Assembly (NCBI RefSeq): GCF_900156475.1
Contig: NZ_FTNR01000007.1
Location: 124,001-188,000, forward strand
Source of the DNA: Natronorubrum thiooxidans
GTDB lineage: Archaea > Halobacteriota > Halobacteria > Halobacteriales > Natrialbaceae
Reading direction: 5' to 3'
DNA length: 64,000 bases
The translations under genes and the position numbers were made by a program. Positions within the stretch are counted from its first letter, which is position 1, and each line of letters starts with the position of its first letter. The notes beneath the pieces are model-generated. The model saw only the letters and a list, made by a program, of their open reading frames with translations, did not search any database and had not been told where the DNA came from. Below are positions 1-64,000 of this stretch, in pieces.

Positions 1-639
1 GCTGACCGCCGCCGGAACGTATGGGGCGATCGTAATCTCGTCCGGATCACGATCGGCCTCACGAGCCGTGCGTTCGACGACTTCGAAGGCGTTCTCGAGT
101 TCGGAAAACGGGATATTGTGTGGCATCCACCCGTCACAGAGTCGTCCGACGACGCGTCGGTTGGCCGGGCCGAGCGCCGCGTGATACACTGGGACGTCCG
201 CGTTGACTGGCGGAACGCCGTTGACGCTGAGCAGTTCCCCGTCGTAGTCGACTGGCTCGTCGTCCCGCAGGATTTTTGTGATGATCTCGATCGTCTCGTG
301 GGAGCGACGAACGGGCCGTTCGAACGCCATGCCGTGGACGTTTTCGACGGCCGTCGGCGTACTCGTCCCGACACCAAACGACGCACGCCCGTCCGAGACC
401 TGATCGAGCGTCGCTGCAGTCATCGCGAGGACGGCCGGCGTCCGCGAAAAGACGTTCACGATGGCCGTTCCGATCTCGACGTCGTCAGTCATCGCGGCGA
501 TTTCGGCGAGTTTGACGACGGAGCTCGTTCCCCAGAGCTCCCCCATCCAGACGGAGTCATACCCCTGTTGTTCCGCGTCGATCGCGAGATCGGTCGGGTC
601 GTGTGCGCCGGTTCGTGGGATTACCAGGCCGAGATGCAT
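1..639 (-). CDS. LLM-class (luciferase-like) flavin/F420-dependent oxidoreductase, 3' end cut by window edge
   Basis: The protein begins MHLGLVIPRTGAHDP at a cat on the plus strand (637-639) and stays open to base 1, so 213 residues are seen and the C-terminus is missing. The order of elements fits the luciferase-like TIM-barrel family: an N-terminal beta strand, a GYDSVWMGE segment near residue 30, DDVEIGTAIVNVFSRTPAVLAM near residues 52-73 and DGRASFGVGTSTP around residue 80. Family members oxidise or reduce organic substrates with FMN or, commonly in archaea, F420. The substrate cannot be read from the sequence. It lies next to fatty-acid genes on the same strand. The family call is firm; the cofactor is inferred. 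Confidence 0.85.
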   Translation of the reverse strand, partial: MHLGLVIPRTGAHDPTDLAIDAEQQGYDSVWMGELWGTSSVVKLAEIAAMTDDVEIGTAIVNVFSRTPAVLAMTAATLDQVSDGRASFGVGTSTPTAVENVHGMAFERPVRRSHETIEIITKILRDDEPVDYDGELLSVNGVPPVNADVPVYHAALGPANRRVVGRLCDGWMPHNIPFSELENAFEVVERTAREADRDPDEITIAPYVPAAVS

Positions 640-719
640 ATCTCCACGTTTGGGGTTTATCCTGATAAATCATTCTGCGAATGTGACCAGCGGAAAACGG
701 CCGCTCGCTCGGTTGTTCG

Positions 720-1508
720 CTACCGACCGACGAACTCGGGGTCGCCGTCGCCGAAAAAGGCCTCGAGCCCGATTTCGTAGTCGTCCGTCTTGGACGCGCC
801 GGCGATCGCGTCGGCTTCCACGGCCAACTGCCCCTCGAGACCGCGCTCGTAGCTGTCGGTCAGCAGTTGGGTCGCTGTCCCGAGTGCGTGTGTCGGTCCA
901 GCCGCGAGCTCCGAGGCGACGGCCTTGAGTCGCTCGTCGAACTCGCCGGCGGGTGCGACTTCGGTTGCGAGTCCCATCTCGACGGCCTCGTCGGGGGCAA
1001 TCGCCTCGTCACGGAGGACGATCTCTTTGGCCGTACGGAGCCCCACGAGTCGCGGCAGAAAGAAGGTTGCACCGCCATCGCCTGTTAGCCCAATTCCGGG
1101 ATAGGCAAACTTCAGCGTTGCATCCTCGCCAAGCACAACCAGGTCCGGCATCAGCGCGAGACTAAAACCAATCCCAGCAGCGATACCGTTGATCCCCCCG
1201 ATGACGGGTGTCTTCGCGCGGTGGAACTGGATGATCGCCTCGTGGGCGCGGCCGGCCAGTTCTCGAAGGTGGGGTGCGTCGGAGCCATCGCCAGCGAGTT
1301 GCGAGAGGTCAGCACCGGAGCCGAAGAAGGTCCCCTCGTGGGTCAACACGATACACCGGGTGTCTGGATCGTCGCCGAGTGTCGTGGCAACCGAAACCAG
1401 TTCGTTCGCCATCTCGAGTGTGAGTGCGTTCCGGCCGGCCGTGCTCTCGAGTGTGACCGTCGCCACGCCGTCGCCGTGGTCGACAGAGAGGTTTTCGTAC
1501 GTAGCCAT
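720..1508 (-). CDS. enoyl-CoA hydratase/isomerase family protein (PaaG-like crotonase)
   Basis: A 262-residue crotonase. I chose the ATG at 1508 (MATYENLSVDHGDGVATVTL) because the normal first crotonase strand starts there; an upstream start would add about 30 unusual residues. The oxyanion-hole segments are present: FFGSGADL near residue 72 and GGINGIAAGIGFSLAL near residue 110. At the position of the first catalytic Glu the protein has YPGIGLTGDGGA, so that Glu is Gly; a Glu is kept in TAKEIVL at about the second position. This pattern is closer to PaaG-type isomerases than to classical hydratases. It is on the same strand as the CoA-transferase upstream, with a gap of about 120 nt. Confidence 0.84.
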   Translation of the reverse strand: MATYENLSVDHGDGVATVTLESTAGRNALTLEMANELVSVATTLGDDPDTRCIVLTHEGTFFGSGADLSQLAGDGSDAPHLRELAGRAHEAIIQFHRAKTPVIGGINGIAAGIGFSLALMPDLVVLGEDATLKFAYPGIGLTGDGGATFFLPRLVGLRTAKEIVLRDEAIAPDEAVEMGLATEVAPAGEFDERLKAVASELAAGPTHALGTATQLLTDSYERGLEGQLAVEADAIAGASKTDDYEIGLEAFFGDGDPEFVGR

Positions 1509-1626
1509 ATCGGTCGTTGATTTCTCCCGCGAGATGTTAACGATACTGATCCCTGACGCCGCTTGCAGCGGCCACAGCGAACGAGTGTGTACTCTCGCCA
1601 CGAAATGACGATGCCGCGGGCCGCGA

Positions 1627-3186
1627 TCAGTTGACGTACTCGGTCAGATCGAGCGGCTCCGCCCGGAAGAGATCCGGATTCATTTCGGCTACATCGTCTG
1701 CGACTGCGGGCGTACACTCGAGTTGGTCGAGGACGTCCGCCTCGAGGTCGATACCGGGTGCGACTTCGACGAGTGTGAGTCCGCCTTCACGAAGGTCGAA
1801 GACGGCTCGTTCGGTGACGTACCGAACTGGCTGGTCGATCTCGCGGGCGTACTCACCGCTGAAGGTGATCTGCTCGACGGACTCGAGGAACTTCGGCTGG
1901 TCGCCCTCGCGTTCGATCGCGAGTTCGCCGTCGCCGACGTCGAGTTCGAGGCCGTTGGTCGTCAGTGTCCCGCAGAAGACGACCGTCTCGGCGTTCTGGG
2001 TGATGTTGATGAAGCCGCCACAGCCGGGCAGTTGCGAGCCGAATCGGCTGACGTTGATGTTGCCCGCCGGGTCGATCTGGGCCATCCCCAGGAAGCCGAA
2101 GTCGAGGCCGCCGCCGTCGTAGAAGTCGAACTGCTGGGTGGAGGCGACGAGCGCCTCGTGGCCCGTCGCGGTCCCGAAGCTGATCCCGCCCGAGGCGGAG
2201 CCGCCGACGGGGCCGGACTCGACAGTCTGTGTGATCTCGTCGTCGATTCCGCCTTCGGCTGCCACGGCGGGGATGAGTTCCGGAACGCCGACGCCGAGGT
2301 TGATGACCGCATCACTCGAGAGCTCCATCGCGGCCCGTCGGGCGATGATCTTCTTCGCCGACAGCGGCGCGTCGTCCGGCGAGTCGCTTGCGGGCGGGTT
2401 GATCTCGCCGCTGTAGGCGGGGTTGTACGGCTCGGCGTAGGTCTGTGGGTGGTGTGAGGCCGGTGCTTCGACGATCGAGTCGACGAGGACGCCCGGGACG
2501 GCAACCGACCGCGGATCGAGTGTCCCCGTCTCGGTGACGCGCTCGACCTGGGCGATCACTGTGCCACCGGAGTTGTGGGCCGCCTGTGCCATCGCCAGCA
2601 CGTTCGACTCGAGAGCCTCCCGTTCCATCGTGATGTTGCCGTTCTCGTCGGCGGTCGTGCCGCGGATGATCGCGACGTCGATGGGGACCGATCGGTAGAA
2701 GAGGTACTCCTCGCCGTCGAGGGTCACGAGATCAACGAGATCTTCGGTTGTGCTATCGTTGGCCTTTGCCCCATCCTGGCGCGGGTCGACGAAGGTCCCC
2801 AGGCCGACGTTCGTGATCGTACCCGGCTTGCCCGCGGCAGTGTCTCGGAGCAGGTGATCCATCGCGCCAAACGGTAGGTTGTACGCCTCGACCTCTTCGT
2901 CGACGATCCGCTCCATCAGATCGGGCGTGAAGCCCCAGTGGCTCGCGATCGTTCGCTTGATCATGCCGTCTTGGACGAGATGAGAGATGCCGTTCCCTTG
3001 TCGGTCGCCCTCCGCAGCTGGGTGATACAGCGTGAGATCGCCTGGCGTTCCGGTCTCGGCGTAGCGCTCGCCGAGTGCCTCGAGGAGATATTCGGGAATG
3101 CCGACGGCCACGAAGCCGCCGATGCCGACGGTGTCGCCGTCATCGATGAGATCGACCGCCGCCTCCCGTGACTGGATGACTGTCAT
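1627..3186 (-). CDS. fused acyl-CoA:acetate/3-ketoacid CoA-transferase
   Basis: A 519-residue protein with both CoA-transferase domains in one chain: an alpha-like domain (about residues 1-240, GIGGFVAVGIPEYLLEAL near the start) and a beta-like domain (about 275-519, LGVGVPELIPA near 298). The catalytic Glu is E323 in TVESGPVGG, the signature of family I transferases such as YdiF, which move CoA between carboxylic acids through a glutamyl-CoA thioester. The length matches fused members. The acids used cannot be read, but the neighbouring acyl-CoA dehydrogenase, hydroxyacyl-CoA dehydrogenase and thiolase suggest short-chain acyl or 3-keto acids. It is divergent from the acyl-CoA dehydrogenase at 3277. 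Confidence 0.9.
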   Translation of the reverse strand: MTVIQSREAAVDLIDDGDTVGIGGFVAVGIPEYLLEALGERYAETGTPGDLTLYHPAAEGDRQGNGISHLVQDGMIKRTIASHWGFTPDLMERIVDEEVEAYNLPFGAMDHLLRDTAAGKPGTITNVGLGTFVDPRQDGAKANDSTTEDLVDLVTLDGEEYLFYRSVPIDVAIIRGTTADENGNITMEREALESNVLAMAQAAHNSGGTVIAQVERVTETGTLDPRSVAVPGVLVDSIVEAPASHHPQTYAEPYNPAYSGEINPPASDSPDDAPLSAKKIIARRAAMELSSDAVINLGVGVPELIPAVAAEGGIDDEITQTVESGPVGGSASGGISFGTATGHEALVASTQQFDFYDGGGLDFGFLGMAQIDPAGNINVSRFGSQLPGCGGFINITQNAETVVFCGTLTTNGLELDVGDGELAIEREGDQPKFLESVEQITFSGEYAREIDQPVRYVTERAVFDLREGGLTLVEVAPGIDLEADVLDQLECTPAVADDVAEMNPDLFRAEPLDLTEYVN

Positions 3187-3276
3187 ACGTACTACTCTCC
3201 GGGCGAGCGCCCATTTCTATGTATCTATTTGCCGACGGATCGCACCCTTTAGTAGGCCACTCTCGAATATCGTGGT

Positions 3277-4401
3277 ATGGAGCTTACACACGAACAGCAG
3301 CTCATCCAGGATACGGTACAGGATTTCGTCGAAAACGAGGTCGGAGCCGACGTTCACGATGCCGACGAGAACCAAAAATTCCCGGAGGACGTCTGGGATG
3401 GACTCGCGGAACTGGACTTTACCGGCATGACGGTGCCTGAGGAGTACGGCGGCCTCGACGTCGACGAGCTCACCTACAGCATCATCAACGAGGAACTCGC
3501 CTACGGCCACCTCGCCGTCGCGACGGCGCTGTCGGTCCACTGTCTCGCGACGTCGTGTATCCGCCAGTTCGGTACCGAGGCCCACAAAGAGGAGTGGCTG
3601 CCGGAGATGGCCCGTGGCCGACCCGTCGGCGCGTTCGCGCTCTCGGAACCCGACGCCGGCTCGAACCCCGCCGAGATGTCGACCGAAGCCAGACTCGACG
3701 GAGACGAGTACGTCATCAACGGCAAGAAACAGTGGATCACGAACGGCGAGCGGGCAGGCGTCGTCATCCTCTTTGCCAAAACCGATCGTGACGACCCCGA
3801 CACCGTTACGCAGTTCCTCGTTCCGAAAGACGTCGAGGGACTCGAGGTCGGCAAGAAAGAGGATAAACTCGGTCTCCGCGCGAGCGACACGACGACGCTC
3901 ATCTTCGACGACGTTCGTATTCCGGCCGAAAACCGCCTGACTGAGGTCGGGCGCGGGCTCAAAGCCGCGTTCTCAATCCTGACTGGCGGCCGTGTGGCAA
4001 TCGCGAGTCAGGCAGTCGGCGTCGCACAGGCCGCCCTCGACGATTCGGTCCAGTACGCGAACGAACGCGAGCAGTTCGGCGAGCCGATTATCGAACACCA
4101 GGCGATCAGCCAAAAACTCGCCGACATGCAGACCGACGTCCAGGCGGCCCGTCTGCTGACCCGTGATGCCGCGCGGAAGAACGAGGATGGCGTCGCGGCG
4201 AAGGCCGCGGCGATGGCCAAATACTTCGCCAGCGAGGCGGCTGTCGACGTCGCGAACGAGGCCGTCCAGATCCACGGCGGCTACGGCTACACGAAAGACT
4301 TCGACGTCGAACGATACTACCGCGACGCCAAGATCACGACGATCTACGAAGGGACCTCCGAAATCCAGAAAAAGATTATCGCCCGCCACCTCAAACAGTA
4401 G
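3277..4401 (+). CDS. acyl-CoA dehydrogenase
   Basis: A 374-residue FAD enzyme that makes trans-2-enoyl-CoA and passes electrons to ETF. The N-terminal helical domain begins MELTHEQQLIQDTV. The family signatures are clear: FALSEPDAGSNPA around residue 121 and WITNGERAGVVILFA near 147 in the middle beta domain, and the C-terminal GGYGYTKDFDVERYYRDAK with IYEGTSEIQ at about 355-363, where the Glu is the catalytic base of short/medium-chain dehydrogenases. A TTTAGTA box at about 3249-3255 sits roughly 25 nt before the ATG, which fits a leaderless transcript. Chain length and branching of the substrate are not determined. Confidence 0.93.
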   Translation: MELTHEQQLIQDTVQDFVENEVGADVHDADENQKFPEDVWDGLAELDFTGMTVPEEYGGLDVDELTYSIINEELAYGHLAVATALSVHCLATSCIRQFGTEAHKEEWLPEMARGRPVGAFALSEPDAGSNPAEMSTEARLDGDEYVINGKKQWITNGERAGVVILFAKTDRDDPDTVTQFLVPKDVEGLEVGKKEDKLGLRASDTTTLIFDDVRIPAENRLTEVGRGLKAAFSILTGGRVAIASQAVGVAQAALDDSVQYANEREQFGEPIIEHQAISQKLADMQTDVQAARLLTRDAARKNEDGVAAKAAAMAKYFASEAAVDVANEAVQIHGGYGYTKDFDVERYYRDAKITTIYEGTSEIQKKIIARHLKQ

Positions 4402-4451
4402 GGGCGGGCGGGGTGCCCACTGGGGTCGTCGTTGGGTCGATTAAACCCAGT

Positions 4452-5309
4452 TCAGTCGTACTCGTAGAATCCCGAACCCGTCTTTTTGCCGAGTTCGCCC
4501 GCTTCGACCTTCCGCTTGAGGAGGTAGGCCGGTTTGTACCGATCGCCGAGTTCCTCGTGAAGCGTTTCGGTGGCGTGCAGACAGATATCGAGGCCGATGT
4601 GATCAGCGAGCGTCAGCGGCCCCATCGGCACGTTCGTCCCGAGTTCCATCCCCGCGTCGATGTCTGCTTTCGTCGCAACGCCTTCGTCGAACGCGCGAAT
4701 GCCTTCGTTGATCCAGGGCATGAGGATCCGGTTCGTGACGAAGCCGGGCTTGTCGTCCGATTCCCAGGTCGTCTTGCCGACGTATTCGGCGAACTCGTGG
4801 GCCAGTTCCACGACGTCGGGGTCCGTGTTTTCGCCGACGACGACCTCAACACCTTTCATCACGGGAACGGGGTTCATGAAGTGAAGTCCGACGATCGACT
4901 CCGGTCGGTCGGTCGCGCTGGCAATCGACGTGATCGACAGCGTACTCGTGTTCGTCGCCAGCACGGCGTCATCGGCCGCGATGTCGTCTAAGTCACCGAA
5001 GATGTCGCGTTTGATGTCGAGATCCTCGAGTGCTGCTTCGACGATGAGATCACAGTCTGCGAGATCCTCGAGGTCCGTTGTGCCGGTGATCCGGTCACGA
5101 ACGGCTGCGGCCTCGTCTTCCGACAGCGTCTCGTTCGAGACGAGTCGGCCGAGACTGTCATCGATCGTTTCGAACCCGTTCTCGACGAACTCCTGTTCGA
5201 TGTCCCGCATTACGACGTCATAGCCGTGTGTGGCGGCGACCTGTGCGATACCACTGCCCATCGTCCCCGCGCCGATAACGCCGACGCGGTCGATCGTCTC
5301 GATGTCCAT
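4452..5309 (-). CDS. 3-hydroxyacyl-CoA (3-hydroxybutyryl-CoA) dehydrogenase
   Basis: 285 residues from the ATG at 5309 (MDIETIDRVGVIGAGTMGSG); the frame is open further upstream but only the internal start gives a normal N-terminus. The Rossmann motif GAGTMGSGIAQVAA is at about residues 13-26 and its acidic end of strand 2 (MRDIE) at about 37. The catalytic His lies in LHFMNPVPVMKGVEVV near residue 140. The C-terminal helical domain has GFVTNRILMPWINEG near 185. It oxidises 3-hydroxyacyl-CoA with NAD(P). The 3' end is about 50 nt from the 3' end of the convergent acyl-CoA dehydrogenase, and the 5' end is divergent from the thiolase, so the cluster has enzymes for three beta-oxidation steps side by side. 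Confidence 0.93.
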   Translation of the reverse strand: MDIETIDRVGVIGAGTMGSGIAQVAATHGYDVVMRDIEQEFVENGFETIDDSLGRLVSNETLSEDEAAAVRDRITGTTDLEDLADCDLIVEAALEDLDIKRDIFGDLDDIAADDAVLATNTSTLSITSIASATDRPESIVGLHFMNPVPVMKGVEVVVGENTDPDVVELAHEFAEYVGKTTWESDDKPGFVTNRILMPWINEGIRAFDEGVATKADIDAGMELGTNVPMGPLTLADHIGLDICLHATETLHEELGDRYKPAYLLKRKVEAGELGKKTGSGFYEYD

Positions 5310-5438
5310 CACCAGTGTCTGTTCCGAGCACACCAATAAGTGTGCCGACTCGACAGATCTCGCTGTTGGACCCGCTGGCTGCCGGAAGCCGTTCGACACA
5401 CATATAGTCTTGTCTGCCCAACTGTAGCGTGGTAGATA

Positions 5439-6608
5439 ATGTCGAAGGCATTCGTCGCCGGAACAGGGATGACTGCGTTCGGAACGTTCCCCGATCGGAG
5501 AGGGAGAGATATGTTTGCGGAAGCCGGGCTCGCTGCGCTCGACGACGCCGGGCTTGAGCCAGAGGACATCGACGAGGTGTTTTATGGCAACTTTGTCGGC
5601 ACGCTCGCGGAAAACCAGGGTCATCAGGGACCACTCGCGTCCGAGGCGCTGGGCACGACCGCCCCATCCAGACGGGTCGAAAGTGCGTGTGCCTCGAGTG
5701 GGCTCGCAGTCCGGGATGCAGTTCGGGCGGTCAGATCCGGTGAGTCCGACGTCGTCGTCGCCGGCGGGATGGAACGAATGAGCAATATGGGCACGGCGGG
5801 GGCAACCGACGGCCTCGCTCGAGCGGCCGACGACCTCTTCGAGATCCGATCAGGTGTCACCTTCCCCGCAGCGTACGCGTTGATGACACGGGCGTACTTC
5901 GACGAGTTTGGCGGCGATCGTGAGGACCTCGCCCATATCGCTGTCAAGAACCACGACAACGCACTCGTCAACGATCACGCACACCTCCAGGAGGAGATCA
6001 CGGTCGACGATGTCCTCGAGTCACCGGAGATTGCGGCCCCACTCGGACTGTACGACGCCTGTCCGATCAGTGATGGCGCAGCCGCACTCGTCTTGCTGTC
6101 GCCGTCCTACGCCAAGGAACACGGACTCGACGCCGGCGTTGCCATCACGGGATCGGGACACGGTGGCGATACGATGGCCCTGCAAGATCGCCAGTCACTT
6201 GCGACGGCCCCCGCTACGCGCGACGCCGCCGAAGCGGCCTACGACGACGCCGGGATCGGTCCCAACGACGTCGGCCTCGTCGAAGTTCACGACTGCTTTA
6301 CGATCGCGGAGGTGCTCGCCCTCGAGGGGCTGGGCCTCTACAGCTACGGCGAAGCCATCGGCGCGGCCCGACGCGGTGAGACGTGCCGTGACGGCGCGCT
6401 GCCAGTGAACCTCTCGGGTGGCCTGAAGGCGAAAGGCCATCCCGTCGGTGCAACCGGCGCGGCGCAGGTCGCCGCTGTTCGAAACCTCCTCAACGGCACC
6501 CACGCACGCGCCGATGCCGTCGACGACGACGTCACCGTCGGCGTCGCACACAACGCGGGTGGGACGGTTGCCAGTGCAGCGGTTCACGTGCTGGAGGTGG
6601 AAGAATGA
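5439..6608 (+). CDS. thiolase, catalytic subunit of a haloarchaeal two-subunit beta-ketothiolase
   Basis: 389 residues. The thiolase fold is shown by RVESACASSGLAVRDA (C84, S86) in the first half and GGLKAKGHPVGATGAAQ plus VGVAHNAGGTV in the second; as in SCP2-type thiolases, a His (HN) stands where bacterial enzymes have the second Cys. The next gene, overlapping by 4 nt, encodes a Zn-ribbon/OB-fold chain. In Haloferax mediterranei, PhaA and BktB are this kind of pair: the thiolase chain is catalytic, the OB chain is needed for activity, and a Ser-His-His triad was reported. The reaction is condensation or cleavage between acyl-CoA plus acetyl-CoA and 3-ketoacyl-CoA. The chain-length preference is unknown. 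Confidence 0.87.
   Translation: MSKAFVAGTGMTAFGTFPDRRGRDMFAEAGLAALDDAGLEPEDIDEVFYGNFVGTLAENQGHQGPLASEALGTTAPSRRVESACASSGLAVRDAVRAVRSGESDVVVAGGMERMSNMGTAGATDGLARAADDLFEIRSGVTFPAAYALMTRAYFDEFGGDREDLAHIAVKNHDNALVNDHAHLQEEITVDDVLESPEIAAPLGLYDACPISDGAAALVLLSPSYAKEHGLDAGVAITGSGHGGDTMALQDRQSLATAPATRDAAEAAYDDAGIGPNDVGLVEVHDCFTIAEVLALEGLGLYSYGEAIGAARRGETCRDGALPVNLSGGLKAKGHPVGATGAAQVAAVRNLLNGTHARADAVDDDVTVGVAHNAGGTVASAAVHVLEVEE
6593..6598 (+). promoter_or_regulatory. Shine-Dalgarno site inside the thiolase 3' end for the OB-fold subunit
   Basis: GGAGGT lies 6 nt before the ATG at 6605, inside the last codons of the thiolase. With the ATGA overlap it supports translational coupling of the two subunits. 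Confidence 0.6.
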
Positions 6609-6991
6609 CTGACGCACAGAACGGTGGCTACGACGAGTTCCTCGACGCACTCGAGGCCGGTGAGGGCTACTATTACGCGTGTTCGAACGGCCACGCGCTG
6701 GTCCCACCGCGGCGTGTCTGTCCACACTGTGGCGACCGAGACTTAGAGCAGACGGAGTTGCCCGAAACGGGCGAGATCCGTACGCACACGACTGTCACCG
6801 TTCCGACGCCGCAGTTCGAAGACGACGCGCCGTACGTCACGGCCATCGCGACGTTCGGACAAGTCAAACTGACCGGTATCGTTCGGGACATCGATCCGGT
6901 CGACGTCGAAATCGGGCAGGAAGTCACCGTCACCGTGGAGCCGTCCGAGACGACCGACGAACGAACGATCGCGTTCTACGCACACAGCTAA
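6605..6991 (+). CDS. Zn-ribbon OB-fold (DUF35 type) subunit of the beta-ketothiolase
   Basis: 128 residues. The N-terminal part has a rubredoxin-like ribbon: one Cys in YACSNGH and a full CPHCG about 15 residues later, so the first knuckle has lost one Cys, as is common in haloarchaea. The rest is the OB-fold (HTTVTVPTPQFEDDAPYVTA onwards). DUF35 proteins accompany archaeal thiolases and hydroxymethylglutaryl-CoA synthase and help channel acyl groups. The start codon overlaps the thiolase stop (ATGA), which ties the two products together. The next gene starts 4 nt after the stop. Confidence 0.88.
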   Translation: MTDAQNGGYDEFLDALEAGEGYYYACSNGHALVPPRRVCPHCGDRDLEQTELPETGEIRTHTTVTVPTPQFEDDAPYVTAIATFGQVKLTGIVRDIDPVDVEIGQEVTVTVEPSETTDERTIAFYAHS

Positions 6992-6994
6992 TCG

Positions 6995-7441
6995 ATGTCA
7001 CACACGACGCCGATCACCGTCGACTGGGGGGACACCGACGCCGGCGGGCTCATCTACTATCCGCGATTTTTCCACTTCGTGATCGTGGGGCTGAACGATT
7101 ACTTCAGTCTGGCCACTGACGGCGAGCATCCGATGGAAGCCTACCGGAAACGGGGCTATCTGCTGCCCGCAGTCGAGGCGTCGGCGTCGTTTCACTCGCC
7201 GCTTCGGGCCGGCGACACCGCACTCCTCGAGACGACCGTCGTCGACAGCGGCACGTCGTCGCTGACGGTGGCGTTTACGATCGTTCGATCATCGATCGAC
7301 GACCGCGTCGCCGACGGCGAGGTATCGTTCGTCTTCGTCGACGAGACGTTCGAGGCGACGCCGCTACCCGACGCTATGCGCGAGTGTATTCGCGAACGCG
7401 GAGACACGGCGAACGAAGAGTCCGCGTCTCCGCCCCCGTAG
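6995..7441 (+). CDS. acyl-CoA thioesterase, hot-dog fold (4-hydroxybenzoyl-CoA thioesterase family)
   Basis: 148 residues. The N-terminal VDWGDTDAGGLIYYPRFFHF matches the family signature in which the Asp (in DTDAGG) is the catalytic acid/base, followed by the long hot-dog helix. It hydrolyses acyl-CoA to the acid and free CoA. It begins 4 nt after the OB-fold gene and so is the third gene of the thiolase operon. It may release CoA from dead-end or end-product acyl-CoAs; the substrate is not visible. The last 15 residues are low complexity and rich in Ser, Glu and Pro. Confidence 0.85.
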   Translation: MSHTTPITVDWGDTDAGGLIYYPRFFHFVIVGLNDYFSLATDGEHPMEAYRKRGYLLPAVEASASFHSPLRAGDTALLETTVVDSGTSSLTVAFTIVRSSIDDRVADGEVSFVFVDETFEATPLPDAMRECIRERGDTANEESASPPP

Positions 7442-7613
7442 GCACGTGCACGTTTCCACGCCTCGAGACTCACTGGTTCGGAAAGCGACTGGTGTCGCGA
7501 ATGGCGACACCGCTGTGTCGCTGTGAAGTGACACTCAGTCGCGGTGAGGGTCGCATGGCAATGGGAGAACCGATCAGACGGGACTGACGTCGATAATCAG
7601 TCGTCCGAGCGGA

Positions 7614-9248
7614 TTAGCTGTGTTTTTGCTGTTCCTGTTCTCGCAGTTCGACGCGGCGGATCTTCCCACTCGAGGTCTTGGGGAGTTCGTCGGCGAACTC
7701 GATCCGGCGCGGGTACTTGTAGGGTGCCGTCTCCTCTTTCATGAACTCCTGGAGTTCGGTCTTGAGGTCGTCGCTTCCCTCGTAGCCCTCGGCAAGGATC
7801 ACGTAGGTCTTGACGACGCTCCCACGTTCCTCGTGTGGGCTGTCGACGGCGGCAGCTTCGGCGACGGCGTCGTGGCTGACGAGTGCGTCTTCGACCTCAA
7901 AGGGACCGATACGGTAGCCCGAGGAGATGATGATGTCGTCGGCGCGGCCTTCGAAGAAGAAGTAGCCGTCTTCGTCTCGGGAGGCCAGATCTCCGGTTCG
8001 GTAGTACTCGCTCGAGAGTTTCTGTTCGTCGAGGTCCGGCTTCTCGTAGTAGCCGTCGAAGATCGCTGGGGAGTCGACTGGTACCGCGATCTCGCCGATC
8101 TCGCCGGGTTCGGCCTCTATTTCCTCGTCGACTTCGATGATCGTCGCACCGGAACCGGGGGTTGGTTTCCCCATGCTCCCGATCTTAACGTCGATTCCCG
8201 GGTAGTTCGTCACGAGTGCGACCGTCTCAGTCTGGCCGTAGCCGTCGCGTGGCGTGACGCCCCAGGCATCCTGAATGCGCTCGATCGGCTCGCGATTGAG
8301 GGGTTCGCCCGCCGACAGCGTGTCGTTCAACTGGACGTCGTAGGAATCGAGGTCGGCGTTCGCGAACATCCGGTACTGGGTCGGGACCGCACAGAGTTTC
8401 GTGACACCTTCGTCCTCGAGGATCTCGAGGAACGTCTCGGGCTCGAAATCGCCGTCGTAGATGAGCTGGGTCGCCCCAGTGGTCAGTCCGACGCCGACCG
8501 GGCTCCAGAACCACTTGGCCCAGCCGGTTCCGGTCGTCGCCCAGAGCAGTTCCTCCTCGAGGTCGGTGTCCTCGTCGACGCCCCACCAGTATGGGGCGTT
8601 GATCTGATTGAAGCAGTACTGCCAGCGGTGTTTGTGCAGGACCGGTTTCGGCTGGCCGGTCGTCCCGCTGGTGTAGTTGATCGACATCGGATCCTCAGCC
8701 GAGAGGTCGGGGCCATCGTAGTCGGTCGACTGCCCGTCGATCACCGACTGGAACGTCGTCCAGCGGTCGTCGTCGAGGTTGGATTCGTCGCCATCGAGAA
8801 CGATCACGCGCTCGAGTGGCGTGTCCTCGAGAATGGGCTCGACCATGTCGGTGAGCGACTCGTGGACGACGATGGACGTCGCGTTACAGTCGTTTGCACG
8901 GAACTCGATGTCTTTTGTCCGCAGCATCGACGAACAGGGGACGAGCAGCGATCCCGTCTCGAGTGCGCCAAGCTGAATGGCAAACGTATCTGGATGGCGC
9001 GGAAGCAGGTGCATGATCCGATCGCCCTGTTCGACGCCCAGTTGTTCGAGGCCGTTCGCAAAGCGGTTCATTTCGTCGCGAAGATCGGCGTAGGTCCGCT
9101 CCTCGCGGTGGCCGTCCTCGTCCAGAAAGTGGATCGCAACCCGGTCGCCGAACGACGCTGCGTGGTCGACGACAGTCGACGTGACCGTGTATGATTCCGG
9201 AATGTCCCATTCGAACTCCTCAACTATGGTATCGTAATCCACACCCAT
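7614..9248 (-). CDS. AMP-forming acyl-CoA synthetase (medium-chain/benzoate-type)
   Basis: 544 residues of the ANL adenylate-forming superfamily. Motif A3 is INYTSGTTGQPKPVLH at about residues 190-205, the A5 region GYGQTETV is near 345, A7 YYRTGDLASRDEDGYF near 425-440, A8 at GRADDIIISSGYRIGPFEVE, and the catalytic Lys is in TSSGKIRRVEL near the C-terminus. The order and length match medium-chain acyl-CoA synthetases. The enzyme would activate a carboxylic acid with ATP and CoA and feed the oxidation enzymes on either side. It is convergent with the thiolase operon. Confidence 0.9.
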   Translation of the reverse strand: MGVDYDTIVEEFEWDIPESYTVTSTVVDHAASFGDRVAIHFLDEDGHREERTYADLRDEMNRFANGLEQLGVEQGDRIMHLLPRHPDTFAIQLGALETGSLLVPCSSMLRTKDIEFRANDCNATSIVVHESLTDMVEPILEDTPLERVIVLDGDESNLDDDRWTTFQSVIDGQSTDYDGPDLSAEDPMSINYTSGTTGQPKPVLHKHRWQYCFNQINAPYWWGVDEDTDLEEELLWATTGTGWAKWFWSPVGVGLTTGATQLIYDGDFEPETFLEILEDEGVTKLCAVPTQYRMFANADLDSYDVQLNDTLSAGEPLNREPIERIQDAWGVTPRDGYGQTETVALVTNYPGIDVKIGSMGKPTPGSGATIIEVDEEIEAEPGEIGEIAVPVDSPAIFDGYYEKPDLDEQKLSSEYYRTGDLASRDEDGYFFFEGRADDIIISSGYRIGPFEVEDALVSHDAVAEAAAVDSPHEERGSVVKTYVILAEGYEGSDDLKTELQEFMKEETAPYKYPRRIEFADELPKTSSGKIRRVELREQEQQKHS

Positions 9249-9401
9249 ACTCGACCAATCATAGCATGCCTGCTTTAATGTTTTGCTGATTCCATCATTC
9301 TTACCGATATCAACGGCTATAGGCTCTGGAAATCATAGTTTGCCGCTCCACCCCCGATAGCGAGTGTCGATTTCGCTCGGAACCGAACGTGTTGTGGGAA
9401 C

Positions 9402-9408
9402 ATTTAAC
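9402..9408 (+). promoter_or_regulatory. TATA-like box for the DehI-family gene
   Basis: ATTTAAC is centred about 27 nt before the ATG at 9432, the spacing expected for a leaderless haloarchaeal transcript. Confidence 0.45.
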
Positions 9409-9431
9409 AGAGAACACGCCACTACTCGCGT

Positions 9432-10316
9432 ATGGACACGAGCAAGCAACTGTACGAACTCGACGCAACGGGATGGCAGCGGGGACTGTACGACGACGTC
9501 AAACGAACGTTTAGAGCACCGATCGTCAACTGGATCTTCCGGACGACGATCGCGAACTATCCCGAGTTCGTTCGCTATGCCTGGGGACAAGTGAAACCGG
9601 CGTTCCAGACGGCCCGCTTCGGCCAGCTTTCGGTCGCGTATCGCGACACCGTCCTCTCGGCGGTCGAAAAAGAGACATCAGTGCCGACCTACCGCTGTGG
9701 CGAACTCGAGATCACCCCGGCCGAATACGGCGAACTTCGCGGGCAACTCGCGACCTACGATATCGTCGCCCCGCGCCTTGCCGTCCTCTTCGAACTCGTG
9801 GATCGAGCGCTTTCCGAGGAGCCGATCGGAACCGATCCTGACCGTACTCGTCACGCAACTGCACCGCTGCCAGCCTGGCTCGATACCGACCGCGGACGGC
9901 CGCCGACGATGGTCGCAGTCGACGAGACACCGGCCGAATTGTCCGAGACAGTCTCCGCCATCCAGTCGTTCCACGGACTCGAGGACGGCCTGCCGAGTAT
10001 TTATCGGACGCTCGCCCAGTGGCCTGGGTTTGTCGGCCCGATGTGGAACGATATCGAGCCAGTGCTCCAGAGCGATGGGTTTTCGACGGCAGTCGACGAT
10101 GCTCGGACGGCGGTAAACGAGTACGTCGACTCGCTGCCCTACACACCGCAACTCGGTCCCGACTCGCTCGAGCGGCAGGGGATAGAGAGAGCGGCGATTG
10201 ACGAACTCCAGGGCCTGTTCCGGGAGTTCAATCAGGGTGCGATCGAGACCGTCGTGCCGGCGCTGCCGGTGTACGCGACAACGGTCGGCGCTGTTGGCAG
10301 CCGCTCGCTCGAGTAA
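9432..10316 (+). CDS. DehI-family (2-haloacid dehalogenase group I) protein
   Basis: 294 residues with the internal duplication typical of DehI. The first copy is at about residues 35-80 (FRTTIANYPEFVRYAWGQVK) and the second at about 189-235 (IYRTLAQWPGFVGPMWNDIE), with a Pro-rich linker between. DehI enzymes attack 2-halocarboxylic acids of either chirality by directly activating water with an Asp and are unrelated to HAD dehalogenases. I could not place the catalytic Asp with certainty; D186 in LEDGLPSIYR just before the second copy is the best candidate. A HAD type II gene follows after 82 nt, which supports a role near halogenated or related short acids. Many archaeal members are uncharacterised. 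Confidence 0.74.
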   Translation: MDTSKQLYELDATGWQRGLYDDVKRTFRAPIVNWIFRTTIANYPEFVRYAWGQVKPAFQTARFGQLSVAYRDTVLSAVEKETSVPTYRCGELEITPAEYGELRGQLATYDIVAPRLAVLFELVDRALSEEPIGTDPDRTRHATAPLPAWLDTDRGRPPTMVAVDETPAELSETVSAIQSFHGLEDGLPSIYRTLAQWPGFVGPMWNDIEPVLQSDGFSTAVDDARTAVNEYVDSLPYTPQLGPDSLERQGIERAAIDELQGLFREFNQGAIETVVPALPVYATTVGAVGSRSLE

Positions 10317-10398
10317 GCGACTCCCGATTCCAGATTTCGACGGCAAACGTGTGAAATCTACCCATAGTATATTGTCAGGGCGGGCGAATCGGTACAGT

Positions 10399-11088
10399 AT
10401 GTCATTCGATCCGACCGCCGTCGAAACGATCACCGTGGACTCGTATGGAACCCTCGTCGACCCGGCTGCCGTCAAAACAGCACTCGAGGCGTACGTTGAC
10501 ACCGAGCAGATCCAGTCAATCTCCGATCAGTGGCGCAGCCGGTCGCTCATGTATACGATGGTGAGCAACTTCACCGACAGTTATCAGCCGTTCTACGACA
10601 TGAACCGGGATGCACTGCGTTTTGCCCTTGCGAGACACGATGTCGACCTGCCATCGGAGACGATCGAGGAAATCCTTGCGACGTATCACGATCTCGATCC
10701 GTTCGAGGACGTCCGAAGTGGACTCGAGGCGATTACCGAGGCCGGATACGACGTTTTCGTGGTGTCGAACGGTAACCCCGAAATGCTCGAGTCGATGGTC
10801 GAGACGGCTGCTCTCGAGTCGATACTCGCGGGGACGATCAGTGCAGACGAGATTCAGACGTTCAAACCCGACAGCGAGATTTATCAGTACGCGGCGGAAC
10901 AGACGGGGACACCACTCGAGTCGATCGCTCACGCCGCTGGGCCGACGTTCGACGTCCAGGGCGCGATGCACGCGGGCATGCAGGGGGTCTGGATCGACCG
11001 AACGAACGGCATCTGGGATCCGTTCGCGGATGAACCGGATCTAACAGTCGAGACGTTCGACGAGTTCGCGACCGAACTCGGCGTATAG
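10399..11088 (+). CDS. HAD-superfamily protein, haloacid dehalogenase type II family
   Basis: 229 residues. D14 in TVDSYGTLVD is the HAD nucleophile; SNGNPEM (S123, N124), the Lys in KPDSEIY (K156) and D185 in FDVQGA match the (S)-2-haloacid dehalogenase plan. Two positions differ: aligned by hand with the Pseudomonas L-DEX enzyme, its Ser175 and Asn177 fall on A180 and P182 in HAAGPTFD. Activity on haloacids is therefore uncertain and it could be a phosphatase. An AT-rich TATA-like stretch at about 10363-10371 lies roughly 30 nt before the ATG, so it may have its own promoter despite following the DehI gene. Confidence 0.8.
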   Translation: MSFDPTAVETITVDSYGTLVDPAAVKTALEAYVDTEQIQSISDQWRSRSLMYTMVSNFTDSYQPFYDMNRDALRFALARHDVDLPSETIEEILATYHDLDPFEDVRSGLEAITEAGYDVFVVSNGNPEMLESMVETAALESILAGTISADEIQTFKPDSEIYQYAAEQTGTPLESIAHAAGPTFDVQGAMHAGMQGVWIDRTNGIWDPFADEPDLTVETFDEFATELGV

Positions 11089-11280
11089 AGTGTCTAAACA
11101 GTTCTGAAAACTGTCGGGTACGCCGTTCGAATCCCCGACTCGGCGGCGATGTCGATCACCGCGGAGGCGTATAATACCCTTATAAATGTTTTCAAATTAG
11201 TATTTAGTAGATGAATTTTATTTGAGTTGTACCCGTACTCGATTCGTGGCCGAATAATAGGCACACCACATACATAACAA

Positions 11281-11287
11281 TTTAATA
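11281..11287 (+). promoter_or_regulatory. TATA-like box for the DUF3311/symporter operon
   Basis: TTTAATA is centred about 29 nt before the ATG at 11313, at the end of a 220-bp AT-rich intergenic stretch (11089-11312) in which I see no convincing gene. Confidence 0.45.
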
Positions 11288-11312
11288 CTTGGAATATGAC
11301 GGGGAGTAGTGT

Positions 11313-11612
11313 ATGCAGACACATACCAAGGAAGCACTGGCATCATTGACTGCAGCGTTAGCACTCATTGGTGTCATCCACTCGGGGATCTGGTTCACGA
11401 TGTTCGGGACCCCCGATCTCATGGTGTTGGGGTTCCCGTTCCACTACTTTTGGTTAGTGGCTGGTGGGCCGGTAGCAATGTTCGTCCTGTACTGGATTTA
11501 CTACCAGTACATTACGTCGTCAATTATGGAAGAGAAAGAACAGCTGAAAGCGTCTACAGGGAGCGTTGGAGCAGCTGACGATATCGGTGTAGCGGGTGAT
11601 GATGATGATTAA
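11313..11612 (+). CDS. DUF3311 small membrane protein
   Basis: 99 residues with two membrane segments, about residues 8-30 (LTAALALIGVIHSGIWF) and 36-62, followed by an acidic tail ending in four Asp. DUF3311 proteins are found immediately upstream of sodium:solute symporters and are thought to be small partner subunits; that role is inferred from gene order. The gene overlaps the symporter start inside a run of GAT/ATG triplets. Confidence 0.82.
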   Translation: MQTHTKEALASLTAALALIGVIHSGIWFTMFGTPDLMVLGFPFHYFWLVAGGPVAMFVLYWIYYQYITSSIMEEKEQLKASTGSVGAADDIGVAGDDDD

Positions 11613-13269
11613 ACCATTACAACAGGCCGGGGAGTACCCGTTCCAGGAGACGTTCACCGATCTCGTGATCCCGATCGGGATCATCGTCGTGATGTTCCTC
11701 GTGTTCTACGGGATCAGCTACTACATGAAAAGCAACATCCAGGGCAGCGACGACTACATGGTTGCTGGACGAACGATCGGGTCGTTCGTCAATGGCTCCG
11801 CCATCTCCGCGACGTGGGAGAGTCTGGCGACGTTCATGGGTGTCGTCGCGCTGATGGTCCAGGTTCAGATGCCGTTCCTGGCAGTGTGGACCAATTTCCT
11901 GCTGTCGATCCCGCTGATCGTCATCCTGTACGGACAGACGCTGCGCCGACTCGGCTCGTACACGCCCGCGACGTTCTGCAAGGATCGCTACGGCAACACG
12001 ATGTCGGTCGTGATGGCGCTGCTCATCGTGTTCGTCATGCTAATGTACGCCCTCGGGCAGTTCATCGGTCTGGCCCAAATCGCCGAGATTCTGTTCGGGT
12101 GGGACTACACGCTCTCACTGTTTGTCATCGCCGTGTTGGTCACCGGATACGTCGTGATCGCCGGGATGTGGGGTGTGTCGTACAACTCCGCCCTCCAGTT
12201 CTGGATCATGCTCACCGCGGCCTTTATTCCGATGATGTTCGTCCTGAACCAGCTCGGCTCCTCGGGCTGGTTCTTCCCGCCACTTGGCTACGGTGACCTC
12301 GTGCCGGAGATGCAACAGACCAACCCAGGCTTTTTCGACATGACCTTCGATACGAGGTGGTACTTCGCGATGTTCCTGGCGATGGCGCTGGGACCAATCG
12401 GGATGCCCCACCTCGCCCAGCGGATCTTTACCAGTCGAAGCGTTGAGTCCGGTCGAAAGACCGTGTTCTGGTTCGTCCTCGTGACGGGCCTGATGTTCGC
12501 GACGATCTATTCCGTCGCGTTCGCCGGCGTCTACTGGCTCGGTCAGGAAGGGTTCGAAATCGCCGAAGCCGACTTCGACAAGATGATCTTCTACCTGAAC
12601 TTCGCGTTCAGCGGGAACTCGATCACCGGGTACGTCGTCGCCGGTGCGATCGCCGGTGGACTCTCGACCGTGAGCGGTCACATGCTCGCGATCAGTGCTG
12701 CCGTCGCAAACGACGTCATCGAAGCCTTCGAACTCGACGTCACCGAAGACCGCAAGACGCAGTTCGGCTACGCCGCCATTATCGCCTCCGGGCTGATCGT
12801 CGCACTGATCGCGCTCAACCCGCCGGCGTTCCTCGTCGTCAGTATCCTCTGGGCGTTCGCGATCAGTGCCGCCGCGATCACACCCGTGATCGTCCTCGGC
12901 GTCTGGTCCGCCCGCGTGAACCGCTACGGCGCACTCGCCTCGAGTGCCGTCGGCTTCCTTACCGTCCTCGTGCTCTCACCGCACGCGTTCGGCAGTATCG
13001 GAGCCGGTGGGGAGGGACTAACGGCAGCACTCGGTATCGACGCGATCATGATCGCGTTCCCACTGTCGATTCTCACGTTCGTCGTCGTCTCGTTGATCGC
13101 GGAACGAGTCGGCTCGTTGAACGTCGATCCGGAATCGAACCGCAACCTGATCAACGAGATGCACGGCTACCCGGACGACGATGTCGAGCGGTTTACCAGT
13201 GCCGTACCGCTCATTATCCTCGCCGTGTTGATGCTCCCGATCCTCTGGTGGGGCATCCAACCCTGGTAA
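11599..13269 (+). CDS. sodium:solute symporter (SSF family)
   Basis: About 556 residues with roughly thirteen predicted membrane segments. The family core is visible: DDYMVAGRTIGSFVNG near residue 50, then ISATWESLATFMG, and the internal SSF stretch GGLSTVSGHMLAISAAVAND near residue 353. It imports an organic solute with sodium. The DUF3311 partner and the acyl-CoA neighbourhood suggest a monocarboxylate such as acetate or propionate, which is inference. Several start codons are possible (GTG 11596; ATG 11599, 11602, 11605), all within the upstream gene's last codons. A small membrane-protein gene follows after 21 nt. Confidence 0.9.
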   Translation: MMMIKPLQQAGEYPFQETFTDLVIPIGIIVVMFLVFYGISYYMKSNIQGSDDYMVAGRTIGSFVNGSAISATWESLATFMGVVALMVQVQMPFLAVWTNFLLSIPLIVILYGQTLRRLGSYTPATFCKDRYGNTMSVVMALLIVFVMLMYALGQFIGLAQIAEILFGWDYTLSLFVIAVLVTGYVVIAGMWGVSYNSALQFWIMLTAAFIPMMFVLNQLGSSGWFFPPLGYGDLVPEMQQTNPGFFDMTFDTRWYFAMFLAMALGPIGMPHLAQRIFTSRSVESGRKTVFWFVLVTGLMFATIYSVAFAGVYWLGQEGFEIAEADFDKMIFYLNFAFSGNSITGYVVAGAIAGGLSTVSGHMLAISAAVANDVIEAFELDVTEDRKTQFGYAAIIASGLIVALIALNPPAFLVVSILWAFAISAAAITPVIVLGVWSARVNRYGALASSAVGFLTVLVLSPHAFGSIGAGGEGLTAALGIDAIMIAFPLSILTFVVVSLIAERVGSLNVDPESNRNLINEMHGYPDDDVERFTSAVPLIILAVLMLPILWWGIQPW

Positions 13270-13290
13270 CCTACTCTCTACTCTCACAGT

Positions 13291-13455
13291 ATGCAGCTCT
13301 TTGGCTCCAAAATCGGAACGGTGGTGTGGTTGCTCATCGGTATCGGAACCGCAGCGATCGCCGTCCACAACGACAACCAGCTCACGGGACTCATCGCCGT
13401 CGGATGGATCATCCTCGCCGTGTTCAGCTGGGTCGAGTATCGAAAAGAAGACTAA
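13291..13455 (+). CDS. small membrane protein
   Basis: 54 residues (MQLFGSKIGTVVWLLIGIGT to EYRKED) with two membrane segments at about 8-25 and 32-47 and a charged tail. It begins 21 nt after the symporter stop on the same strand, so it is probably the third gene of that operon. No family is recognised. Confidence 0.6.
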   Translation: MQLFGSKIGTVVWLLIGIGTAAIAVHNDNQLTGLIAVGWIILAVFSWVEYRKED

Positions 13456-13482
13456 CGACTCCATCTGTTTTCGCTGCTGCCA

Positions 13483-13500
13483 GATCAGGCGTCCCTGATC
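13483..13500. repeat. short hairpin after the symporter operon
   Basis: GATCAGG and CCTGATC pair across a 4-nt loop, 28 nt after the stop of the small membrane protein. There is no following T-tract, so a terminator role is only possible. The rest of 13456-13701 shows nothing I can name. Confidence 0.3.
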
Positions 13501-13701
13501 AACAGGATCGGACGCTGTGCCTCGAGTAGCACGTGTTCGAACACTGGCTAGTCGGGAAGGCGGCGTCGTTCGCGGCTCGTATCGAACGACGGAACCAACG
13601 AACACACCCATCGCAGGGCGTGTGCCTTCCGTCGGTCGAAACTGTCACTCCCGCTATCCCGGTATCGACCGACTATCGTCGACAAAAGCAGTCTCGAGCA
13701 A

Positions 13702-14136
13702 TTACGACTCGTCGAGTAACACGGTCACCGGCCGTGTCGACTCGAGCAACACCGACTGGGTGACACTCCCGAACAGCATTTTTCCGGCCGCACTCTTCTT
13801 TCGGCCGCTCATAATGATGTTGTCGGCATCGATCTCGTCGGCGACGGCGAGAATCTGGTCGGTAACGTCGCCTCGCTCAAATCGCGTTTCGACGTCGATT
13901 CCGTGCTCCATGAGCAGTTCATACGCTGCGTTCGTGCTGTCTGGCAGCTCAGGGTCCGCCTTCCCTTCGGCGCGTTGTGTTTCGAACTCCCGTAACCAGG
14001 GCTGTTTGGTCGACTCGGAGACGTTGACCAGAACGACTGCTTTCTCTTCCGGGCCACCGGGAAGGTCGATAACGGTTTCAGCCGCTCGTGTTGCCCGTGA
14101 CTCGCTCTCATCGACCGGGAGCAAAATCGTGTGCAT
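13702..14136 (-). CDS. universal stress protein (UspA family)
   Basis: 144 residues from the ATG at 14136 (MHTILLPVDESESR); an upstream start at 14157 would add only seven residues. The fold is shown by the first strand ILLPVD, VVLVNVSES in the middle and the C-terminal GRKKSAAGKMLFGSVTQSVL. This tail lacks the first glycines of the ATP-binding G-x2-G-x9-G-S/T motif (the matching positions are Ser and Lys) but keeps the final GS, so nucleotide binding is uncertain. It is divergent from the methylmalonyl-CoA mutase gene. Confidence 0.86.
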   Translation of the reverse strand: MHTILLPVDESESRATRAAETVIDLPGGPEEKAVVLVNVSESTKQPWLREFETQRAEGKADPELPDSTNAAYELLMEHGIDVETRFERGDVTDQILAVADEIDADNIIMSGRKKSAAGKMLFGSVTQSVLLESTRPVTVLLDES

Positions 14137-14276
14137 AAGTGACACTCGAGTCTGCATTACTTAATCATTTGGGATAAAAGGGGTGCGAGGAATCGAGACA
14201 GAACGCATCCACTGCGGCCCATAGGCTGGATACGTCGGTGTATGTGACAGACTCTCCAGCAGACCGATAACAAGAC

Positions 14277-14283
14277 TTTAGAA
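14277..14283 (+). promoter_or_regulatory. TATA-like box for methylmalonyl-CoA mutase
   Basis: TTTAGAA is centred about 27 nt before the ATG at 14307. This supports that start over an in-frame ATG at 14286, which would lie only a few bases from the box. Confidence 0.45.
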
Positions 14284-14306
14284 TCTTGGCACTCATGGTC
14301 ATACCA

Positions 14307-16007
14307 ATGTTCGATGAAAACGAGCTCGAGGGGATTCGTGAGCGACGGGACCAGTGGGAAGAAGAGACGCGCGATCCCGTGCTCGAGCGCCACGGCGAGC
14401 GAAAGGACCGGTTCGCAACGATCTCGAACCACGAGGTCGATCGACTCTACACGCCCGAAGACATCGCCGACCTCGATTTCGAAGACGATCTCGGGTTTCC
14501 TGGGGAGCCGCCGTACACGCGTGGTCCGTACCCAACGATGTACCGCGGACGGACGTGGACGATGCGCCAGTTCGCCGGCTTCGGGACCGCTGAGGAGACC
14601 AACGAACGATTTCATTACCTGATCGACGAGGGCCAGACCGGCCTCTCGACGGCGTTCGACATGCCGTCGCTGATGGGAATCGACTCGGATCATCCGATGA
14701 GCGAGGGCGAGGTCGGCAAAGAGGGCGTCGCCGTCGACACCCTCGCCGATATGGAGATCCTCTTCGACGGCATCGACATCGACGAAGTCTCCACATCGTT
14801 TACGATCAATCCCTCCGCGGCCGTCATCTACGCGATGTACATCGCGCTGGCCGACCAGCAAGGTGTTCCACGCGACAAGGTGCGCGGAACCCTCCAGAAC
14901 GACATGCTCAAAGAGTTCATCGCTCAGAAAGAGTGGGTGATTCCCCCGGATCCGTCGCTGAAGATCGTCACCGACACCATCGAATTCGCCGTCGATGAGA
15001 CACCGAATTTTCATCCGGTCTCCATCTCGGGCTATCACATCCGTGAAGCCGGCTCAACGGCAGCCCAGGAGGCCGCGTTCACCCTCGCCGACGGATTCGC
15101 CTACGTCGAGGACACGCTCGAGCGCGGCCTCGACGTCGACGACTTTGCCCCCCTTCTCTCGTTTTTCTTCAACTCCCACAACTCCATCTTCGAAGAGATC
15201 GCCAAGTTCCGCGCCTCCCGTCGCGTGTACGCCCGCGTGATGGAGGAGTGGTACGACGCAGACCAGCCCGAATCGAAACGGCTGAAGTTCCACACCCAGA
15301 CCGCAGGCCAGTCCCTGACCGCCCAGCAGCCGCTGAACAACATCGCTCGCGTCACGATTCAGGCGCTCGCGGGCGTCCTCGGCGGCACGCAGTCGCTGCA
15401 CACGAACAGCTTCGACGAGGCGCTCGCGCTCCCGAGCGAGAAGGCCGTCCGCGTCGCGCTGCGAACCCAGCAGATCATCGCCGACGAGTCCGGCGCGGCC
15501 GACATTGTCGACCCGATGGGTGGCAGCTACGCCATCGAGAAACTCACCAACGAGATGGAAGCCGAGATCATGGGCTACATCGAGGAGATCAAAGAGATCG
15601 GCGACGGCTCGGTCCGCGACGGCGTCCTCGATGGCATCGATCAGGGCTACTTCCAGCGTGAAATCCAGGAGTCGAGCTACGAGTACCAACAGCGCGTCGA
15701 ACGCGGCGAGGAAGTCGTCGTCGGCGTCAACAAGTACACCATCGAAGAGGACACCTCCCCGGAGATCCTCCAGATCGACGAGACGACGCGCGACCGCCAA
15801 CTCGAGCGACTCGAGCGCGTCAAAGACGAGCGCGACGACGACGAGGTCGAGGCCACCCTCGAGGCGCTGTCGGATGCGATCGATTCCGAGGAGAACGTCA
15901 TGCCGTACATCATCGACGCCGTCAAAGCCTACGTGACGATGGGCGAGATCATGCAGGTCTTCGAGGACCACCACGGCGCCTACCAGGAAGAGCTCAGCCC
16001 CGTCTGA
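14307..16007 (+). CDS. methylmalonyl-CoA mutase, large catalytic subunit
   Basis: 566 residues of the TIM-barrel mutase domain without a B12-binding domain. The signature YTRGPYPTMYRGRTWTMRQF is near residue 71, GLSTAFDMPSLMGIDSDHP near 112, and HTQTAGQSLTAQQPLNN near 330, with IVDPMGGSYAIE near 402. It interconverts (R)-methylmalonyl-CoA and succinyl-CoA with adenosylcobalamin, the entry of propionyl-CoA carbon into the citric acid cycle. The B12-binding chain is a separate gene at 16665, and the enzyme that makes adenosylcobalamin is at 40261. In archaea the two chains are commonly split as here. Confidence 0.94.
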   Translation: MFDENELEGIRERRDQWEEETRDPVLERHGERKDRFATISNHEVDRLYTPEDIADLDFEDDLGFPGEPPYTRGPYPTMYRGRTWTMRQFAGFGTAEETNERFHYLIDEGQTGLSTAFDMPSLMGIDSDHPMSEGEVGKEGVAVDTLADMEILFDGIDIDEVSTSFTINPSAAVIYAMYIALADQQGVPRDKVRGTLQNDMLKEFIAQKEWVIPPDPSLKIVTDTIEFAVDETPNFHPVSISGYHIREAGSTAAQEAAFTLADGFAYVEDTLERGLDVDDFAPLLSFFFNSHNSIFEEIAKFRASRRVYARVMEEWYDADQPESKRLKFHTQTAGQSLTAQQPLNNIARVTIQALAGVLGGTQSLHTNSFDEALALPSEKAVRVALRTQQIIADESGAADIVDPMGGSYAIEKLTNEMEAEIMGYIEEIKEIGDGSVRDGVLDGIDQGYFQREIQESSYEYQQRVERGEEVVVGVNKYTIEEDTSPEILQIDETTRDRQLERLERVKDERDDDEVEATLEALSDAIDSEENVMPYIIDAVKAYVTMGEIMQVFEDHHGAYQEELSPV

Positions 16008-16042
16008 TCCGGCCGTTCTGGCCGCTACGGACCGTCAGCGAG

Positions 16043-16552
16043 CTACTCGTTGGCCGCTTCTGTTGGCTCGAGGACGTACGTACACTCCGTATACGTGTCC
16101 CCACCGATGGTGATCGGTTCCGTCGCGACCTGCTCGAAGCCGAACCCGCGGTAGAACGCATTGCCGGGTTCGTTGGCTTCGAGCACCATCGCGTTGATCC
16201 GCTCGACACCCTGGTCGACAAGCCGATCGCGTGTCTCCTCGAGTAGTTGCTGCCCGAGTCCAGCGTTGCGGTGCTCCGGCACGACATAGACCCGAAGGAT
16301 GTTTCCTTCTTTGTCGTCGAGATTCCAGACGGCGTGGGCGAAGCCGACAACCTCGTCGTCACGCTCGGCGACCAGCATGAGTGCGCGCGACCAGATAATC
16401 GAGTCTCGAACGAGGTCGTCGGAGTACCACTCGTCGAACCCTTCCTGAATAGACTCCCGACTCAGGATATCTGGGTAGTCTTCGGTCCACGAGGCGTGGG
16501 CGACATCCTGGATTGCGTCGACATCGTCGGTGGTCGCTTCACGTATTGTCAT
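16043..16552 (-). CDS. GNAT-family N-acetyltransferase
   Basis: 169 residues. The acetyl-CoA-binding motif A is LRVYVVPEHRNAGLGQQLLE around residues 88-107, with the Q/R-x-x-G-x-G/A pattern as HRNAGLGQ, preceded by the beta-4 strand EVVGFAHAVW. The substrate is unknown. It is convergent with the mutase large subunit and divergent from the mutase small subunit, so it interrupts what would otherwise be a mutase operon. Confidence 0.88.
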   Translation of the reverse strand: MTIREATTDDVDAIQDVAHASWTEDYPDILSRESIQEGFDEWYSDDLVRDSIIWSRALMLVAERDDEVVGFAHAVWNLDDKEGNILRVYVVPEHRNAGLGQQLLEETRDRLVDQGVERINAMVLEANEPGNAFYRGFGFEQVATEPITIGGDTYTECTYVLEPTEAANE

Positions 16553-16664
16553 ATGTTGACAAAGACCTATGTCAAATTAACGTTTTTCCCCAGCGTGGTA
16601 CGATTCGGGACGATACACCTCGAATTTCGATAGAATCATACTCCCTCCAATAAAACGGAGCGGT

Positions 16665-17081
16665 ATGAGTACTGACAGCGAACAGCAGAGTATTCGGTGT
16701 ATGGTCGCAAAAGTCGGGCTCGACGGACACGACCGTGGCGCACACGTGATCGCTCGAGCGTTCCGTGACGCCGGCTTCGAGGTCATCTACTCCGGACTGC
16801 ACAAAGCGCCCGACGACGTCGTTCAGGCGGCGGTCCAGGAGGACGTCGACGTCCTCGGGATCTCGATTCTCTCGGGCGCTCACGACACGCTCGTCCCGAA
16901 GATCATGGACGGCCTCGAGGAGTACGGCGCGAAAGACGACACGCTCGTCCTCGCCGGCGGTGTGATTCCGGACGAAGATCGGACGGCGCTCAAAGACGAG
17001 GGCGTCGCAGCGATCTTCGGCCCCGGGACGTCGATCGAGGAGACGATCGAGTTCGTCCGCGAGAACGCACCCGAGCGATAA
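16665..17081 (+). CDS. methylmalonyl-CoA mutase B12-binding subunit
   Basis: 138 residues with the full cobalamin-binding signature: DGHDRGAHVIARAF (D-x-H-x-x-G, where the His is the lower cobalt ligand) at about residues 19-32, SGLHKAPDDVV, GISILSGAH (S-x-L) and LAGGVIPDED (GG) near 98. It is the domain that usually forms the C-terminus of bacterial mutases, here as a separate chain that pairs with the product at 14307. It has its own upstream region and is in the same direction as the large chain. Confidence 0.93.
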   Translation: MSTDSEQQSIRCMVAKVGLDGHDRGAHVIARAFRDAGFEVIYSGLHKAPDDVVQAAVQEDVDVLGISILSGAHDTLVPKIMDGLEEYGAKDDTLVLAGGVIPDEDRTALKDEGVAAIFGPGTSIEETIEFVRENAPER

Positions 17082-17199
17082 CCGACGAACACGACCGACT
17101 ACTCGAGCCACTCGAGGCGTGCCTTCGTGAGCAGTCATCGACTCTCGAGGCGGTTCGAATCATGCCGGTTCAAAAAATGTTCGACTGGCCCGACTAGTC

Positions 17200-18342
17200 T
17201 CAGTTCAGCAGGTGTTGGGCGATCGTGTTCCGCAACACTTCGCTGGTGCCCTCGTAGATCTCGTTGAGTTTGGCGTCGCGGTAGAATCGCTCGGCGGGGA
17301 AGTCCTTGGTGTAGCCGTAGCCACCGTGGATCTGGATGCCTTCGTTTGCGACTTCACGCGAGACCTCGGAGGCGTAGAGTTTCGCCTGTGCGGCCTCTTT
17401 GATGAAGTTCTCGCCGCGAATCTTCTTGTCGGCGGCGTCGTGCATGAGCAGGCGGGCAGCGCGCGTTTTCGTGTCCATGTCGGCGAGTTTGTGCTGGATC
17501 GCCTGGAACTCGCTGATCGGCTGATCGAACTGTTCGCGGTCCTGGCTGTATTTGGCAGCCTCGTCGAGGGCCGCCTGTGCGATCCCGATCGACCGGGCCG
17601 CGATCGTGATACGGCCGCCGTTGAGCGTCTTCAGTGCCTGCACGAAGCCGTCTCCCTCGTCGCCGAGCAGACGGTCTTCTGGAATCCAGAGATCGTCAAA
17701 TCGAAGTTCGGCCGTCGGACAGCCCTTGTCGCCGAGTTTGTCCTCCGTGCCTTCGACAATGAATCCGTCGTCTTCCTCGGGACGGACGATGAACGAGGAG
17801 ATTCCCTTGTTGCCCGCGTCGGGGTCCGTTTTGGCGAACAGGGTCACTGTATCGGCGACCGAGCCGTTCGAGATCCAGAGCTTGCCGCCGTTGATCAGGT
17901 AGCCGTCGCCGTCTTTTTCCGCCGTCGTCTCCATCGCCGGCACGTCGCTGCCCGCACCGGCCTCCGAGAGAGCGAACGCACCGATGTCGGTGCCTTCTGC
18001 GACAGGCGTGAGATATTCTTTTTTCTGTTCGTGGTTACCGAACTCATACAGCATGTTCCCCGCAAGCGAGATGTGGGCGGCGACGATCGTTCCAAGCCCG
18101 CCGGAGCCACGCGAGATTTCCTCGAGGGCCGCCGGATAGGTGTGGTAATCGAGTCCAGCACCGCCGTACTCCTCGGGGAACGGCATCCCCATCAATCCGA
18201 GTTCGGCGAGTTCATCGACGATATCCTGCGGGAACTCGTCTTTTTTGTCGATCTCGTCGGCGACCGGTATGATCTCTTCATCGACGAACTCCGAAACCAT
18301 CTCGGTAATCTGGCGCTGTTCGGCCGTGAGACTGAAGTCCAT
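17200..18342 (-). CDS. acyl-CoA dehydrogenase
   Basis: 380 residues. FALSEAGAGSDVPAME near residue 127 and WISNGSVADTVTLFA near 156 mark the FAD/substrate domain; GGYGYTKDFPAERFYRDAKLNEIYEGTSEV at the C-terminus carries the catalytic Glu in YEGTSE. It is the second such enzyme in the window, a distinct paralogue of the product at 3277. Its C-terminus RNTIAQHLLN and the nearby MaoC hydratase and methylmalonyl-CoA mutase would fit short or branched acyl-CoA, but that is inference. Confidence 0.93.
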   Translation of the reverse strand: MDFSLTAEQRQITEMVSEFVDEEIIPVADEIDKKDEFPQDIVDELAELGLMGMPFPEEYGGAGLDYHTYPAALEEISRGSGGLGTIVAAHISLAGNMLYEFGNHEQKKEYLTPVAEGTDIGAFALSEAGAGSDVPAMETTAEKDGDGYLINGGKLWISNGSVADTVTLFAKTDPDAGNKGISSFIVRPEEDDGFIVEGTEDKLGDKGCPTAELRFDDLWIPEDRLLGDEGDGFVQALKTLNGGRITIAARSIGIAQAALDEAAKYSQDREQFDQPISEFQAIQHKLADMDTKTRAARLLMHDAADKKIRGENFIKEAAQAKLYASEVSREVANEGIQIHGGYGYTKDFPAERFYRDAKLNEIYEGTSEVLRNTIAQHLLN

Positions 18343-18472
18343 ATCTCATACTTCACACGTCTTTCGTATAGATTTTCCTCTTTAGGAAGCCACCTCGTAG
18401 TGCTCGACCAACAGTCTCCACGACGAGTCCAGCCGCGAAAGAATATGTGCGATGGGCTAGAATAGGTGCAGT

Positions 18473-18937
18473 ATGGCATACAGTTACGAGCCACACCACT
18501 TCGAGGAGTTCGAGGAGGGTCAGACGTTTCAGAGCCCCGGTCGAACGATCACTGAAACGGACGTCGTTATGCACTCCGCGATGACCAGCGACTGGAACGA
18601 GTTGCACACGAACGCCGAGCACGCCAAAGAGCGGGATTTCGGCGAGCGAATCGTCCACGGCCCGATGACGTTCGTCCAGGCGATCGGCATGGTCATGCGG
18701 ATCGGCATTCTCGAGCGAACCGCCTACGCGTTTCTGGGCATGAACTATATGGATCTGCCCAACCCGGTCCACATCGGCGAAACCGTCTCGCTCGAGATCG
18801 AAGTCGCCGAGACGAAGTCGCTGGAGAGCCGTGACGACGTCGGCCTGGTCGTCTTCGAAACGGAGATGACAACACAAGACGAGACCATCGTCTTTCAGGG
18901 TGACCTGAAGTTCTTCGTGCTCACGGCCGCGGAATAG
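18473..18937 (+). CDS. MaoC-family (R)-specific enoyl-CoA hydratase/dehydratase
   Basis: 154 residues of the hot-dog fold. The hydratase motif is visible at about residues 38-62: DWNELHTNAEHAKERDFGER followed by IVHGPMT, with the catalytic Asp and His in D-x4-H. It hydrates 2-enoyl-CoA or acts on related acyl-CoAs such as mesaconyl- or methylmalyl-type substrates. It is divergent from the acyl-CoA dehydrogenase, and only about 130 bp separate the starts. Confidence 0.87.
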   Translation: MAYSYEPHHFEEFEEGQTFQSPGRTITETDVVMHSAMTSDWNELHTNAEHAKERDFGERIVHGPMTFVQAIGMVMRIGILERTAYAFLGMNYMDLPNPVHIGETVSLEIEVAETKSLESRDDVGLVVFETEMTTQDETIVFQGDLKFFVLTAAE

Positions 18938-19335
18938 CCCAGCGCTCGTAACAGCTGTCGACAGGAGTTTCGAGTTATCGAGTAGTATTCAAAGATGGTA
19001 GTTTAGATATCAAAAGACGAATTGAGAGACCGGCCGAATCGAAATTGGGGTCGCTCCGGAACGGACCCGCTCGAGTATCGAGCCACGAAAAACAGCTCTA
19101 AACCGGGCGAGAAACGGACTGACATACTGTTTCGAGCGTCAAACACGCGAAATTCGGTCGAGTCCATTACAGCATCGTTTCTCACGCTCGAGGGACGCTA
19201 TCCGTTGAATACGGCACTCAGCAACCCCAAAACCATCGAAACTCGTTTACTCGAGGAGTCAACTGGAGCGACGGAACTCGATCCCGGGAGATCATATATA
19301 GAATTTTATATAACCGTAGAACTATCCATTTACTA
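18938..19335. other. 400-bp intergenic stretch without a gene
   Basis: Between the MaoC stop and the Cdc48 stop. The last 50 bases are very AT-rich (TATATAGAATTTTATATAA). The open frames here are short and show no family features. I see no repeat or RNA motif. Confidence 0.5.
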
Positions 19336-21540
19336 TTATTTCTGGCGCGCCGCCTCGAGGTGGCGACGTTCGATGACGACCTCCGCAGCCCTGGCGTTTG
19401 CCTCCTCGGGATCGTACGCGTCGGCGACCTCTCGGATGGCTTTCATCGAGGCAGTTCGAACCAGCGCCTCGAGGTCTGCACCGGTGTATCCCTCGAGCTC
19501 CGCCGCCAGCGCCGAGATATCGATATCGTCGTTGAGTGGCTTCCCGCGCGTGTGGACCTCGAGGATTTGCTCGCGAGCGTCGTGGTCCGGCTCGGGGACG
19601 AGCACGTGCGTATCGAGCCGACCGGGTCGAAGGAGGGCGGGGTCAATATGATCCTTGCGGTTGGTCGCAGCCAGTACGACGAGGTTCGGGTTCTCGCGCA
19701 TCCCGTCGAGTTCCGTCAGGAGCTGTGAGACGACGCGTTCGGTGACCTCGTGGCCACCTTCGCCGCGAGCGGCAGTGATCGCGTCGATCTCGTCGAAAAA
19801 GACGATCGATGGCGCGGACTGGCGGGCACGCTCGAACACTTCGCGGATCGCCTTCTCGCTCTCGCCGACGTAGCGGTCGACGATCTCTGGTCCGTCGACG
19901 CGAACGAAGTTAACGTCGGTTTCACCCGCCAGTGCTCGTGCGAGCAACGTTTTTCCGGTTCCCGGCGGCCCATAGAGCAAGACCCCAGAGGGTGGGTTGG
20001 TGTTGGTCTCCTCGAAGAGTCGCTCGTAGGTCAGCGGCCACTCGACCGACTCCTGGAGGACCTGTTTTGCTTCCTCGAGGCCACCAACGTCCGAAAAGTC
20101 CGTCGTCGGCGATTCGGCGACGTACTCGCGCATCGCGGAGGGTTCGACGGCCGCGAGCGCGGCATCGAAGTGGGCTTTGGTGACGGCAGGGTCACGATTC
20201 CACGCCGTCCGATCGTCGGCGTCAGTCGGCCGATCCCGGATCGCAGCCATTGCTGCCTCGCTTGCGACTGCATCGAGATCCGCGCCGACAAAGCCGTGCG
20301 TTCGGCGGGCGATCGCGTCAATACTGACGTCGTCTGCGAGTGGCATCCCGCGCGTGTGGACCTCGAGGATCTCTTTGCGGCCCGCAACATCTGGGACACC
20401 GATCTGGATCTCGCGGTCGAATCGCCCACCACGGCGGAGGGCGGGATCGATCGTATCGACGCGGTTGGTCGCCCCAATAACGATCACCTCGCCACGGGCG
20501 TCGAGGCCGTCCATCAGGGTCAACAACTGCCCGACGATCCGGTTTTCGGCATCCCCCTCGTCGTCGCGGGTGCCGGCAATCGAGTCGATTTCATCGAAGA
20601 AGATGATCGTCGGCGCGTTTTTTTGGGCCGTCTCGAACACGTCACGGAGTCGCTCTTCTGACTCGCCTTTGTACTTCGACATGATCTCCGGGCCGGAAAT
20701 CGTCTCGAAGTGGGCGTCGACCTCGTTGGCGACGGCGCGGGCAATGAGCGTTTTGCCCGTGCCCGGCGGTCCGTAGAGCAAAACGCCCGAGGGTGGCTCG
20801 ACGCCGAGTCGCTGGAACAGCTCCGGCTCCGACAGCGGGAGCTCGATCATCTCGCGGACGAGCTCGAGTTCCTCGTCTAACCCGCCGATATCCTCATACG
20901 TGACACCAGGGGAGAGCGTCGTTTCGGCGTCGTCGGACGACGAATCTCCCGAACTGGGTTTATCGCCCTTGGTCCGACCCCTGTCCCGGCTAGCACTCGA
21001 GGAACCCCCCCGTTCGGACTCCGTGCCAGTTCCGACGATTCGAACCGTGGTTGTACTCGTAATCCGAACGTCCCCATCGGGGTCGGTATCGGTGACTTTG
21101 AACGGGTTCTGGTCAAGCCCTTCGATCCGGATCTGTTCACCGGCCCGCACTGGACGATTTCGGAGCGTCTTGGCCGCCGTGCGTTCGGCAACGCCCTGCT
21201 GGCTGTCGGTAAACGACGCCGGCGGAACGAGTGTCACCTGCTCCGCTTCGGCGATCGTCGACGTGTCTTTCGTTCGGACAGTAACCGTATCACCGACGTG
21301 TGCCTCGGCGTTTGCGCGTGTATCGCCGTCGATCTGGATGACGTTCTCCGGCACCGACGGATCTGCCGGCCACATCTTCGCGACCGTCGCCTGTTCTCCC
21401 TCGATCACGACAGTGTCGCCGCTCAACACGCCGAGTTGTCGGCGTGCCAGTTCCGGGATTCGTGCGACACCCCGTCCAGCGTCCCGTTTTTCGGCGGCGC
21501 GAACCGTCAGCGACACGCCATCCGAATCCGACTGGCTCAT
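19336..21540 (-). CDS. Cdc48/VAT-type AAA+ ATPase
   Basis: 734 residues. The N-domain (about 1-180) has the double-psi barrel start LTVRAAEKRDAGRGVARI. A Ser/Asp-rich linker (about 180-210) leads to the D1 ATPase with GPPGTGKT near residue 255 and FFDEIDSIAGTRDD, then D2 with a second GPPGTGKT near 530 and FFDEIDAITAARGE. Sensor/arginine-finger segments (RFDREIQIG, RLDTHVLV) follow each. The hexamer unfolds proteins and disassembles complexes, often for the proteasome. The linker before D1 is longer and more acidic than in non-halophiles. It is the only gene in its transcription unit here. Confidence 0.95.
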   Translation of the reverse strand: MSQSDSDGVSLTVRAAEKRDAGRGVARIPELARRQLGVLSGDTVVIEGEQATVAKMWPADPSVPENVIQIDGDTRANAEAHVGDTVTVRTKDTSTIAEAEQVTLVPPASFTDSQQGVAERTAAKTLRNRPVRAGEQIRIEGLDQNPFKVTDTDPDGDVRITSTTTVRIVGTGTESERGGSSSASRDRGRTKGDKPSSGDSSSDDAETTLSPGVTYEDIGGLDEELELVREMIELPLSEPELFQRLGVEPPSGVLLYGPPGTGKTLIARAVANEVDAHFETISGPEIMSKYKGESEERLRDVFETAQKNAPTIIFFDEIDSIAGTRDDEGDAENRIVGQLLTLMDGLDARGEVIVIGATNRVDTIDPALRRGGRFDREIQIGVPDVAGRKEILEVHTRGMPLADDVSIDAIARRTHGFVGADLDAVASEAAMAAIRDRPTDADDRTAWNRDPAVTKAHFDAALAAVEPSAMREYVAESPTTDFSDVGGLEEAKQVLQESVEWPLTYERLFEETNTNPPSGVLLYGPPGTGKTLLARALAGETDVNFVRVDGPEIVDRYVGESEKAIREVFERARQSAPSIVFFDEIDAITAARGEGGHEVTERVVSQLLTELDGMRENPNLVVLAATNRKDHIDPALLRPGRLDTHVLVPEPDHDAREQILEVHTRGKPLNDDIDISALAAELEGYTGADLEALVRTASMKAIREVADAYDPEEANARAAEVVIERRHLEAARQK

Positions 21541-21957
21541 ACACTGTTCCTTTCGGGCGGGTCATCTTGAGAATTGTCCCATCAACGGGCGTCGAAATCG
21601 GCCGTTCCCAGTGTGCGCTGTATCAACAACAGTTCCAATGGCTACCCCCCGGTCATACTCACTTGGTTTTTGCCGTAACAGAAGCCGAAAATCAACACTC
21701 TGGCCGTTCTGTAGCGGTTCTACAGGATATACGCCATCGTCTCTCTGATTGACGAGTGTTACAGCATCTTTCGATCTGCCGTAACACCGTTCCGTCTGGT
21801 TGTTTTGCGATAGCAGGGTTCGCTACGCACTCCTATCTCACCCGTCACTCGAGAAATGCTGTACAGCGGCGTCAAAACGCGTTTCAGCGATTGTAACCGA
21901 GTCACACAGCTATCCGAACAATGGGGCTGATCGCGAGTGCCGTCTGGAAAAAAGCCA
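21541..21957. other. intergenic stretch upstream of cdc48, with a hairpin
   Basis: 417 bp without a convincing gene. It holds an inverted repeat CTGTAG-CGGTT-CTACAG at 21709-21725 and two copies of TGCCGTAACA (about 21671 and 21778). The pairing is too short to identify an RNA. Confidence 0.4.
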
Positions 21958-22203
21958 TCACTCGAGTCGGGCGCGATGCTCGGCAGCGAGGTCGCGAGCC
22001 TGCTCGAGTGTGTGGGTCTCAGTCCAGCGGACGCGGTCGCCGTCGCCGTAGGCGAGCGCCGTTTTGAGTTCGTCGCGGAGCACCCCGTGGTCGACTGCGA
22101 GCACCGTTCCCGATCCGTCGCCGAGTTCGTAGACGCCCGGCCGATCGGGGGCGCTAGCAACGGCGCTTCGATCGAGGTCATGCCATGGTTTCTGAAGCGG
22201 CAT
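21958..22203 (-). CDS. small conserved haloarchaeal protein of unknown function
   Basis: 81 residues starting MPLQKPWHDLDRSAV. The middle, DRPGVYELGDGSGTVLAVDH, resembles the opening strands of GIY-YIG-like domains (PGVYEL then a turn and a strand), but no catalytic Tyr/Arg/Glu set can be recognised, so I do not call a nuclease. Its stop is 5 nt before that of nothing else: the next gene upstream ends at 22209, giving a likely two-gene unit with the DUF5796-like product. Confidence 0.68.
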   Translation of the reverse strand: MPLQKPWHDLDRSAVASAPDRPGVYELGDGSGTVLAVDHGVLRDELKTALAYGDGDRVRWTETHTLEQARDLAAEHRARLE

Positions 22204-22208
22204 GATAT

Positions 22209-22667
22209 TCAGTCGTGCTGGTCGGCGTCGTCGGAACTGTCCTCGCTCGCGACGAGTTCGTAGGCGTGTTCGCTCATCTCGTCTTCAGCGAAGACGAACA
22301 CCCGGCCATCGACCAGCGAGAGGTCGGCTTCGACGCGGATCGAGTACGCCTCCGTCGCGACGGTCACGCCCGGGAACAGTTCCTCCTCGTCGTCCCCCTC
22401 GAGCATCACGCGACCAACACCGGTCGACTCGAGGATCTCGTCGTGGGTGTTACGGTCGTTGACGTAGGTCATGACACCGTTGATACCATCGGGATCAGTG
22501 ACGAGAACGTGGACTTCCTTGCCTGGTGGAGTCGTTATCGCACCGTCGACGGGTTTGGGCGGACCATGATAGAAAACCTCCCGACCATCGAGGTACTCGA
22601 CGACGACGCCACCCTCGACAAAGTCGACACCGATGGTGCTGGGTGCGACGTTGCTTCGCGCGCTCAT
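22209..22667 (-). CDS. DUF5796-like haloarchaeal protein
   Basis: 152 residues from the ATG at 22667 (MSARSNVAPSTIGVDFVEGG). It is made mostly of short beta strands (VVVEYLDGREVFYHGPPKP, VHVLVTDPDG, GRVFVFAEDE) with a very acidic C-terminus. The function is not known. The frame remains open far upstream, but that extension overlaps the shikimate kinase promoter and looks non-coding. It is divergent from shikimate kinase. Confidence 0.75.
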   Translation of the reverse strand: MSARSNVAPSTIGVDFVEGGVVVEYLDGREVFYHGPPKPVDGAITTPPGKEVHVLVTDPDGINGVMTYVNDRNTHDEILESTGVGRVMLEGDDEEELFPGVTVATEAYSIRVEADLSLVDGRVFVFAEDEMSEHAYELVASEDSSDDADQHD

Positions 22668-22781
22668 TAGCCTCCGATTCGACGGCAACGGGGAAAAGCG
22701 ACCGGTTCCGGTTCCATCGCCGTGTCGACTCGCTGCATCGAGACCGTCAGCCGTAAATACACGCTCTGAGACGATTTCGAT

Positions 22782-23654
22782 ATGAACGGCCGCGCCGTTG
22801 CCCCGGCAGCTGGGACGGTTCTCAACGCGCTTGCAACCGGAACCGGCTCGGCGTTTGCGATCGATCTCGAGACGACAGCTACGGTCGAACTCACCGACGA
22901 TGGCGAGGTCACTGCCGAGATCGCCGGCCAGCCCGACGCCGATACGACACTCGTCGAGCGCTGTGCCGAGTTCACGATCGCCGAACACGCCGACGCTGCA
23001 GGACTCGATGACTCAACTGTGGGCGCGCACGTAGAGACGAACAGCGACGTCCCGATGGCCTCGGGATTGAAGAGTTCGAGCGCTGCGGCGAACGCAACCG
23101 TGATGGCGACGCTCGACGCGCTCGAGGTCAGTGATGCGGTCGATCGGATCGACGCCTGCCGACTCGGCGTCCGAGCGGCCCGCGATGCCGGCGTCACCGT
23201 CACCGGTGCGTTCGACGACGCCAGCGCGAGCATGCTCGGCGGCGTCACAGTCACCGACAACACGGCCGACGAACTGCTCGCCCGCGAGGAAGTCGACTGG
23301 CATGCACTGGTCTACACGCCACCCGAACAGTCGTTTAGCGCCGACGCCGACGTCTCCGCCTGCGAGCGAATCGCCCCGATGGCCGACCTCGTCGCGGAAC
23401 TCGCTCTTGATGGCCGCTACGGCGAGGCCATGACCGTCAACGGCTTCGCGTTCTGTGGCGCCCTCGACTTTTCGACGGGCCCCATGATCGACGCCTTGCC
23501 CGATGTCGCCGGCGTCTCGCTGTCCGGCACCGGGCCGAGCTACGTCGCCGTTGGCGAGCGCGAGACGCTCGAGACGGTGCAGGATCGATGGGCCGAGCGC
23601 GACGGAACGACACGATTACTGCAGACGCGAACCGATGGGACACAGATCCAATGA
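22782..23654 (+). CDS. shikimate kinase, archaeal GHMP-kinase type
   Basis: 290 residues. The GHMP ATP-binding motif is SDVPMASGLKSSSAAANA at about residues 88-105; a C-terminal GVSLSGTGPSYVAVG is the third GHMP motif. The start MNGRAVAPAAGTVLNALATG is typical of archaeal AroK, which is unrelated to bacterial shikimate kinase. It phosphorylates shikimate at the 3-hydroxyl in the chorismate pathway. Its stop overlaps the chorismate mutase ATG (ATGA), so the two aromatic amino-acid genes are coupled. A GTAAATAC box lies about 30 nt before the start. Confidence 0.93.
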   Translation: MNGRAVAPAAGTVLNALATGTGSAFAIDLETTATVELTDDGEVTAEIAGQPDADTTLVERCAEFTIAEHADAAGLDDSTVGAHVETNSDVPMASGLKSSSAAANATVMATLDALEVSDAVDRIDACRLGVRAARDAGVTVTGAFDDASASMLGGVTVTDNTADELLAREEVDWHALVYTPPEQSFSADADVSACERIAPMADLVAELALDGRYGEAMTVNGFAFCGALDFSTGPMIDALPDVAGVSLSGTGPSYVAVGERETLETVQDRWAERDGTTRLLQTRTDGTQIQ

Positions 23655-23971
23655 CTCGAGACACAACGATGAACGGAGACGAAGCGAATCGAACGCCAGA
23701 CGAGATGAGCCTCGACGAACTGCGCGAGGAGATCCAGACGATCGATCGGGAGATCGTTGAACTGATCGCACAGCGAACCTACGTTGCGGACACGATTGCC
23801 CAGGTCAAAGACGAACAAGGGCTGCCGACGACCGACGAAACACAGGAACAGCAGGTCATGGACCGAGCAGGCGACAACGCAGAGCAGTTCGACGTCGATG
23901 CCAACCTGGTAAAAGCAATCTTTCGGCTATTAATCGAACTGAACAAGGTCGAACAGCGCGAGAGCAGGTAG
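23651..23971 (+). CDS. chorismate mutase (AroQ type)
   Basis: 106 residues with the three-helix AroQ plan: LDELREEIQTIDREIVELIAQR (R and E contacts in helix 1), YVADTIAQVKDEQGL, then QQVMDRAGDNAEQFDVD and the last helix ending LNKVEQRESR. It converts chorismate to prephenate. The ATG overlaps the shikimate kinase stop; later in-frame ATGs at 23669 and 23705 would also give functional lengths. Its last 33 nt are the sequence repeated four more times in the next 11 kb, so this gene appears to be the integration target of the island. Confidence 0.92.
   Translation: MTRDTTMNGDEANRTPDEMSLDELREEIQTIDREIVELIAQRTYVADTIAQVKDEQGLPTTDETQEQQVMDRAGDNAEQFDVDANLVKAIFRLLIELNKVEQRESR
23939..23971 (+). repeat. 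candidate attachment core, copy a (genuine chorismate mutase 3' end)
   Basis: Eleven codons reading LNKVEQRESR and a stop. Upstream sequence is the gene body (LLIE before the core). All five copies are exactly 33 nt and end with a stop codon in the same frame. Confidence 0.65.
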
Positions 23972-24164
23972 CCGTATTCGGGCGTTTCAGGGCATCTACT
24001 GCTGTCCGGATTGCAAAATCTTCTTCCGGTAGTTGCTCTTTCGTTCGTCGATCGATAACACAGGAATCTTTCAGTAGACAGGCGTCGCGTACAGCATACA
24101 GAGACTGTCTCCTTCACTCAGTTCTACTCGTTCACAGAAAGCAGAAGTCAAACTAGGCGAGATA

Positions 24165-24965
24165 TCAGGTTGGACTTGGCCCCGTTATCGTCACCTCGAG
24201 ATCGATACCCAAGTCGTGCCCGGAGATTGGCCCGTTGTCGATGATTTTCTGCGGTTCCATGTCTGGATGGCCGATATCCCCGTCTAGTCCTGTCCCGAGG
24301 AGTGCGGCGGTCATCGGAAGCGGTGGACGGCCAGGAGCCCGCACGATATTGCCGGGATCGTCCCCGACGACGATTCGCATGCCCATCCCACCCCATTCAT
24401 GCGGGGCACAGAACAGGTCATACACACCTTCGTCCTCGAAGCAATAGAGCCAGAACCCGTGGTGCTCGTTGACCGTCGATGAAAACGCAGGAACGCCGTC
24501 GGGGACGCGTTGCTGGCGCTCTTGACCAGGGTGGTACGCCGTCGCCGTGTGTTCCGGCGTGTGGAAATCGAATTCGACGATCGCCCCCGGCTCCACGTGG
24601 AGTCCCACGGGGGCGAAGTGGAACGCACCGAACTCGACCGTTTGGGCCGGGAGATTCGCATCGTCGATTTTGTCCTCGTCGGCGTGGAGCTCGACGGTCT
24701 CGTCCGGCCCCAACCGGCTCGGAATCTCGTCCTCGCTCGTCCCTGAATAGCCGAAGTGGGAATGGATAATCGGGCGGCTGGCATTATCGGTCTCATCGTG
24801 CTCGTCTGACGGTGCAAAGGCACTCTCTCGCGCCTTTGCAGTCCCTCCGAATATCGGGAGCGCCGCGCCGAGTCCGGTAGCTCTGAGGACGGTTCTGCGT
24901 CGGCAGATCGGTTGACTATGCGGTTCTTCGGGTTTCTCCGCTGTTCGGTCTGGTGTACGTGCCAT
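24165..24965 (-). CDS. Tat-exported cupredoxin (type 1 copper) protein
   Basis: 266 residues from the ATG at 24965. A twin-arginine signal RRRTVLRATGLGAALP lies at about residues 22-37, after a charged leader. The C-terminal cupredoxin domain has a His in PEHTATAYHP and the Cys-His-Met ligand loop FCAPHEWGGMGM. It would be a secreted or membrane-attached blue-copper electron carrier, or the copper subunit of a redox enzyme. Between signal and domain is a region rich in His and acidic residues. The gene follows the methyltransferase in the same direction with a 19-nt gap, so they are probably co-transcribed. Confidence 0.83.
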   Translation of the reverse strand: MARTPDRTAEKPEEPHSQPICRRRTVLRATGLGAALPIFGGTAKARESAFAPSDEHDETDNASRPIIHSHFGYSGTSEDEIPSRLGPDETVELHADEDKIDDANLPAQTVEFGAFHFAPVGLHVEPGAIVEFDFHTPEHTATAYHPGQERQQRVPDGVPAFSSTVNEHHGFWLYCFEDEGVYDLFCAPHEWGGMGMRIVVGDDPGNIVRAPGRPPLPMTAALLGTGLDGDIGHPDMEPQKIIDNGPISGHDLGIDLEVTITGPSPT

Positions 24966-24984
24966 TGGTGATGTTCGGTGTGCA

Positions 24985-26007
24985 TTACTTCCGTGCCTGT
25001 ACCATCGTTTCCGGGCCGGGAAGTGGTCTGGATTCACCACCCTCGAAGCCGGCGTCGTGAAGCCACTCGATGCACTCTCCAGCGGTGTAATCGAAGCCCT
25101 CCGGCGTCTCCAGCAGCATGTTCAAGCTCATCAGCAACGGCAGTTCGGCGTCACGGCGTTGCTCGTCGATCATCGTCCCGTAGACGATGACAGTCCCGCC
25201 GGGGTTGACGGCCTCAGACACCTTCGCGAGAATTTCTCGCTTGTCGTCGAGGCCCCAATCGTGAAGGATATGACCGAGAATGTAGACGTCGGCAGCCGGT
25301 AACGGTTCGTCGGCGAAGAAATCGGCATGACGAAATTCAATCCGGTCGGCGGCGGGACTCTGGCTTGCGAAGTCCTGGAAGTAGGGTTCGACACGGGGGA
25401 GGTCAGCACCGATCGCGTGGATGTGGTCGTTCTCCTCGGCGATGCGCTTGGGGACGATCCCTTCACTGGTTCCGAGATCAACTACCGTTTCGAATCTCGC
25501 CCATGGGAATTCCTCGGCGAGTGCGTTCGCGACGCCCAGACTCAGTCCGGTCATCGCCCCGACGAACTGTTCGAGGATCGCATCGTTCTGGTAGATGACG
25601 CCTTCGAAGGGATGGGTATCATGATCTTCGAGTTCGTTCTGGGAGCTACCGGTCCGCAGCCCCTCTTCGAGGTCTCCCCAGAAGTGGTAGAGACGATCGT
25701 TGGCCATCTCAAGAAACCCACCGAGGTAAGAGGGGCCTCCTGGAACGAGGAAGACGTCAGCCTCAGGGGTATTGCGGTACTCACCGTCCTCACGCTCGAG
25801 GAAATCCAGCGCGACGAGGGCATCGAGGAAATCAGCTGAACTTCGTGGGTGAAGCCCTAGTTCGTCCTCGAGCGTGGCCCGCGTCTTCGATTCGGCAGAC
25901 AGCGCCTCGAATACGCCGAGTTTGGTTGCGGTCAATAGCGTCTTCGATGCTTGGAAACCCAACCCGATCTCCATGATCTGGTTCGGTCTGGGGTCTTCTG
26001 CTGGCAT
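24985..26007 (-). CDS. O-methyltransferase (acetylserotonin/hydroxyneurosporene-type)
   Basis: 340 residues from the ATG at 26007 (MPAEDPRPNQIMEIGLGF). The N-terminal winged-helix dimerisation domain (about 1-100: GVFEALSAESKTRATLEDEL) is followed by the AdoMet-binding domain with VVDLGTSEGIVPKRIAEE near residue 180 and the post-motif HILHDWGLDDKREIL, typical of plant-like small-molecule O-methyltransferases; the His in HDW is the usual catalytic base. The acceptor is unknown. It heads a unit with the exported cupredoxin. Confidence 0.86.
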   Translation of the reverse strand: MPAEDPRPNQIMEIGLGFQASKTLLTATKLGVFEALSAESKTRATLEDELGLHPRSSADFLDALVALDFLEREDGEYRNTPEADVFLVPGGPSYLGGFLEMANDRLYHFWGDLEEGLRTGSSQNELEDHDTHPFEGVIYQNDAILEQFVGAMTGLSLGVANALAEEFPWARFETVVDLGTSEGIVPKRIAEENDHIHAIGADLPRVEPYFQDFASQSPAADRIEFRHADFFADEPLPAADVYILGHILHDWGLDDKREILAKVSEAVNPGGTVIVYGTMIDEQRRDAELPLLMSLNMLLETPEGFDYTAGECIEWLHDAGFEGGESRPLPGPETMVQARK

Positions 26008-26151
26008 GCGTGTTAGCCTCCGTGATCGGGATGACCACATCGAAGTCGTCGCCCCGGGCAAACATATAATTAATGTTACATTTGTATGAGTCGATAGGAG
26101 ACCTATTGCTGGGTAACAAAATGTAACCGCGTTCGCTCCAGTTGACTGTGG

Positions 26152-26529
26152 TTATTTCGGGCTCTGCCCTTCGGGGAGATCTGCAACTGTCCACTCGAGA
26201 GCCCACTCTTCGAACGCGTCGAACACGCCGGCAAGTGCTTCGCCCCGTTCGGTCAGGCTGTAGTAGGTGGCGATCGGCCTGTCCTCCAATCGTCGACTAA
26301 CGAGATTCCGCTCTTCCAGTTCTCCGAGTACTCGCGAGAGGGTAGCCGAATCAGCGGTCGACGTTTCTTGGAGTTCGGAGAACCGCTGTTCTCCCCAGAG
26401 ATGAAGGCACCGTAAGACGGTGAGGCGCCATTTTGACCCGGCGATCTCGAACGCCCGTGCGACCGGACATATCTCGAACACGTCGTTATCACGACCGGGT
26501 TTCGGGGGGAGCGTGTCGTTACAATTCAT
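26152..26529 (-). CDS. HxlR-family winged-helix regulator
   Basis: 125 residues from the ATG at 26529; another start at 26562 adds 11. The HxlR signature is VFEICPVARAFEIAGSKWRL near residue 20, followed by the helix-turn-helix RFSELQETSTADSATLSRVL and the wing. The conserved Cys at the front is the redox-sensing Cys of several HxlR proteins. It is divergent from nothing but precedes the methyltransferase/cupredoxin pair on the same strand, 144 nt away, and is the natural candidate to control it. Confidence 0.88.
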   Translation of the reverse strand: MNCNDTLPPKPGRDNDVFEICPVARAFEIAGSKWRLTVLRCLHLWGEQRFSELQETSTADSATLSRVLGELEERNLVSRRLEDRPIATYYSLTERGEALAGVFDAFEEWALEWTVADLPEGQSPK

Positions 26530-26657
26530 TGTCCCATCCCATGTTACACTTTCACACATCAAAAACCCACCTCACGCCCGATCTAGCCGATGTTGCAGCT
26601 ACCGGGGTTCGATCTCAAATCGTATTCCCTGAAGTCACTCCTAATCGAAGAAACCGG

Positions 26658-27200
26658 TTAGTCAGGCAGGCGGTATCCCAACACACGTCCGAGGACAGAC
26701 AGGGCCTTGAAGGCCCAATGCGGTGGGCTCACCGCGTAGATGTCCTCCTCGTGTTCCGTCGTCAGCATCGCTAACAGCAGGATGTCGTTGAATCCCTCCG
26801 GAGGTAGTGACACTCCTCGCTCCGTGACGAGCTGATGGAACCGCCGGAAGAACGCCTCGTGCTGTAGCGCGGGCTCGTGGACGTTTACAATTTCGACCGG
26901 GGTCGTATTCCTGAACGTATGGGCCGTGCCCGGAGGGACGGTGTGTTCCTCACCAGCCGTTACCTCCATCCATTCCCCGTCTACGTACACTTCCAGCACA
27001 CCTGAAACCACCTCGTAGCGCTCCTCGGCGTGTGGATGGGTGTGGACGAACGGGCCTTCCTCGGGAACGGTTTCGATCTCAAACCGCATTTCCAACAGCT
27101 CGCCGTCCGTGTCCGCTGTCGAACGCGTGATCTCCCAGCGGCCAGGGAAACCACCCCAATCGAGGACGCGATCCTGCTTGCCGCGATCTACTGCCGTCAT
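26658..27200 (-). CDS. cupin-domain protein
   Basis: 180 residues from the ATG at 27200 (MTAVDRGKQD). The metal-binding cupin motif 1 is FVHTHPHAEERYEVVSG (H-x-H-x-x-x-x-E pattern) at about residues 53-69 and motif 2 is PPGTAHTFRN near 95. A C-terminal extension of about 70 residues contains the hydrophobic stretch FNDILLLAMLTT and ends VLGRVLGYRLPD. The substrate is unknown. It belongs to the redox/small-molecule cargo of the first island segment. Confidence 0.82.
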   Translation of the reverse strand: MTAVDRGKQDRVLDWGGFPGRWEITRSTADTDGELLEMRFEIETVPEEGPFVHTHPHAEERYEVVSGVLEVYVDGEWMEVTAGEEHTVPPGTAHTFRNTTPVEIVNVHEPALQHEAFFRRFHQLVTERGVSLPPEGFNDILLLAMLTTEHEEDIYAVSPPHWAFKALSVLGRVLGYRLPD

Positions 27201-27430
27201 GGAGTTACCCTCATGGTACACCCTCGCTGTTCGGCATCGATTTGCTTGTCATGGACATTCGTTACCTCCTGTGCCGTCCGTTCCGGTGCTTGTGTCGGCT
27301 TGAGACACTTCCACGTAACGGACGCCACGGTGCCGGATTGTGCTCTGTTACGAGCAGCTAGTGCTAGCACCGAGACCGACTTATATATTAGGAGAAGAAC
27401 ATTTCTCTAATAGAGCCAGACGTATCCGGA

Positions 27431-28426
27431 TTACGAAACAACGGTGTCTGTCCGTGGCTCCCGATCGAACTCGACGATGTTCATCTCGTCGTCCAGCGTG
27501 AGAGTGAACTCTGTCGTCTCGACCTCGATAGCAAGCGATACGCGGAGGGGCTTCGTAGAGACCGATGTCTCGACGCTGTTCTGAAGCAATTCGATGGCCT
27601 CGTCGAGCGCGGGTGAGTCGATGTCCAACTCGGGATTGCCGGTCAGTTCAGTCGCCAAGACGAGACCAGTCGCGAACATCTCGACCGGCAACCGCTTGGC
27701 GAACCCACAGGTATCACACTTCATGTCTGCCCAGACTGGGAACGGCGTTCCACAGGAATCGCAGGGCAGACCATTCTCCACTTCGTGCACGTCACAGGCC
27801 GTCACCGACGACGAGATCTGTCCCGCACACTCACAGCAGATACCATACATCAGATAAGTGATGTCCAGCGCACACCGATAGAGACCGGCTGCGAGTGCTT
27901 GTTCAGAGTCGCGAGTCGTTAGTCCTGCTGCCGGGTAATTCGTGAGGAAGAGCGTTCCGACTGGTGCCTGATCGCCGAACAATCCGTAGCATTCGGTACA
28001 TCTGACTCGAAGCCATTGATCCTCGTAGGTGACCGCAACGGCTGCTCCGCATAGCGGGCAACTCTCATCGAGTTCTCGAGAGAAGTCGAGGCTCTCCGCT
28101 CCGGAAACGGCTATCACCGTTCTGGCGATCTGCTTACCCGCACTGCTCAGCCGGTATCCGTCGTCAGTTCGTCGGACGAAATGGGGAGCGAGTTTCGAGA
28201 GATGGTAGTTGAACTTCCCGTTATCATCGATATCAATCTCGGATTGTAACTCAGAATATGACACCGTCTCGACGGCGTCAGAGCCGTCGTCGTATTCGTA
28301 GGCGGCACCTGCCCGCCAGAGTACGCGAATGATGTCCAGCCGTATTTCGTTCCCCAGAATGCCGAAAGCCTCGTCCGAGGAAAGCCCGTCCAGGTCGAGA
28401 TCAGGAGTGAATCGGGTCTGTTCCAT
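27431..28426 (-). CDS. winged-helix transcriptional regulator with zinc-ribbon C-terminus
   Basis: 331 residues from the ATG at 28426 (MEQTRFTPDLDLDGL). The N-terminal ArsR-like winged helix (about 15-105) includes AFGILGNEIRLDIIRVLWRA and a recognition segment SYSELQSEIDIDDNGKFNYH. It is followed by several Cys pairs: CPLCG/CTEC near 143-165, CCEC near 215, and CDSCG/CDTCG near 240-260, so two or more zinc ribbons are likely. This architecture is common in haloarchaea, with unknown ligands. It closes the first island segment. Confidence 0.82.
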   Translation of the reverse strand: MEQTRFTPDLDLDGLSSDEAFGILGNEIRLDIIRVLWRAGAAYEYDDGSDAVETVSYSELQSEIDIDDNGKFNYHLSKLAPHFVRRTDDGYRLSSAGKQIARTVIAVSGAESLDFSRELDESCPLCGAAVAVTYEDQWLRVRCTECYGLFGDQAPVGTLFLTNYPAAGLTTRDSEQALAAGLYRCALDITYLMYGICCECAGQISSSVTACDVHEVENGLPCDSCGTPFPVWADMKCDTCGFAKRLPVEMFATGLVLATELTGNPELDIDSPALDEAIELLQNSVETSVSTKPLRVSLAIEVETTEFTLTLDDEMNIVEFDREPRTDTVVS

Positions 28427-28860
28427 GTTACCTATACACATTCCAAAACCATAAAACGCACCTCCAGACAGTCCGCGGGAGACTGAGAAAATTGTAAGAT
28501 ACGCGCCATGGATTTACCACTACCGCAGCAGTGTCTCCCCGATTAGAAGATCTCGACAGACCTCATTGATAGCGGCGCGTATTCAATTATATGTGGGCTC
28601 CTGTAAGCATCTGTATCGCCTGTTTTCGATGCCTTGAATATTCCAGAATTACTTTATTGTACTAGATAGTATAATGTATTTTAGCTACCTGAACAAGGTC
28701 GAGCAAAGGGATAGTAGATAGCACTAAGTGGGTTTCTAAGCGCGTGTAACGCCCAATAAGCGATTGGAAATCTTCCGGTTGCTGTTCAGTTGGTTCGTGT
28801 TGAATGGTTTGAGCAGTAGACCGATCACCAGAACCAGCGGACACTACACGTGCAAATACA
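28427..28860. other. AT-rich intergenic stretch containing attachment-like copy b
   Basis: 434 bp. It has no gene with support; a 60-bp stretch before the repeat (from about 28627) keeps the same spacing to the core as a similar stretch before copy e. CCCAATAAGCGATT follows the core at 28752. Confidence 0.45.
28689..28721 (+). repeat. candidate attachment core, copy b
   Basis: Reads LNKVEQRDSR and a stop in the core frame; 26 of 33 bases match copy a by hand count, most differences being synonymous. The preceding codons (FSY) differ from the gene body. Confidence 0.6.
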
Positions 28861-29058
28861 TCACTTGTCTGACTGAGCGTATCGGTCGTACAGCCACCAC
28901 GGAACATCAAGTACCATAGCCAGTGCGACTGCTACTCCGAGTCCAACCAGTAACCCATCCGTGAGTCGAATTGCGAGGAAAACTGCAATACCGCTCACAG
29001 CAACTCTTGCCACTCGATTCAGGTTCCAATCAAAAAGGGCGGACCGAAGCGCGGACAT
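28861..29058 (-). CDS. small two-helix membrane protein
   Basis: 65 residues: a basic N-terminus (MSALRSALFDWNLNRVAR) and hydrophobic segments at about 18-34 and 36-52, ending WLYDRYAQSDK. No family is recognised. It lies in the short island segment between copies b and c, next to the MazEF-like locus and on the same strand. Confidence 0.55.
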   Translation of the reverse strand: MSALRSALFDWNLNRVARVAVSGIAVFLAIRLTDGLLVGLGVAVALAMVLDVPWWLYDRYAQSDK

Positions 29059-29152
29059 ACTGTTTGATTAGGTAGACTGAATTATAATTATTCTGTAAAC
29101 CAAGGAGTGCCAACCAGTACACGCACGCTCTATACTGATCACGGCAGATACG

Positions 29153-29506
29153 TCAGTCCAGTCCGAGACTCAGTTTCAACGCCCCGTCCGCCGCCTCCAT
29201 CGTCTCCCCGTCGAGGCTTCCAAGCACCGAGTGAATCCGTTTTTCGATAGAGACGACACGAATCTGGTCGAGGCGGATCGAGGAATCTTTCTCGAACGGC
29301 GACTCCGCTGCTTCGACAAGAACCTCGAACGGATAGCCTCGATACGTTCCCGTCGCAGGTGCGACAATAGTTGTACTGGCGTTTTCGTTCCCGACGTCAT
29401 TCTGGACGACTACTGCGGGGCGAGTTTTCTTCATCTCGTGTCCTTCCGCAGGATCGAGCCGAACAATAACGACATCGCCGCGACGAATCTCCGTGCCTTC
29501 GCTCAT
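29153..29506 (-). CDS. MazF/PemK-type endoribonuclease toxin
   Basis: 117 residues. The MazF fold is seen in EIRRGDVVIVRLDPAEGHEM, then KTRPAVVVQND with the conserved Arg, the TTIVAP strand carrying the catalytic Thr/Ser position, and the C-terminal SIRLDQIRVVSIEKRI. Such toxins cut mRNA at short motifs. Its start overlaps the antitoxin stop by 4 nt. The locus is the only clear gene pair of the b-c segment. Confidence 0.86.
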   Translation of the reverse strand: MSEGTEIRRGDVVIVRLDPAEGHEMKKTRPAVVVQNDVGNENASTTIVAPATGTYRGYPFEVLVEAAESPFEKDSSIRLDQIRVVSIEKRIHSVLGSLDGETMEAADGALKLSLGLD

Positions 29507-29742
29507 TTATTCAGCCCGCCCCACGCTTCATCCGACGCTTCGTCCCACTCGTCCACAAGTTCTTCCGCACTCTCAGAAGCCTCGCGATACGCGGCAGCCA
29601 GTTCATTTTCGTCTGGCTGGTCGGATTCTACTTCAACGACGGCGACAGTTACGCGCTTGTTCGCGTACTCCGTCCCGAGATAAATTCGGCCTCGGTCGTC
29701 AGTCTCGTTGGTTTGGAGGTCTCGCGCATCCACTTTCGTCAT
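29503..29742 (-). CDS. antitoxin partner of the MazF-like toxin
   Basis: 79 residues. The N-terminal half (DDRGRIYLGTEYANKRVTVA) has the strand pattern of a short AbrB-like swapped-hairpin DNA-binding domain. The C-terminal half is strongly acidic (LAAAYREASESAEELVDEWD) and would wrap the toxin. Position directly upstream of the toxin with a 4-nt overlap supports the pairing. Confidence 0.72.
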   Translation of the reverse strand: MTKVDARDLQTNETDDRGRIYLGTEYANKRVTVAVVEVESDQPDENELAAAYREASESAEELVDEWDEASDEAWGGLNK

Positions 29743-29832
29743 GCTCTCGACTAGATTCTACTACCCAATAAGCATTACCCACTATTACCCACTGCGGTAT
29801 TTTCGATGGACCATACCATAGATTTTATCTAC

Positions 29833-29865
29833 CTGAACAAAGTAGAGCAGCGTGAGAGCCGATAG
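29833..29865 (+). repeat. candidate attachment core, copy c
   Basis: Reads LNKVEQRESR and a stop, the same ten residues as copy a with different codons (27 of 33 bases). The preceding codons read FIY. CCCAATAAGCATT lies about 57 nt upstream at 29764-29776. Confidence 0.62.
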
Positions 29866-30117
29866 CGAATAGCATACAATTCGCGTGAAGTCAAACGGTC
29901 GTTTCTCGACGAAATCGAAGATACGTGGCAAGGACGAGGATTCAACAGCCGTAGCGAATTTATTCGGTATACCTTACGCGATGCCGTTGAACACCCCACG
30001 TTTGACCGCGATGAACTCGTTGCACTCCTCCAGGCCGAAGAAGATGTCCGTGAAGAACGGACGATGAGTGCCGAAGAAGCACGCGAGCGATTCGGCACTG
30101 ATGGGACGAATGAGTGA
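29866..30117 (+). pseudogene. ribbon-helix-helix antitoxin lacking its start, cut at copy c
   Basis: The frame directly after the copy-c stop reads REVKRSFLDEIEDTWQGRGF and then SRSEFIRYTLRDAVEHP, a CopG/ParD-type antitoxin with its helix 2, and continues to a stop at 30115-30117. No ATG, GTG or TTG precedes the conserved part, and the expected 5' end is replaced by the core repeat. The first in-frame ATG is at 30064, too late for a DNA-binding domain. It is on the same strand as the RelE gene it overlaps by 8 nt. I read it as an antitoxin decapitated by recombination at the repeat. Confidence 0.68.
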
Positions 30118-30607
30118 CGACGAATGGACGTGGGAACTCGCATCGAAAGCGCAGGACGATCTCACTGCCCTCAATTCGAACGAACAGCAGCGCATCATTC
30201 ATAAACTCGACGAAATTATTGATTCTCCGTGGCGTGACCCACCAGACTATGGTGAACAGCTCCAGAATAGCTCACGTCGTAAGGTACGTATCGGCGAGTT
30301 CCGTCTTGCGGTCACTTTCCACCCGGACGCGCACCGAATGGTCGTTGCTCGAATCAAGCGTCGTGGAGGCGCGTATACAGCTGACGACGACACGAATTTT
30401 AATCAATTACCATCAAAAATTATTAAGACCGATAGCCTGGTTCGGGAGACCTTCGAAAAATCCACACGTTGTTGCAAAGTCAGGAAACACGACCCCAAAT
30501 TCCCACCCATCCCTCACTCGTGGACGTCGTACGGCTCGATCAGCGTCAGGAGGTCTCGTTCCAGTTCGCCGCCAATAAACTGGACGTGTCCCGTTTCAGT
30601 CTCATAG
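30110..30607 (+). CDS. RelE-family toxin with abnormal C-terminal extension
   Basis: The RelE-like part is about 93 residues (MSDDEWTWELASKAQDDLTAL onward, RKVRIGEFRLAVTFH and the usual ending VARIKRRGGAYTADDD). Family members normally stop there; this frame runs on for about 70 more residues of unlike composition and overlaps the 3' end of the gene on the other strand by 94 nt. The most likely reading is loss of the normal stop at about 30392. RelE toxins cut mRNA on ribosomes. Its antitoxin has lost its start, so either the toxin is inactive or an antitoxin elsewhere protects the cell. Confidence 0.7.
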   Translation: MSDDEWTWELASKAQDDLTALNSNEQQRIIHKLDEIIDSPWRDPPDYGEQLQNSSRRKVRIGEFRLAVTFHPDAHRMVVARIKRRGGAYTADDDTNFNQLPSKIIKTDSLVRETFEKSTRCCKVRKHDPKFPPIPHSWTSYGSISVRRSRSSSPPINWTCPVSVS

Positions 30608-30921
30608 TCGATTATCCGAGCCTCGTCCAGTTTTGGAAGGTGGGTATGGCGAAGTGCGATCCGGACGCGTTGTCGGTGTTCGGCTGACTCTCGTTTCGCG
30701 TCTTCGTCCCGAACCCTGTCTGCAACGCGATCCACGAGCACATCGTATTCCAGTGTCTTCTCAGAAGCGTTGTCTAACGCGTCAAGGATGGCGCGTCGAT
30801 GTTCGTTCGCTACTGCTGACAGAACCGTATTGGGGGAAATCGCTCTCTCACGCCCCGAAGAACCGGAAACCGAATCAATTGACTGGATATCATGTGTCCC
30901 CGGCTTTCGACTCTCATCCAT
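30514..30921 (-). CDS. DUF7344-type winged-helix protein
   Basis: 135 residues from the ATG at 30921 (MDESRKPGTHDIQSI). The core SPNTVLSAVANEHRRAILDAL then VADRVRDED and RVRIALRHTHLPKLDEARII is the haloarchaeal winged-helix seen in DUF7344 proteins; the same H-x-HLPKLD segment occurs in the product at 62134. It is probably a DNA-binding regulator. It lies 58 nt downstream of the HTH_10 regulator gene and may be co-transcribed with it. Confidence 0.78.
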   Translation of the reverse strand: MDESRKPGTHDIQSIDSVSGSSGRERAISPNTVLSAVANEHRRAILDALDNASEKTLEYDVLVDRVADRVRDEDAKRESAEHRQRVRIALRHTHLPKLDEARIIDYETETGHVQFIGGELERDLLTLIEPYDVHE

Positions 30922-30979
30922 ACTCTCATAACGGAGGCCCAACTGCCTGGCTCTGCCCCATGGTGTATAATGGAAACAG

Positions 30980-31645
30980 TCAGTCCATGTGCGCCGCTGA
31001 CTCGGGCGTGAGAAGCGCGTGTCTTCCGAATGCACCGATGGCCCGACGCAGTCGCTCTGTCACTGCCTGATCGGAAATTCCGAGGTCGTCAGCTAACTCC
31101 GCGGTCGTACAGCCGCGTGGAATATCGTAGTATCCCATTCGAATGGCAAGCGTAAGCGCTTCTCGTTGGGGCTCACTCAAACCGTACCACGAGCCAGCAT
31201 CGGGGTTCGCCGGATTGTATATACGGGTTAATTCCAGGGAGATTTGCGCATCCTCACAACAGGTTTGGCACTGACTAAACGCCTCGCGGTCTGAGAATCG
31301 GAGCTCGAAATTCCATCTTTCAGGTGATCCAGTAGCACTCAGTATCTGCCCTTCGTGTTCCAAAATGCACTGAAAAAGGTGATCCTGGCTCGCATCCCAG
31401 TCGAGCCTGAACAGCGTCCGGTCGTCAAACACGTCCACCTCCGTGACGCTATTGACCGTTGGATAACGCTCAACGGTATCGAGAAAGCCGGTTTCGACCG
31501 GATCGTAGACCCAGAAGAGCGGCACGGTGACGTCCCCACTTGGGACGAGCGTTTCGAGTTCGATTGCCGACGCATTCTCTAGATTGAGGATTTGCCCGAG
31601 TTCAAAAGCATCGGATGGGATACGAATCTCCGTTATCACACTCAT
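30980..31645 (-). CDS. bacterio-opsin-activator-type HTH_10 regulator
   Basis: 221 residues from the ATG at 31645 (MSVITEIRIPSDAFELGQIL). The N-terminal two thirds form the BAT-like sensor domain (VFDDRTLFRLDWD, ERWNFELRFSDREAF), and the C-terminal part is HTH_10: LSEPQREALTLAIRMGYYDI then TTAELADDLGISDQAVTERL. Three Cys in FSQCQTCCED are unusual. A divergent paralogue starts 190 bp away, and the space between carries an inverted repeat. Confidence 0.86.
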   Translation of the reverse strand: MSVITEIRIPSDAFELGQILNLENASAIELETLVPSGDVTVPLFWVYDPVETGFLDTVERYPTVNSVTEVDVFDDRTLFRLDWDASQDHLFQCILEHEGQILSATGSPERWNFELRFSDREAFSQCQTCCEDAQISLELTRIYNPANPDAGSWYGLSEPQREALTLAIRMGYYDIPRGCTTAELADDLGISDQAVTERLRRAIGAFGRHALLTPESAAHMD

Positions 31646-31692
31646 GCTCGCTTGTGCGACTAGATTGCCCGGTCGTACAAAAGGAGACGACA

Positions 31693-31796
31693 TGGTGTAC
31701 CATGGATTCCGGGTATCAAACGGACTCCCCGCTCGCAGCGCACACCATCTCGGCCAGCAACGGTGCGTTGACTCGTCTCGAAGCCATGATACACCA
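31693..31796. promoter_or_regulatory. inverted-repeat pair between two divergent regulators
   Basis: TGGTGTACCATGG at 31693-31705 and its near-complement CCATGATACACCA at 31784-31796 (one mismatch, extending to about 16 of 18 bases). Each half is itself a short dyad, CATGG-TGTA-CCATG on the left. This is a good candidate operator pair for one or both HTH_10 proteins. Confidence 0.5.
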
Positions 31797-31835
31797 CCCA
31801 TGCCGGTTATCGGCCTGCTAGACGAAGGGTTCCGC

Positions 31836-32480
31836 ATGGCGACTGTGATGGAGTTTACGAGTCCGGTAGCGGAGTTTCCACTGGGAAGTGTGTTCGAGAA
31901 CTTGCCGGGAGTAACGGTCGAACTGGAGCGACTGATCCCACACGAGACGCTAATTATCCCGTACTTTTGGGTGCGTGGTGCAGAAACGGGGGACATCGAA
32001 GCTGCGTTCGAACAACACGCCGGCGTGAGAAACATCCGAGTGGTCGATAGCGTCGAAGACGAGTATCTCATGCGTGCCGAGTGGGAACAAGAGTACTTCG
32101 GCATCCTGAGTGCCTTGGCCAAAGCCAACGTCGTCGTGCTCTCCGGGGTCGGTACGAAAGACGAGTGGCGATTCGAGGTGCGCGGAGAGAGTCAGGAGAC
32201 AATCGCCGAGTTTCGAGAGGACTGCCAGGAAAACGATATTCCGATAGCGATCACCGCCGTCCACGCAATGCTTCCGATCCAGGGAGAGGGCTACGAATTG
32301 ACCGAGACCCAACGCGAGGCGCTAATATTGGCCTACGAGCGAGGATATTTCAACACCCCACGCGAGGTGTCGCTCGAAGAGGTCGCTGACGAACTCGGCA
32401 TCACCCAGCAGTCACTATCGTCACGTCTTCGACGCGGTCATCGACGCCTCATTGGAGCGACACTCAGTAGTTCGGTGTGA
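31836..32480 (+). CDS. bacterio-opsin-activator-type HTH_10 regulator (paralogue)
   Basis: 214 residues from the ATG at 31836 (MATVMEFTSPVAEFPLGSVF). It has the same plan as the divergent neighbour: a sensor domain with IPYFWVRGAETGDIEAAF and DEWRFEVRGESQET, and HTH_10 with LTETQREALILAYERGYFNT and EEVADELGITQQSLSSRL. The two proteins are similar throughout but far from identical, so this is an old duplication or a pair acquired together. Confidence 0.86.
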   Translation: MATVMEFTSPVAEFPLGSVFENLPGVTVELERLIPHETLIIPYFWVRGAETGDIEAAFEQHAGVRNIRVVDSVEDEYLMRAEWEQEYFGILSALAKANVVVLSGVGTKDEWRFEVRGESQETIAEFREDCQENDIPIAITAVHAMLPIQGEGYELTETQREALILAYERGYFNTPREVSLEEVADELGITQQSLSSRLRRGHRRLIGATLSSSV

Positions 32481-32564
32481 TCGTCCGGGCACGCTCCTCG
32501 ATTTAAACCCTCTGTACAATCAGTGTGCCTATTAAACCGACTCAGACGGCTAGAATCGGGCAAG

Positions 32565-32915
32565 ATGGACGCAACGGTATCTGGGATTAGGGTCGAAGCC
32601 GTCGAGTACTCTCAGGAACCTGGGGCTGTTCGTACCCAGTTCGATCAGGAGAAGACACCCGCGAGCATGGCTGTTATCGCAACACTGGCGGATCTAATAG
32701 GGACTGATCCGGTTGAACTCGACCCGCTCTATTCCACTATTGACTCCGACGAATTAGATGCGTTTGTCCACGTTCGAAACGGGACGAATGGAGATACCCA
32801 CGTTACCTTCACGCACGAGGGGCACGCGATAACCGTACACAGCTACGGTGTAATCTCCATCACACCAGAACACGAACTTACAGCGGAGAAACACGATAGG
32901 GGCGCGGGAAGATGA
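32565..32915 (+). CDS. HalOD1 output-domain protein
   Basis: 116 residues from the ATG at 32565. The C-terminal 80 residues match the haloarchaeal output domain HalOD1: AVIATLADLIGTDPVELDPLYS, IDSDELDAFVH, and a final HEGHAITVHSYGVISI. These domains are usually partners of response regulators. The gene overlaps the next by 4 nt. Confidence 0.8.
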   Translation: MDATVSGIRVEAVEYSQEPGAVRTQFDQEKTPASMAVIATLADLIGTDPVELDPLYSTIDSDELDAFVHVRNGTNGDTHVTFTHEGHAITVHSYGVISITPEHELTAEKHDRGAGR

Positions 32916-33097
32916 CGACTGAGGAGACCTCGCTTACGTCGAAAGAGGAATTGAATGCGGAGCTGAAAGCCCTCCTTCGCAGGGCCTACGAGAGTGGAAT
33001 CGATGTGGAAGGCGGATTTGAATGTCGGAATGGGGTCGAACATCCTGACTGGGACGTGATCGTCACAGAAGTCGAAAAGAACGAGCATTCGGAGTGA
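32912..33097 (+). CDS. small acidic protein coupled to the HalOD1 gene
   Basis: 61 residues, starting in the ATGA overlap. It has a helical front (SKEELNAELKALLRRAYESG) and a compact tail (CRNGVEHPDWDVIVTEVEKN). It is not a known family to me; similar short proteins commonly follow HalOD1 genes. Given the coupling it probably works with that product. Confidence 0.62.
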   Translation: MTTEETSLTSKEELNAELKALLRRAYESGIDVEGGFECRNGVEHPDWDVIVTEVEKNEHSE

Positions 33098-33884
33098 CCG
33101 ACGACGAGGGCTACCGGTCGTCGCAGATAACAGGTTCGTGAGAGACTCTTGATTCCGGGAAGTACCTCACGATCTGTTACGAACTTCATCACGTTCTACT
33201 CCCCAAACTAGTGGACATGAGACTCGTCGAGTTCGACAGGTTCGAAGACGAAGGACGACGAGGACTGAAATCCGACGAGATGCGTCGATTTCTCGAACAG
33301 ATCGCTGACGTTCATGACAAATAACCTGGGACGATAATCGCTTCGCTGCTGAATATGCGCCCTGGGGCTTGCATGACGCTACGAACATCATCCATAGCTG
33401 GTAGAAATCCCAGCGATCAGTACGCACGTGTACACACCACGACTATCGCGGATAACTCTGAACAAAAATCCTACCCTTATCTACTGTTATCGACACGTGG
33501 GCAGTAAGCCTGCTTCCACCTCCTCCGTAATCGAAGATGTGAGAGGGAGATTGAGATACCGGAAAAGTACACGAAAGCGTGTTACGTGAGTTATTGAACT
33601 GAACAAAGTAGAGCAGCGGGAGAGTCAATAAGGGTCAAAAACACGTATCAGACACTCTAGCACCCAATTAGGGATTTAGAATACGTTTCTGAGGGATTTT
33701 TCGCGTTCAGTCGGAGTCGATGAGCAACCGGAAGACCGGATTCGTCCGCGACGAATACGTTCCAACAACACCGCCGAGTACCCCGCTCAGTCTCGATGAG
33801 AGGAACACCGCGAAGCGAGCGGTCAGTTCTGCTACTGTGTTTCCACCCAAAAACACAAGATTCTGTGTGTACATAGTATTCTGT
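33098..33884. other. 787-bp non-genic stretch containing copy d
   Basis: Only very short frames, such as a 35-codon one at 33217-33324 (MRLVEFDRFEDEGRRGL), which has no family match that I recognise. Copy d of the repeat is at 33599-33631 and CCCAATTAGGGATT at 33663-33676 follows it. Probably decayed element sequence. Confidence 0.45.
33599..33631 (+). repeat. candidate attachment core, copy d
   Basis: Reads LNKVEQRESQ and a stop (TAA). It also keeps the IE codons before the core (ATT GAA), as in the intact gene, unlike copies b, c and e. It is closest to copy c (29 of 33 bases). Confidence 0.6.
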
Positions 33885-34115
33885 ATGCCCAGTATCACCG
33901 TTAATGTCGATGACGACCTCAAAGACCGAATGGAGCAACATCCGGAAATCAACTGGAGTGAGGTCACCCGCCAGGCTATCCAAGAGAAGATCAAGACGCT
34001 CGACGTGATGGCCGAACTCACGTCCGGAAGCCAACTCACAGAGAGCGACGTCGCGGAAATAGCCAACAAGGTCAACGAGAGCGCACGCGACCGCGTCGAA
34101 GAAGAGTCGGAGTAG
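33885..34115 (+). CDS. VapB-type ribbon-helix-helix antitoxin
   Basis: 76 residues from the ATG at 33885 (MPSITVNVDDDLKDRMEQHP). The start strand SITVNVDDDLKDRM and helices EINWSEVTRQAIQEKI are a typical haloarchaeal RHH fold; the tail SDVAEIANKVNESARDRVEE would bind the toxin. A longer frame begins at 33720 but shows no conserved features. The PIN-domain gene starts 9 nt after its stop. Confidence 0.82.
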   Translation: MPSITVNVDDDLKDRMEQHPEINWSEVTRQAIQEKIKTLDVMAELTSGSQLTESDVAEIANKVNESARDRVEEESE

Positions 34116-34124
34116 TCCCAACGA

Positions 34125-34541
34125 ATGAGGCTGGTTATCGGCGCCAATGTCGTCATCTCCGCGCTCATCGCCGACTCGAAAACCCGCGAACTCATCGTCA
34201 CGCTCGAACCGGATCTCGTGACACCCGAGTTTGTCCACGACGAGCTCGAGAACTACACGGAGTTGATTGTCGAGAAATCAGGTATGGCTCCAGATCGAGT
34301 CGCACAGTTTATCGACCTCCTCTTCCAGTATATCAAAATCGTTCCCGCCAGCGAGTTCTATCCGTATATAGAGGAGGCCGACGCGGCAATCGGCGACACT
34401 GATCCCGACGACGTGTTGTACGTGGCGTGTGCCCTCGCTACCGATGCCGACATTTGGAGCGACGACTCCGACTTCGAGCAACAGGATGTCGTCGAGGCCC
34501 ACTCGACGAGCAACGTGATCGACTCGTTCGACACGCTCTAG
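34125..34541 (+). CDS. VapC-type PIN-domain toxin with a missing first catalytic Asp
   Basis: 138 residues. The PIN fold is clear: MRLVIGANVVISALIADSKT, FVHDELENY with the central Glu, and DPDDVLYVACALATDADIW with the later Asp pair. The family's first metal-binding Asp (normally DAN) is Gly here: IGAN, codon ggc where gac is expected, a single A-to-G change. PIN nucleases need this residue, so the protein is probably inactive, or neutralised during island decay. It pairs with the RHH antitoxin just upstream. Confidence 0.84.
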   Translation: MRLVIGANVVISALIADSKTRELIVTLEPDLVTPEFVHDELENYTELIVEKSGMAPDRVAQFIDLLFQYIKIVPASEFYPYIEEADAAIGDTDPDDVLYVACALATDADIWSDDSDFEQQDVVEAHSTSNVIDSFDTL

Positions 34542-34685
34542 CCGATCCAAACAGTGGCCTGTAGAATGAGGAAGTCTCTTCTTTTATATATGGCAGCAAT
34601 AGGAATTCTGTTACGCCCGTATTCGATGTCCTGAGAGTGAACCGAAAGACAATTTTCACGAGATTCCATCATGGATTTCAGCTAC

Positions 34686-34718
34686 CTGAACGAGGTGGAG
34701 CAACGGAGCAATAGATAG
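34686..34718 (+). repeat. candidate attachment core, copy e
   Basis: Reads LNEVEQRSNR and a stop; the most diverged copy (22 of 33 bases to copy a). The codons before it read DFSY, as in copy b. Confidence 0.55.
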
Positions 34719-34880
34719 CACGACGTACGATTGCTTCGATTGCACTCACTCACTACTCACCGATGGTGGTGCTGGCTCCCAGAGATCTCGCTCTTGAAGT
34801 TGCAACAGGAGTTGCGAAACGACGCTCAACAACGGGAGTTCGAGCAGTGGACCACCGATCCAACCGACGAAGACGAGTAG
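34719..34880 (+). pseudogene. open frame of unknown origin between copy e and tnpB, without a good start
   Basis: In the same frame as copy e the sequence stays open to a stop at 34878, ending LLKLQQELRNDAQQREFEQW and a short acidic tail. No ATG exists; TTG at 34740 is possible. It stops 3 nt before the TnpB ATG. It may be the C-terminus of a gene cut at the repeat or a small companion of the insertion sequence. Confidence 0.35.
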
Positions 34881-34883
34881 ACC

Positions 34884-36170
34884 ATGCGCTACAACTACAG
34901 GTATCGGCTCAATCCAACCGACGAACTCCACGAACGGTTAGCGTGGACCGTCGACACCTGCCGACAGGTCTACAACCACTTCCTGCACCGACTCAACCGA
35001 GAGGACGGCACAACCGCCTACTCCGAGCAGTCGGTCCTTCCCGACCTCAAACGCGAGTGGACCGAGTTGAAGCAAGTCCATTCGAAGGTATTGCAGAAGG
35101 TCGTACAGCGACTATATGACAACCTCTCAACACTGAAAGGCCGGAAGGACAATGGCTACTGCGTCGGCGAACTCAAGTGGAAAGGCCCGCAAGAATACCG
35201 CTCGATCAAGTACAGTCAAACCGGCTTCGAACTCAAAAACACGAGTGGCCGTACTGTGCTTTCTCTTTCCAAAATCGGTGATATTCCGCTGGTCTACCAC
35301 CGCGACGTTCCCGATGACGCTACGATCAAAGAGGTCGTCGTCAAGTAAGAACCGACCGGCGAGTGGTTTGCCGTCCTTGGAATCGAAACCGAGGACGAAG
35401 CACCAGAGAAATCCAAGACACTCGAGGATTGTGTCGGGATCGACGTGGGCATTCTGAAGTACGCTCACGACACCGACGGCACCGCTGTCGAACGTCCCGA
35501 CTTGTCCGACGAACGCAAACGGTTGGAACGCGAGCAACGCAAACTCTCGCGGAAAGAACACGGATCGGCGAACTACCGCAAGCAACAGCGAGTCGTCGCC
35601 AAACGTCACGCCGACCTGCAACGGAAGCGCCAAGACTTCCTTCACAAACTCTCGAACCACTACGCTCGAGAGTACGACCTCGTTGCAGTCGAAGACCTCG
35701 ACGCGAAGGGGCTGATGGAACTCCCGTCGAACAGCCGCAACCGTGCCGGAGCAGCGTGGGGAACGTTCCTCCGAATGCTCGAGTACAAGTGCGAACGCGA
35801 AGGCACGCACTTCGTGGCCGTCGATCCGGCCGGGACGACCAAAGAGTGCGCGGCCTGCGGTACCGAGTCAGACAAGCCATTGAGGGTCCGCGAACATTCT
35901 TGTCCTTCCTGTGGTTTCACCGCCGACAGGGACTGGAACGCGGCCTACAACATCTTGGTGCGTGGACTAAAGCAAGTAGAGACGGGCAGTCCCGAATCAA
36001 CGTTCCCAGAATCGAAAGATTCTGATGGGCTGCGAAAATCGGCAGACGATTTTCGAACGCCTGCGGAGACTGCGCTCCCTACGGGAACCGATTCGGTTCC
36101 TGCAAAGCGCGTCGTGGAAACAGGAAGCCCCACCCTCAAGGAGCGAGCGGCGCAAGCCGTGAGCGAGTAG
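34884..36170 (+). pseudogene. tnpB: IS1341-type TnpB (RuvC-like RNA-guided nuclease) with one nonsense codon
   Basis: The frame 34884-36170 encodes about 428 residues with a single in-frame TAA at 35346-35348; reading continues in the same frame on both sides (VVVK, stop, EPTGEWFAVLGIE). Where a Gln codon is expected, caa to taa explains it. The N-terminal helical region starts MRYNYRYRLNPTDELHERL; RuvC residues are D in CVGIDVGILK, E in LVAVEDLDAKG and D in DRDWNAAYN; the zinc finger is CAACG and CPSCG. No TnpA is nearby. TnpB proteins are guided by RNA from the element's right end. As it stands only a truncated N-terminal half or a readthrough product would be made. Confidence 0.88.
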
Positions 36171-36177
36171 GGTGGAG
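36128..36177 (+). repeat. right-end hairpin of the TnpB element (candidate guide-RNA/IS end)
   Basis: CCACCCT at 36130-36136 pairs with AGGGTGG at 36169-36175, and an inner CGGC-GCAA-GCCG stem lies between. The structure spans the last codons of tnpB and its stop, the place where the guide RNA and right end of such elements usually lie. Confidence 0.5.
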
Positions 36178-36359
36178 AGGAAGTCACAGACGGGTCGTTC
36201 CGTAGTCTAACGCACGATCGGTTTCATCGCCATCGAGAGACATAGCACAGTATGCACGTGTAGAAATCGCGGCGAGGGTCCGTTCGTACACACTCGAGAG
36301 GGGATCAAGATGCCACGACAAACCGTCGTGAAACGGGATCTACCGAAAACGATCTGCCG

Positions 36360-37661
36360 TTAGTCGTCGCTCAGGGCCACTTGTGGCTCGTCGCTCCACG
36401 ATCCGCTCGAGAAATCAACGCCGCCGTTCCAGTGGCCGACGAGCGTTGCGACAGCCAGATCACCGGCGACGTTCGTCATCGTTCGCAACCGATCAAGGAG
36501 CGGATCAATTCCTGCGATAAAGCCGACGACCGCGACCGGGAGGCCAACCTGTGTGAGAACGAGGGTCATCAAAACCAGTCCCGCACTCGGAACGCCCGCG
36601 GTCCCGATCCCTGCAAGGACGGCGATTGCGACGATGGAAATCTGCTCGGTAAGTGTCAGAGAAACATCAACAATATTCGCAGCGAAGATGGCGACGATTC
36701 CGAGGTACATGCCCGTTCCATCCATATTGATCGTCGCGCCGAGCGGGAGTGAGAAACTGTAGATGGCTTCGTTGACGTGGAGGTTCTCGTCAGCATTCGA
36801 CATCGAAACCGGTAACGTCGCACTTGATGAGCTGATCCCCAGTGCTGTTACCAGCGCATCCTTGATTCCGACGAGGAATGCGATGGGCGACTGCTGGGTC
36901 AAGATGAGAATCATCACACCGAGATAGACAACGGTGACGTGAATCGTGACGCCGAGTACTAGCGTCAGTGCCAGCATCGCGAAGGTGCCGAACACGTCGA
37001 CGCCGGCTTCGGCGAACGCAACGGCCATGAGCGCGAAGATACCGATCACGCCGTACTCCATAATACCCCACACGACCTTGAACAGTGCCTCAGAGCCGGC
37101 ATCAGCCAACTTGAAGAACGTCTCGACACCGTCCTGAACATCCCTGTCGTCGGTGCGTTCGCGAAGGACGACGAGTGCGAGGCCAAAGACGATCACGAAG
37201 AAAATCATCGCCAAAATGTCGCCGGATGCCATCGCGTCGACGGGGTTTTCCGGAACGATTCCGAGCAATACCTCCATGAATCTCGGGGCATCCTCAGCAT
37301 CGAACTCTGCATCCGTTAGCGTCATCCCCGTTCCCGGCTCGAGGATATTTGCAACAGTCAGGCCGATCGTAACCGCGATCACGGAGGTGATCGCATAGAG
37401 CGCCACGACCTGACCGCCAATCTTACCGAGTGACGTGGGTGAGAGTTGCCTGATTCCCATCAACAGCGTGAAGATGATGATCGGAACAACGATCATGCTC
37501 AGCAATCGAACGAACAGATCGCCAAGCGGTTCGAGCACGGTCACGGGTTCGCCGACGGTGAGGCCGACTATCGACCCGAGGACGAAGGCCACACCGATCC
37601 GATAGACGATGGGAACCGATCGGTATCGACTCCAGCCGTTTTGTATGGGTGTTGTTACCAT
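36360..37661 (-). CDS. dicarboxylate/amino acid:cation symporter (DAACS family)
   Basis: 433 residues with about eight membrane segments and two re-entrant loops. ALGISSSSATLPVSMSNADENL (serine-rich hairpin 1, near 280) and INMDGTGMYLGIVAIFAAN (NMDGT motif, near 320) are the substrate and sodium sites of GltP/GltPh-type transporters. It imports glutamate, aspartate or C4-dicarboxylates with sodium or protons. It stands alone and marks the return to ordinary chromosome right of the TnpB element. Confidence 0.93.
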   Translation of the reverse strand: MVTTPIQNGWSRYRSVPIVYRIGVAFVLGSIVGLTVGEPVTVLEPLGDLFVRLLSMIVVPIIIFTLLMGIRQLSPTSLGKIGGQVVALYAITSVIAVTIGLTVANILEPGTGMTLTDAEFDAEDAPRFMEVLLGIVPENPVDAMASGDILAMIFFVIVFGLALVVLRERTDDRDVQDGVETFFKLADAGSEALFKVVWGIMEYGVIGIFALMAVAFAEAGVDVFGTFAMLALTLVLGVTIHVTVVYLGVMILILTQQSPIAFLVGIKDALVTALGISSSSATLPVSMSNADENLHVNEAIYSFSLPLGATINMDGTGMYLGIVAIFAANIVDVSLTLTEQISIVAIAVLAGIGTAGVPSAGLVLMTLVLTQVGLPVAVVGFIAGIDPLLDRLRTMTNVAGDLAVATLVGHWNGGVDFSSGSWSDEPQVALSDD

Positions 37662-37820
37662 TCCACATTAACTTTTCATCCCAGCGTGTGAAACAGTTCA
37701 CCACGCACAATCCAGCCGTATACACCAGTGAGCATAGTAACAACTGAAACGGGTTCCGCACCGATCGCACAGCCGTCGCGCGATCAGGTGTGCACTGATT
37801 TTCTGTGGCTACTATAGCGT

Positions 37821-39281
37821 TCAGTCAATCTCCACTCGAGAGCGCTCGTTCCACCGCGGTCCGGCCCGACTCGAGAGCACGTACCCAACCCCACCGAACC
37901 CGAGCCCGGAAAGAGCAAGAACGAGCGCAACCGTCGTCGACGGCGGCACGACGACGAAGCCGGCGACCAGCGTCGGCACGAGCGCGACGGCGACGCCGAC
38001 GGTAAAGAGCGTAAAGCGGACGGCGTCGAAGAGGAACTCGTTGGGATCGAAGCCGGCTATATAGACGGTCAGGCCGTAGTAATAGAGTGCATAGCCTGCC
38101 AGCAAGAACGCACCGACAACAGTGTCGACAGCCGTCGCCTCGAACCAGCAAATTGCCCCCAGATACGGCACAGCAACGGTGGGTGCACCGACGAGGACGA
38201 ACGCGATCCGTTTCGCCCGGAAGACGTCCGCAACCGAGACCGGGTAGACGAGATAGGCCTCGAGCGAGTCGAACTGGGTCAGCCAGTTGTACGTGGTGAA
38301 GGCGGTCAAGCCGAGGACGCCGCCGAAGAAGATCCCGGGCGCGGGTGCGATACCGGTGATCGTCTCGACCAGGTCGACGAGTGCGGCCACGAGTGCAAGC
38401 AAGATGGCAGCCGAGACGAACGGCTTCCAGATGCCGCCGGACGAGCGCGCCAGATCGAGCAGTGTCTTCGAGACGAGCGCACTTGTCGATGTCTCGAGTG
38501 GCACCACATCGCTAAGCTGGGCGAATCGGTCGCCGGTCGTTCGCGAGGGCCGTCCATACGTGGGATCGTACACTGCAAGCGACGTTGTGCCGACGAGGAT
38601 GCTTCCAACAGCCAGTCCACCTGCACTGACCATCGAGCCGTCGATCGGCACGAACAGGAACCGGATCGCTCGAGTAGCGTCCATCGCCCACAGGCCACCA
38701 GCACCGAGAACGACCGCACCAACGAGCGCCCATGCTGGCACCCCGCGAGTCCGCGACGCAATCAGTGCGACGGTCAGGGCCATTCCGGCGACGAACGAAA
38801 GCGACAGCGAGAGCCAAAGCGCGCCCACGGCAATCGGCGTCGTCGCCGAAAGCCCGACCAGAACCGCATTACTGGCCGCCATCGGCAACACGAACGCGAC
38901 TGTATAGAACAGGGCATCTTTCAGCAAGAACAGTCCCAGCAGCCGTCGCCGAGACAGCGGCAGCGTCGTCGGCGTCGAGAGGACGAGCGAGAGTCGACCG
39001 AACACGTTCTCGAGCATATCAGAGCCAGCGAAACCGGCAGTCCCGCTGTAGAGACCAAAGCCGAGTGCGAGAACGTGTAAGCCGGTGACGATCGTCCCCT
39101 CGGCGGTGCCAGTCTCGCGGAGCGCGACCGTCGCACCGACGGCGAGGGTTGCGATCACGACCGGAAAGAGCGCGAATCGCCACCCTCCGAACAGACGTGT
39201 GTGGAGCCGCCACTCCTCACGAAAGAGCACGGCGAACAGTCGCCACGTCGTCGCTCCCTGCCGTGTGGACGGTCCGTTCAT
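37821..39281 (-). CDS. ABC transporter permease
   Basis: 486 residues with ten or more hydrophobic segments and no known soluble domain. It starts MNGPSTRQGATTWRLFAVLF and its first helix is LFPVVIATLAVGATVAL. Its start overlaps the ATPase stop by 4 nt, so the two form one transporter. The overall layout is that of ABC-2-like export permeases of unknown substrate in haloarchaea. Confidence 0.82.
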   Translation of the reverse strand: MNGPSTRQGATTWRLFAVLFREEWRLHTRLFGGWRFALFPVVIATLAVGATVALRETGTAEGTIVTGLHVLALGFGLYSGTAGFAGSDMLENVFGRLSLVLSTPTTLPLSRRRLLGLFLLKDALFYTVAFVLPMAASNAVLVGLSATTPIAVGALWLSLSLSFVAGMALTVALIASRTRGVPAWALVGAVVLGAGGLWAMDATRAIRFLFVPIDGSMVSAGGLAVGSILVGTTSLAVYDPTYGRPSRTTGDRFAQLSDVVPLETSTSALVSKTLLDLARSSGGIWKPFVSAAILLALVAALVDLVETITGIAPAPGIFFGGVLGLTAFTTYNWLTQFDSLEAYLVYPVSVADVFRAKRIAFVLVGAPTVAVPYLGAICWFEATAVDTVVGAFLLAGYALYYYGLTVYIAGFDPNEFLFDAVRFTLFTVGVAVALVPTLVAGFVVVPPSTTVALVLALSGLGFGGVGYVLSSRAGPRWNERSRVEID

Positions 39282-40084
39282 TGTTCCGACCCAAGCTGCT
39301 CGAGCGACGGCGCATCGCGAACGTCCGTCTCGTTGACGTGCTCGAGGAAGACCTCGAGCAACGGTTCGTCGTCGTCGGCTCCCGTAGCCGACGCTTGACT
39401 GTTTGCCGAACGTGGCACCGTTTGACTCTCGAGTGACCGCTCGGTCACGAGGTCGCCGTTGGCGACGATGCCGACGCGCGTACAGATCTCTTCGGCGACG
39501 TCGATATTGTGCGTCGAGACGAACACGGCGTTGTCGCCGGCCGCATAGGAGACGAGGAACTGCTTGACTTGCTCCTGGACGAGCGGGTCGAGGTTCGCCA
39601 GCGGCTCGTCGATCACGACGACGTCGGGTTCGTGCAGGAACGCCTGGGTGAGCATCACCTTCTGTTGTTGCCCCCGTGAGAGATCAGTGTGGAGCGTATC
39701 GAGTTTGCGCTCGAACCCGAGTCGGGTCGCCCAGCGATCCGTTCGCTCGGCGACGGTGTCGGGCTCGAGGTTGCGAACGCTGCCAACGAACTCGAGGTAC
39801 TCCCGTGGCGTCAGAAAGCTCGGTGGCGATCCCTGCTCGGGCAGGATACCGACGCGACGTCGCGTCTCGAGTGGGTCGGCGATGGGATCGGTCCCGAGCA
39901 CGCGCACCGTTCCCGAATCCGGCCGAATCTGTCCCGTCAGGACACGAATCGTCGTCGTTTTGCCCGCCCCGTTCGGGCCGAGAAAGCCGTACACCTCGCC
40001 CCGTTCGACGCCGAAACTCAATCCATCGACTGCCCGAACGTCACCGTAGGACTTTGCCAGTCCATCGACCTGAATTACACCCAT
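39278..40084 (-). CDS. ABC transporter ATP-binding protein
   Basis: 268 residues from the ATG at 40084 (MGVIQVDGLAKSYGDVRAVD). Walker A is GFLGPNGAGKTTTIRVL, the signature motif DLSRGQQQKVMLTQAF, Walker B VVVIDEPLANLDPLVQEQ and the H-loop VFVSTHNIDVAEEIC. It powers the export permease with which it overlaps. The C-terminus extends into a Ser/Asp-rich tail. Substrate unknown. Confidence 0.92.
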   Translation of the reverse strand: MGVIQVDGLAKSYGDVRAVDGLSFGVERGEVYGFLGPNGAGKTTTIRVLTGQIRPDSGTVRVLGTDPIADPLETRRRVGILPEQGSPPSFLTPREYLEFVGSVRNLEPDTVAERTDRWATRLGFERKLDTLHTDLSRGQQQKVMLTQAFLHEPDVVVIDEPLANLDPLVQEQVKQFLVSYAAGDNAVFVSTHNIDVAEEICTRVGIVANGDLVTERSLESQTVPRSANSQASATGADDDEPLLEVFLEHVNETDVRDAPSLEQLGSEQ

Positions 40085-40260
40085 TGGCTGTCCGATCGTT
40101 CGTAACAGCTGATGATTATACTGTCGGCTGGAATAGGACACTGGGAGCGGTAGCCGACTGGTTCGTACGGTCTGCTATCCCGATGTCCCGGTGCACTCGA
40201 AGGGCGGGTCGCGGGTGCACTGATACTGGCTACTGTCCGACAGTATGACAGCAGTCCGTC

Positions 40261-40950
40261 TCAGAACTCCGTCCCGCGTCGTGCCCGCTGGCCGTCGTCG
40301 ATCGGATGTTTCACCTTTCGGACGTTCGTGATCAAATCAGCTCGCTCCTCGAGATAGGTCGGCTCGACGTGGCTGCCCGAGAGGACGAGTTCGAGTTCAT
40401 CCGGCTTTGCGTCGATCAGTTCGTGGACATCGTCCTCGCTGAGTAGCCCACGATCCACAGCGTAGAGCACCTCGTCGAGAATGAGCATGTGCATCCCGTC
40501 TTCCGGCGGCGCACCGAGGTCGATGGGGGCATCGAGATCGGCTTCTGTAGCCGACTCGAGCAATTCGTGGGCGCGCTCGAGACCCGCCTGTGCTTCCACT
40601 TCATGATCGGCCTCGTCACTGCCGTCTGCCATGCCGTGCCAGCCGTAGTGGCCGAGGTTCTCGTAGCTGAGTCCCGGGAGGGCCGCGATTGCATTGTACT
40701 CGCCACGGACCGCCTCGACGCTCGAGGCACCGCCTTTCATGAACTGGAGCATGTGAACGCGGTAGCCATGGCCAGCAGCGCGCAGTCCCATCCCGAGTGT
40801 GGCCGTCGTCTTCCCTTTCCCGTCGCCCCACCAGACCTGAACGAGCCCGAACTCCTCGGGCGCGGACGGCTCGATCCGCTCGGCCTCCGGCGTTCGCCCC
40901 TGTCCCGGTGTGTTTTCGATCCCCGATTCGGATAGTTGATCGTCGCTCAT
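40261..40950 (-). CDS. cob(I)yrinic acid a,c-diamide adenosyltransferase (CobA/CobO type)
   Basis: 229 residues from the ATG at 40950 (MSDDQLSESGIENTP); an upstream in-frame start at 41097 would overlap the divergent regulator's 5' end. The P-loop is WWGDGKGKTTATLGMGLRAAG near residue 41, followed by VHMLQFMKGG and LILDEVLYAVDRGLL. It attaches the 5'-deoxyadenosyl group to corrinoids, the last activation step for the adenosylcobalamin used by methylmalonyl-CoA mutase (14307/16665). Confidence 0.92.
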   Translation of the reverse strand: MSDDQLSESGIENTPGQGRTPEAERIEPSAPEEFGLVQVWWGDGKGKTTATLGMGLRAAGHGYRVHMLQFMKGGASSVEAVRGEYNAIAALPGLSYENLGHYGWHGMADGSDEADHEVEAQAGLERAHELLESATEADLDAPIDLGAPPEDGMHMLILDEVLYAVDRGLLSEDDVHELIDAKPDELELVLSGSHVEPTYLEERADLITNVRKVKHPIDDGQRARRGTEF

Positions 40951-41078
40951 ACGCAGGCTGTCGGCCCGACCGTACATGTAAGTAGCTCCATCAGTTGAGG
41001 AATCGTCAGCTCCGCGGCCGACTGGACTGGGAGGACCAAATACGTCTTTAGGCTCCGCTCCTAACATGTCTGCACCCG

Positions 41079-41444
41079 ATGCCACTCGAGTTCTCATCGT
41101 CCGGCGATACGCCCGACCTCGAGCGCGTCATTGGCGCGCTGGACGATGCCGACTGCCGGGAGATTATCTCGGTGCTCGAAGAGCCAAAGACGGTCTCTGA
41201 TATCGCAGACGAGACCGACCTTCCGCTCTCGACGACCTATCGAAAACTCGGCCTGCTGACCGAGGCCGAACTGGTCGACGAAACGATCGGCGTTCGACAG
41301 GGTCGCCATCACAAATCCCGGTACGTTGCGACCTTCGATCGGATCGCGATCAGCTTCGACGACGACTGTCAATTGGGGATCAGTATCGACTGTTCGAACG
41401 ACAAGTCACTTGGGATCTGGTCGAACGCCACACAAAAGTTTTGA
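41079..41444 (+). CDS. winged-helix (ArsR-like) transcriptional regulator
   Basis: 121 residues. The helix-turn-helix is REIISVLEEPKTVSDIADET and DLPLSTTYRKLGLLTEAELV, around residues 28-70. The C-terminal strands (RIAISFDDDCQLGISIDC) form a small sensor-like domain. A CTTTAGG box about 29 nt before the ATG supports a leaderless start. It is divergent from the adenosyltransferase. Confidence 0.83.
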   Translation: MPLEFSSSGDTPDLERVIGALDDADCREIISVLEEPKTVSDIADETDLPLSTTYRKLGLLTEAELVDETIGVRQGRHHKSRYVATFDRIAISFDDDCQLGISIDCSNDKSLGIWSNATQKF

Positions 41445-41462
41445 AAGCCAGTCAGTTGGTCA

Positions 41463-42599
41463 CTACGTGTCCGACTCGGATTCGGTCCCGGGCTCGGCCC
41501 CAGAGTCGAGATCCGTTGTTGACGAGGCCGATCCCATGCCGATATCCTGGCCTTCCTTGATCGCCTGGGCTTCCTGTTCCATTGCCTCGATATCCATCTC
41601 GGTACTCTCGATCTCGCCGATGATCTCTGCGATATCATCCAGCCCGATCAGTTCACGCGTCTCCGCATCGAACTCGAGGCTCTCGAGTTGCTGGCCGTCT
41701 ACTTTGACGTCGCTTCCGGAGAGGTGTTTGCCGTACCGGCCGACCATCGAGGACAGCTCCTGTGGCAGGACGAACGTCGTGGACTCACTCTGGCCGATCT
41801 CGGCAAGTGTCTCCATTCCCTTGTCGATAACCGCTCGCTCACCCATCGATTCGGCCGAGCGGGCGCGCAGAACCGTCGAAATCGCATCACCTTGTGCCTC
41901 GAGGATCTCGCTTTGTTTCTCACCCTGTGCGCGGATGATGTTCGACTGCTTGTCCCCCTCCGCTTTCTCGATGGCGCTACGGCGTTCCCCCTGTGCCTCG
42001 AGAATCATCGCCCGACGTCGCCGTTCGGCGGAGGTCTGTTGCTCCATCGCCCCCTTGACGCCCTGGGACGGCGTCACCTCACGAACCTCGACGCTCTCGA
42101 CGCGAATGCCCCATTCGTCTGTGGGTTCGTCGAGTTCGGTTCGAATGCGCTCGTTGATCATCTCGCGTCTGCTGAGCGTATCGTCGAGTTCCATGTCTCC
42201 GATGACGGCACGCAGGGTCGTCTGAGCGAGATTCGAGACCGCGAGTTCGTAATCCTCGACCTCGAGGAACGCCCGTTTGGCGTCCATAACCCTGATATAG
42301 ACGACAGCGTCGGCCGTCACTGGCGAGTTGTCCCGCGTGATCGCCTCTTGGCTCGGGACGTCGATCGTCTGGGTCCGCATATCGAACGTGTAAACCCGTG
42401 AGACGAACGGGGGAACGATGTTTAGTCCCGGTTCAAGCAGTTTGCGATACTCACCGAAGACGGTCAGTGCGCCCTTGTTGTAAGCGTCGACGATCTCGAC
42501 TAACTGCCAGACAGTGATCGCGACGACCACGAGGACGACCGCGCCGACGGTCAGCAGTGGGTCACCGACCTGCAAGGGTTCGAGTGCCAGTATGTCCAT
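41463..42599 (-). CDS. SPFH/Band 7 (stomatin-like) membrane protein
   Basis: 378 residues from the ATG at 42599 (MDILALEPLQVGDPLLTV). One N-terminal membrane segment at about 18-38 is followed by the Band 7 domain (VFGEYRKLLEPGLNIVPPF, TRDNSPVTADAVVYIRV), a long coiled coil rich in Glu/Arg/Gln (about 195-280, AMILEAQGERRSAIEKAEGD) and an acidic tail. These proteins form large ring scaffolds at the membrane and regulate proteases and channels. No NfeD partner is seen next to it. Confidence 0.88.
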   Translation of the reverse strand: MDILALEPLQVGDPLLTVGAVVLVVVAITVWQLVEIVDAYNKGALTVFGEYRKLLEPGLNIVPPFVSRVYTFDMRTQTIDVPSQEAITRDNSPVTADAVVYIRVMDAKRAFLEVEDYELAVSNLAQTTLRAVIGDMELDDTLSRREMINERIRTELDEPTDEWGIRVESVEVREVTPSQGVKGAMEQQTSAERRRRAMILEAQGERRSAIEKAEGDKQSNIIRAQGEKQSEILEAQGDAISTVLRARSAESMGERAVIDKGMETLAEIGQSESTTFVLPQELSSMVGRYGKHLSGSDVKVDGQQLESLEFDAETRELIGLDDIAEIIGEIESTEMDIEAMEQEAQAIKEGQDIGMGSASSTTDLDSGAEPGTESESDT

Positions 42600-43112
42600 C
42601 AGAGAATGTAAGGACGCCGACGGGATAACGCTTGGCATCAGTGAGCAATTTTCATACCTACCGGTCGGAGAACAATCGTGTCGTCGTTATAAGCGAGGTG
42701 ACCGTCGCTCGGCGATTATATCGGTTTCGTGCTGACTCGAGGTATCGAGAGCACGTATCAGGACAAAAGCTAAGAATCGCATGATGAGCTGGGACTGACG
42801 TCCCTATCGTGTTGCCGTTGGCGGGATCCACAGAGGGACGATCTCACAGGCTGAAGTGATTATCTTCCGGATGGGGTTGTTGTGTTGGTGTTCGTTATCA
42901 GCACCACCTCACTCACAGTTAGCAGACGTCCAATAATAAACTTTGTTGATTAGGCAGTATCTATCTATTCAAGCTATAGATGGCTTTTTGTGATTATATT
43001 TGCCGAGAATGAGTAGATAATACAGTTCGAAGCGAGTCCGTAGCTGATTTGTACTCGGTTGTTATCCTAAGCGAAATCGGCTGTCAAATCTCTTGGTCCA
43101 TCGACAAGCGGA
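42600..43112. other. 513-bp intergenic stretch
   Basis: No gene is supported. The right half is AT-rich (42930-43020) and has a hairpin ATCTAT-TCAAGCT-ATAGAT at 42963-42981 followed by GGCTTTTTG, which resembles a plus-strand terminator but follows no plus-strand gene. Confidence 0.4.
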
Positions 43113-43631
43113 TCATCGCTTCGACCTCATCTCACGAACTTTCTCGACTTTCGGCGCTGCGTGCATCGAGCAGTAGGCGTCGTTCGGGTTCTTTTCGAAG
43201 TAGTTCTGATGGTGTTCTTCCGCCTCGTAGAACGTCTCGAGCGGTTCGATTTCGGTGACGATCCCCTCGTACAGTCCCTCCGCCTCGAGGTCCTCGACGA
43301 ACGACTCGGCGGACTCGAGTTGGTCGTCGCTGTGAGCGTAGATCGCCGACCGGTACTGGGAGCCGATATCGGGCCCCTCGCGGTCTTTCGTGGTCGGGTC
43401 GTGGATCGTAAAGAAGACCTCGAGCAACTCCTCGTAGGTGACCGTCTCGGGATCGTACTCGAGTTGGACGACCTCGGCGTGGCCGGTCCGACCCGAACAG
43501 ACTGCCTTGTAGCTCGGATCGTCGGTATGCCCACCCGCGTAGCCCGACGTGGCGGATTCGACACCGTCGAGTTCCTCGAACGCCGCTTCGACACACCAGA
43601 AACAGCCGCCACCAAGTGTTGCACGTTCCAT
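43113..43631 (-). CDS. msrA: peptide-methionine (S)-S-oxide reductase
   Basis: 172 residues. The active-site motif is GGCFWCVEAAFEELDGVESA at about residues 8-27 with the catalytic Cys in GCFWC, then SGYAGGHTDDPSYKAVCSGR and the acidic GSQYRSAIY near 90. The C-terminus has another Cys in YCSMHAAPKVEKV, which may be the resolving Cys. It repairs oxidised methionine with thioredoxin. It is divergent from the crotonase gene. Confidence 0.95.
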   Translation of the reverse strand: MERATLGGGCFWCVEAAFEELDGVESATSGYAGGHTDDPSYKAVCSGRTGHAEVVQLEYDPETVTYEELLEVFFTIHDPTTKDREGPDIGSQYRSAIYAHSDDQLESAESFVEDLEAEGLYEGIVTEIEPLETFYEAEEHHQNYFEKNPNDAYCSMHAAPKVEKVREMRSKR

Positions 43632-43757
43632 ACCGACGTTCGGTGGCGCTCGAGGAAAGATGTGACGGCTGTCTACAGGCCCGATGTGACGGCCACGTGC
43701 ACACCCGTTTCTGCCTCGGTGACAAGGAATTTTACGGTGGCCGAGAAACCCGGCTGT

Positions 43758-44531
43758 ATGTCATGGGAAACCGTACAACTCGACTGGGATGGAGCCGTTG
43801 CAACACTGACTGTCGATCGACCGGACGCGCTTAACGCGTTGAACGTCCAGACGCTCGAGGCGATGGGCGAAGCACTCACCGAAGCCGCCGACGAAGGAGC
43901 CCGCGCGCTCGTCCTGACCGGCGCTGGCGATGACGCGTTCATCGCCGGGGCGGACATCGCGTATATGCAGGACCTCGAGACGCCGACAGCCCAGGAGTGG
44001 GGCGAACTCGGCCACGACGTCGCGGACGCACTCGAGGCGTTCCCTGCGCCGACGATCGCCGCCGTCAACGGCTACGCCTTCGGTGGCGGCTGTGAGATGG
44101 CCATGGCCTGTGATCTGCGTGTGGCGAGCGAGTCGGCCCTGATCGGCAACACGGAGATCGATCTCGGCATCATCCCCGGCTGGGGCGGCACCCAGCGCCT
44201 ACCGGAACTCGTCGGCGACGAGACCGCACGGCGGATGATCTTCCTCGGCGAGCGACTCGACGCCGAGTCGGCCGCCGAAGCCGGCTTGTTCGGTGAAGTC
44301 GTCGCTGATGAAGACCTCGAGGACACCGTCACCGAACTCGCCGAACAGATCGCCGCGAAGCCAGCCGTCGCGATGCGTGCGGCTAAACAGGCGATCAACC
44401 AGCGCCACGAGGGCCCACAGGCGGCCGGACTCACGTACGAACAGCGCGCCTTCGCCAGTCTGTTCGGCACGCCGGACCAGCGCGAGGGGATGACGGCGTT
44501 CGTCGAGAACCGGGATCCGGAGTTCGAGTAA
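43758..44531 (+). CDS. enoyl-CoA hydratase/isomerase (crotonase)
   Basis: 257 residues from the ATG at 43758 (MSWETVQLDWDGAVATLTVD), which has a TTTTACGG box about 28 nt upstream. Signature segments are FIAGADIAYMQDLE near residue 65, NGYAFGGGCEMAMACDLRVA near 103, and NTEIDLGIIPGWGGTQRLPE near 131. The first catalytic Glu is kept (TEIDLG), but the second position, normally in AMEMVLTG-type sequence, is Arg in ARRMIFLG. It probably hydrates or isomerises short enoyl-CoAs. Confidence 0.9.
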   Translation: MSWETVQLDWDGAVATLTVDRPDALNALNVQTLEAMGEALTEAADEGARALVLTGAGDDAFIAGADIAYMQDLETPTAQEWGELGHDVADALEAFPAPTIAAVNGYAFGGGCEMAMACDLRVASESALIGNTEIDLGIIPGWGGTQRLPELVGDETARRMIFLGERLDAESAAEAGLFGEVVADEDLEDTVTELAEQIAAKPAVAMRAAKQAINQRHEGPQAAGLTYEQRAFASLFGTPDQREGMTAFVENRDPEFE

Positions 44532-44598
44532 CGACGACAAGTCGCTAAACAAGCGTTTCAGTTAGTACTATATTATAAACTCCACCGTATCCGACCCC

Positions 44599-44730
44599 AT
44601 GGATCGAAACGAATTCATTCGAACGATGGGGGCACGGAGCATGGCGGACGTATATAAAAGAGTGGCTACAGTTGAATCACTTGAACAGGTGGTCGAAATC
44701 CGAACCGATGGAACAGTTATGTCCAGTTGA
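44599..44730 (+). CDS. possible 43-residue protein
   Basis: A short frame (MDRNEFIRTMGARSMADVYK to RTDGTVMSS) between the crotonase and the orc1 terminator side. No family, and the composition is not strongly acidic. It may be a gene remnant. The rest of 44532-44753 has only the motif copy at 44731. Confidence 0.3.
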   Translation: MDRNEFIRTMGARSMADVYKRVATVESLEQVVEIRTDGTVMSS

Positions 44731-44749
44731 CCCCTGAATGTCCGGAAAG
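44731..44749 (+). repeat. TGTCCGGAA motif, copy 1 (downstream of orc1)
   Basis: CCCCTGAATGTCCGGAAAG ends 4 nt before the orc1 stop. It matches the two copies on the other side of the gene at 16 or so of 19 positions. Confidence 0.5.
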
Positions 44750-44753
44750 GCTG

Positions 44754-45956
44754 TTACGTATCGTTTATTAGATTAAGAACGTCGTCGAATCGATTGTCCT
44801 CTCCCAAAACGGTGACTGTAGTATCCAGATCTGTATTTAATTCCCAGTAGTATTTTGGGCCGCCACGTGACCCGCCACTGCGCTTTGCGCCCGAAACGAC
44901 ACCGATCATATCCAAATCGTGAAGATGGCTCCGTACTCTTCGCATCGCAATCGAATTCGTATCCACGTGCGACGTGATATCCGTGTACCGCGAGTACACC
45001 TCCGGTGTCGGAGAAGGGGTTTCGTCCTCAGCCGTTAAGGAGGTGAGTGCCAGTAACGCCAACTGATCCTGTATCGTCAGGTCGCGAATACTCTGTGCGA
45101 TGTTCATCTGCTCAACGTGGTCCTCAGCTTCGCGGACGTGTGCCTCGGATACGCTTGATTCATCGTTTAGTGCGGCAAACTCGCCGGCTTTGTACAGATA
45201 CCGGATCGCCTGCCGCGCTGAACCCAAGTCTTGAGCAGCGAGCGCCGCCGCTAGTGCAATCGCCTCCTGCGTAACGGCACCATCAACAAATGCTTTTTCC
45301 GATCGGCGGTTGAGAATGCTCCGTAACTGACTTGCATCGTACGGTGGAAAGTGAATTTCAACTTCACAGAGCGAATCCTTGGCGCGGGGGTCGAGTTCGT
45401 CGTAGAACGTCATGTCGTTGCTGATTCCGATTACGGAGACATCCATATCCTCTATATGACCATTGTCACGTGCCCGTGGCAGTTCATATAGAATCATATC
45501 CTTGTTGCCGATATTGTCGACTTCATCGAGGACGATAACGACGATTCCACCGATCTCTTGAAACGCATCATACAGCCGCGTAAACACCGTCCGCTTTGGA
45601 TGACCGTTTGGGTTCTCACCGGTTAACTGCTCGACAAGATCACACGCAACCTGATACGAGGAGTGATGGCCTTTACATGTCTGAAAGATCGTGGTCAGGC
45701 TAATTTCGCCCCGGTCTTCGACTTCGTCCTGCAGTTTCTCGAGGAGAAATCGTGCGGCCGCCGTCTTCCCTTGTCCAGGCTTCCCATACAGAAACGCGTT
45801 ATGCGGTGGCGCATCGTTCAGAACAGGAGAAAGCACCTCTAATCCTAGTCGTTTGAGTTGTGTTTCCCGTTCCGGAAGGTCGTTCGGCGTGTAGCTTTCT
45901 TTCAGGATGCGCTCACTCTCGAAGATTGCTGATCTGTCCTGAAAGTATTCGGTCAT
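44754..45956 (-). CDS. Orc1/Cdc6-family replication initiator
   Basis: 400 residues from the ATG at 45956 (MTEYFQDRSAIFESERILKE); a start at 45977 would add seven. Walker A is YGKPGQGKTAAARFLLEKL at about 58-76, Walker B IVVIVLDEVDNIGNKDMI near 143-160, sensor 1 GISNDMTFYDEL, and sensor 2 LGSARQAIRYLYKAGEFA near 270. The C-terminal winged helix includes SIAMRRVRSHLHDLDMIGVV. It binds origin recognition boxes and loads the helicase. It is one of what are usually several paralogues in haloarchaea, and the motif repeats around it suggest an adjacent origin. Confidence 0.92.
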   Translation of the reverse strand: MTEYFQDRSAIFESERILKESYTPNDLPERETQLKRLGLEVLSPVLNDAPPHNAFLYGKPGQGKTAAARFLLEKLQDEVEDRGEISLTTIFQTCKGHHSSYQVACDLVEQLTGENPNGHPKRTVFTRLYDAFQEIGGIVVIVLDEVDNIGNKDMILYELPRARDNGHIEDMDVSVIGISNDMTFYDELDPRAKDSLCEVEIHFPPYDASQLRSILNRRSEKAFVDGAVTQEAIALAAALAAQDLGSARQAIRYLYKAGEFAALNDESSVSEAHVREAEDHVEQMNIAQSIRDLTIQDQLALLALTSLTAEDETPSPTPEVYSRYTDITSHVDTNSIAMRRVRSHLHDLDMIGVVSGAKRSGGSRGGPKYYWELNTDLDTTVTVLGEDNRFDDVLNLINDT

Positions 45957-46005
45957 GATAGGAGACAAGACACTCATTGTATAAATAACTATAGTGTCTA
46001 GAATA

Positions 46006-46024
46006 CCCGGGAATGTCCGGAAAT
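46006..46024 (+). repeat. TGTCCGGAA motif, copy 2
   Basis: CCCGGGAATGTCCGGAAAT, 50 nt upstream of the orc1 start on the opposite strand of the gene. Confidence 0.5.
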
Positions 46025-46053
46025 ACGAGAAGGAGTCCAAACCGGCCCCCACC

Positions 46054-46072
46054 CCCGGGGGTGTCCGGAATT
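46054..46072 (+). repeat. TGTCCGGAA motif, copy 3
   Basis: CCCGGGGGTGTCCGGAATT, 48 nt from copy 2 and in the same direction; 16 of 19 positions match copy 2. Confidence 0.5.
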
Positions 46073-46466
46073 AGCGGGAAGAAGAGACCGCCACAGAAAC
46101 AAGTAAGCCAGCTATCGAAGAACAGAGATAAATATCGACTTTCCCGGTAACTCAGAACACGGGGAAATTAGAGAACAGCAACGGGAAGCGGTCGGATATT
46201 CATCCTCCCTTGCTTTCTTTTGTCCGTACTACGGTTTTCTACCGTAGAGATCTATTTATATCTTTCGATCTGTAGTAAATTTTGATGTATTGAACTTTGA
46301 AGTAAAACACCAACCAAAATACCAGGGGAAGTGTATATTCTCTCAGCTTTTCTGGACGACCCCGGGTCCCCCCGACCATACACATCCAGTTGTGCTGCAA
46401 CGACAAGTGAACACATTCCAGTTACGTTATACAACAGGAGATTCGGCGTCAAATCCAAGAATTTGA

Positions 46467-47129
46467 CTAGCTATCGACCGTCCAGCACAACAACGCGCCG
46501 TCGTCGAGTCGCTCGAGGCGCTCGAGGCGCAACAGCGGGAACTCGTCGATGAACCCGTCGCCATCGGCCAACGTGGGCGCGTCGCGGCCGCCGATCAGTT
46601 TCGGCCCGACGAAGACGCGAAGTTCGTCGACCAGTCCGACCTCGAACAGCGAGAAGATGAGTTCGCCGCCGCCTTCGACCATGACCTGCTCGAGGCCCTG
46701 TTCCTGTAGTGTCGCGAACGCCCGCAGGAGATCAACCCGGTCGTCGCCCGCAGTCACGAGTTCCGCGTGGTTGGCGAGGTCCATGCGCCGATCGATCGAT
46801 GCCGCCTCGCTCAGACAGACGTACGTCGTCGCCGTGTCGTCGAGAATCGCAGCATCGTCCGGTGTCCGTCCCTTCGAGTCGACGACGACTCGAGCCGGCT
46901 GTTCGGGCTCGCCACGCTCGAGCCGTCGATCACATAGCTGCTCGTCTTTGACAGTCAGCTGTGGATCGTCCGCGAGAACGGTGCCGACGCCGACGACGAC
47001 GGCGTCGCTGTCGGAGCGGAGTCGATCGACGCGAGCGAAATCCGCCCCGCCGCTGATCGCGATCTGATCGCGCTGGCGCGAGGAGAGTTTGCCGTCTGCA
47101 CTCATGGCAGCATTGACGACGACGTGCAT
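46467..47129 (-). CDS. 2,5-diamino-6-(ribosylamino)pyrimidinone 5'-phosphate reductase (archaeal riboflavin pathway)
   Basis: 220 residues of the DHFR-like RibD C-terminal fold. It starts MHVVVNAAMSADGKLSSRQ, the usual substrate/NADPH front, followed by VVGVGTVLADDPQLTV near 46 and VMVEGGGELIFSLFEVGLVD near 158. In archaea this stand-alone reductase acts before deamination in riboflavin and F420 precursor synthesis. No other riboflavin gene is next to it. Confidence 0.9.
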   Translation of the reverse strand: MHVVVNAAMSADGKLSSRQRDQIAISGGADFARVDRLRSDSDAVVVGVGTVLADDPQLTVKDEQLCDRRLERGEPEQPARVVVDSKGRTPDDAAILDDTATTYVCLSEAASIDRRMDLANHAELVTAGDDRVDLLRAFATLQEQGLEQVMVEGGGELIFSLFEVGLVDELRVFVGPKLIGGRDAPTLADGDGFIDEFPLLRLERLERLDDGALLCWTVDS

Positions 47130-47235
47130 ACACGTGGCTGCGTGGTGGACCCTAAAGAAGACACCGCGTACTGGCCGACTCGCTCCTCGCGAAGGCGTCC
47201 GTGCCGTTTGGCCCGGCCGCTGACCAGCCGTGTTG

Positions 47236-47790
47236 TTACCGATGCGCGACGATGGCGAGCGTCTCGGGGCGATCTCGAACGGACTCGACGGTGAATCCAG
47301 CGTCCTCGAGGTGGGCCGTCACGTCGTCACAGCCGAAGCGTTCGTCCATCGACGGGCCATCCTCGCCGGTTCCGTCGGCAGACCAGTCGACCGTCACCAG
47401 TCGCCCACCCGAGCGAATAACACGGGCAAGTTCCGCCATCGTCTCCTCGGTGGCATACTCGTGGTGGGTCATCACGGAGAACGCGGCATCGAGCTGGCCG
47501 TCATCGAACGGCAGCGACGAGACGTTGGCCGTCACGGGTTCGACGTTCGGTTCCATGCCACCCTCACGGTGGATATCGTGCATCTCCGACTGGACATCGA
47601 CGGCGTGCACCGTCCCAGCGAACGGAGCGATATCGGTCGTGTAGAATCCGGTTCCGGAGCCCAGATCGGCGACGACGGCATCCGAGTCGAGATCGAGCAT
47701 CTCGAGCAGTTCCTCACGCGAACAGAATCGATACCGAGACGGGTCCTCGAGAGCGTCGGCCCGATCGACTGGGAACGTATGAAATCCCAT
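47236..47790 (-). CDS. class I AdoMet-dependent methyltransferase
   Basis: 184 residues. Motif I is VVADLGSGTGFYTTDIAPFA near residue 38, followed by VHAVDVQSEMHDIH (acidic end of strand 2) and ISSLPFDDGQLDAAFSVMTH-like motif II. The compact length and lack of extra domains match UbiE/ArsM-like small-molecule methyltransferases. The acceptor is unknown. It is on the same strand as the riboflavin reductase but 106 nt apart. Confidence 0.84.
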   Translation of the reverse strand: MGFHTFPVDRADALEDPSRYRFCSREELLEMLDLDSDAVVADLGSGTGFYTTDIAPFAGTVHAVDVQSEMHDIHREGGMEPNVEPVTANVSSLPFDDGQLDAAFSVMTHHEYATEETMAELARVIRSGGRLVTVDWSADGTGEDGPSMDERFGCDDVTAHLEDAGFTVESVRDRPETLAIVAHR

Positions 47791-47882
47791 GTGTGCGGTT
47801 GGGACAACAGCGTGAAATATCTGTGTATTCAGCGGTCACAGCTGGTGTCATTCATGTTATTGAATAGGTTCGACATCCCCAT

Positions 47883-48716
47883 TCAAACGGCCAATCCGAC
47901 GTCAACGATCACCATCACGACGAATCCAGCGACGAACGTCAGCGTCGCGATGTCGGCGTAGCCGTGCCCGTGACTGGCGGGGATCATCTCCCGAAAGACG
48001 ACGGCGATCATCGTCCCGGCGGCGAATCCGGCAGCAACAGGGAAAAGGCCGGTGACGACGGCGACGAGAGCGAACCCGAACGCGGCCGCGATCGGTTCGG
48101 GAACAGCACCAGAAAGCGTCGTATACAGTATCGTCTTCAGTTTCGATAATCCCGTTCGACTTGCCGGAACGGCCATGGCGAACCCATCGGGGACGTTCTG
48201 GACCGCGATCGCGATCGCGAGTGCAATGCCGACACCTTCGAAGCCACCCGCGAAGGCGATACCAATCGCCAGCCCCTCCGGAACGTTGTGAATGGTGACG
48301 GCGCTGCCGACGAGCAGCGCCCGACGACCGTTCCCCTCGCTTTCGTCGGCCGTAGGCGCAGCGTCGCGTTCTGGACGAGTTTCGACGACCCCTTCGGAGC
48401 GAGCCGATAGCGGATACGTCTCGTCCCCTTCGCCGGAAACGACCAGATGGATGTGGGGAATAGCCCAGTTCCCGACGAGCAAGAAGACGGCACCGAGGAG
48501 CAAGCCGACGACGACCTCCAACAGCGAGCCGAGTTCGAGGCCCGGAACCACGAGCGCGAAGACGGCCGCCCCGAACATGATGCCGGCAGCGAGCCCGACC
48601 GAGGCGTCGTAGAATCGATGACTGATTCGATCCGTCACGAAGATCGGCAGTGCACCGAGACCCGTCGCCGCACCCGCAAGAAACGCGATCCAGACGACAT
48701 CAACGAGGGTAGGCAC
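47883..48716 (-). CDS. ZIP-family divalent metal transporter
   Basis: 277 residues from a GTG at 48716 giving MPTLVDVVWIAFLAGAATGL; a TTG nine codons upstream is less likely. Eight membrane segments are predicted. The metal path is marked by HNVPEGLAIGIAFAGG (segment IV, with the typical H-N-x-P-E-G) and a second NVPDGFAMAVP in segment V. The variable loop (about 105-140) is acidic and contains His. It imports zinc or related metals. Confidence 0.88.
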   Translation of the reverse strand: MPTLVDVVWIAFLAGAATGLGALPIFVTDRISHRFYDASVGLAAGIMFGAAVFALVVPGLELGSLLEVVVGLLLGAVFLLVGNWAIPHIHLVVSGEGDETYPLSARSEGVVETRPERDAAPTADESEGNGRRALLVGSAVTIHNVPEGLAIGIAFAGGFEGVGIALAIAIAVQNVPDGFAMAVPASRTGLSKLKTILYTTLSGAVPEPIAAAFGFALVAVVTGLFPVAAGFAAGTMIAVVFREMIPASHGHGYADIATLTFVAGFVVMVIVDVGLAV

Positions 48717-48769
48717 AGGTACCAGTCGTTTCCCACGTACCAAAACAATTCAGGTTGATTGTCACTCCA

Positions 48770-48979
48770 TCACCTGATCCGACGAGGGTCGTCGCTCGAG
48801 CCGAGCAGCATTCGGTAGACGAGATAGCCGACGAGCAACGCGAACGCGAACGTCGCGACAGTTTCAGCGAACCAGATCGCGGCGTACAGGGCACGCGTAA
48901 GAACTCTGATGATCACGATGCCGCCAAAAATCGCGATGACGAACGCAAGCCCGCCGAGTGCTGCACCGACACGTTCCAT
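48770..48979 (-). CDS. small two-helix membrane protein
   Basis: 69 residues: membrane segments at about 6-28 (LGGLAFVIAIFGGIVIIRVL) and 34-58, and a basic tail SSDDPRRIR. No family is known to me. It is on the same strand as the ZIP transporter, 53 nt upstream, and could share its transcript. Confidence 0.6.
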   Translation of the reverse strand: MERVGAALGGLAFVIAIFGGIVIIRVLTRALYAAIWFAETVATFAFALLVGYLVYRMLLGSSDDPRRIR

Positions 48980-49111
48980 ACGCTCATTCTCGCCGGCACT
49001 GAAATGAACCTACTGCCGTCGGATCAGTCCGTTCGTTCGGTCAGCACTGCTGTCCGACCGATGCAGTCGCTGCAGTTGCGTTCGATCCACTTTCACTCTA
49101 CTGCGGGAACG

Positions 49112-49119
49112 TTTTTTAC
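49112..49119 (+). promoter_or_regulatory. TATA-like box for the RPA operon
   Basis: TTTTTTAC is centred about 26 nt before the ATG at 49142, which supports that start rather than longer upstream frames. Confidence 0.45.
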
Positions 49120-49141
49120 GCCCCCTCACGAAAACCGAGTG

Positions 49142-50416
49142 ATGGAACTCGATAACCATGCTGAGGATCTCGCCTCCGACCTCGGTATTGACAAAGAGGA
49201 GGTCAAAGCCGACCTGCAGAATCTGGTGGAGTACAGCGTGCCGATCGACGAGGCCAAACAGAGCCTTCGACGAAAGTACGGCGACGGCTCGAGTGGGGGG
49301 AGCAGCGCGCCCTCGAGCAAGGAGATTGCCGAGATCACGACCGACGACAGCAACGTCACCGTGACGGGCGTCGTACTGACGACGGGGAAGCGATCGATCC
49401 GGTATCAAGGCGACGACCACGTCATCGTTGAGGGCCGCCTCGCCGACGAGAGCGGCGTCATCGACTACACCGCCTGGGAGGACTTTGGCCTCTCGGCGGG
49501 CGAGACGATCACGGCTGGCAACGCAGGCGTTCGCGAATGGGATGGCGAACCCGAACTTAATCTCGGCGAGAGCACCTCGCTGTCGTTCGAGGCAGACTCG
49601 CTCGAGGTCCCCTACGAGACCGGTGGCGACGCCCAACTCGCCGACCTCCAGACGGGCGACCGCGCAGTGAACGTCGAGGTCTCGGTCGTCGACTGTGAAC
49701 GCCGAACGATCGACGGCCGCGACGGCGAGACCGAGATTTTGAGCGGCGTCCTCGGCGACGAGAGCGGCCGGCTCCCCTTTACCAACTGGGACCCCGCCCC
49801 GGAAATCGAAGACGGCGGCGCGGTTTGCATCGAAAACGCCTACGTTCAGGAGTTCCGTGGCGTTCCCGAGATCAACGTCTCGGAGTTCTCGACCGTCAGC
49901 ACACTCGAGCGCGAGATCGATGTCGGGGCCGACACGACAACGATGGATGTCGGCACGGCCGTCAACACTGGCGGCGTCTACGACGTCGAAGTCGTCGGCA
50001 ACGTCCTCGCAGTCCGGGAGGGATCCGGACTGATCCAGCGCTGTCCGGAGTGTTACCGCGTTATCCAGAAAGGACAGTGTCGAACCCACGGCGACGTCGA
50101 CGGGATCGACGATCTGCGCGTCAAAGCGATCCTCGACGACGGCACGGGGGCCGTCACCGTCGTTCTGGATGACGAACTGACCGAACAGGTCTACGACGGA
50201 ACGCTCGAGGACGCCCTCGATCAGGCTCGTGAGGCCATGGACCAGGAGGTCGTCGCTGATACGATCCGCGAACATATTGTCGGTCGCGAATACCGCGTCC
50301 GCGGACATCTCTCGGTCGACGAGTACGGAGCCAACCTCGACGCCGAGTCCTTCGCGGAAAGCGAGGACGATCCGACCGTCCGTGCAGGTGCCTTCCTTGA
50401 GGAGGTGCACCCATGA
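49142..50416 (+). CDS. rpa1: replication protein A (ssDNA-binding, multiple OB folds and a zinc finger)
   Basis: 424 residues from the ATG at 49142. A short helical N-terminal part (about 1-55, DLGIDKEEVKADLQNLVEYS) leads to at least three OB folds: about 68-170 (VTVTGVVLTTGKRSIRYQGD), 175-275 and 300-400. A zinc finger CPECYRVIQKGQCRTHGD lies near residue 300. In Haloferax volcanii rpa1 forms an operon with rpap1 and a phosphoesterase gene; exactly that order is seen here. It binds single-stranded DNA in replication and repair. Its stop overlaps the next start (ATGA with GGAGGT 6 nt before). Confidence 0.9.
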   Translation: MELDNHAEDLASDLGIDKEEVKADLQNLVEYSVPIDEAKQSLRRKYGDGSSGGSSAPSSKEIAEITTDDSNVTVTGVVLTTGKRSIRYQGDDHVIVEGRLADESGVIDYTAWEDFGLSAGETITAGNAGVREWDGEPELNLGESTSLSFEADSLEVPYETGGDAQLADLQTGDRAVNVEVSVVDCERRTIDGRDGETEILSGVLGDESGRLPFTNWDPAPEIEDGGAVCIENAYVQEFRGVPEINVSEFSTVSTLEREIDVGADTTTMDVGTAVNTGGVYDVEVVGNVLAVREGSGLIQRCPECYRVIQKGQCRTHGDVDGIDDLRVKAILDDGTGAVTVVLDDELTEQVYDGTLEDALDQAREAMDQEVVADTIREHIVGREYRVRGHLSVDEYGANLDAESFAESEDDPTVRAGAFLEEVHP

Positions 50417-52077
50417 GCGCATCCGACACTGGCGATGAGGAAATCCCAGGACGTGAAATCGCGTACCGGCTCTTTGCCGCCGAGTACGACGATGCATCGC
50501 TGTCCTACGCCGAAAGCGACGAGGAACGTGCGCCCAACTACGTCGTCTCGCCAACTGGGGCACGAATTAACCGGCTCTTCGTCGTCGGCACGCTTACCGA
50601 AGTCACCGCAGTCAACGACGAAATGGTCCGCGCCCGCGTCGTCGACCCGACGGGTGCGTTCGTCGTCTACGCCGGCCAGTATCAGCCCGACGAACTGGCG
50701 GCCTTAGAACAGCTCGAGCCGCCCGCGTTCGTCGCGGTGACCGGCAAGGCACGAACCTTCCAGCCCGACGATTCGGACCAGGTCTACACCTCGATCCGCC
50801 CAGAGAGCATCGCAACGGTCGACGCCGATACCCGCGATCGCTGGGTCGTCAATGCGGCCGAGCAGACCATCGACCGCATCGGAACCTACGCCCGGGCTGG
50901 CGAGTTCGAGACCACCGGTGACGCCCTGACGGACACCCTCCGTACGGCCGGCGTCGAATCCGGACTCGCAGCCGGCATCCCGCTGGCACAGGATCACTAC
51001 GGGACGACGCCAGCGTATCTCGCGGCCCTGCGCGACTGCGCCCTCGAGGCCGTCGAGGTCGTGGCCGGCGACCGCGATCAGGTCAGCGGTCTCTCGCTTG
51101 CACCTGACGAGTCGAATCCCGAATACGAGTCCGCGACGTTCGAGTCGCTTGCAAATCTTACAGATATCGATCTCGAGCGTCCCGAACCGGCAGTCACCAC
51201 CGAAGCTGACACGGCCGACGATGTCGAAAGCGAGCCGGTCAGCACCGCCGCAGCCGCTGGAACGGCGACGAGTATGGACTCGAGTGTCTCGTCGGAGTCG
51301 TCTCCCGACAGCGGTACTGAATCGGGCGACACCGAAGTGCCCGAATCCGAACCAGAAGACAGCGTGACGACTGGCGACGACACCCTCGACGAGCCGACGA
51401 CGGCGTTCGACGAGTCCACAGATCCCGACGAGACCGTCAGTACTGGCACCAACGAGGACGAGACCGCCAGCACTGGTGGTGAGGAGAGCGAGGACGAAGC
51501 ACTCGGTGACTTCGACGCCGACGACGGCGGCATGTACGAAATGGACGAGGAAGAACGCGAAGAACTCGAGGCGGAGTTCGGGACCGAGTTCACGACCGGG
51601 AGCGAAGTCGACGAGCCCGGCACAGCCGACATCGACGTGCCGGAATCCGACGACGCAGCCGACCAACCCGCCGCTGCAAGCGAGTCAGTCACCGACACCG
51701 CTTCGACCGAGGGTGTCGACGACGACCTCGGTTCACCACCGGAGTCGGGACTCGAGGCAGAACCCGACGAAGACGAGCCCGCCGACCTCGAAGCCGAACC
51801 GGTGGCGGTCGAGACTGACGACGCCGCCGACGAGTCTGCTGACTCGGACGCCGACGATACCGACGACGCGCCTGCGGACGACATCGACCTACAGTCGTCC
51901 GTCATCGAAACGATGCAGGAACTCGATGACGGCGACGGAGCCGATCGAACGACACTCGTCGAAACGGTCGCCGACGACACCGACGTTTCCGAAGCCGAGA
52001 TCGAAGACGCCATTCAGGACGCACTGATGGGCGGGGAGTGTTACGAACCCGGCGACGAGCGGCTGAAAGCGATCTAA
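50413..52077 (+). CDS. rpap1: RPA-associated protein with acidic linker
   Basis: 554 residues. The N-terminal OB-like domain (about 1-150) starts MSASDTGDEEIPGREIAYRL and includes INRLFVVGTLTEVTAVNDEM and VYAGQYQPDELAALE. A long unstructured linker (about 250-470) is almost entirely Glu, Asp, Ser and Thr. The C-terminus (about 490-554, VETVADDTDVSEAEIEDAIQ) looks like a small winged helix. The family partner of haloarchaeal RPA1 (RPAP1) is needed for the complex. Coupled to rpa1 by a 4-nt overlap. Confidence 0.86.
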   Translation: MSASDTGDEEIPGREIAYRLFAAEYDDASLSYAESDEERAPNYVVSPTGARINRLFVVGTLTEVTAVNDEMVRARVVDPTGAFVVYAGQYQPDELAALEQLEPPAFVAVTGKARTFQPDDSDQVYTSIRPESIATVDADTRDRWVVNAAEQTIDRIGTYARAGEFETTGDALTDTLRTAGVESGLAAGIPLAQDHYGTTPAYLAALRDCALEAVEVVAGDRDQVSGLSLAPDESNPEYESATFESLANLTDIDLERPEPAVTTEADTADDVESEPVSTAAAAGTATSMDSSVSSESSPDSGTESGDTEVPESEPEDSVTTGDDTLDEPTTAFDESTDPDETVSTGTNEDETASTGGEESEDEALGDFDADDGGMYEMDEEEREELEAEFGTEFTTGSEVDEPGTADIDVPESDDAADQPAAASESVTDTASTEGVDDDLGSPPESGLEAEPDEDEPADLEAEPVAVETDDAADESADSDADDTDDAPADDIDLQSSVIETMQELDDGDGADRTTLVETVADDTDVSEAEIEDAIQDALMGGECYEPGDERLKAI

Positions 52078-52086
52078 CGCCGCCCG

Positions 52087-52929
52087 ATGTCCGATCCGTT
52101 CCGTTCCGATGGGCCACGCATCGAACCCGTTCCCGGCGAACCGGCCGCGACGGCGACCGTCGGAACCGAACGTGCCCTGCTCATTGCGGACTATCACGCC
52201 GGCTACGAGGCTGGGCTGCGAGACGACCGCGGCGTCGACGTCCCCAGCCACGCCCCCGAGCGCCGGGAGCGACTCTGCTCGCTGCTCGAGCGAACTGATC
52301 CCAACCGACTCGTCGTCTGTGGCGATCTCATGCACTCGATCGGCGAGCCAGGCGGCGCCGAACGTGGCGAACTCGAGGTCCTGTTCGACTCGTTCCCGTC
52401 GACACTGGACGTGACGGTCGTCAAGGGCAACCACGACGGCCTGATCGAAACGTGGCTCACTGCCGACGACGACTTCGAGCACGAGACCGGATCCACCGGA
52501 TCCGTAACGGTCGTCCCCGGCGACGGCATCGCACTCGGCGATAACGACGTCGGCATCTGCCACGGCCATACGTGGCCCGCACCGTCGGTCCTCGAGTGTG
52601 ACGTGATCTGTCTCGGACACGAACACCCCTGTGTTCGACTCGAGGACGACATCGGCGGGCGTCGCATCGAGCGAACGTGGCTGCGCGGTCGCTTCGATCC
52701 GACGCCGTTTCGCGACCGACCCGAGTACGAGGAGATTTCGTGGCTCGAGCAGGGCGGTGACTCGTCGCCTCGAGTGGTCGTCGTGCCGGCGTTCAACGAC
52801 CTCGTCGGGGGGACATGGATGAATCTCCCGGGACAATCGTTTCTCTCGCCGTTTCTGCCGGCAGGATTGGCGTCTGCCGAGGCCTACCTGTTAGACGGGA
52901 CACGGCTCGGCCCCTATGAGTCGGTGTGA
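52087..52929 (+). CDS. calcineurin-like metallophosphoesterase of the RPA operon
   Basis: 280 residues. Metal-binding motifs are LLIADYHAGYEAG (D-x-H, near residue 38), VVCGDLMHSIGE (GD, near 78), VKGNHDGLIE (GNHD, near 117), and two later His segments (CHGHTWPAP and LGHEHP). It starts 9 nt after the rpap1 stop. The corresponding Haloferax gene, rpe, is co-transcribed with rpa1 and rpap1. Its substrate is not known; a link with nucleic acids is inferred from the operon. Confidence 0.88.
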   Translation: MSDPFRSDGPRIEPVPGEPAATATVGTERALLIADYHAGYEAGLRDDRGVDVPSHAPERRERLCSLLERTDPNRLVVCGDLMHSIGEPGGAERGELEVLFDSFPSTLDVTVVKGNHDGLIETWLTADDDFEHETGSTGSVTVVPGDGIALGDNDVGICHGHTWPAPSVLECDVICLGHEHPCVRLEDDIGGRRIERTWLRGRFDPTPFRDRPEYEEISWLEQGGDSSPRVVVVPAFNDLVGGTWMNLPGQSFLSPFLPAGLASAEAYLLDGTRLGPYESV

Positions 52930-53052
52930 GTCGATAGGTTGGAATCGCGGTGGGGTGAACCGAACGAGAAAACGTGCCGCCGCAGACGACTGCGACGGCG
53001 ACCAGACGAGTCGTCGACCGTGCGCGGTGCGACTCGAGGCGGCCTCAAAAGC

Positions 53053-53397
53053 TTATTCGGAGTTCGGTGTCGTCCGTCCAGTAGCACTTCTGATCCGGTT
53101 CTCCAGTGGACTCCGGTCGAGTTCCAGTCGACGGTGGAGCAGGTGTTGGACGAGCGACGGGAGCGCGGCGACCACAACCAGGACGGCGTTCAGTGTCCAG
53201 ACCGCACGCCCGCTCGCGATCCACAGGAGTCCGATCGCTCCGACAAGGACCAGCAGGACGCCGGAGCCGAGATACGCCCGCGAGAGCCGCGGCGCTCGAG
53301 CGCGTTGCGCCTCGGTGTACAACTGGGCATCGTAGATGACGATGCCACCCCCGAGGACGAGCACGAGCGAGAAGAGCCCGTAAATGACAGCGATCAT
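53053..53397 (-). CDS. small membrane protein of unknown function
   Basis: 114 residues from the ATG at 53397 (MIAVIYGLFSLVLVLGGGIV); a GTG at 53439 would add 14. Three membrane segments are likely (about 2-22, 40-58, 62-82), and the tail is basic and His-rich (LVQHLLHRRLELDRS). No family is recognised. It is convergent with the RPA operon. Confidence 0.62.
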   Translation of the reverse strand: MIAVIYGLFSLVLVLGGGIVIYDAQLYTEAQRARAPRLSRAYLGSGVLLVLVGAIGLLWIASGRAVWTLNAVLVVVAALPSLVQHLLHRRLELDRSPLENRIRSATGRTTPNSE

Positions 53398-53476
53398 ACG
53401 TGGATGTTTTTCATACGTCGATTTAAGTGTTGCTGACACAACACGACCGATCGGAAGCAGTCAGTCGCGCTCGACG

Positions 53477-53821
53477 CTACTGTTGCACCGTTTTCGATTC
53501 GATTCGGTCGCCGTCGCGCCACTGGTAGTAGTGATAGGTCGTCCCGGCGATTTCCTTGACCGTGACGCTCGCTCGCTCCGGGACGTCCGCCGGATGCTCG
53601 ACGTCGCCAGTGGCGTCGGTCGCCTCTCCCACGCTGGCATCCGCAGTCGCGTCCGATTCCGGTTCGCCGTCGCTCGCCGACTCCGTCCACGCCGCGAGCG
53701 CCTCGAGATAGCTGGCCGCGGCACGAAGCTGTTCGGCGTCGCTGTCCTCGAGTGCCGCGAGCGAGTCGGCGATCTGTTGCTCGAGTGTCGCTGGTGGCGT
53801 GGGCCGATTCTGACTCGTCAT
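53477..53821 (-). CDS. DUF6788-like protein
   Basis: 114 residues. The front is helical (LEQQIADSLAALEDSDAEQL), the middle is an acidic Asp/Ala linker, and the end VKEIAGTTYHYYQWRDGDRI resembles the short beta domain of DUF6788 proteins. The function is not known. It is divergent from the small winged-helix gene at 54024. Confidence 0.6.
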   Translation of the reverse strand: MTSQNRPTPPATLEQQIADSLAALEDSDAEQLRAAASYLEALAAWTESASDGEPESDATADASVGEATDATGDVEHPADVPERASVTVKEIAGTTYHYYQWRDGDRIESKTVQQ

Positions 53822-53992
53822 GACTCGTACGCAACGTTCGTGTGGGGAGCCTCAAACACTCGACGGTCTCGGTCCCGACGCTGGTCGATGCGACTCGAGC
53901 CACCAACGTTCTGGATTCGACAATCATGAGAATCGGTACCGACAGACAGTTCTAGATCCCCCCATGGCATATATACACAATCGACGTGTGCA

Positions 53993-54000
53993 TTTATATA
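53993..54000 (+). promoter_or_regulatory. strong TATA box for the small winged-helix gene
   Basis: TTTATATA is centred about 27 nt before the ATG at 54024, which fits a leaderless start and favours 54024 over 54015. Confidence 0.6.
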
Positions 54001-54023
54001 CAGGAACGAGGTCCATGCTGGTG

Positions 54024-54263
54024 ATGACACTGAGCACACAGAAACAGCGACCCGCGTCACAGTTCGACCCCGTTCCAGACACCCTCGACTCGGCCCAGGC
54101 GAAACTCGTCTACATCTATCTCGAGGCGACTGATGGCGCGACGGTCGAAGAGTTGGGAGCAACACTGGCCATGCAGAAACTCTCGATTTTGAGCGTCCTG
54201 AACACGCTCTCGAGTGCCGGAATCGTCGCTCGGGATGGCGACGAGTACGTCGTGTCGAATTGA
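54024..54263 (+). CDS. small winged-helix protein
   Basis: 79 residues. DSAQAKLVYIYLEATDGATV followed by EELGATLAMQKLSILSVLNT and GIVARDGDEYVVSN is a compact MarR-like winged helix with little else. It is probably a DNA-binding regulator. The strong box at 53993 suggests its own expression; its targets are not known, and glutamine synthetase (convergent) is the nearest gene downstream. Confidence 0.68.
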   Translation: MTLSTQKQRPASQFDPVPDTLDSAQAKLVYIYLEATDGATVEELGATLAMQKLSILSVLNTLSSAGIVARDGDEYVVSN

Positions 54264-54457
54264 TCAGATACCGTTGGGTGGGGTGCATAACACTCGAGAG
54301 AGACGTCACCGCGTGCGGTGTCAATGGCGTTGGTTGTGCATCGTGAGTCACTGGAGTCAGCCGGGACACCGCTTTGCATCGCTTTCGACAGTCGTTCGAC
54401 CGCGCTCACACAGCGTCAAAAAGGGCGGGAAAATCCTGCGGAATTCGTTACGGGGCC

Positions 54458-55813
54458 TTAGAACGTCTCGAGGTAGCGGTCGAGTTCCCACTCGGAGACG
54501 TCGATGAGGTACTCCTCGAACTCCTGGCGTTTGGCCTCGACGAACTTCGAGGCGATGTGGTCACCGAGCGCACTGTAGATCGCCTCGTCTTCCTCGAGGG
54601 CGTCGACGGCTGCGCCGAGGTTCGATGGCAGCGTCTCGATGCCGTAGTCCTCGCGTTTCGCTTCGTCGAAGTCGTAGATGTTCTCCCGGACCGGATCGGG
54701 GGCCTCGAGGTCCTGTTCGATGCCGTCGAGGCCGGCGTGAATCATGACGGCGAAGGCGAGGTACGGGTTACACGAGGGGTCGGGCGAGCGCAGTTCGATA
54801 CGCGAGGCCGCGGGCACGCGGGCGGCTGGCTTACGGACGAGCGCCGAGCGGTTGCGATCGGACCAGGCCACGTAGACGGGTGCTTCGTAGCCCGGCACGA
54901 GGCGCTTGTAGCTGTTGACCGTCGGGTTCGCGACGGCCGTGATCGCTGGTGCGTGCTCTAAGATACCGGCAAGGAACGAGTGGGCGGTATCCGACAGATC
55001 GAACTCGTCGTCCTCGTCGTGGAAGGCGTTCTCGCCGCTTTCGTCCATCAGCGACATGTGGGTGTGCATCCCCGAGCCGTTGATTTTCGGGATCGGTTTC
55101 GGCATGAACGTCGCGTGGTAGCCGTGCTGGGCGGCGATCGCCCGAACAACGGTGCGGAACGTCCCGACGTTGTCGGCCGTCGCGAGCGCGTCGTCGTACT
55201 CGAAGTTGATCTCGTACTGGCCACGGGCGACCTCGTGGTGACTGGCTTCGATCTCGAAGCCCATGTCCTCTAACCCGTAGATGATGTCACGGCGCACGTC
55301 GCTCGCGAGGTCTTTGGGTGCGAGGTCGAAGTAGCCGCCGTAGTCGGCGGTCTCGGTCGTCGCACGACCGTCTTCGTCCTCCTCGAACATGAAGAACTCC
55401 GGCTCGGGGGCAAAGTTGACGTCGTATCCCATCTCGTCGGCGCGCTCGAGTGCCTGCTTGAGCACGTAGCGTGGATCACCCTCGAACGGCTCGCCCGTGG
55501 AAGTGTTGTAGACGTCACAGATCATCCGGGCCGATGCGCCCTCCTCGCTCTGTCTCCACGGGAGCACGGCGAACGTCTCCGGGTCGGGGACGAGTCGCAT
55601 GTCCGACTCCTGGATACGCACGAAGCCTTCGATCGACGAGCCGTCGAAGTAAATCCCGTCGGTGAACGCCTTCTCGGCCTGTCGGGCCGGCACCGAGACG
55701 TTCTTGACCGTTCCCAGGATGTCGGTAAACTGCAGCCTGAGAAAGTCGATGTCTTTCTCCTCGATTTCGTCCAGTACGGCTTTTTCCGCAGACGTCATAT
55801 TTCCGCTTGTCAT
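54458..55813 (-). CDS. glnA: glutamine synthetase, type I
   Basis: 451 residues from the ATG at 55813 ([20 protein letters not shown]); ATG 55798 is also possible. GSI signatures are [19 protein letters not shown] near residue 56, [12 protein letters not shown] near 135, [15 protein letters not shown] near 200, and [17 protein letters not shown] near 255, plus the ATP-binding [20 protein letters not shown]. It makes glutamine from glutamate, ammonia and ATP. The Tyr adenylylation loop of enterobacterial enzymes is not recognisable. The 270 bp upstream is AT-rich promoter. Confidence 0.95.
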
Positions 55814-56082
55814 CTTTTGCTCGAGTAAGACATTGGATTCTACTACTAAAGCTCTGCTGTTGTGGGCGAATATACGCAGAATAGAGAAAAAATAGACGAA
55901 TGTAGCGTAGAATAAGATGTATGAAGACATACGAATGGTATCAACAGCAAATCAGCAGTTCGAATTGGATAATCGTGGAACCACTGGCTCGAGGGCATGA
56001 CAAGCAGCGTGTGATTCCACAGTGAGAGCTGAAATTCCAAAGCGCGGTCGTGTCCAGCAACGACAGTGGCGGCTGTCGCCTA

Positions 56083-56412
56083 TTATTTCGCGTACGGGAG
56101 CTGGCAGGCGGCGACGGCTGTCACACTCGAGACACCGAGAGAGACGTTTGCCTGCCAGACCGCCATCGTCGTCCGAAGCGTTCGTTGCCATGCTGGCGGC
56201 GGTGTCGACCGCTCGTGTGTGGATTCGTCGGGGAGCGGACGGGTTGCGATCGTCGTCTCACAGACGGGACAGACGTACTCGAGATGTTGCTCCGTCGTCC
56301 GACGATCCCAGTCGCCCTCGACAGGACTCTCGTGGTCACAGTCCCAACAAAACAGGGTCGATTTTCGGCGTATCGGCGTTCGCTGCTCCTCTGTAGTTGC
56401 GGAACGAGTCAT
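56083..56412 (-). CDS. zinc-ribbon protein of unknown function
   Basis: 109 residues. The ribbon is CWDCDHESPVEGDW and YVCPVCETTIATRP (about residues 21-62), a C-x2-C pair on each side. The C-terminal part TMAVWQANVSLGVSSVTAVA is hydrophobic and might be one membrane segment. No family is recognised with confidence. Common in haloarchaea as a short orphan gene. Confidence 0.62.
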   Translation of the reverse strand: MTRSATTEEQRTPIRRKSTLFCWDCDHESPVEGDWDRRTTEQHLEYVCPVCETTIATRPLPDESTHERSTPPPAWQRTLRTTMAVWQANVSLGVSSVTAVAACQLPYAK

Positions 56413-56704
56413 TGCTACATCAAGGAGCCGACGCCTAAAGCCACTGTCTATCCTTGTACTTGATCCACTCGAATATACAACGTATTACTGCTGGAACAGT
56501 ACTCATCCCCGCTGAAAGCCGCCTACTCCAGCGGAGTAGCACGTGCCTAGACCGATCATCGCTCTATCGACCTACGTTCTCGAGCGGTGGGACGGTTCAA
56601 CCGAGTTCATTCGAATCAACCGGAACAGGATTCGTTCATCGAGGTCGAGTACTGTCACCAATAACGGACGATATCGGTTTCAGGGTAGAACGGGTACGGA
56701 TCGT

Positions 56705-57055
56705 ATGGCGACCACACCGAAACCGACGTCTCTCGAGGACGGGACCGAACTCGAGGCGTTCGTCGACGCCCACGACATCGCACTCGTCGAGTTGTATACC
56801 AGCGGGTGTTCGAAGTGCCAGGCGATGGAGTCGGTGTTAGGAAACGTCGCCCGGGTAACTGGCGTCCCTATCGGCATGATAAATCCGGGCAACGATATCG
56901 AGCTTCTCAAGCGACTCGAGGTCGACTCGGTACCGACGCTCCTGCTGTACAAAGACGGAGTCGAAATCGCACGACGTGCCGAGGGATTCCTCGGGACAGA
57001 CGACGTCGTCGGTTTTCTCGACAAAAACGTTCCAGACGTCGTCGATCACGACTAA
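56705..57055 (+). CDS. thioredoxin-family protein (CSKC active site)
   Basis: 116 residues from the ATG at 56705 (MATTPKPTSLEDGTELEAFV). The active site is YTSGCSKCQAMES (C-x-x-C as CSKC) and the cis-Pro loop is VDSVPTLLLYKDGVE. The non-standard CSKC points to a redox potential different from CGPC thioredoxins. It may serve protein disulfides or peroxide enzymes, and is a candidate partner for MsrA (43113). Confidence 0.88.
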   Translation: MATTPKPTSLEDGTELEAFVDAHDIALVELYTSGCSKCQAMESVLGNVARVTGVPIGMINPGNDIELLKRLEVDSVPTLLLYKDGVEIARRAEGFLGTDDVVGFLDKNVPDVVDHD

Positions 57056-57148
57056 TCGCCGTCAGCTCAGACGGTCTGTTGTACCGATATCACCGGCCCA
57101 CCCGCAGAGCGGGCCGTGTGCACCGGCACTGACTGACAGCAGTCCGTC

Positions 57149-57445
57149 TCACTCGTCGTCTGGCTCGAGATCGCTCGGGTCGACCTCACCGGCGAGATAC
57201 TGCTCGCCGAGATCCGAAATATCGTACATTCCTGGCGCATACTTTTTTAATAAGCCGTACTTGACGAGTTGCCGACAGCGGTAGGCTGCGTCGGGGGCGC
57301 GACAGACGTCTTCGTCGCTGATGTGGTCGGGCGTAAAGACCTCCTCCGAACACATCAGTTCGAGAATGTCGCCGTCGACGGGGGCCATCCACTCTGCACT
57401 GACGTCCGGCTCGTCGTGGTCGTCTGTTGGCGTATGTTCGTCCAT
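57149..57445 (-). CDS. phiH1-repressor-like winged-helix protein
   Basis: 98 residues from the ATG at 57445 (MDEHTPTDDHDEPDVSAEWM). It resembles the phage phiH1 repressor-like family of haloarchaea: VDGDILELMCSEEVFTPDHI, then DAAYRCRQLVKYGLLKKYAP and MYDISDLGEQYLAGEVD. It binds DNA as a small regulator. It is convergent with thioredoxin and divergent from the second thiolase. Confidence 0.76.
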   Translation of the reverse strand: MDEHTPTDDHDEPDVSAEWMAPVDGDILELMCSEEVFTPDHISDEDVCRAPDAAYRCRQLVKYGLLKKYAPGMYDISDLGEQYLAGEVDPSDLEPDDE

Positions 57446-57635
57446 AGCTGTCATCCCCGTGGAACGCGACGGGTTCGTGCGGTGGAAGGGCAGCACAGTA
57501 CATGATACTGTTGGTCGCGGTGAGTCGATCGCCAACAGGGCGGGTGACAAAGCTGGACATCGACCCTGTCTTTCCCGTTGCTCGACACTCGAGACTCGAG
57601 CAACCCATCTCTAACCAGGTATGTCCCTGGAACAA

Positions 57636-57643
57636 CATTAATG
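57636..57643 (+). promoter_or_regulatory. TATA-like box for the second thiolase
   Basis: CATTAATG is centred about 28 nt before the ATG at 57667. Confidence 0.45.
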
Positions 57644-57666
57644 CGGACTCACGTGGACGGGCCACC

Positions 57667-58854
57667 ATGTCCAGAACTGAACCCGACAGCGACATCGTCC
57701 TCGTCGATGGTGCACGCACGCCACACGGAACGTTACTCGGCTCGCTTTCGGACGTCGAGGCCGTCGACCTCGGCTGCACGGCTATCGATGGCTTACTCGA
57801 GCGCGTTGCCATCGACGAAACCGAAATCGACTGGGTGGGTCTCGGTAACGCGATTCAGGCCGGGATCGGACAGGTGCCCGGACGACAAGCGGTCATCAAA
57901 TCGGAGTTGCCGAACGAGACACAGGCGACGACGGTCAACGAAGCCTCCGGCTCGGGACTGCGCGCGATCACGCTCGCAGCGGACCGGATCGCGGCCGGTC
58001 GCGCAGGCCTCGCGATCGCCGGCGGGTTCGAGTCGATGTCGAACGCGCCGTGGATTCTACCCGGGTATCGAAAGGGGCGACGCCACGGCGACGTCGAACT
58101 CAAGGACTCCATGCTGTTGGACTCCCTGTGGGACGTCAATCTCGACCTCCACATGGGCGAGATTACCGAGCGACTGGTCGACCGCGAAGATGTCTCTCGA
58201 GAGGCACAGGACGAGTACGCGATGAAGAGTCATCAACTGGCGGCTGAGGCGATCGAATCCGGCGAGTTCGACGCCGAGATCGTCCCCGTCGAGACGCGAT
58301 CGGGCAGCGTCGAGCAAGACGAGGGCCCGCGACCCGACTCGACGCTGTCGGAGCTGGCCGAGTTGCCGACGCCGTTTCGCGATGGCGGCACGATCACGCC
58401 CGGAAACGCCTCGAAGCTCAGCGACGGCGCGGGCGTGGTGTTACTGGCCGACAGCGACACAGCTCTCGAACGCGGTCTCGAGCCGATGGCGACGCTCGTC
58501 GACTACGACCTCGTCTACCGCAATCCGGACGAGTTCAACGAAGCCGTCGGTGACGTCGTCGCCGAACTGCTCGAGGACAACAACCTCGCAGTCGACGATA
58601 TCGACGCGTTCTGGATCAACGAAGCCTTCGCCGCCCAGTCGGTGTACGTCATGGATCGCCTCGAGATCCCACGCGAGACAATGAATCCCTGTGGCGGCGC
58701 AATCGCGTTCGGCCACCCGATCGGTGCCTCGGGTGGGATGCTCGCCGCCAGTCTCGGCTATCAGCTACGGGACGATCCCGACGTCTCGCGCGGTCTCGTG
58801 GGTATGAGCGTCGGCGGCGGCGGTGCGATCATGGCACTGTTCGAGGAACGCTGA
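57667..58854 (+). CDS. thiolase-family protein with Ser at both catalytic Cys positions
   Basis: 395 residues from the ATG at 57667. The thiolase fold is complete: IVLVDGARTPHGTLLGSLSD at the front, AIAFGHPIGASGGMLAAS near 346 with the conserved His (H350), and GLVGMSVGGGGAIMAL at the end. The usual nucleophile segment NxxCGSGL is NEASGSGLRA, so Cys is Ser94, and the usual C-terminal CIGGG is SVGGG, so Cys is Ser381. A haloarchaeal Ser-His-His catalytic triad has been reported in other thiolases, but those have a DUF35 partner; none is adjacent here. It is followed 63 nt later by an MmgE/PrpD gene. Confidence 0.86.
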   Translation: MSRTEPDSDIVLVDGARTPHGTLLGSLSDVEAVDLGCTAIDGLLERVAIDETEIDWVGLGNAIQAGIGQVPGRQAVIKSELPNETQATTVNEASGSGLRAITLAADRIAAGRAGLAIAGGFESMSNAPWILPGYRKGRRHGDVELKDSMLLDSLWDVNLDLHMGEITERLVDREDVSREAQDEYAMKSHQLAAEAIESGEFDAEIVPVETRSGSVEQDEGPRPDSTLSELAELPTPFRDGGTITPGNASKLSDGAGVVLLADSDTALERGLEPMATLVDYDLVYRNPDEFNEAVGDVVAELLEDNNLAVDDIDAFWINEAFAAQSVYVMDRLEIPRETMNPCGGAIAFGHPIGASGGMLAASLGYQLRDDPDVSRGLVGMSVGGGGAIMALFEER

Positions 58855-58887
58855 GCTCATCGGCCGGTATCGCCCTCCGTCCGACAG

Positions 58888-58893
58888 TATATG
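58888..58893 (+). promoter_or_regulatory. TATA-like box for the MmgE/PrpD gene
   Basis: TATATG is centred about 28 nt before the ATG at 58918. Confidence 0.4.
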
Positions 58894-58917
58894 TTGATGC
58901 GCGCAGATAGGTCGAGC

Positions 58918-60276
58918 ATGACAGATGCAGACACGGGACGAGCTGCCACCGAACTTGCGACGTTCATTACGTCGCTGTCGGCCGACGATATCCCCGAGGA
59001 GGCGCTTCGACTCGCCGAACGGGCGATTCTTGACACCGTCGGCGTGACGCTCGCGGGGGCGGCTGCCGACGCCGGTGAGATCGCCACGGCAGCAGTCCAC
59101 GATGGGGCCGGCGAAACGACGCTACTCGGCCAGGATGCGACGCGTCCGCTCTCAGATGCCGTCTTCATCAACGGGGCTGCCGGCCACGCACTCGATTTCG
59201 ACGACGTCGCGCTCGCGGCGATGGACGGTCACCCGAGCGTTCCGATGGTCGCACCGCTGCTCGCCGTCGCCGAACGGGAACATGCATCGGGACGGAACGT
59301 CTTGACGGCCTTCGTCGCCGGCTTCGAAACCCAGTGTTATCTCTCGCGACCGATCAGTCCCGGCCACTACGAGGGCGGGTGGCACGCGACGTCGACGGTC
59401 GGCGTCTTCGGTGCCGCTGTGGCCGTCGCGAAACTGCTCGAGTTACCGCAGGCGCGCGTCGAACACGCACTCGGGATCGCCGCCTCGATGCCGGCCGGAC
59501 TCAAACGCAACTTCGGCTCGACGACGAAACCGATCCACGCTGGGCAAGCCGCCCGATCGGGGACGACTGCAGCCCTGCTCGCCGCCGAGGGGGCACTGGC
59601 GGACGCTGCGGCGATCGACGGCGAGCGTGGCTTCTTCGATTCCTATCGCGGTGACGGCCAACCGGATCTCGAGCGACTCCCCGAGTTGGGTACCCGGTGG
59701 TCGCTGCTCGAGGACGGCATCGACGTGAAAAAGTACCCCTGCTGTTACTACACTCACGCCGCGATCCACGCCGCAAGCCAGCTCGCGGACACCCACGGAC
59801 TCGCGGCCGAGGATATCGACGACGTGGCTGTAACGGCTTCCCAGGGTGCGGCCGACGCACTCGCCCACGACGATCCATCGACGGGCCTCGAGGCGAAGTT
59901 CTCGATGCCGTATCTCATCGCGAGCGCCATCGCCCGCGAGCGCGTCGATCTCGCGGCGTTTGACGACGAGCGCATCGACGACCAGCCCGTCCAGTCAGTC
60001 CGCGAACGGGTGTCGCTGACCGTCGACGACGACCTCCCATACGACTCGAACGCCGCGACGGTCGAGATTACGACGCGCTCGGGAGAGCGCCACGAACAGT
60101 TTCAGGCGAAGCCGCCGGGAACGCACGACAACCCGCTTTCCAACGACGAACTCCACGAGAAGTTCCGGCTGTGTGCCGAGCATGCACCCGACGCCGTCGA
60201 CATCGACGGCGCGCGTGCCGACCTCGATGCGCTCCGAACGCTTTCGGACGTGCGTCGCCTCCTCGAGAAACTGTAA
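58918..60276 (+). CDS. MmgE/PrpD-family protein (2-methylcitrate dehydratase-like)
   Basis: 452 residues from the ATG at 58918 (MTDADTGRAATELATFITSL). Family features are AERAILDTVGVTLAGAAADA near 38, NGAAGHALDFDDVALAAMDG near 83 (with DFDD), and GWHATSTVGVFGAAVAVAKL near 153. PrpD converts 2-methylcitrate to 2-methylaconitate; many archaeal members act on other hydroxy or dehydrated acids such as citrate or itaconate relatives. A propionate link fits the methylmalonyl-CoA mutase genes, but PrpB/PrpC are not present, so the substrate stays open. Confidence 0.87.
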   Translation: MTDADTGRAATELATFITSLSADDIPEEALRLAERAILDTVGVTLAGAAADAGEIATAAVHDGAGETTLLGQDATRPLSDAVFINGAAGHALDFDDVALAAMDGHPSVPMVAPLLAVAEREHASGRNVLTAFVAGFETQCYLSRPISPGHYEGGWHATSTVGVFGAAVAVAKLLELPQARVEHALGIAASMPAGLKRNFGSTTKPIHAGQAARSGTTAALLAAEGALADAAAIDGERGFFDSYRGDGQPDLERLPELGTRWSLLEDGIDVKKYPCCYYTHAAIHAASQLADTHGLAAEDIDDVAVTASQGAADALAHDDPSTGLEAKFSMPYLIASAIARERVDLAAFDDERIDDQPVQSVRERVSLTVDDDLPYDSNAATVEITTRSGERHEQFQAKPPGTHDNPLSNDELHEKFRLCAEHAPDAVDIDGARADLDALRTLSDVRRLLEKL

Positions 60277-60349
60277 CCACCCGTCTGGATGCCCCAGTCG
60301 TTCGACAGCTTCGAGACGTTTACCTAGCCGCCGGTCCGAATAGCTGCCA

Positions 60350-61420
60350 ATGACGCTCTATTCGCGGGTTCGCCCGCTCGCGTTCACGCTTCCAGCCGAG
60401 ACGGCCCACGACCTCGGCAAGCGGACGCTTCGGGCGGCACAGTCGACGTGGCCGACACGAAAAGCGCTTGCAACGACTTATCAGTACGACCATCCCGCAC
60501 TCGAGGTCGAGCTGTTCGACACCACGTTTCCCAACCCGGTCGGCGTCGCCGCCGGCTTCGACAAAAACGCCGAAGTGACCCACGCACTCGAGGCGCTTGG
60601 CTTTGGCTTCGTCGAAATCGGTACCGTCACGCCCTACTCGCAGCCGGGCAACGACCAACCACGGCTGTTCCGCCTGCGCGAAGACGAGGCGATGGTCAAT
60701 CGGATGGGTTTTAACGGCCAGGGGATGGAGCGCGTAAAATCACGACTCGAGGCCGACGGCACGCCCGGATTTCCGCTTGGCGTAAACATCGGGAAAATGA
60801 ACTCCTCGACCGAGGACGAAGCGATCGAAGACTACCGGCGGGTCTTCGACCGACTCTCGCCGTTTGCCGACTACGTCGTTGTCAACGTCTCCTGTCCGAA
60901 CACGCCCGAGGAGTTCGACGAGGGCTCGCCCGAGCATCTCCGAGCGATCTTCGAGATGCTCGAGGCCGAAAACGACGCCGACAAACCGATTCTGGTGAAG
61001 GTTGGTCCCGACTCGCCCGACGACTCGATTCTGGACCTCGTGGATATCGTCCAGAAGTTCGACCTCGATGGGATCGTCGCAACGAACACCTCGACGACTC
61101 GCAAGGGCCTCGAGTCTCCAAACCGAGAGGAGTGGGGCGGTCTCAGCGGGAAACCGGTCGAGGACCGATCGACTGCGGTCATCCGAACGATCGCCGAGTA
61201 CACCGATGGCGACCTGCCGATCATCGGCGTCGGCGGCGTCGAGTCCGCTGGTGCGGCCTACGAGAAGATCCGTGCTGGGGCGTCGCTCGTGGAACTCTAC
61301 ACCGGATTCGTCTACGAGGGTCCCTCGACGGCCAAACGGATCAATCAAGGACTCGTTGCGTTGCTCGAGCGGGATGGCTTCGCGTCGATCGAAGACGCTG
61401 TCGGCGCAGACCTCGAGTAA
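60350..61420 (+). CDS. pyrD: dihydroorotate dehydrogenase, class 2-like
   Basis: 356 residues. The N-terminal extension (about 1-45, MTLYSRVRPLAFTLPAETAH) and VGVAAGFDKNAEVTHALEAL, IGTVTPYSQPGNDQPRLFRL and MVNRMGFNGQGM match class 2, membrane-linked, quinone-using enzymes. The catalytic-base segment reads VNVSCPNTPE: the residue before Pro is Cys182, as in class 1 enzymes, where class 2 has Ser. FMN loops follow in VGGVESAGAAYEKIRAGAS. It oxidises dihydroorotate in pyrimidine synthesis. Confidence 0.92.
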   Translation: MTLYSRVRPLAFTLPAETAHDLGKRTLRAAQSTWPTRKALATTYQYDHPALEVELFDTTFPNPVGVAAGFDKNAEVTHALEALGFGFVEIGTVTPYSQPGNDQPRLFRLREDEAMVNRMGFNGQGMERVKSRLEADGTPGFPLGVNIGKMNSSTEDEAIEDYRRVFDRLSPFADYVVVNVSCPNTPEEFDEGSPEHLRAIFEMLEAENDADKPILVKVGPDSPDDSILDLVDIVQKFDLDGIVATNTSTTRKGLESPNREEWGGLSGKPVEDRSTAVIRTIAEYTDGDLPIIGVGGVESAGAAYEKIRAGASLVELYTGFVYEGPSTAKRINQGLVALLERDGFASIEDAVGADLE

Positions 61421-61462
61421 CCGCCGCGGGTTATTTCCAGCAATGACGTCCAGCGCGGGCCG

Positions 61463-61690
61463 TTAGTCGGCCGGGCCGGGATCGTCGATCGCGTCGTCGA
61501 GACCGTGTAGTTCCGCTGGACCGACGGCTTTGTCGGTGCGCTCCGTCCGAAGCTCTCGAGTTGTCGAGTCCTCCCGTTGGGATTCGACGAGGGGGCCTGA
61601 CTCACCGGTGACGGAGAGGTATACCGACCGAAGTCGTGCTGCTCGCGCGTTCTCGTCGTGTTCGACGTCGCCTTTGATCGTTTCTGTCAT
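61463..61690 (-). CDS. small acidic protein of unknown function
   Basis: 75 residues (MTETIKGDVEHDENARAARL to DDAIDDPGPAD). The composition is strongly acidic and the middle (RSVYLSVTGESGPLVESQRE) may fold. No family known. It is convergent with pyrD. Confidence 0.58.
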   Translation of the reverse strand: MTETIKGDVEHDENARAARLRSVYLSVTGESGPLVESQREDSTTRELRTERTDKAVGPAELHGLDDAIDDPGPAD

Positions 61691-61807
61691 TGATTGTGAC
61701 TCACGCTAAATATGTTAGGATCGGGGCTGAATATAATCCTACTGGCGACTTCAGGAAGTGAAAATTGCCTCGAGTCTGTCTGTGGAATTCCGGTTACAAA
61801 CTCGAGT

Positions 61808-61969
61808 ATGCGGAATCTGTCGGATTTGAATATCGGTGACGAGATTTCAACGAGAGGTGGTACCACGCTTCCACGTCGGTTCGCTATCGAATGTACTGTT
61901 TGTAATGAAAGTAGTGGTATCCAAACCGTCTTTAGCCGTGATCAAATTCGAGTACATCACAGTCGCTGA
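61808..61969 (+). CDS. possible 53-residue protein with a CxxC
   Basis: A short frame MRNLSDLNIGDEISTRGGTT ending in FAIECTVCNESSGIQTVF and a basic tail. The pattern (a strand, a C-x-x-C, a strand) could be a real small zinc protein, but there is no supporting context. The remainder of 61691-62133 is AT-rich and shows only upstream sequence of the following operon. Confidence 0.38.
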   Translation: MRNLSDLNIGDEISTRGGTTLPRRFAIECTVCNESSGIQTVFSRDQIRVHHSR

Positions 61970-62133
61970 CGTTCTATCTCGCCCATAACTATTCATAATT
62001 GACGTGATGGGCGCGCTATGGGCAGAAATGTGCGGTCGATCCGGTGTCCCTGTACAGCCACTGCAACCGCCGTCTATTCGCGCTGGAGGATGTCTACCCC
62101 GGCAACGAATGCGCTTGTTCCATATTCGGGGCA

Positions 62134-62733
62134 ATGATGTCAACGAGCGTTTCACGAACGGACACTGCGTCGACAGTCCGCACACCGGCGCTGTCTCAAG
62201 ACGTCGCCTTCGAGCTGTTGAGCTGTCGACGACGCCGGTACGTCTTACACTACCTCAAACAAACTGACGGCGTTGCCACCCTCCGTGAACTCGTCTCACA
62301 CGTCGCTGCCTGGGAGAACGGCATTTCCACAGCGGAGGTTACCTACGAGCAACGAACGCGTGTTTACACCGCGTTACGGCAGTCACACCTGCCGAAACTG
62401 GACGATGGGGGTGTCGTCTCGTTCGACGCTGACCGTGGGATCGTCGCCCTCACCGACGCCGCATCGGAACTCGAGGTGTATCTCGATGTCGTCCCACACG
62501 ACGATATCCCGTGGAGCAAGTACTACGTCGGGCTGGGCGTCCTCTGTACCGGGTTCATCGCGGGAATGTGGGCTGGACTCCTCCCGTTTTCGCTGATTCC
62601 ACCGTTGATCGGGACATCTCTGGTGACGGCGTTGTTTACCCTCTCAGCCGTGGCTCACGTCTATCACGACAATCGGATGCGACTCGGGATGAGTGGAGAA
62701 CCGCCGAACGGTACCGGAGGTGAAGGCGCATGA
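62134..62733 (+). CDS. DUF7344 winged-helix protein with C-terminal membrane hairpin
   Basis: 199 residues from the ATG at 62134. The winged helix spans about 20-115 (SQDVAFELLSCRRRRYVLHY, TLRELVSHVAAWENG, TRVYTALRQSHLPKLDDGGV), followed by two membrane segments at about 142-160 and 165-185 (YVGLGVLCTGFIAGMWAGLL). A membrane-anchored regulator is suggested. It overlaps the signal peptidase gene by 4 nt with GGAGGTGA 7 nt ahead, and so is the first gene of a three-gene cassette. Confidence 0.8.
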   Translation: MMSTSVSRTDTASTVRTPALSQDVAFELLSCRRRRYVLHYLKQTDGVATLRELVSHVAAWENGISTAEVTYEQRTRVYTALRQSHLPKLDDGGVVSFDADRGIVALTDAASELEVYLDVVPHDDIPWSKYYVGLGVLCTGFIAGMWAGLLPFSLIPPLIGTSLVTALFTLSAVAHVYHDNRMRLGMSGEPPNGTGGEGA

Positions 62734-63392
62734 CCGTGCCCTCGAGTGTCAAAACCGGGGCTACCGTTCTCGTTGGCGGAGGAGTGTTGATTCTGTTAGT
62801 ACTCGTCGGCATCATCGCCATGCCGGGCCTCGTCGGCGGAAACGACGCGTATATCGTCACGTCTGGAAGCATGAGCCCAACGATCGAGGCAGGTGATGTG
62901 ATCGTCACACAGGACGTCTCCCCGGACGAGATCGAATCTGGAGACATCGTCACGTTCCACGACGGGAGCAATGAGCAGTCGGGCTACATTACCCACAGAG
63001 TCGTCGACGTTGTCGAAGAAAACGGCGAGCGATACTTCGAGCTAAAGGGTGATGCCAACGACAACCCGGACGAAGGACTTGTTCCGGCTGAGTACGCCCA
63101 GGGGGAACTCCACTGGCATATTCCGTACCTCGGACATCTCCTCCTGTTCGCTCGCTCGACTCTCGGCCTGTTCGTTCTCGTGATCGGGCCGGGACTCGCG
63201 CTCGTTGCATCGGGTAGCTGGCAGTTACTTCGGGAGTTTGGCTACGTCTCAGACGGTGGGGCGACCAACGATGGACAGCCCGAACTCGAGGGAACGACGA
63301 ACGAGACGCCGGCGCTGGAGCCCGCCGCTAACGAGACGGCTGGGCACGCCCACACACTCGACGACGGTACCGACTCGGAGGCGGAACGATGA
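62730..63392 (+). CDS. signal peptidase I, archaeal/SipW-like (S26B)
   Basis: 220 residues. One N-terminal membrane segment (about 11-32), then the catalytic Ser in IVTSGSMSPTI (S47) and the His in SGYITHRVVDV (H89), the Ser/His dyad of archaeal and ER-type enzymes. KGDANDNPDEGLVPAEYAQG is the conserved box E region. A second membrane segment is at about 132-152, and the tail is acidic with repeats of Asn-Glu. Its overlap with both neighbours suggests it processes the product of the next gene. Confidence 0.9.
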   Translation: MTVPSSVKTGATVLVGGGVLILLVLVGIIAMPGLVGGNDAYIVTSGSMSPTIEAGDVIVTQDVSPDEIESGDIVTFHDGSNEQSGYITHRVVDVVEENGERYFELKGDANDNPDEGLVPAEYAQGELHWHIPYLGHLLLFARSTLGLFVLVIGPGLALVASGSWQLLREFGYVSDGGATNDGQPELEGTTNETPALEPAANETAGHAHTLDDGTDSEAER

Positions 63393-63988
63393 TGGGGAAA
63401 CACGGTGTCACATTCCTCGTCGGGATCGCGGTTCTCGGACTGCTCGTGACGGCGGTCACGTTCACACCCACGATAGCACTCTTCAGCGACGCGAGTACGT
63501 TCGAGAACAACTCCGTCAGCGCCGCCGAGGAGTGGGACCGCGTCTCCGTCACTACTGACGCTCCGACCAATGTCACCCGCGACGAGCCGGAGCCGGCGAC
63601 GCTCGAGGTCACCGTCCAGAACGACGGTCACGGGCCAATCTGGGCCGAGTACGAGGTGGTCGTCGACAACGAGACCGTCGAAACGGAGTCGGGCGTCCTC
63701 GAGGGCGGTGAGACGTGGACTACGAGCCACAAGTTCAACACCACGACAGCGGATGACATCGACTGGGAAGTTACCGCCAACGGTAACAGCGAGAACGGAA
63801 CGCTATCCGTTCTTGAGGATTCCGCTGGGACAGCTGGAGCGACTACCGCAAGCATCGACGAGACGAGCGACTCGAGCAGCGAGGACGAGACAGACGACGG
63901 TAGTGGGAACGAGACGAACGATGGCAACGAGGACGAGACCAGCGACACTAGCAGTGACCCGGACGAGACCGACTCTGACAGTGAGTGA
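63389..63988 (+). CDS. exported acidic protein, TasA/camelysin-like leader (candidate substrate of the signal peptidase)
   Basis: 199 residues. A hydrophobic leader at about 6-28 (VTFLVGIAVLGLLVTAVTFT) ends in PTIALFSDASTFENNSVSA, very like the ALFSD/AYFSD-type leader ends of SipW-dependent TasA and camelysin proteins. A beta-rich domain (about 55-125, CARDB-like: LEVTVQNDGHGPIWAEYEV) follows, then a Ser/Thr/Glu/Asp tail of about 55 residues. It overlaps the signal peptidase gene by 4 nt. It is likely a cell-surface or secreted protein. Confidence 0.74.
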   Translation: MMGKHGVTFLVGIAVLGLLVTAVTFTPTIALFSDASTFENNSVSAAEEWDRVSVTTDAPTNVTRDEPEPATLEVTVQNDGHGPIWAEYEVVVDNETVETESGVLEGGETWTTSHKFNTTTADDIDWEVTANGNSENGTLSVLEDSAGTAGATTASIDETSDSSSEDETDDGSGNETNDGNEDETSDTSSDPDETDSDSE

Positions 63989-64000
63989 AGCTGTTGTTCG

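Follow-up and report, generated by a model that had tools for sequence, protein, structure and literature searches.

The window, a stretch of 64,000 nucleotides (contig C30:124001-188000 of a 4.2-Mb genome), ends within a locus that is best read as a haloarchaeal counterpart of tapA-sipW-tasA, with a main subunit exported by Tat, a TapA-like starter exported by Sec, and a dedicated regulator. The features of the locus are collected in Table 1. We put the probability that genes A-B-C-D specify the control, peptidase, starter and main subunit of a TasA-type surface fibre at roughly 0.6. According to this reading, A would control the locus as a membrane DUF7344 protein, B would serve C and D as their dedicated SipW-type signal peptidase, C would be exported by Sec and act as starter or anchor, and D would leave the cell through Tat, probably in folded form. 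Removal of both leaders by B, just before the F/L-F-S-D motif, would free an N-terminal strand; C would supply the donor strand for the first D subunit and, having a closed CARDB domain, would accept none, and D subunits would then polymerise by donor-strand exchange. The earlier note on this DNA was partly supported: its interpretation was right in kind, but it had given the TasA role to C, where D is the better candidate.

Table 1. Features of the locus. Positions are those of the window unless a contig is named.
Feature	Position	Strand	Remarks
Conserved promoter-like block TTCTATCTCGCCCATAACTA	61972..61991	+	upstream of A; from aligned upstream regions of A, 12 loci
Gene A	62134..62733	+	DUF7344 at residues 26-104, then two hydrophobic segments (by eye); predicted membrane regulator
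Gene B	62730..63392	+	ER-type S26 signal peptidase, SipW type, by sequence
Gene C	63389..63988	+	small exported protein, 199 aa; proposed TapA-like starter or anchor
C leader, residues 1-30	63389..63478	+	no twin arginine; Sec-type by motif
C tag, residues 31-49 (LFSDASTFENNSVSAAEEW)	63479..63535	+	proposed donor strand; disordered in model
C CARDB (Ig-like) domain, residues 45-144	63521..63820	+	pLDDT mostly >90
C acidic low-complexity tail, residues 145-199	63821..63985	+	from sequence; low pLDDT
Gene D	C30 189036-190883	-	about 1 kb beyond the window, convergent to A-B-C; best read as TasA-like protein

Gene order and co-occurrence of the peptidase with its tag

The overlaps of 4 nt that had been noticed between the three genes are confirmed at both junctions, each of them an ATGA, and order and overlaps recur in relatives beyond chance. 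Named relatives with the cassette are Natronorubrum bangense, N. sulfidifaciens, N. halalkaliphilum, Natribaculum breve and Natrinema mahii. Twelve loci that have the complete cassette were read, the present one and 11 others. The order A, B, C, together with a D gene bearing a Tat leader, was found in all 12. The B/C overlap measures 4 nt in 11 loci and 1 nt in the twelfth, and the A/B overlap is clearly 4 nt in seven, the others having a 10-nt overlap, a 3-nt gap or an ambiguous start. D is convergent in 11 loci and divergent in one (L100).

By its sequence, B is an ER-type signal peptidase close to SipW. It scores 96.1 bits on the archaeal signal peptidase I model TIGR02228 (cut-off 51.85) and 93.1 bits on the Bacillus SipW equivalog NF046067, below the cut-off of 190; a Sec11-type S26 paralogue of the same genome (contig C26) reaches only 18.8 bits on the latter. 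Residues S47, H89 and D108, which we take to be the ER-type catalytic residues, are invariant in 17 sequences, and a C-terminal tail of about 50 residues extends beyond the last hydrophobic segment (by eye). Cleavage of tagged leaders would be the predicted function of B.

The distribution of B follows that of the tag. Matches to B at E ≤1e-15 occur in 39 of 125 family genomes and the TIGR04088 tag in 42; all 39 SipW genomes also have the tag, and completeness is 53-77% in the three genomes with the tag alone. Across the order, the tag is present in 158 of 392 genomes, and the SipW profile found 186 genomes at 1e-15, which split into 153 at ≤1e-34 and 33 weaker than 1e-27. Counting the 153, we found 149 genomes with both, 4 with SipW only, 9 with the tag only and 230 with neither (Fisher p 5e-91, for genomes that are not independent and a cut at 1e-34 chosen after the gap was seen). 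This co-occurrence disfavours an account in which processing of C and D falls to the housekeeping Sec11-type peptidase and B is redundant. Such an enzyme is encoded in the genome, on C26, and ER-type catalysis is common to both, but genomes that lack a SipW-type B have hardly any tagged proteins, and we regard housekeeping processing as very unlikely.

Companions of the C type were sought next to SipW in 96 unique SipW loci, drawn from the family genomes and from 80 named loci. In 61 of the 96, the start of an ORF with an export leader and a SipW-like boundary lies no more than 60 nt from the SipW stop, compared with 35 of 796 control genes, and the ORF overlaps SipW by 4 nt in 43 of the 96, compared with 11 of 796; the regular expression behind these counts errs both ways, with L019, L136, L153 and L189 doubtful positives by eye and L099 and L131 missed. 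TasA-like phmmer hits, part of which may be to the leader only, were obtained in 75 of the 80 named loci. Order, co-occurrence and adjacency support the gene linkage and dedicated processing that the earlier note had proposed, with cleavage by B as a prediction.

A twin-arginine motif is present in 173 of 209 tagged ORFs. Most of the other 36 come from bacteria, DPANN or archaea that are not halophilic, or belong to the C-type companions of haloarchaea; a few are haloarchaeal frames with a misread start or frame, or tag-bearing SipW proteins. From these counts it therefore appears that, in these haloarchaea, the large tagged proteins are Tat substrates and the companion a Sec substrate, as the leader motifs of D and C suggest for the present locus. 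The adjacent ORFs of L106, L117, L143 and L168 are exceptions and carry an RR motif.

Fusion-like arrangements were seen in three loci (L103:11711-13279, L136:5962-7008 and L153:5941-7290), where SipW has a tag-like leader segment at or near its own C-terminus, as though joined to a companion C; at L103, the segment stands on the C-terminus of SipW itself (by eye). An HMM built from D leaders matches the SipW frames of L136 (E 4e-4) and L153 (E 6e-4), and more weakly those of L133, L169, L170 and L173 (0.001-0.18). In the second SipW/TasA locus of the present genome, on contig C16, SipW is split into two overlapping frames of 134 and 209 aa (L019:6111-7141). We read the split as a frameshift or assembly error, and the SipW of the window may therefore be the genome's only intact copy.

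Folds and leaders of the two predicted exported proteins

The frame of D encodes 615 aa, with a start probably near 190718. Its leader contains SRRNVLAGLG, with twin arginine, followed by GTGAFFSDKETFKDNRLVAGALDLKVDWQ. Sequence similarity to TasA is confined to the leader: D scores 23.4 bits on PF12389 (cut-off 22.5) over the leader region only, and, on TIGR04088 (cut-off 19), 22.6 bits in the genome search and 18.5 bits when the 560-residue protein is used; its relatives score 26.9 and 27.7 bits. A profile of D relatives matched none of the PDB sequences at E up to 1.

The fold is that of TasA in a modelled relative. The AlphaFold model of the Natribaculum breve protein (548 residues modelled, mean pLDDT 70, pTM 0.74) has TasA structures as its top PDB matches, with Z scores of 8.2 for 5of1 (149 residues, 3.0 Å), 8.1 for 5of2 and 7.9 for the TasA fibre 8aur; the best unrelated structure gave 4.9. 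Foldseek also ranked TasA first, at an E value of 0.05, and the fold call is therefore based on the gap in Z together with gene context. D is best read as a TasA-like protein and the main subunit. It exceeds twice the length of TasA and has long insertions, so that 149 of the 548 modelled residues are aligned.

For C, the leader motif (TPTIALFSDASTFENN) and the acidic tail are present as the earlier note described them, the tail being 55 residues long. The note had placed the leader boundary after LFSD. In TasA, according to the part of the source available to us, Phe stands at P2' of the cleavage site (PMC10269814); by this analogy the cut in C would fall before LFSD, between Ala30 and Leu31. 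The leader had also been likened to those of SipW-dependent proteins; C scores 14.4 bits on TIGR04088, below the cut-off of 19. The HMM built from D leaders alone gave C of the window an E value of 0.004 and also found the C proteins of G101, Natribaculum and G031, with E values of 0.003-0.008 for the four; these matches are weak, yet correctly placed. C diverges rapidly, with 25-28% identity to four of the five named relatives and 52% to the fifth, and in the family search full-length C-like matches are few (89% in G101, 55% in G049, 41% in G015, weaker elsewhere).

The folded part of C is a CARDB domain, which speaks against the TasA-like character that had been proposed for this gene; the TasA-like protein would be D, on the other strand and outside the window. 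In the structure model of C, the N-terminus and the tail are disordered and flank a compact beta domain that spans residues 45-144 or thereabouts. The domain best matches the CARDB domain of PF1109 (3idu), with a Z of 12.7 over 98 residues at 2.2 Å, followed by many other Ig-like structures that include the Vibrio biofilm protein RbmA (Z 10.6). TasA does not appear in this list of matches; under the rules of the tool, such an absence carries no weight against a fold. Searched with a profile of C, the PDB sequences gave one match, at E 0.061, and on the TapA model TIGR04087 C scores 14.3 bits, below the cut-off of 80.

The architecture of C is nevertheless that of TapA. TapA combines a free N-terminus, an Ig-like domain, a disposable tail and a start/stop overlap with SipW (PMC10151520), and is proposed to hand the first donor strand to TasA (PMC9674648), as far as the parts of these papers available to us describe it. 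In C, we likewise find a free N-terminus, an Ig-like domain, a disordered C-terminal tail and the overlap with SipW. The CARDB domain could also simply bind a ligand. A corresponding alternative is that B is dedicated to C and D, and that both are monomeric matrix or adhesion proteins that form no filament, C being a CARDB ligand-binder and D a large secreted protein of TasA fold. In favour of this account, CARDB is what C matches best by fold, and the core of C is similar to portions of frames of 600-1100 residues in many genomes. The great length and insertions of D fit it as well, and one C16 relative seems to carry a VWA-type insertion (by eye). Against it, the tag segment that follows the cut is conserved in C and D, which would be expected if it served as a donor strand and not simply as the place of cleavage. 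We consider the monomeric alternative rather unlikely, and prefer the fibre reading.

Compared with B. subtilis tapA-sipW-tasA, the fibre locus proposed here shares a dedicated ER-type peptidase that is paired with two tagged substrates, and the TasA fold of the predicted main subunit. In both systems one substrate is small and has a free N-terminus, an Ig-like domain, a disordered tail and a start/stop overlap with sipW. By contrast, the haloarchaeal main subunit is larger, begins with a twin-arginine leader and is encoded convergently, outside the operon; the putative starter is CARDB-like and a DUF7344 regulator is part of the operon; and there is little sequence similarity beyond the leader. 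The archaeal bundling pili AbpA of Pyrobaculum calidifontis are described as a TasA-related archaeal fibre in the available parts of PMC10151520 and PMC9674648; the AbpA structure 7ueg reaches a Z of only 4.5 with the D relative. The haloarchaeal Tat-fimbriae (tafi) are built from TafA, a surface-fibre subunit exported by Tat (PMC12687288, available in part), and so resemble D in the predicted export of the subunit, but D scores only 18.1 bits on the TafA model NF052520 (cut-off 190), over the leader only. In B. cereus sipW-calY, SipW adjoins camelysin/TasA-like proteins, one of two camelysins having been suggested for the TapA role (PMC10151520, in the part available); the haloarchaeal companion, in contrast, is not camelysin-like and carries a CARDB domain. 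In the titles and abstract openings of the literature searched, we found no description of a haloarchaeal TasA/SipW system, nor did that literature yield a paper naming SipW together with haloarchaea, and we make no wider claim. Should the fibre reading be true, the TasA donor-strand fibre of Bacillus biofilms, also known from one hyperthermophilic archaeon, would be found in haloarchaea at large as well, in a broad set of them, and two export routes would meet at one peptidase, raising the question of how a subunit that has folded in the cytoplasm keeps its donor strand inactive before it is cleaved.

The DUF7344 gene and the palindrome before D

Gene A matches PF24035 (DUF7344) at E 5.8e-31 with 107.1 bits (cut-off 27.8). 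A PDB search with A gave no match of note, its three best matches lying at E 0.42-0.78, and assignment to a known PDB fold was dropped. A profile of the SipW-linked DUF7344 proteins scored 286-378 bits in exactly those 14 of the 125 family genomes searched whose gene adjoins SipW, and the next-best match anywhere reached 248 bits. The profile was built from 11 of its 14 top loci or their copies, and only G015, G021 and G066 are therefore independent in this ranking. Because each of 12 genomes searched holds 23-43 DUF7344 copies, chance adjacency to SipW is unlikely. No mention of DUF7344 was found in the literature searched.

We aligned the upstream regions of the 12 cassette loci with MAFFT. 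Upstream of A the alignment contains a block TTCTAT...CATAACTA, and GTGTATATATAC is found upstream of D in 11 of the 12 loci. The exact pattern TTCTATCTCGCCCATAACTA occurs in 6 of 103 loci, every time upstream of A. The palindrome TGTATATATAC is found at 15 places in 1.26 Mb from 103 loci (four of them counted on both strands), all upstream of a TasA-like gene. It precedes D in 15 of 17 loci with a DUF7344 gene directly upstream of SipW and in 0 of 79 other loci (table 15/2/0/79, Fisher p 1e-15, with 12 of the 17 loci from one family and hence not independent). L115, a DUF7344-SipW locus, has a copy with two mismatches, and 170 control tagged genes have at least three mismatches to the palindrome. 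The second SipW locus of the genome, on C16, is without a DUF7344 gene directly upstream of SipW.

The symmetry of the palindrome and its exclusive pairing with A suggest that it is an operator, although it may be an unusual TATA box and no more. The regulator of its own that the earlier note had assigned to the cassette gains support from the SipW-linked DUF7344 subfamily and the matching palindrome, with A as the putative DNA-binding protein. DUF7344, with its many copies per genome, thereby gains a first concrete candidate for a target site, the palindrome before D. A more elaborate scheme can be drawn in which D would be exported folded by Tat and C unfolded by Sec, both to be met by one SipW-type peptidase, A would switch D through a GTGTATATATACAC operator overlying the D promoter, and a T-arm-like hairpin in the leaders of many fibre genes would tie their translation to a tRNA-binding or -modifying factor. 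Taken as a whole, we hold this scheme to be doubtful, slightly more so than the monomeric alternative above.

Leader hairpins and surrounding genes

The hairpin in question, GGTTCGAHTCC, which we take to be the tRNA T-arm consensus, was present in the 5' leaders of 63 of the 150 Tat-tag genes examined. Its stem covaries, with both sides changed in 22 cells compared with 5.2 after shuffling and 0-3 in slid controls. A model of the hairpin gave 86 hits over 100 sources totalling 1.2 Mb, and 78 of these hits stand directly before an ORF with a Tat leader; the sources searched are SipW-centred or nearby, and part of this count is due to genes duplicated in tandem together with their leaders. One hit lies before SipW itself, 77 nt upstream, in Halorussus ruber (L129:5825-5910), hinting at shared control. 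D of the present genome has a degenerate copy of the hairpin only, and the window has none.

Examples of the element are L182:2197-2285, L161:746-834 and L113:9838-9927 (- strand); in many TasA-like genes it lies immediately ahead of the start codon, and it is often followed by a CCCC/GGGG hairpin. An Rfam search of five loci returned four matches at E up to 1, none of them on the T-arm element. ARAGORN called a tRNA-Arg over the copy at L154:846-933, which is probably a false tRNA. An outer 7-bp acceptor-like stem was found in 35 of 85 copies, compared with 24 with shuffled flanks, and is not claimed. The MFE z-scores of eight T-arm leaders were unremarkable in seven cases and -2.54 in one.

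Downstream of the cassette lie two more DUF7344 genes, a gene for a DUF1616-like protein and sugar genes, conserved in G075, G062 and G021; the product names of the sugar and DUF1616-like genes are our own assumption from the sequence. This stretch of sugar and surface genes, with its two DUF7344 genes, is conserved in several genera (L002:6026-19712, L196:142-2377), and a surface-glycan neighbourhood is plausible. The cassette might accordingly be part of that neighbourhood, modifying or presenting glycans without forming a fibre. Conservation of the downstream genes speaks for such a role. Against it, SipW, tag and TasA-like genes by themselves suffice to identify the SipW/TasA loci in most of the other genomes read, and none of the frames read at the C16 locus of the same genome is a sugar gene. 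We judge a glycan function improbable, if marginally less so than processing by the housekeeping enzyme.

Near the cassette, a 531-aa exported protein with extremely acidic repeats of the VPADED type is encoded at L002:10197-11792. The same genome also carries a TafA-like locus on contig C42 (L020, C42:196000-206000), whose best hit to NF052520 scores 111 bits against the cut-off of 190; this stretch also contains an S26 hit, and about 1.6 kb upstream lies a DUF7344 gene.
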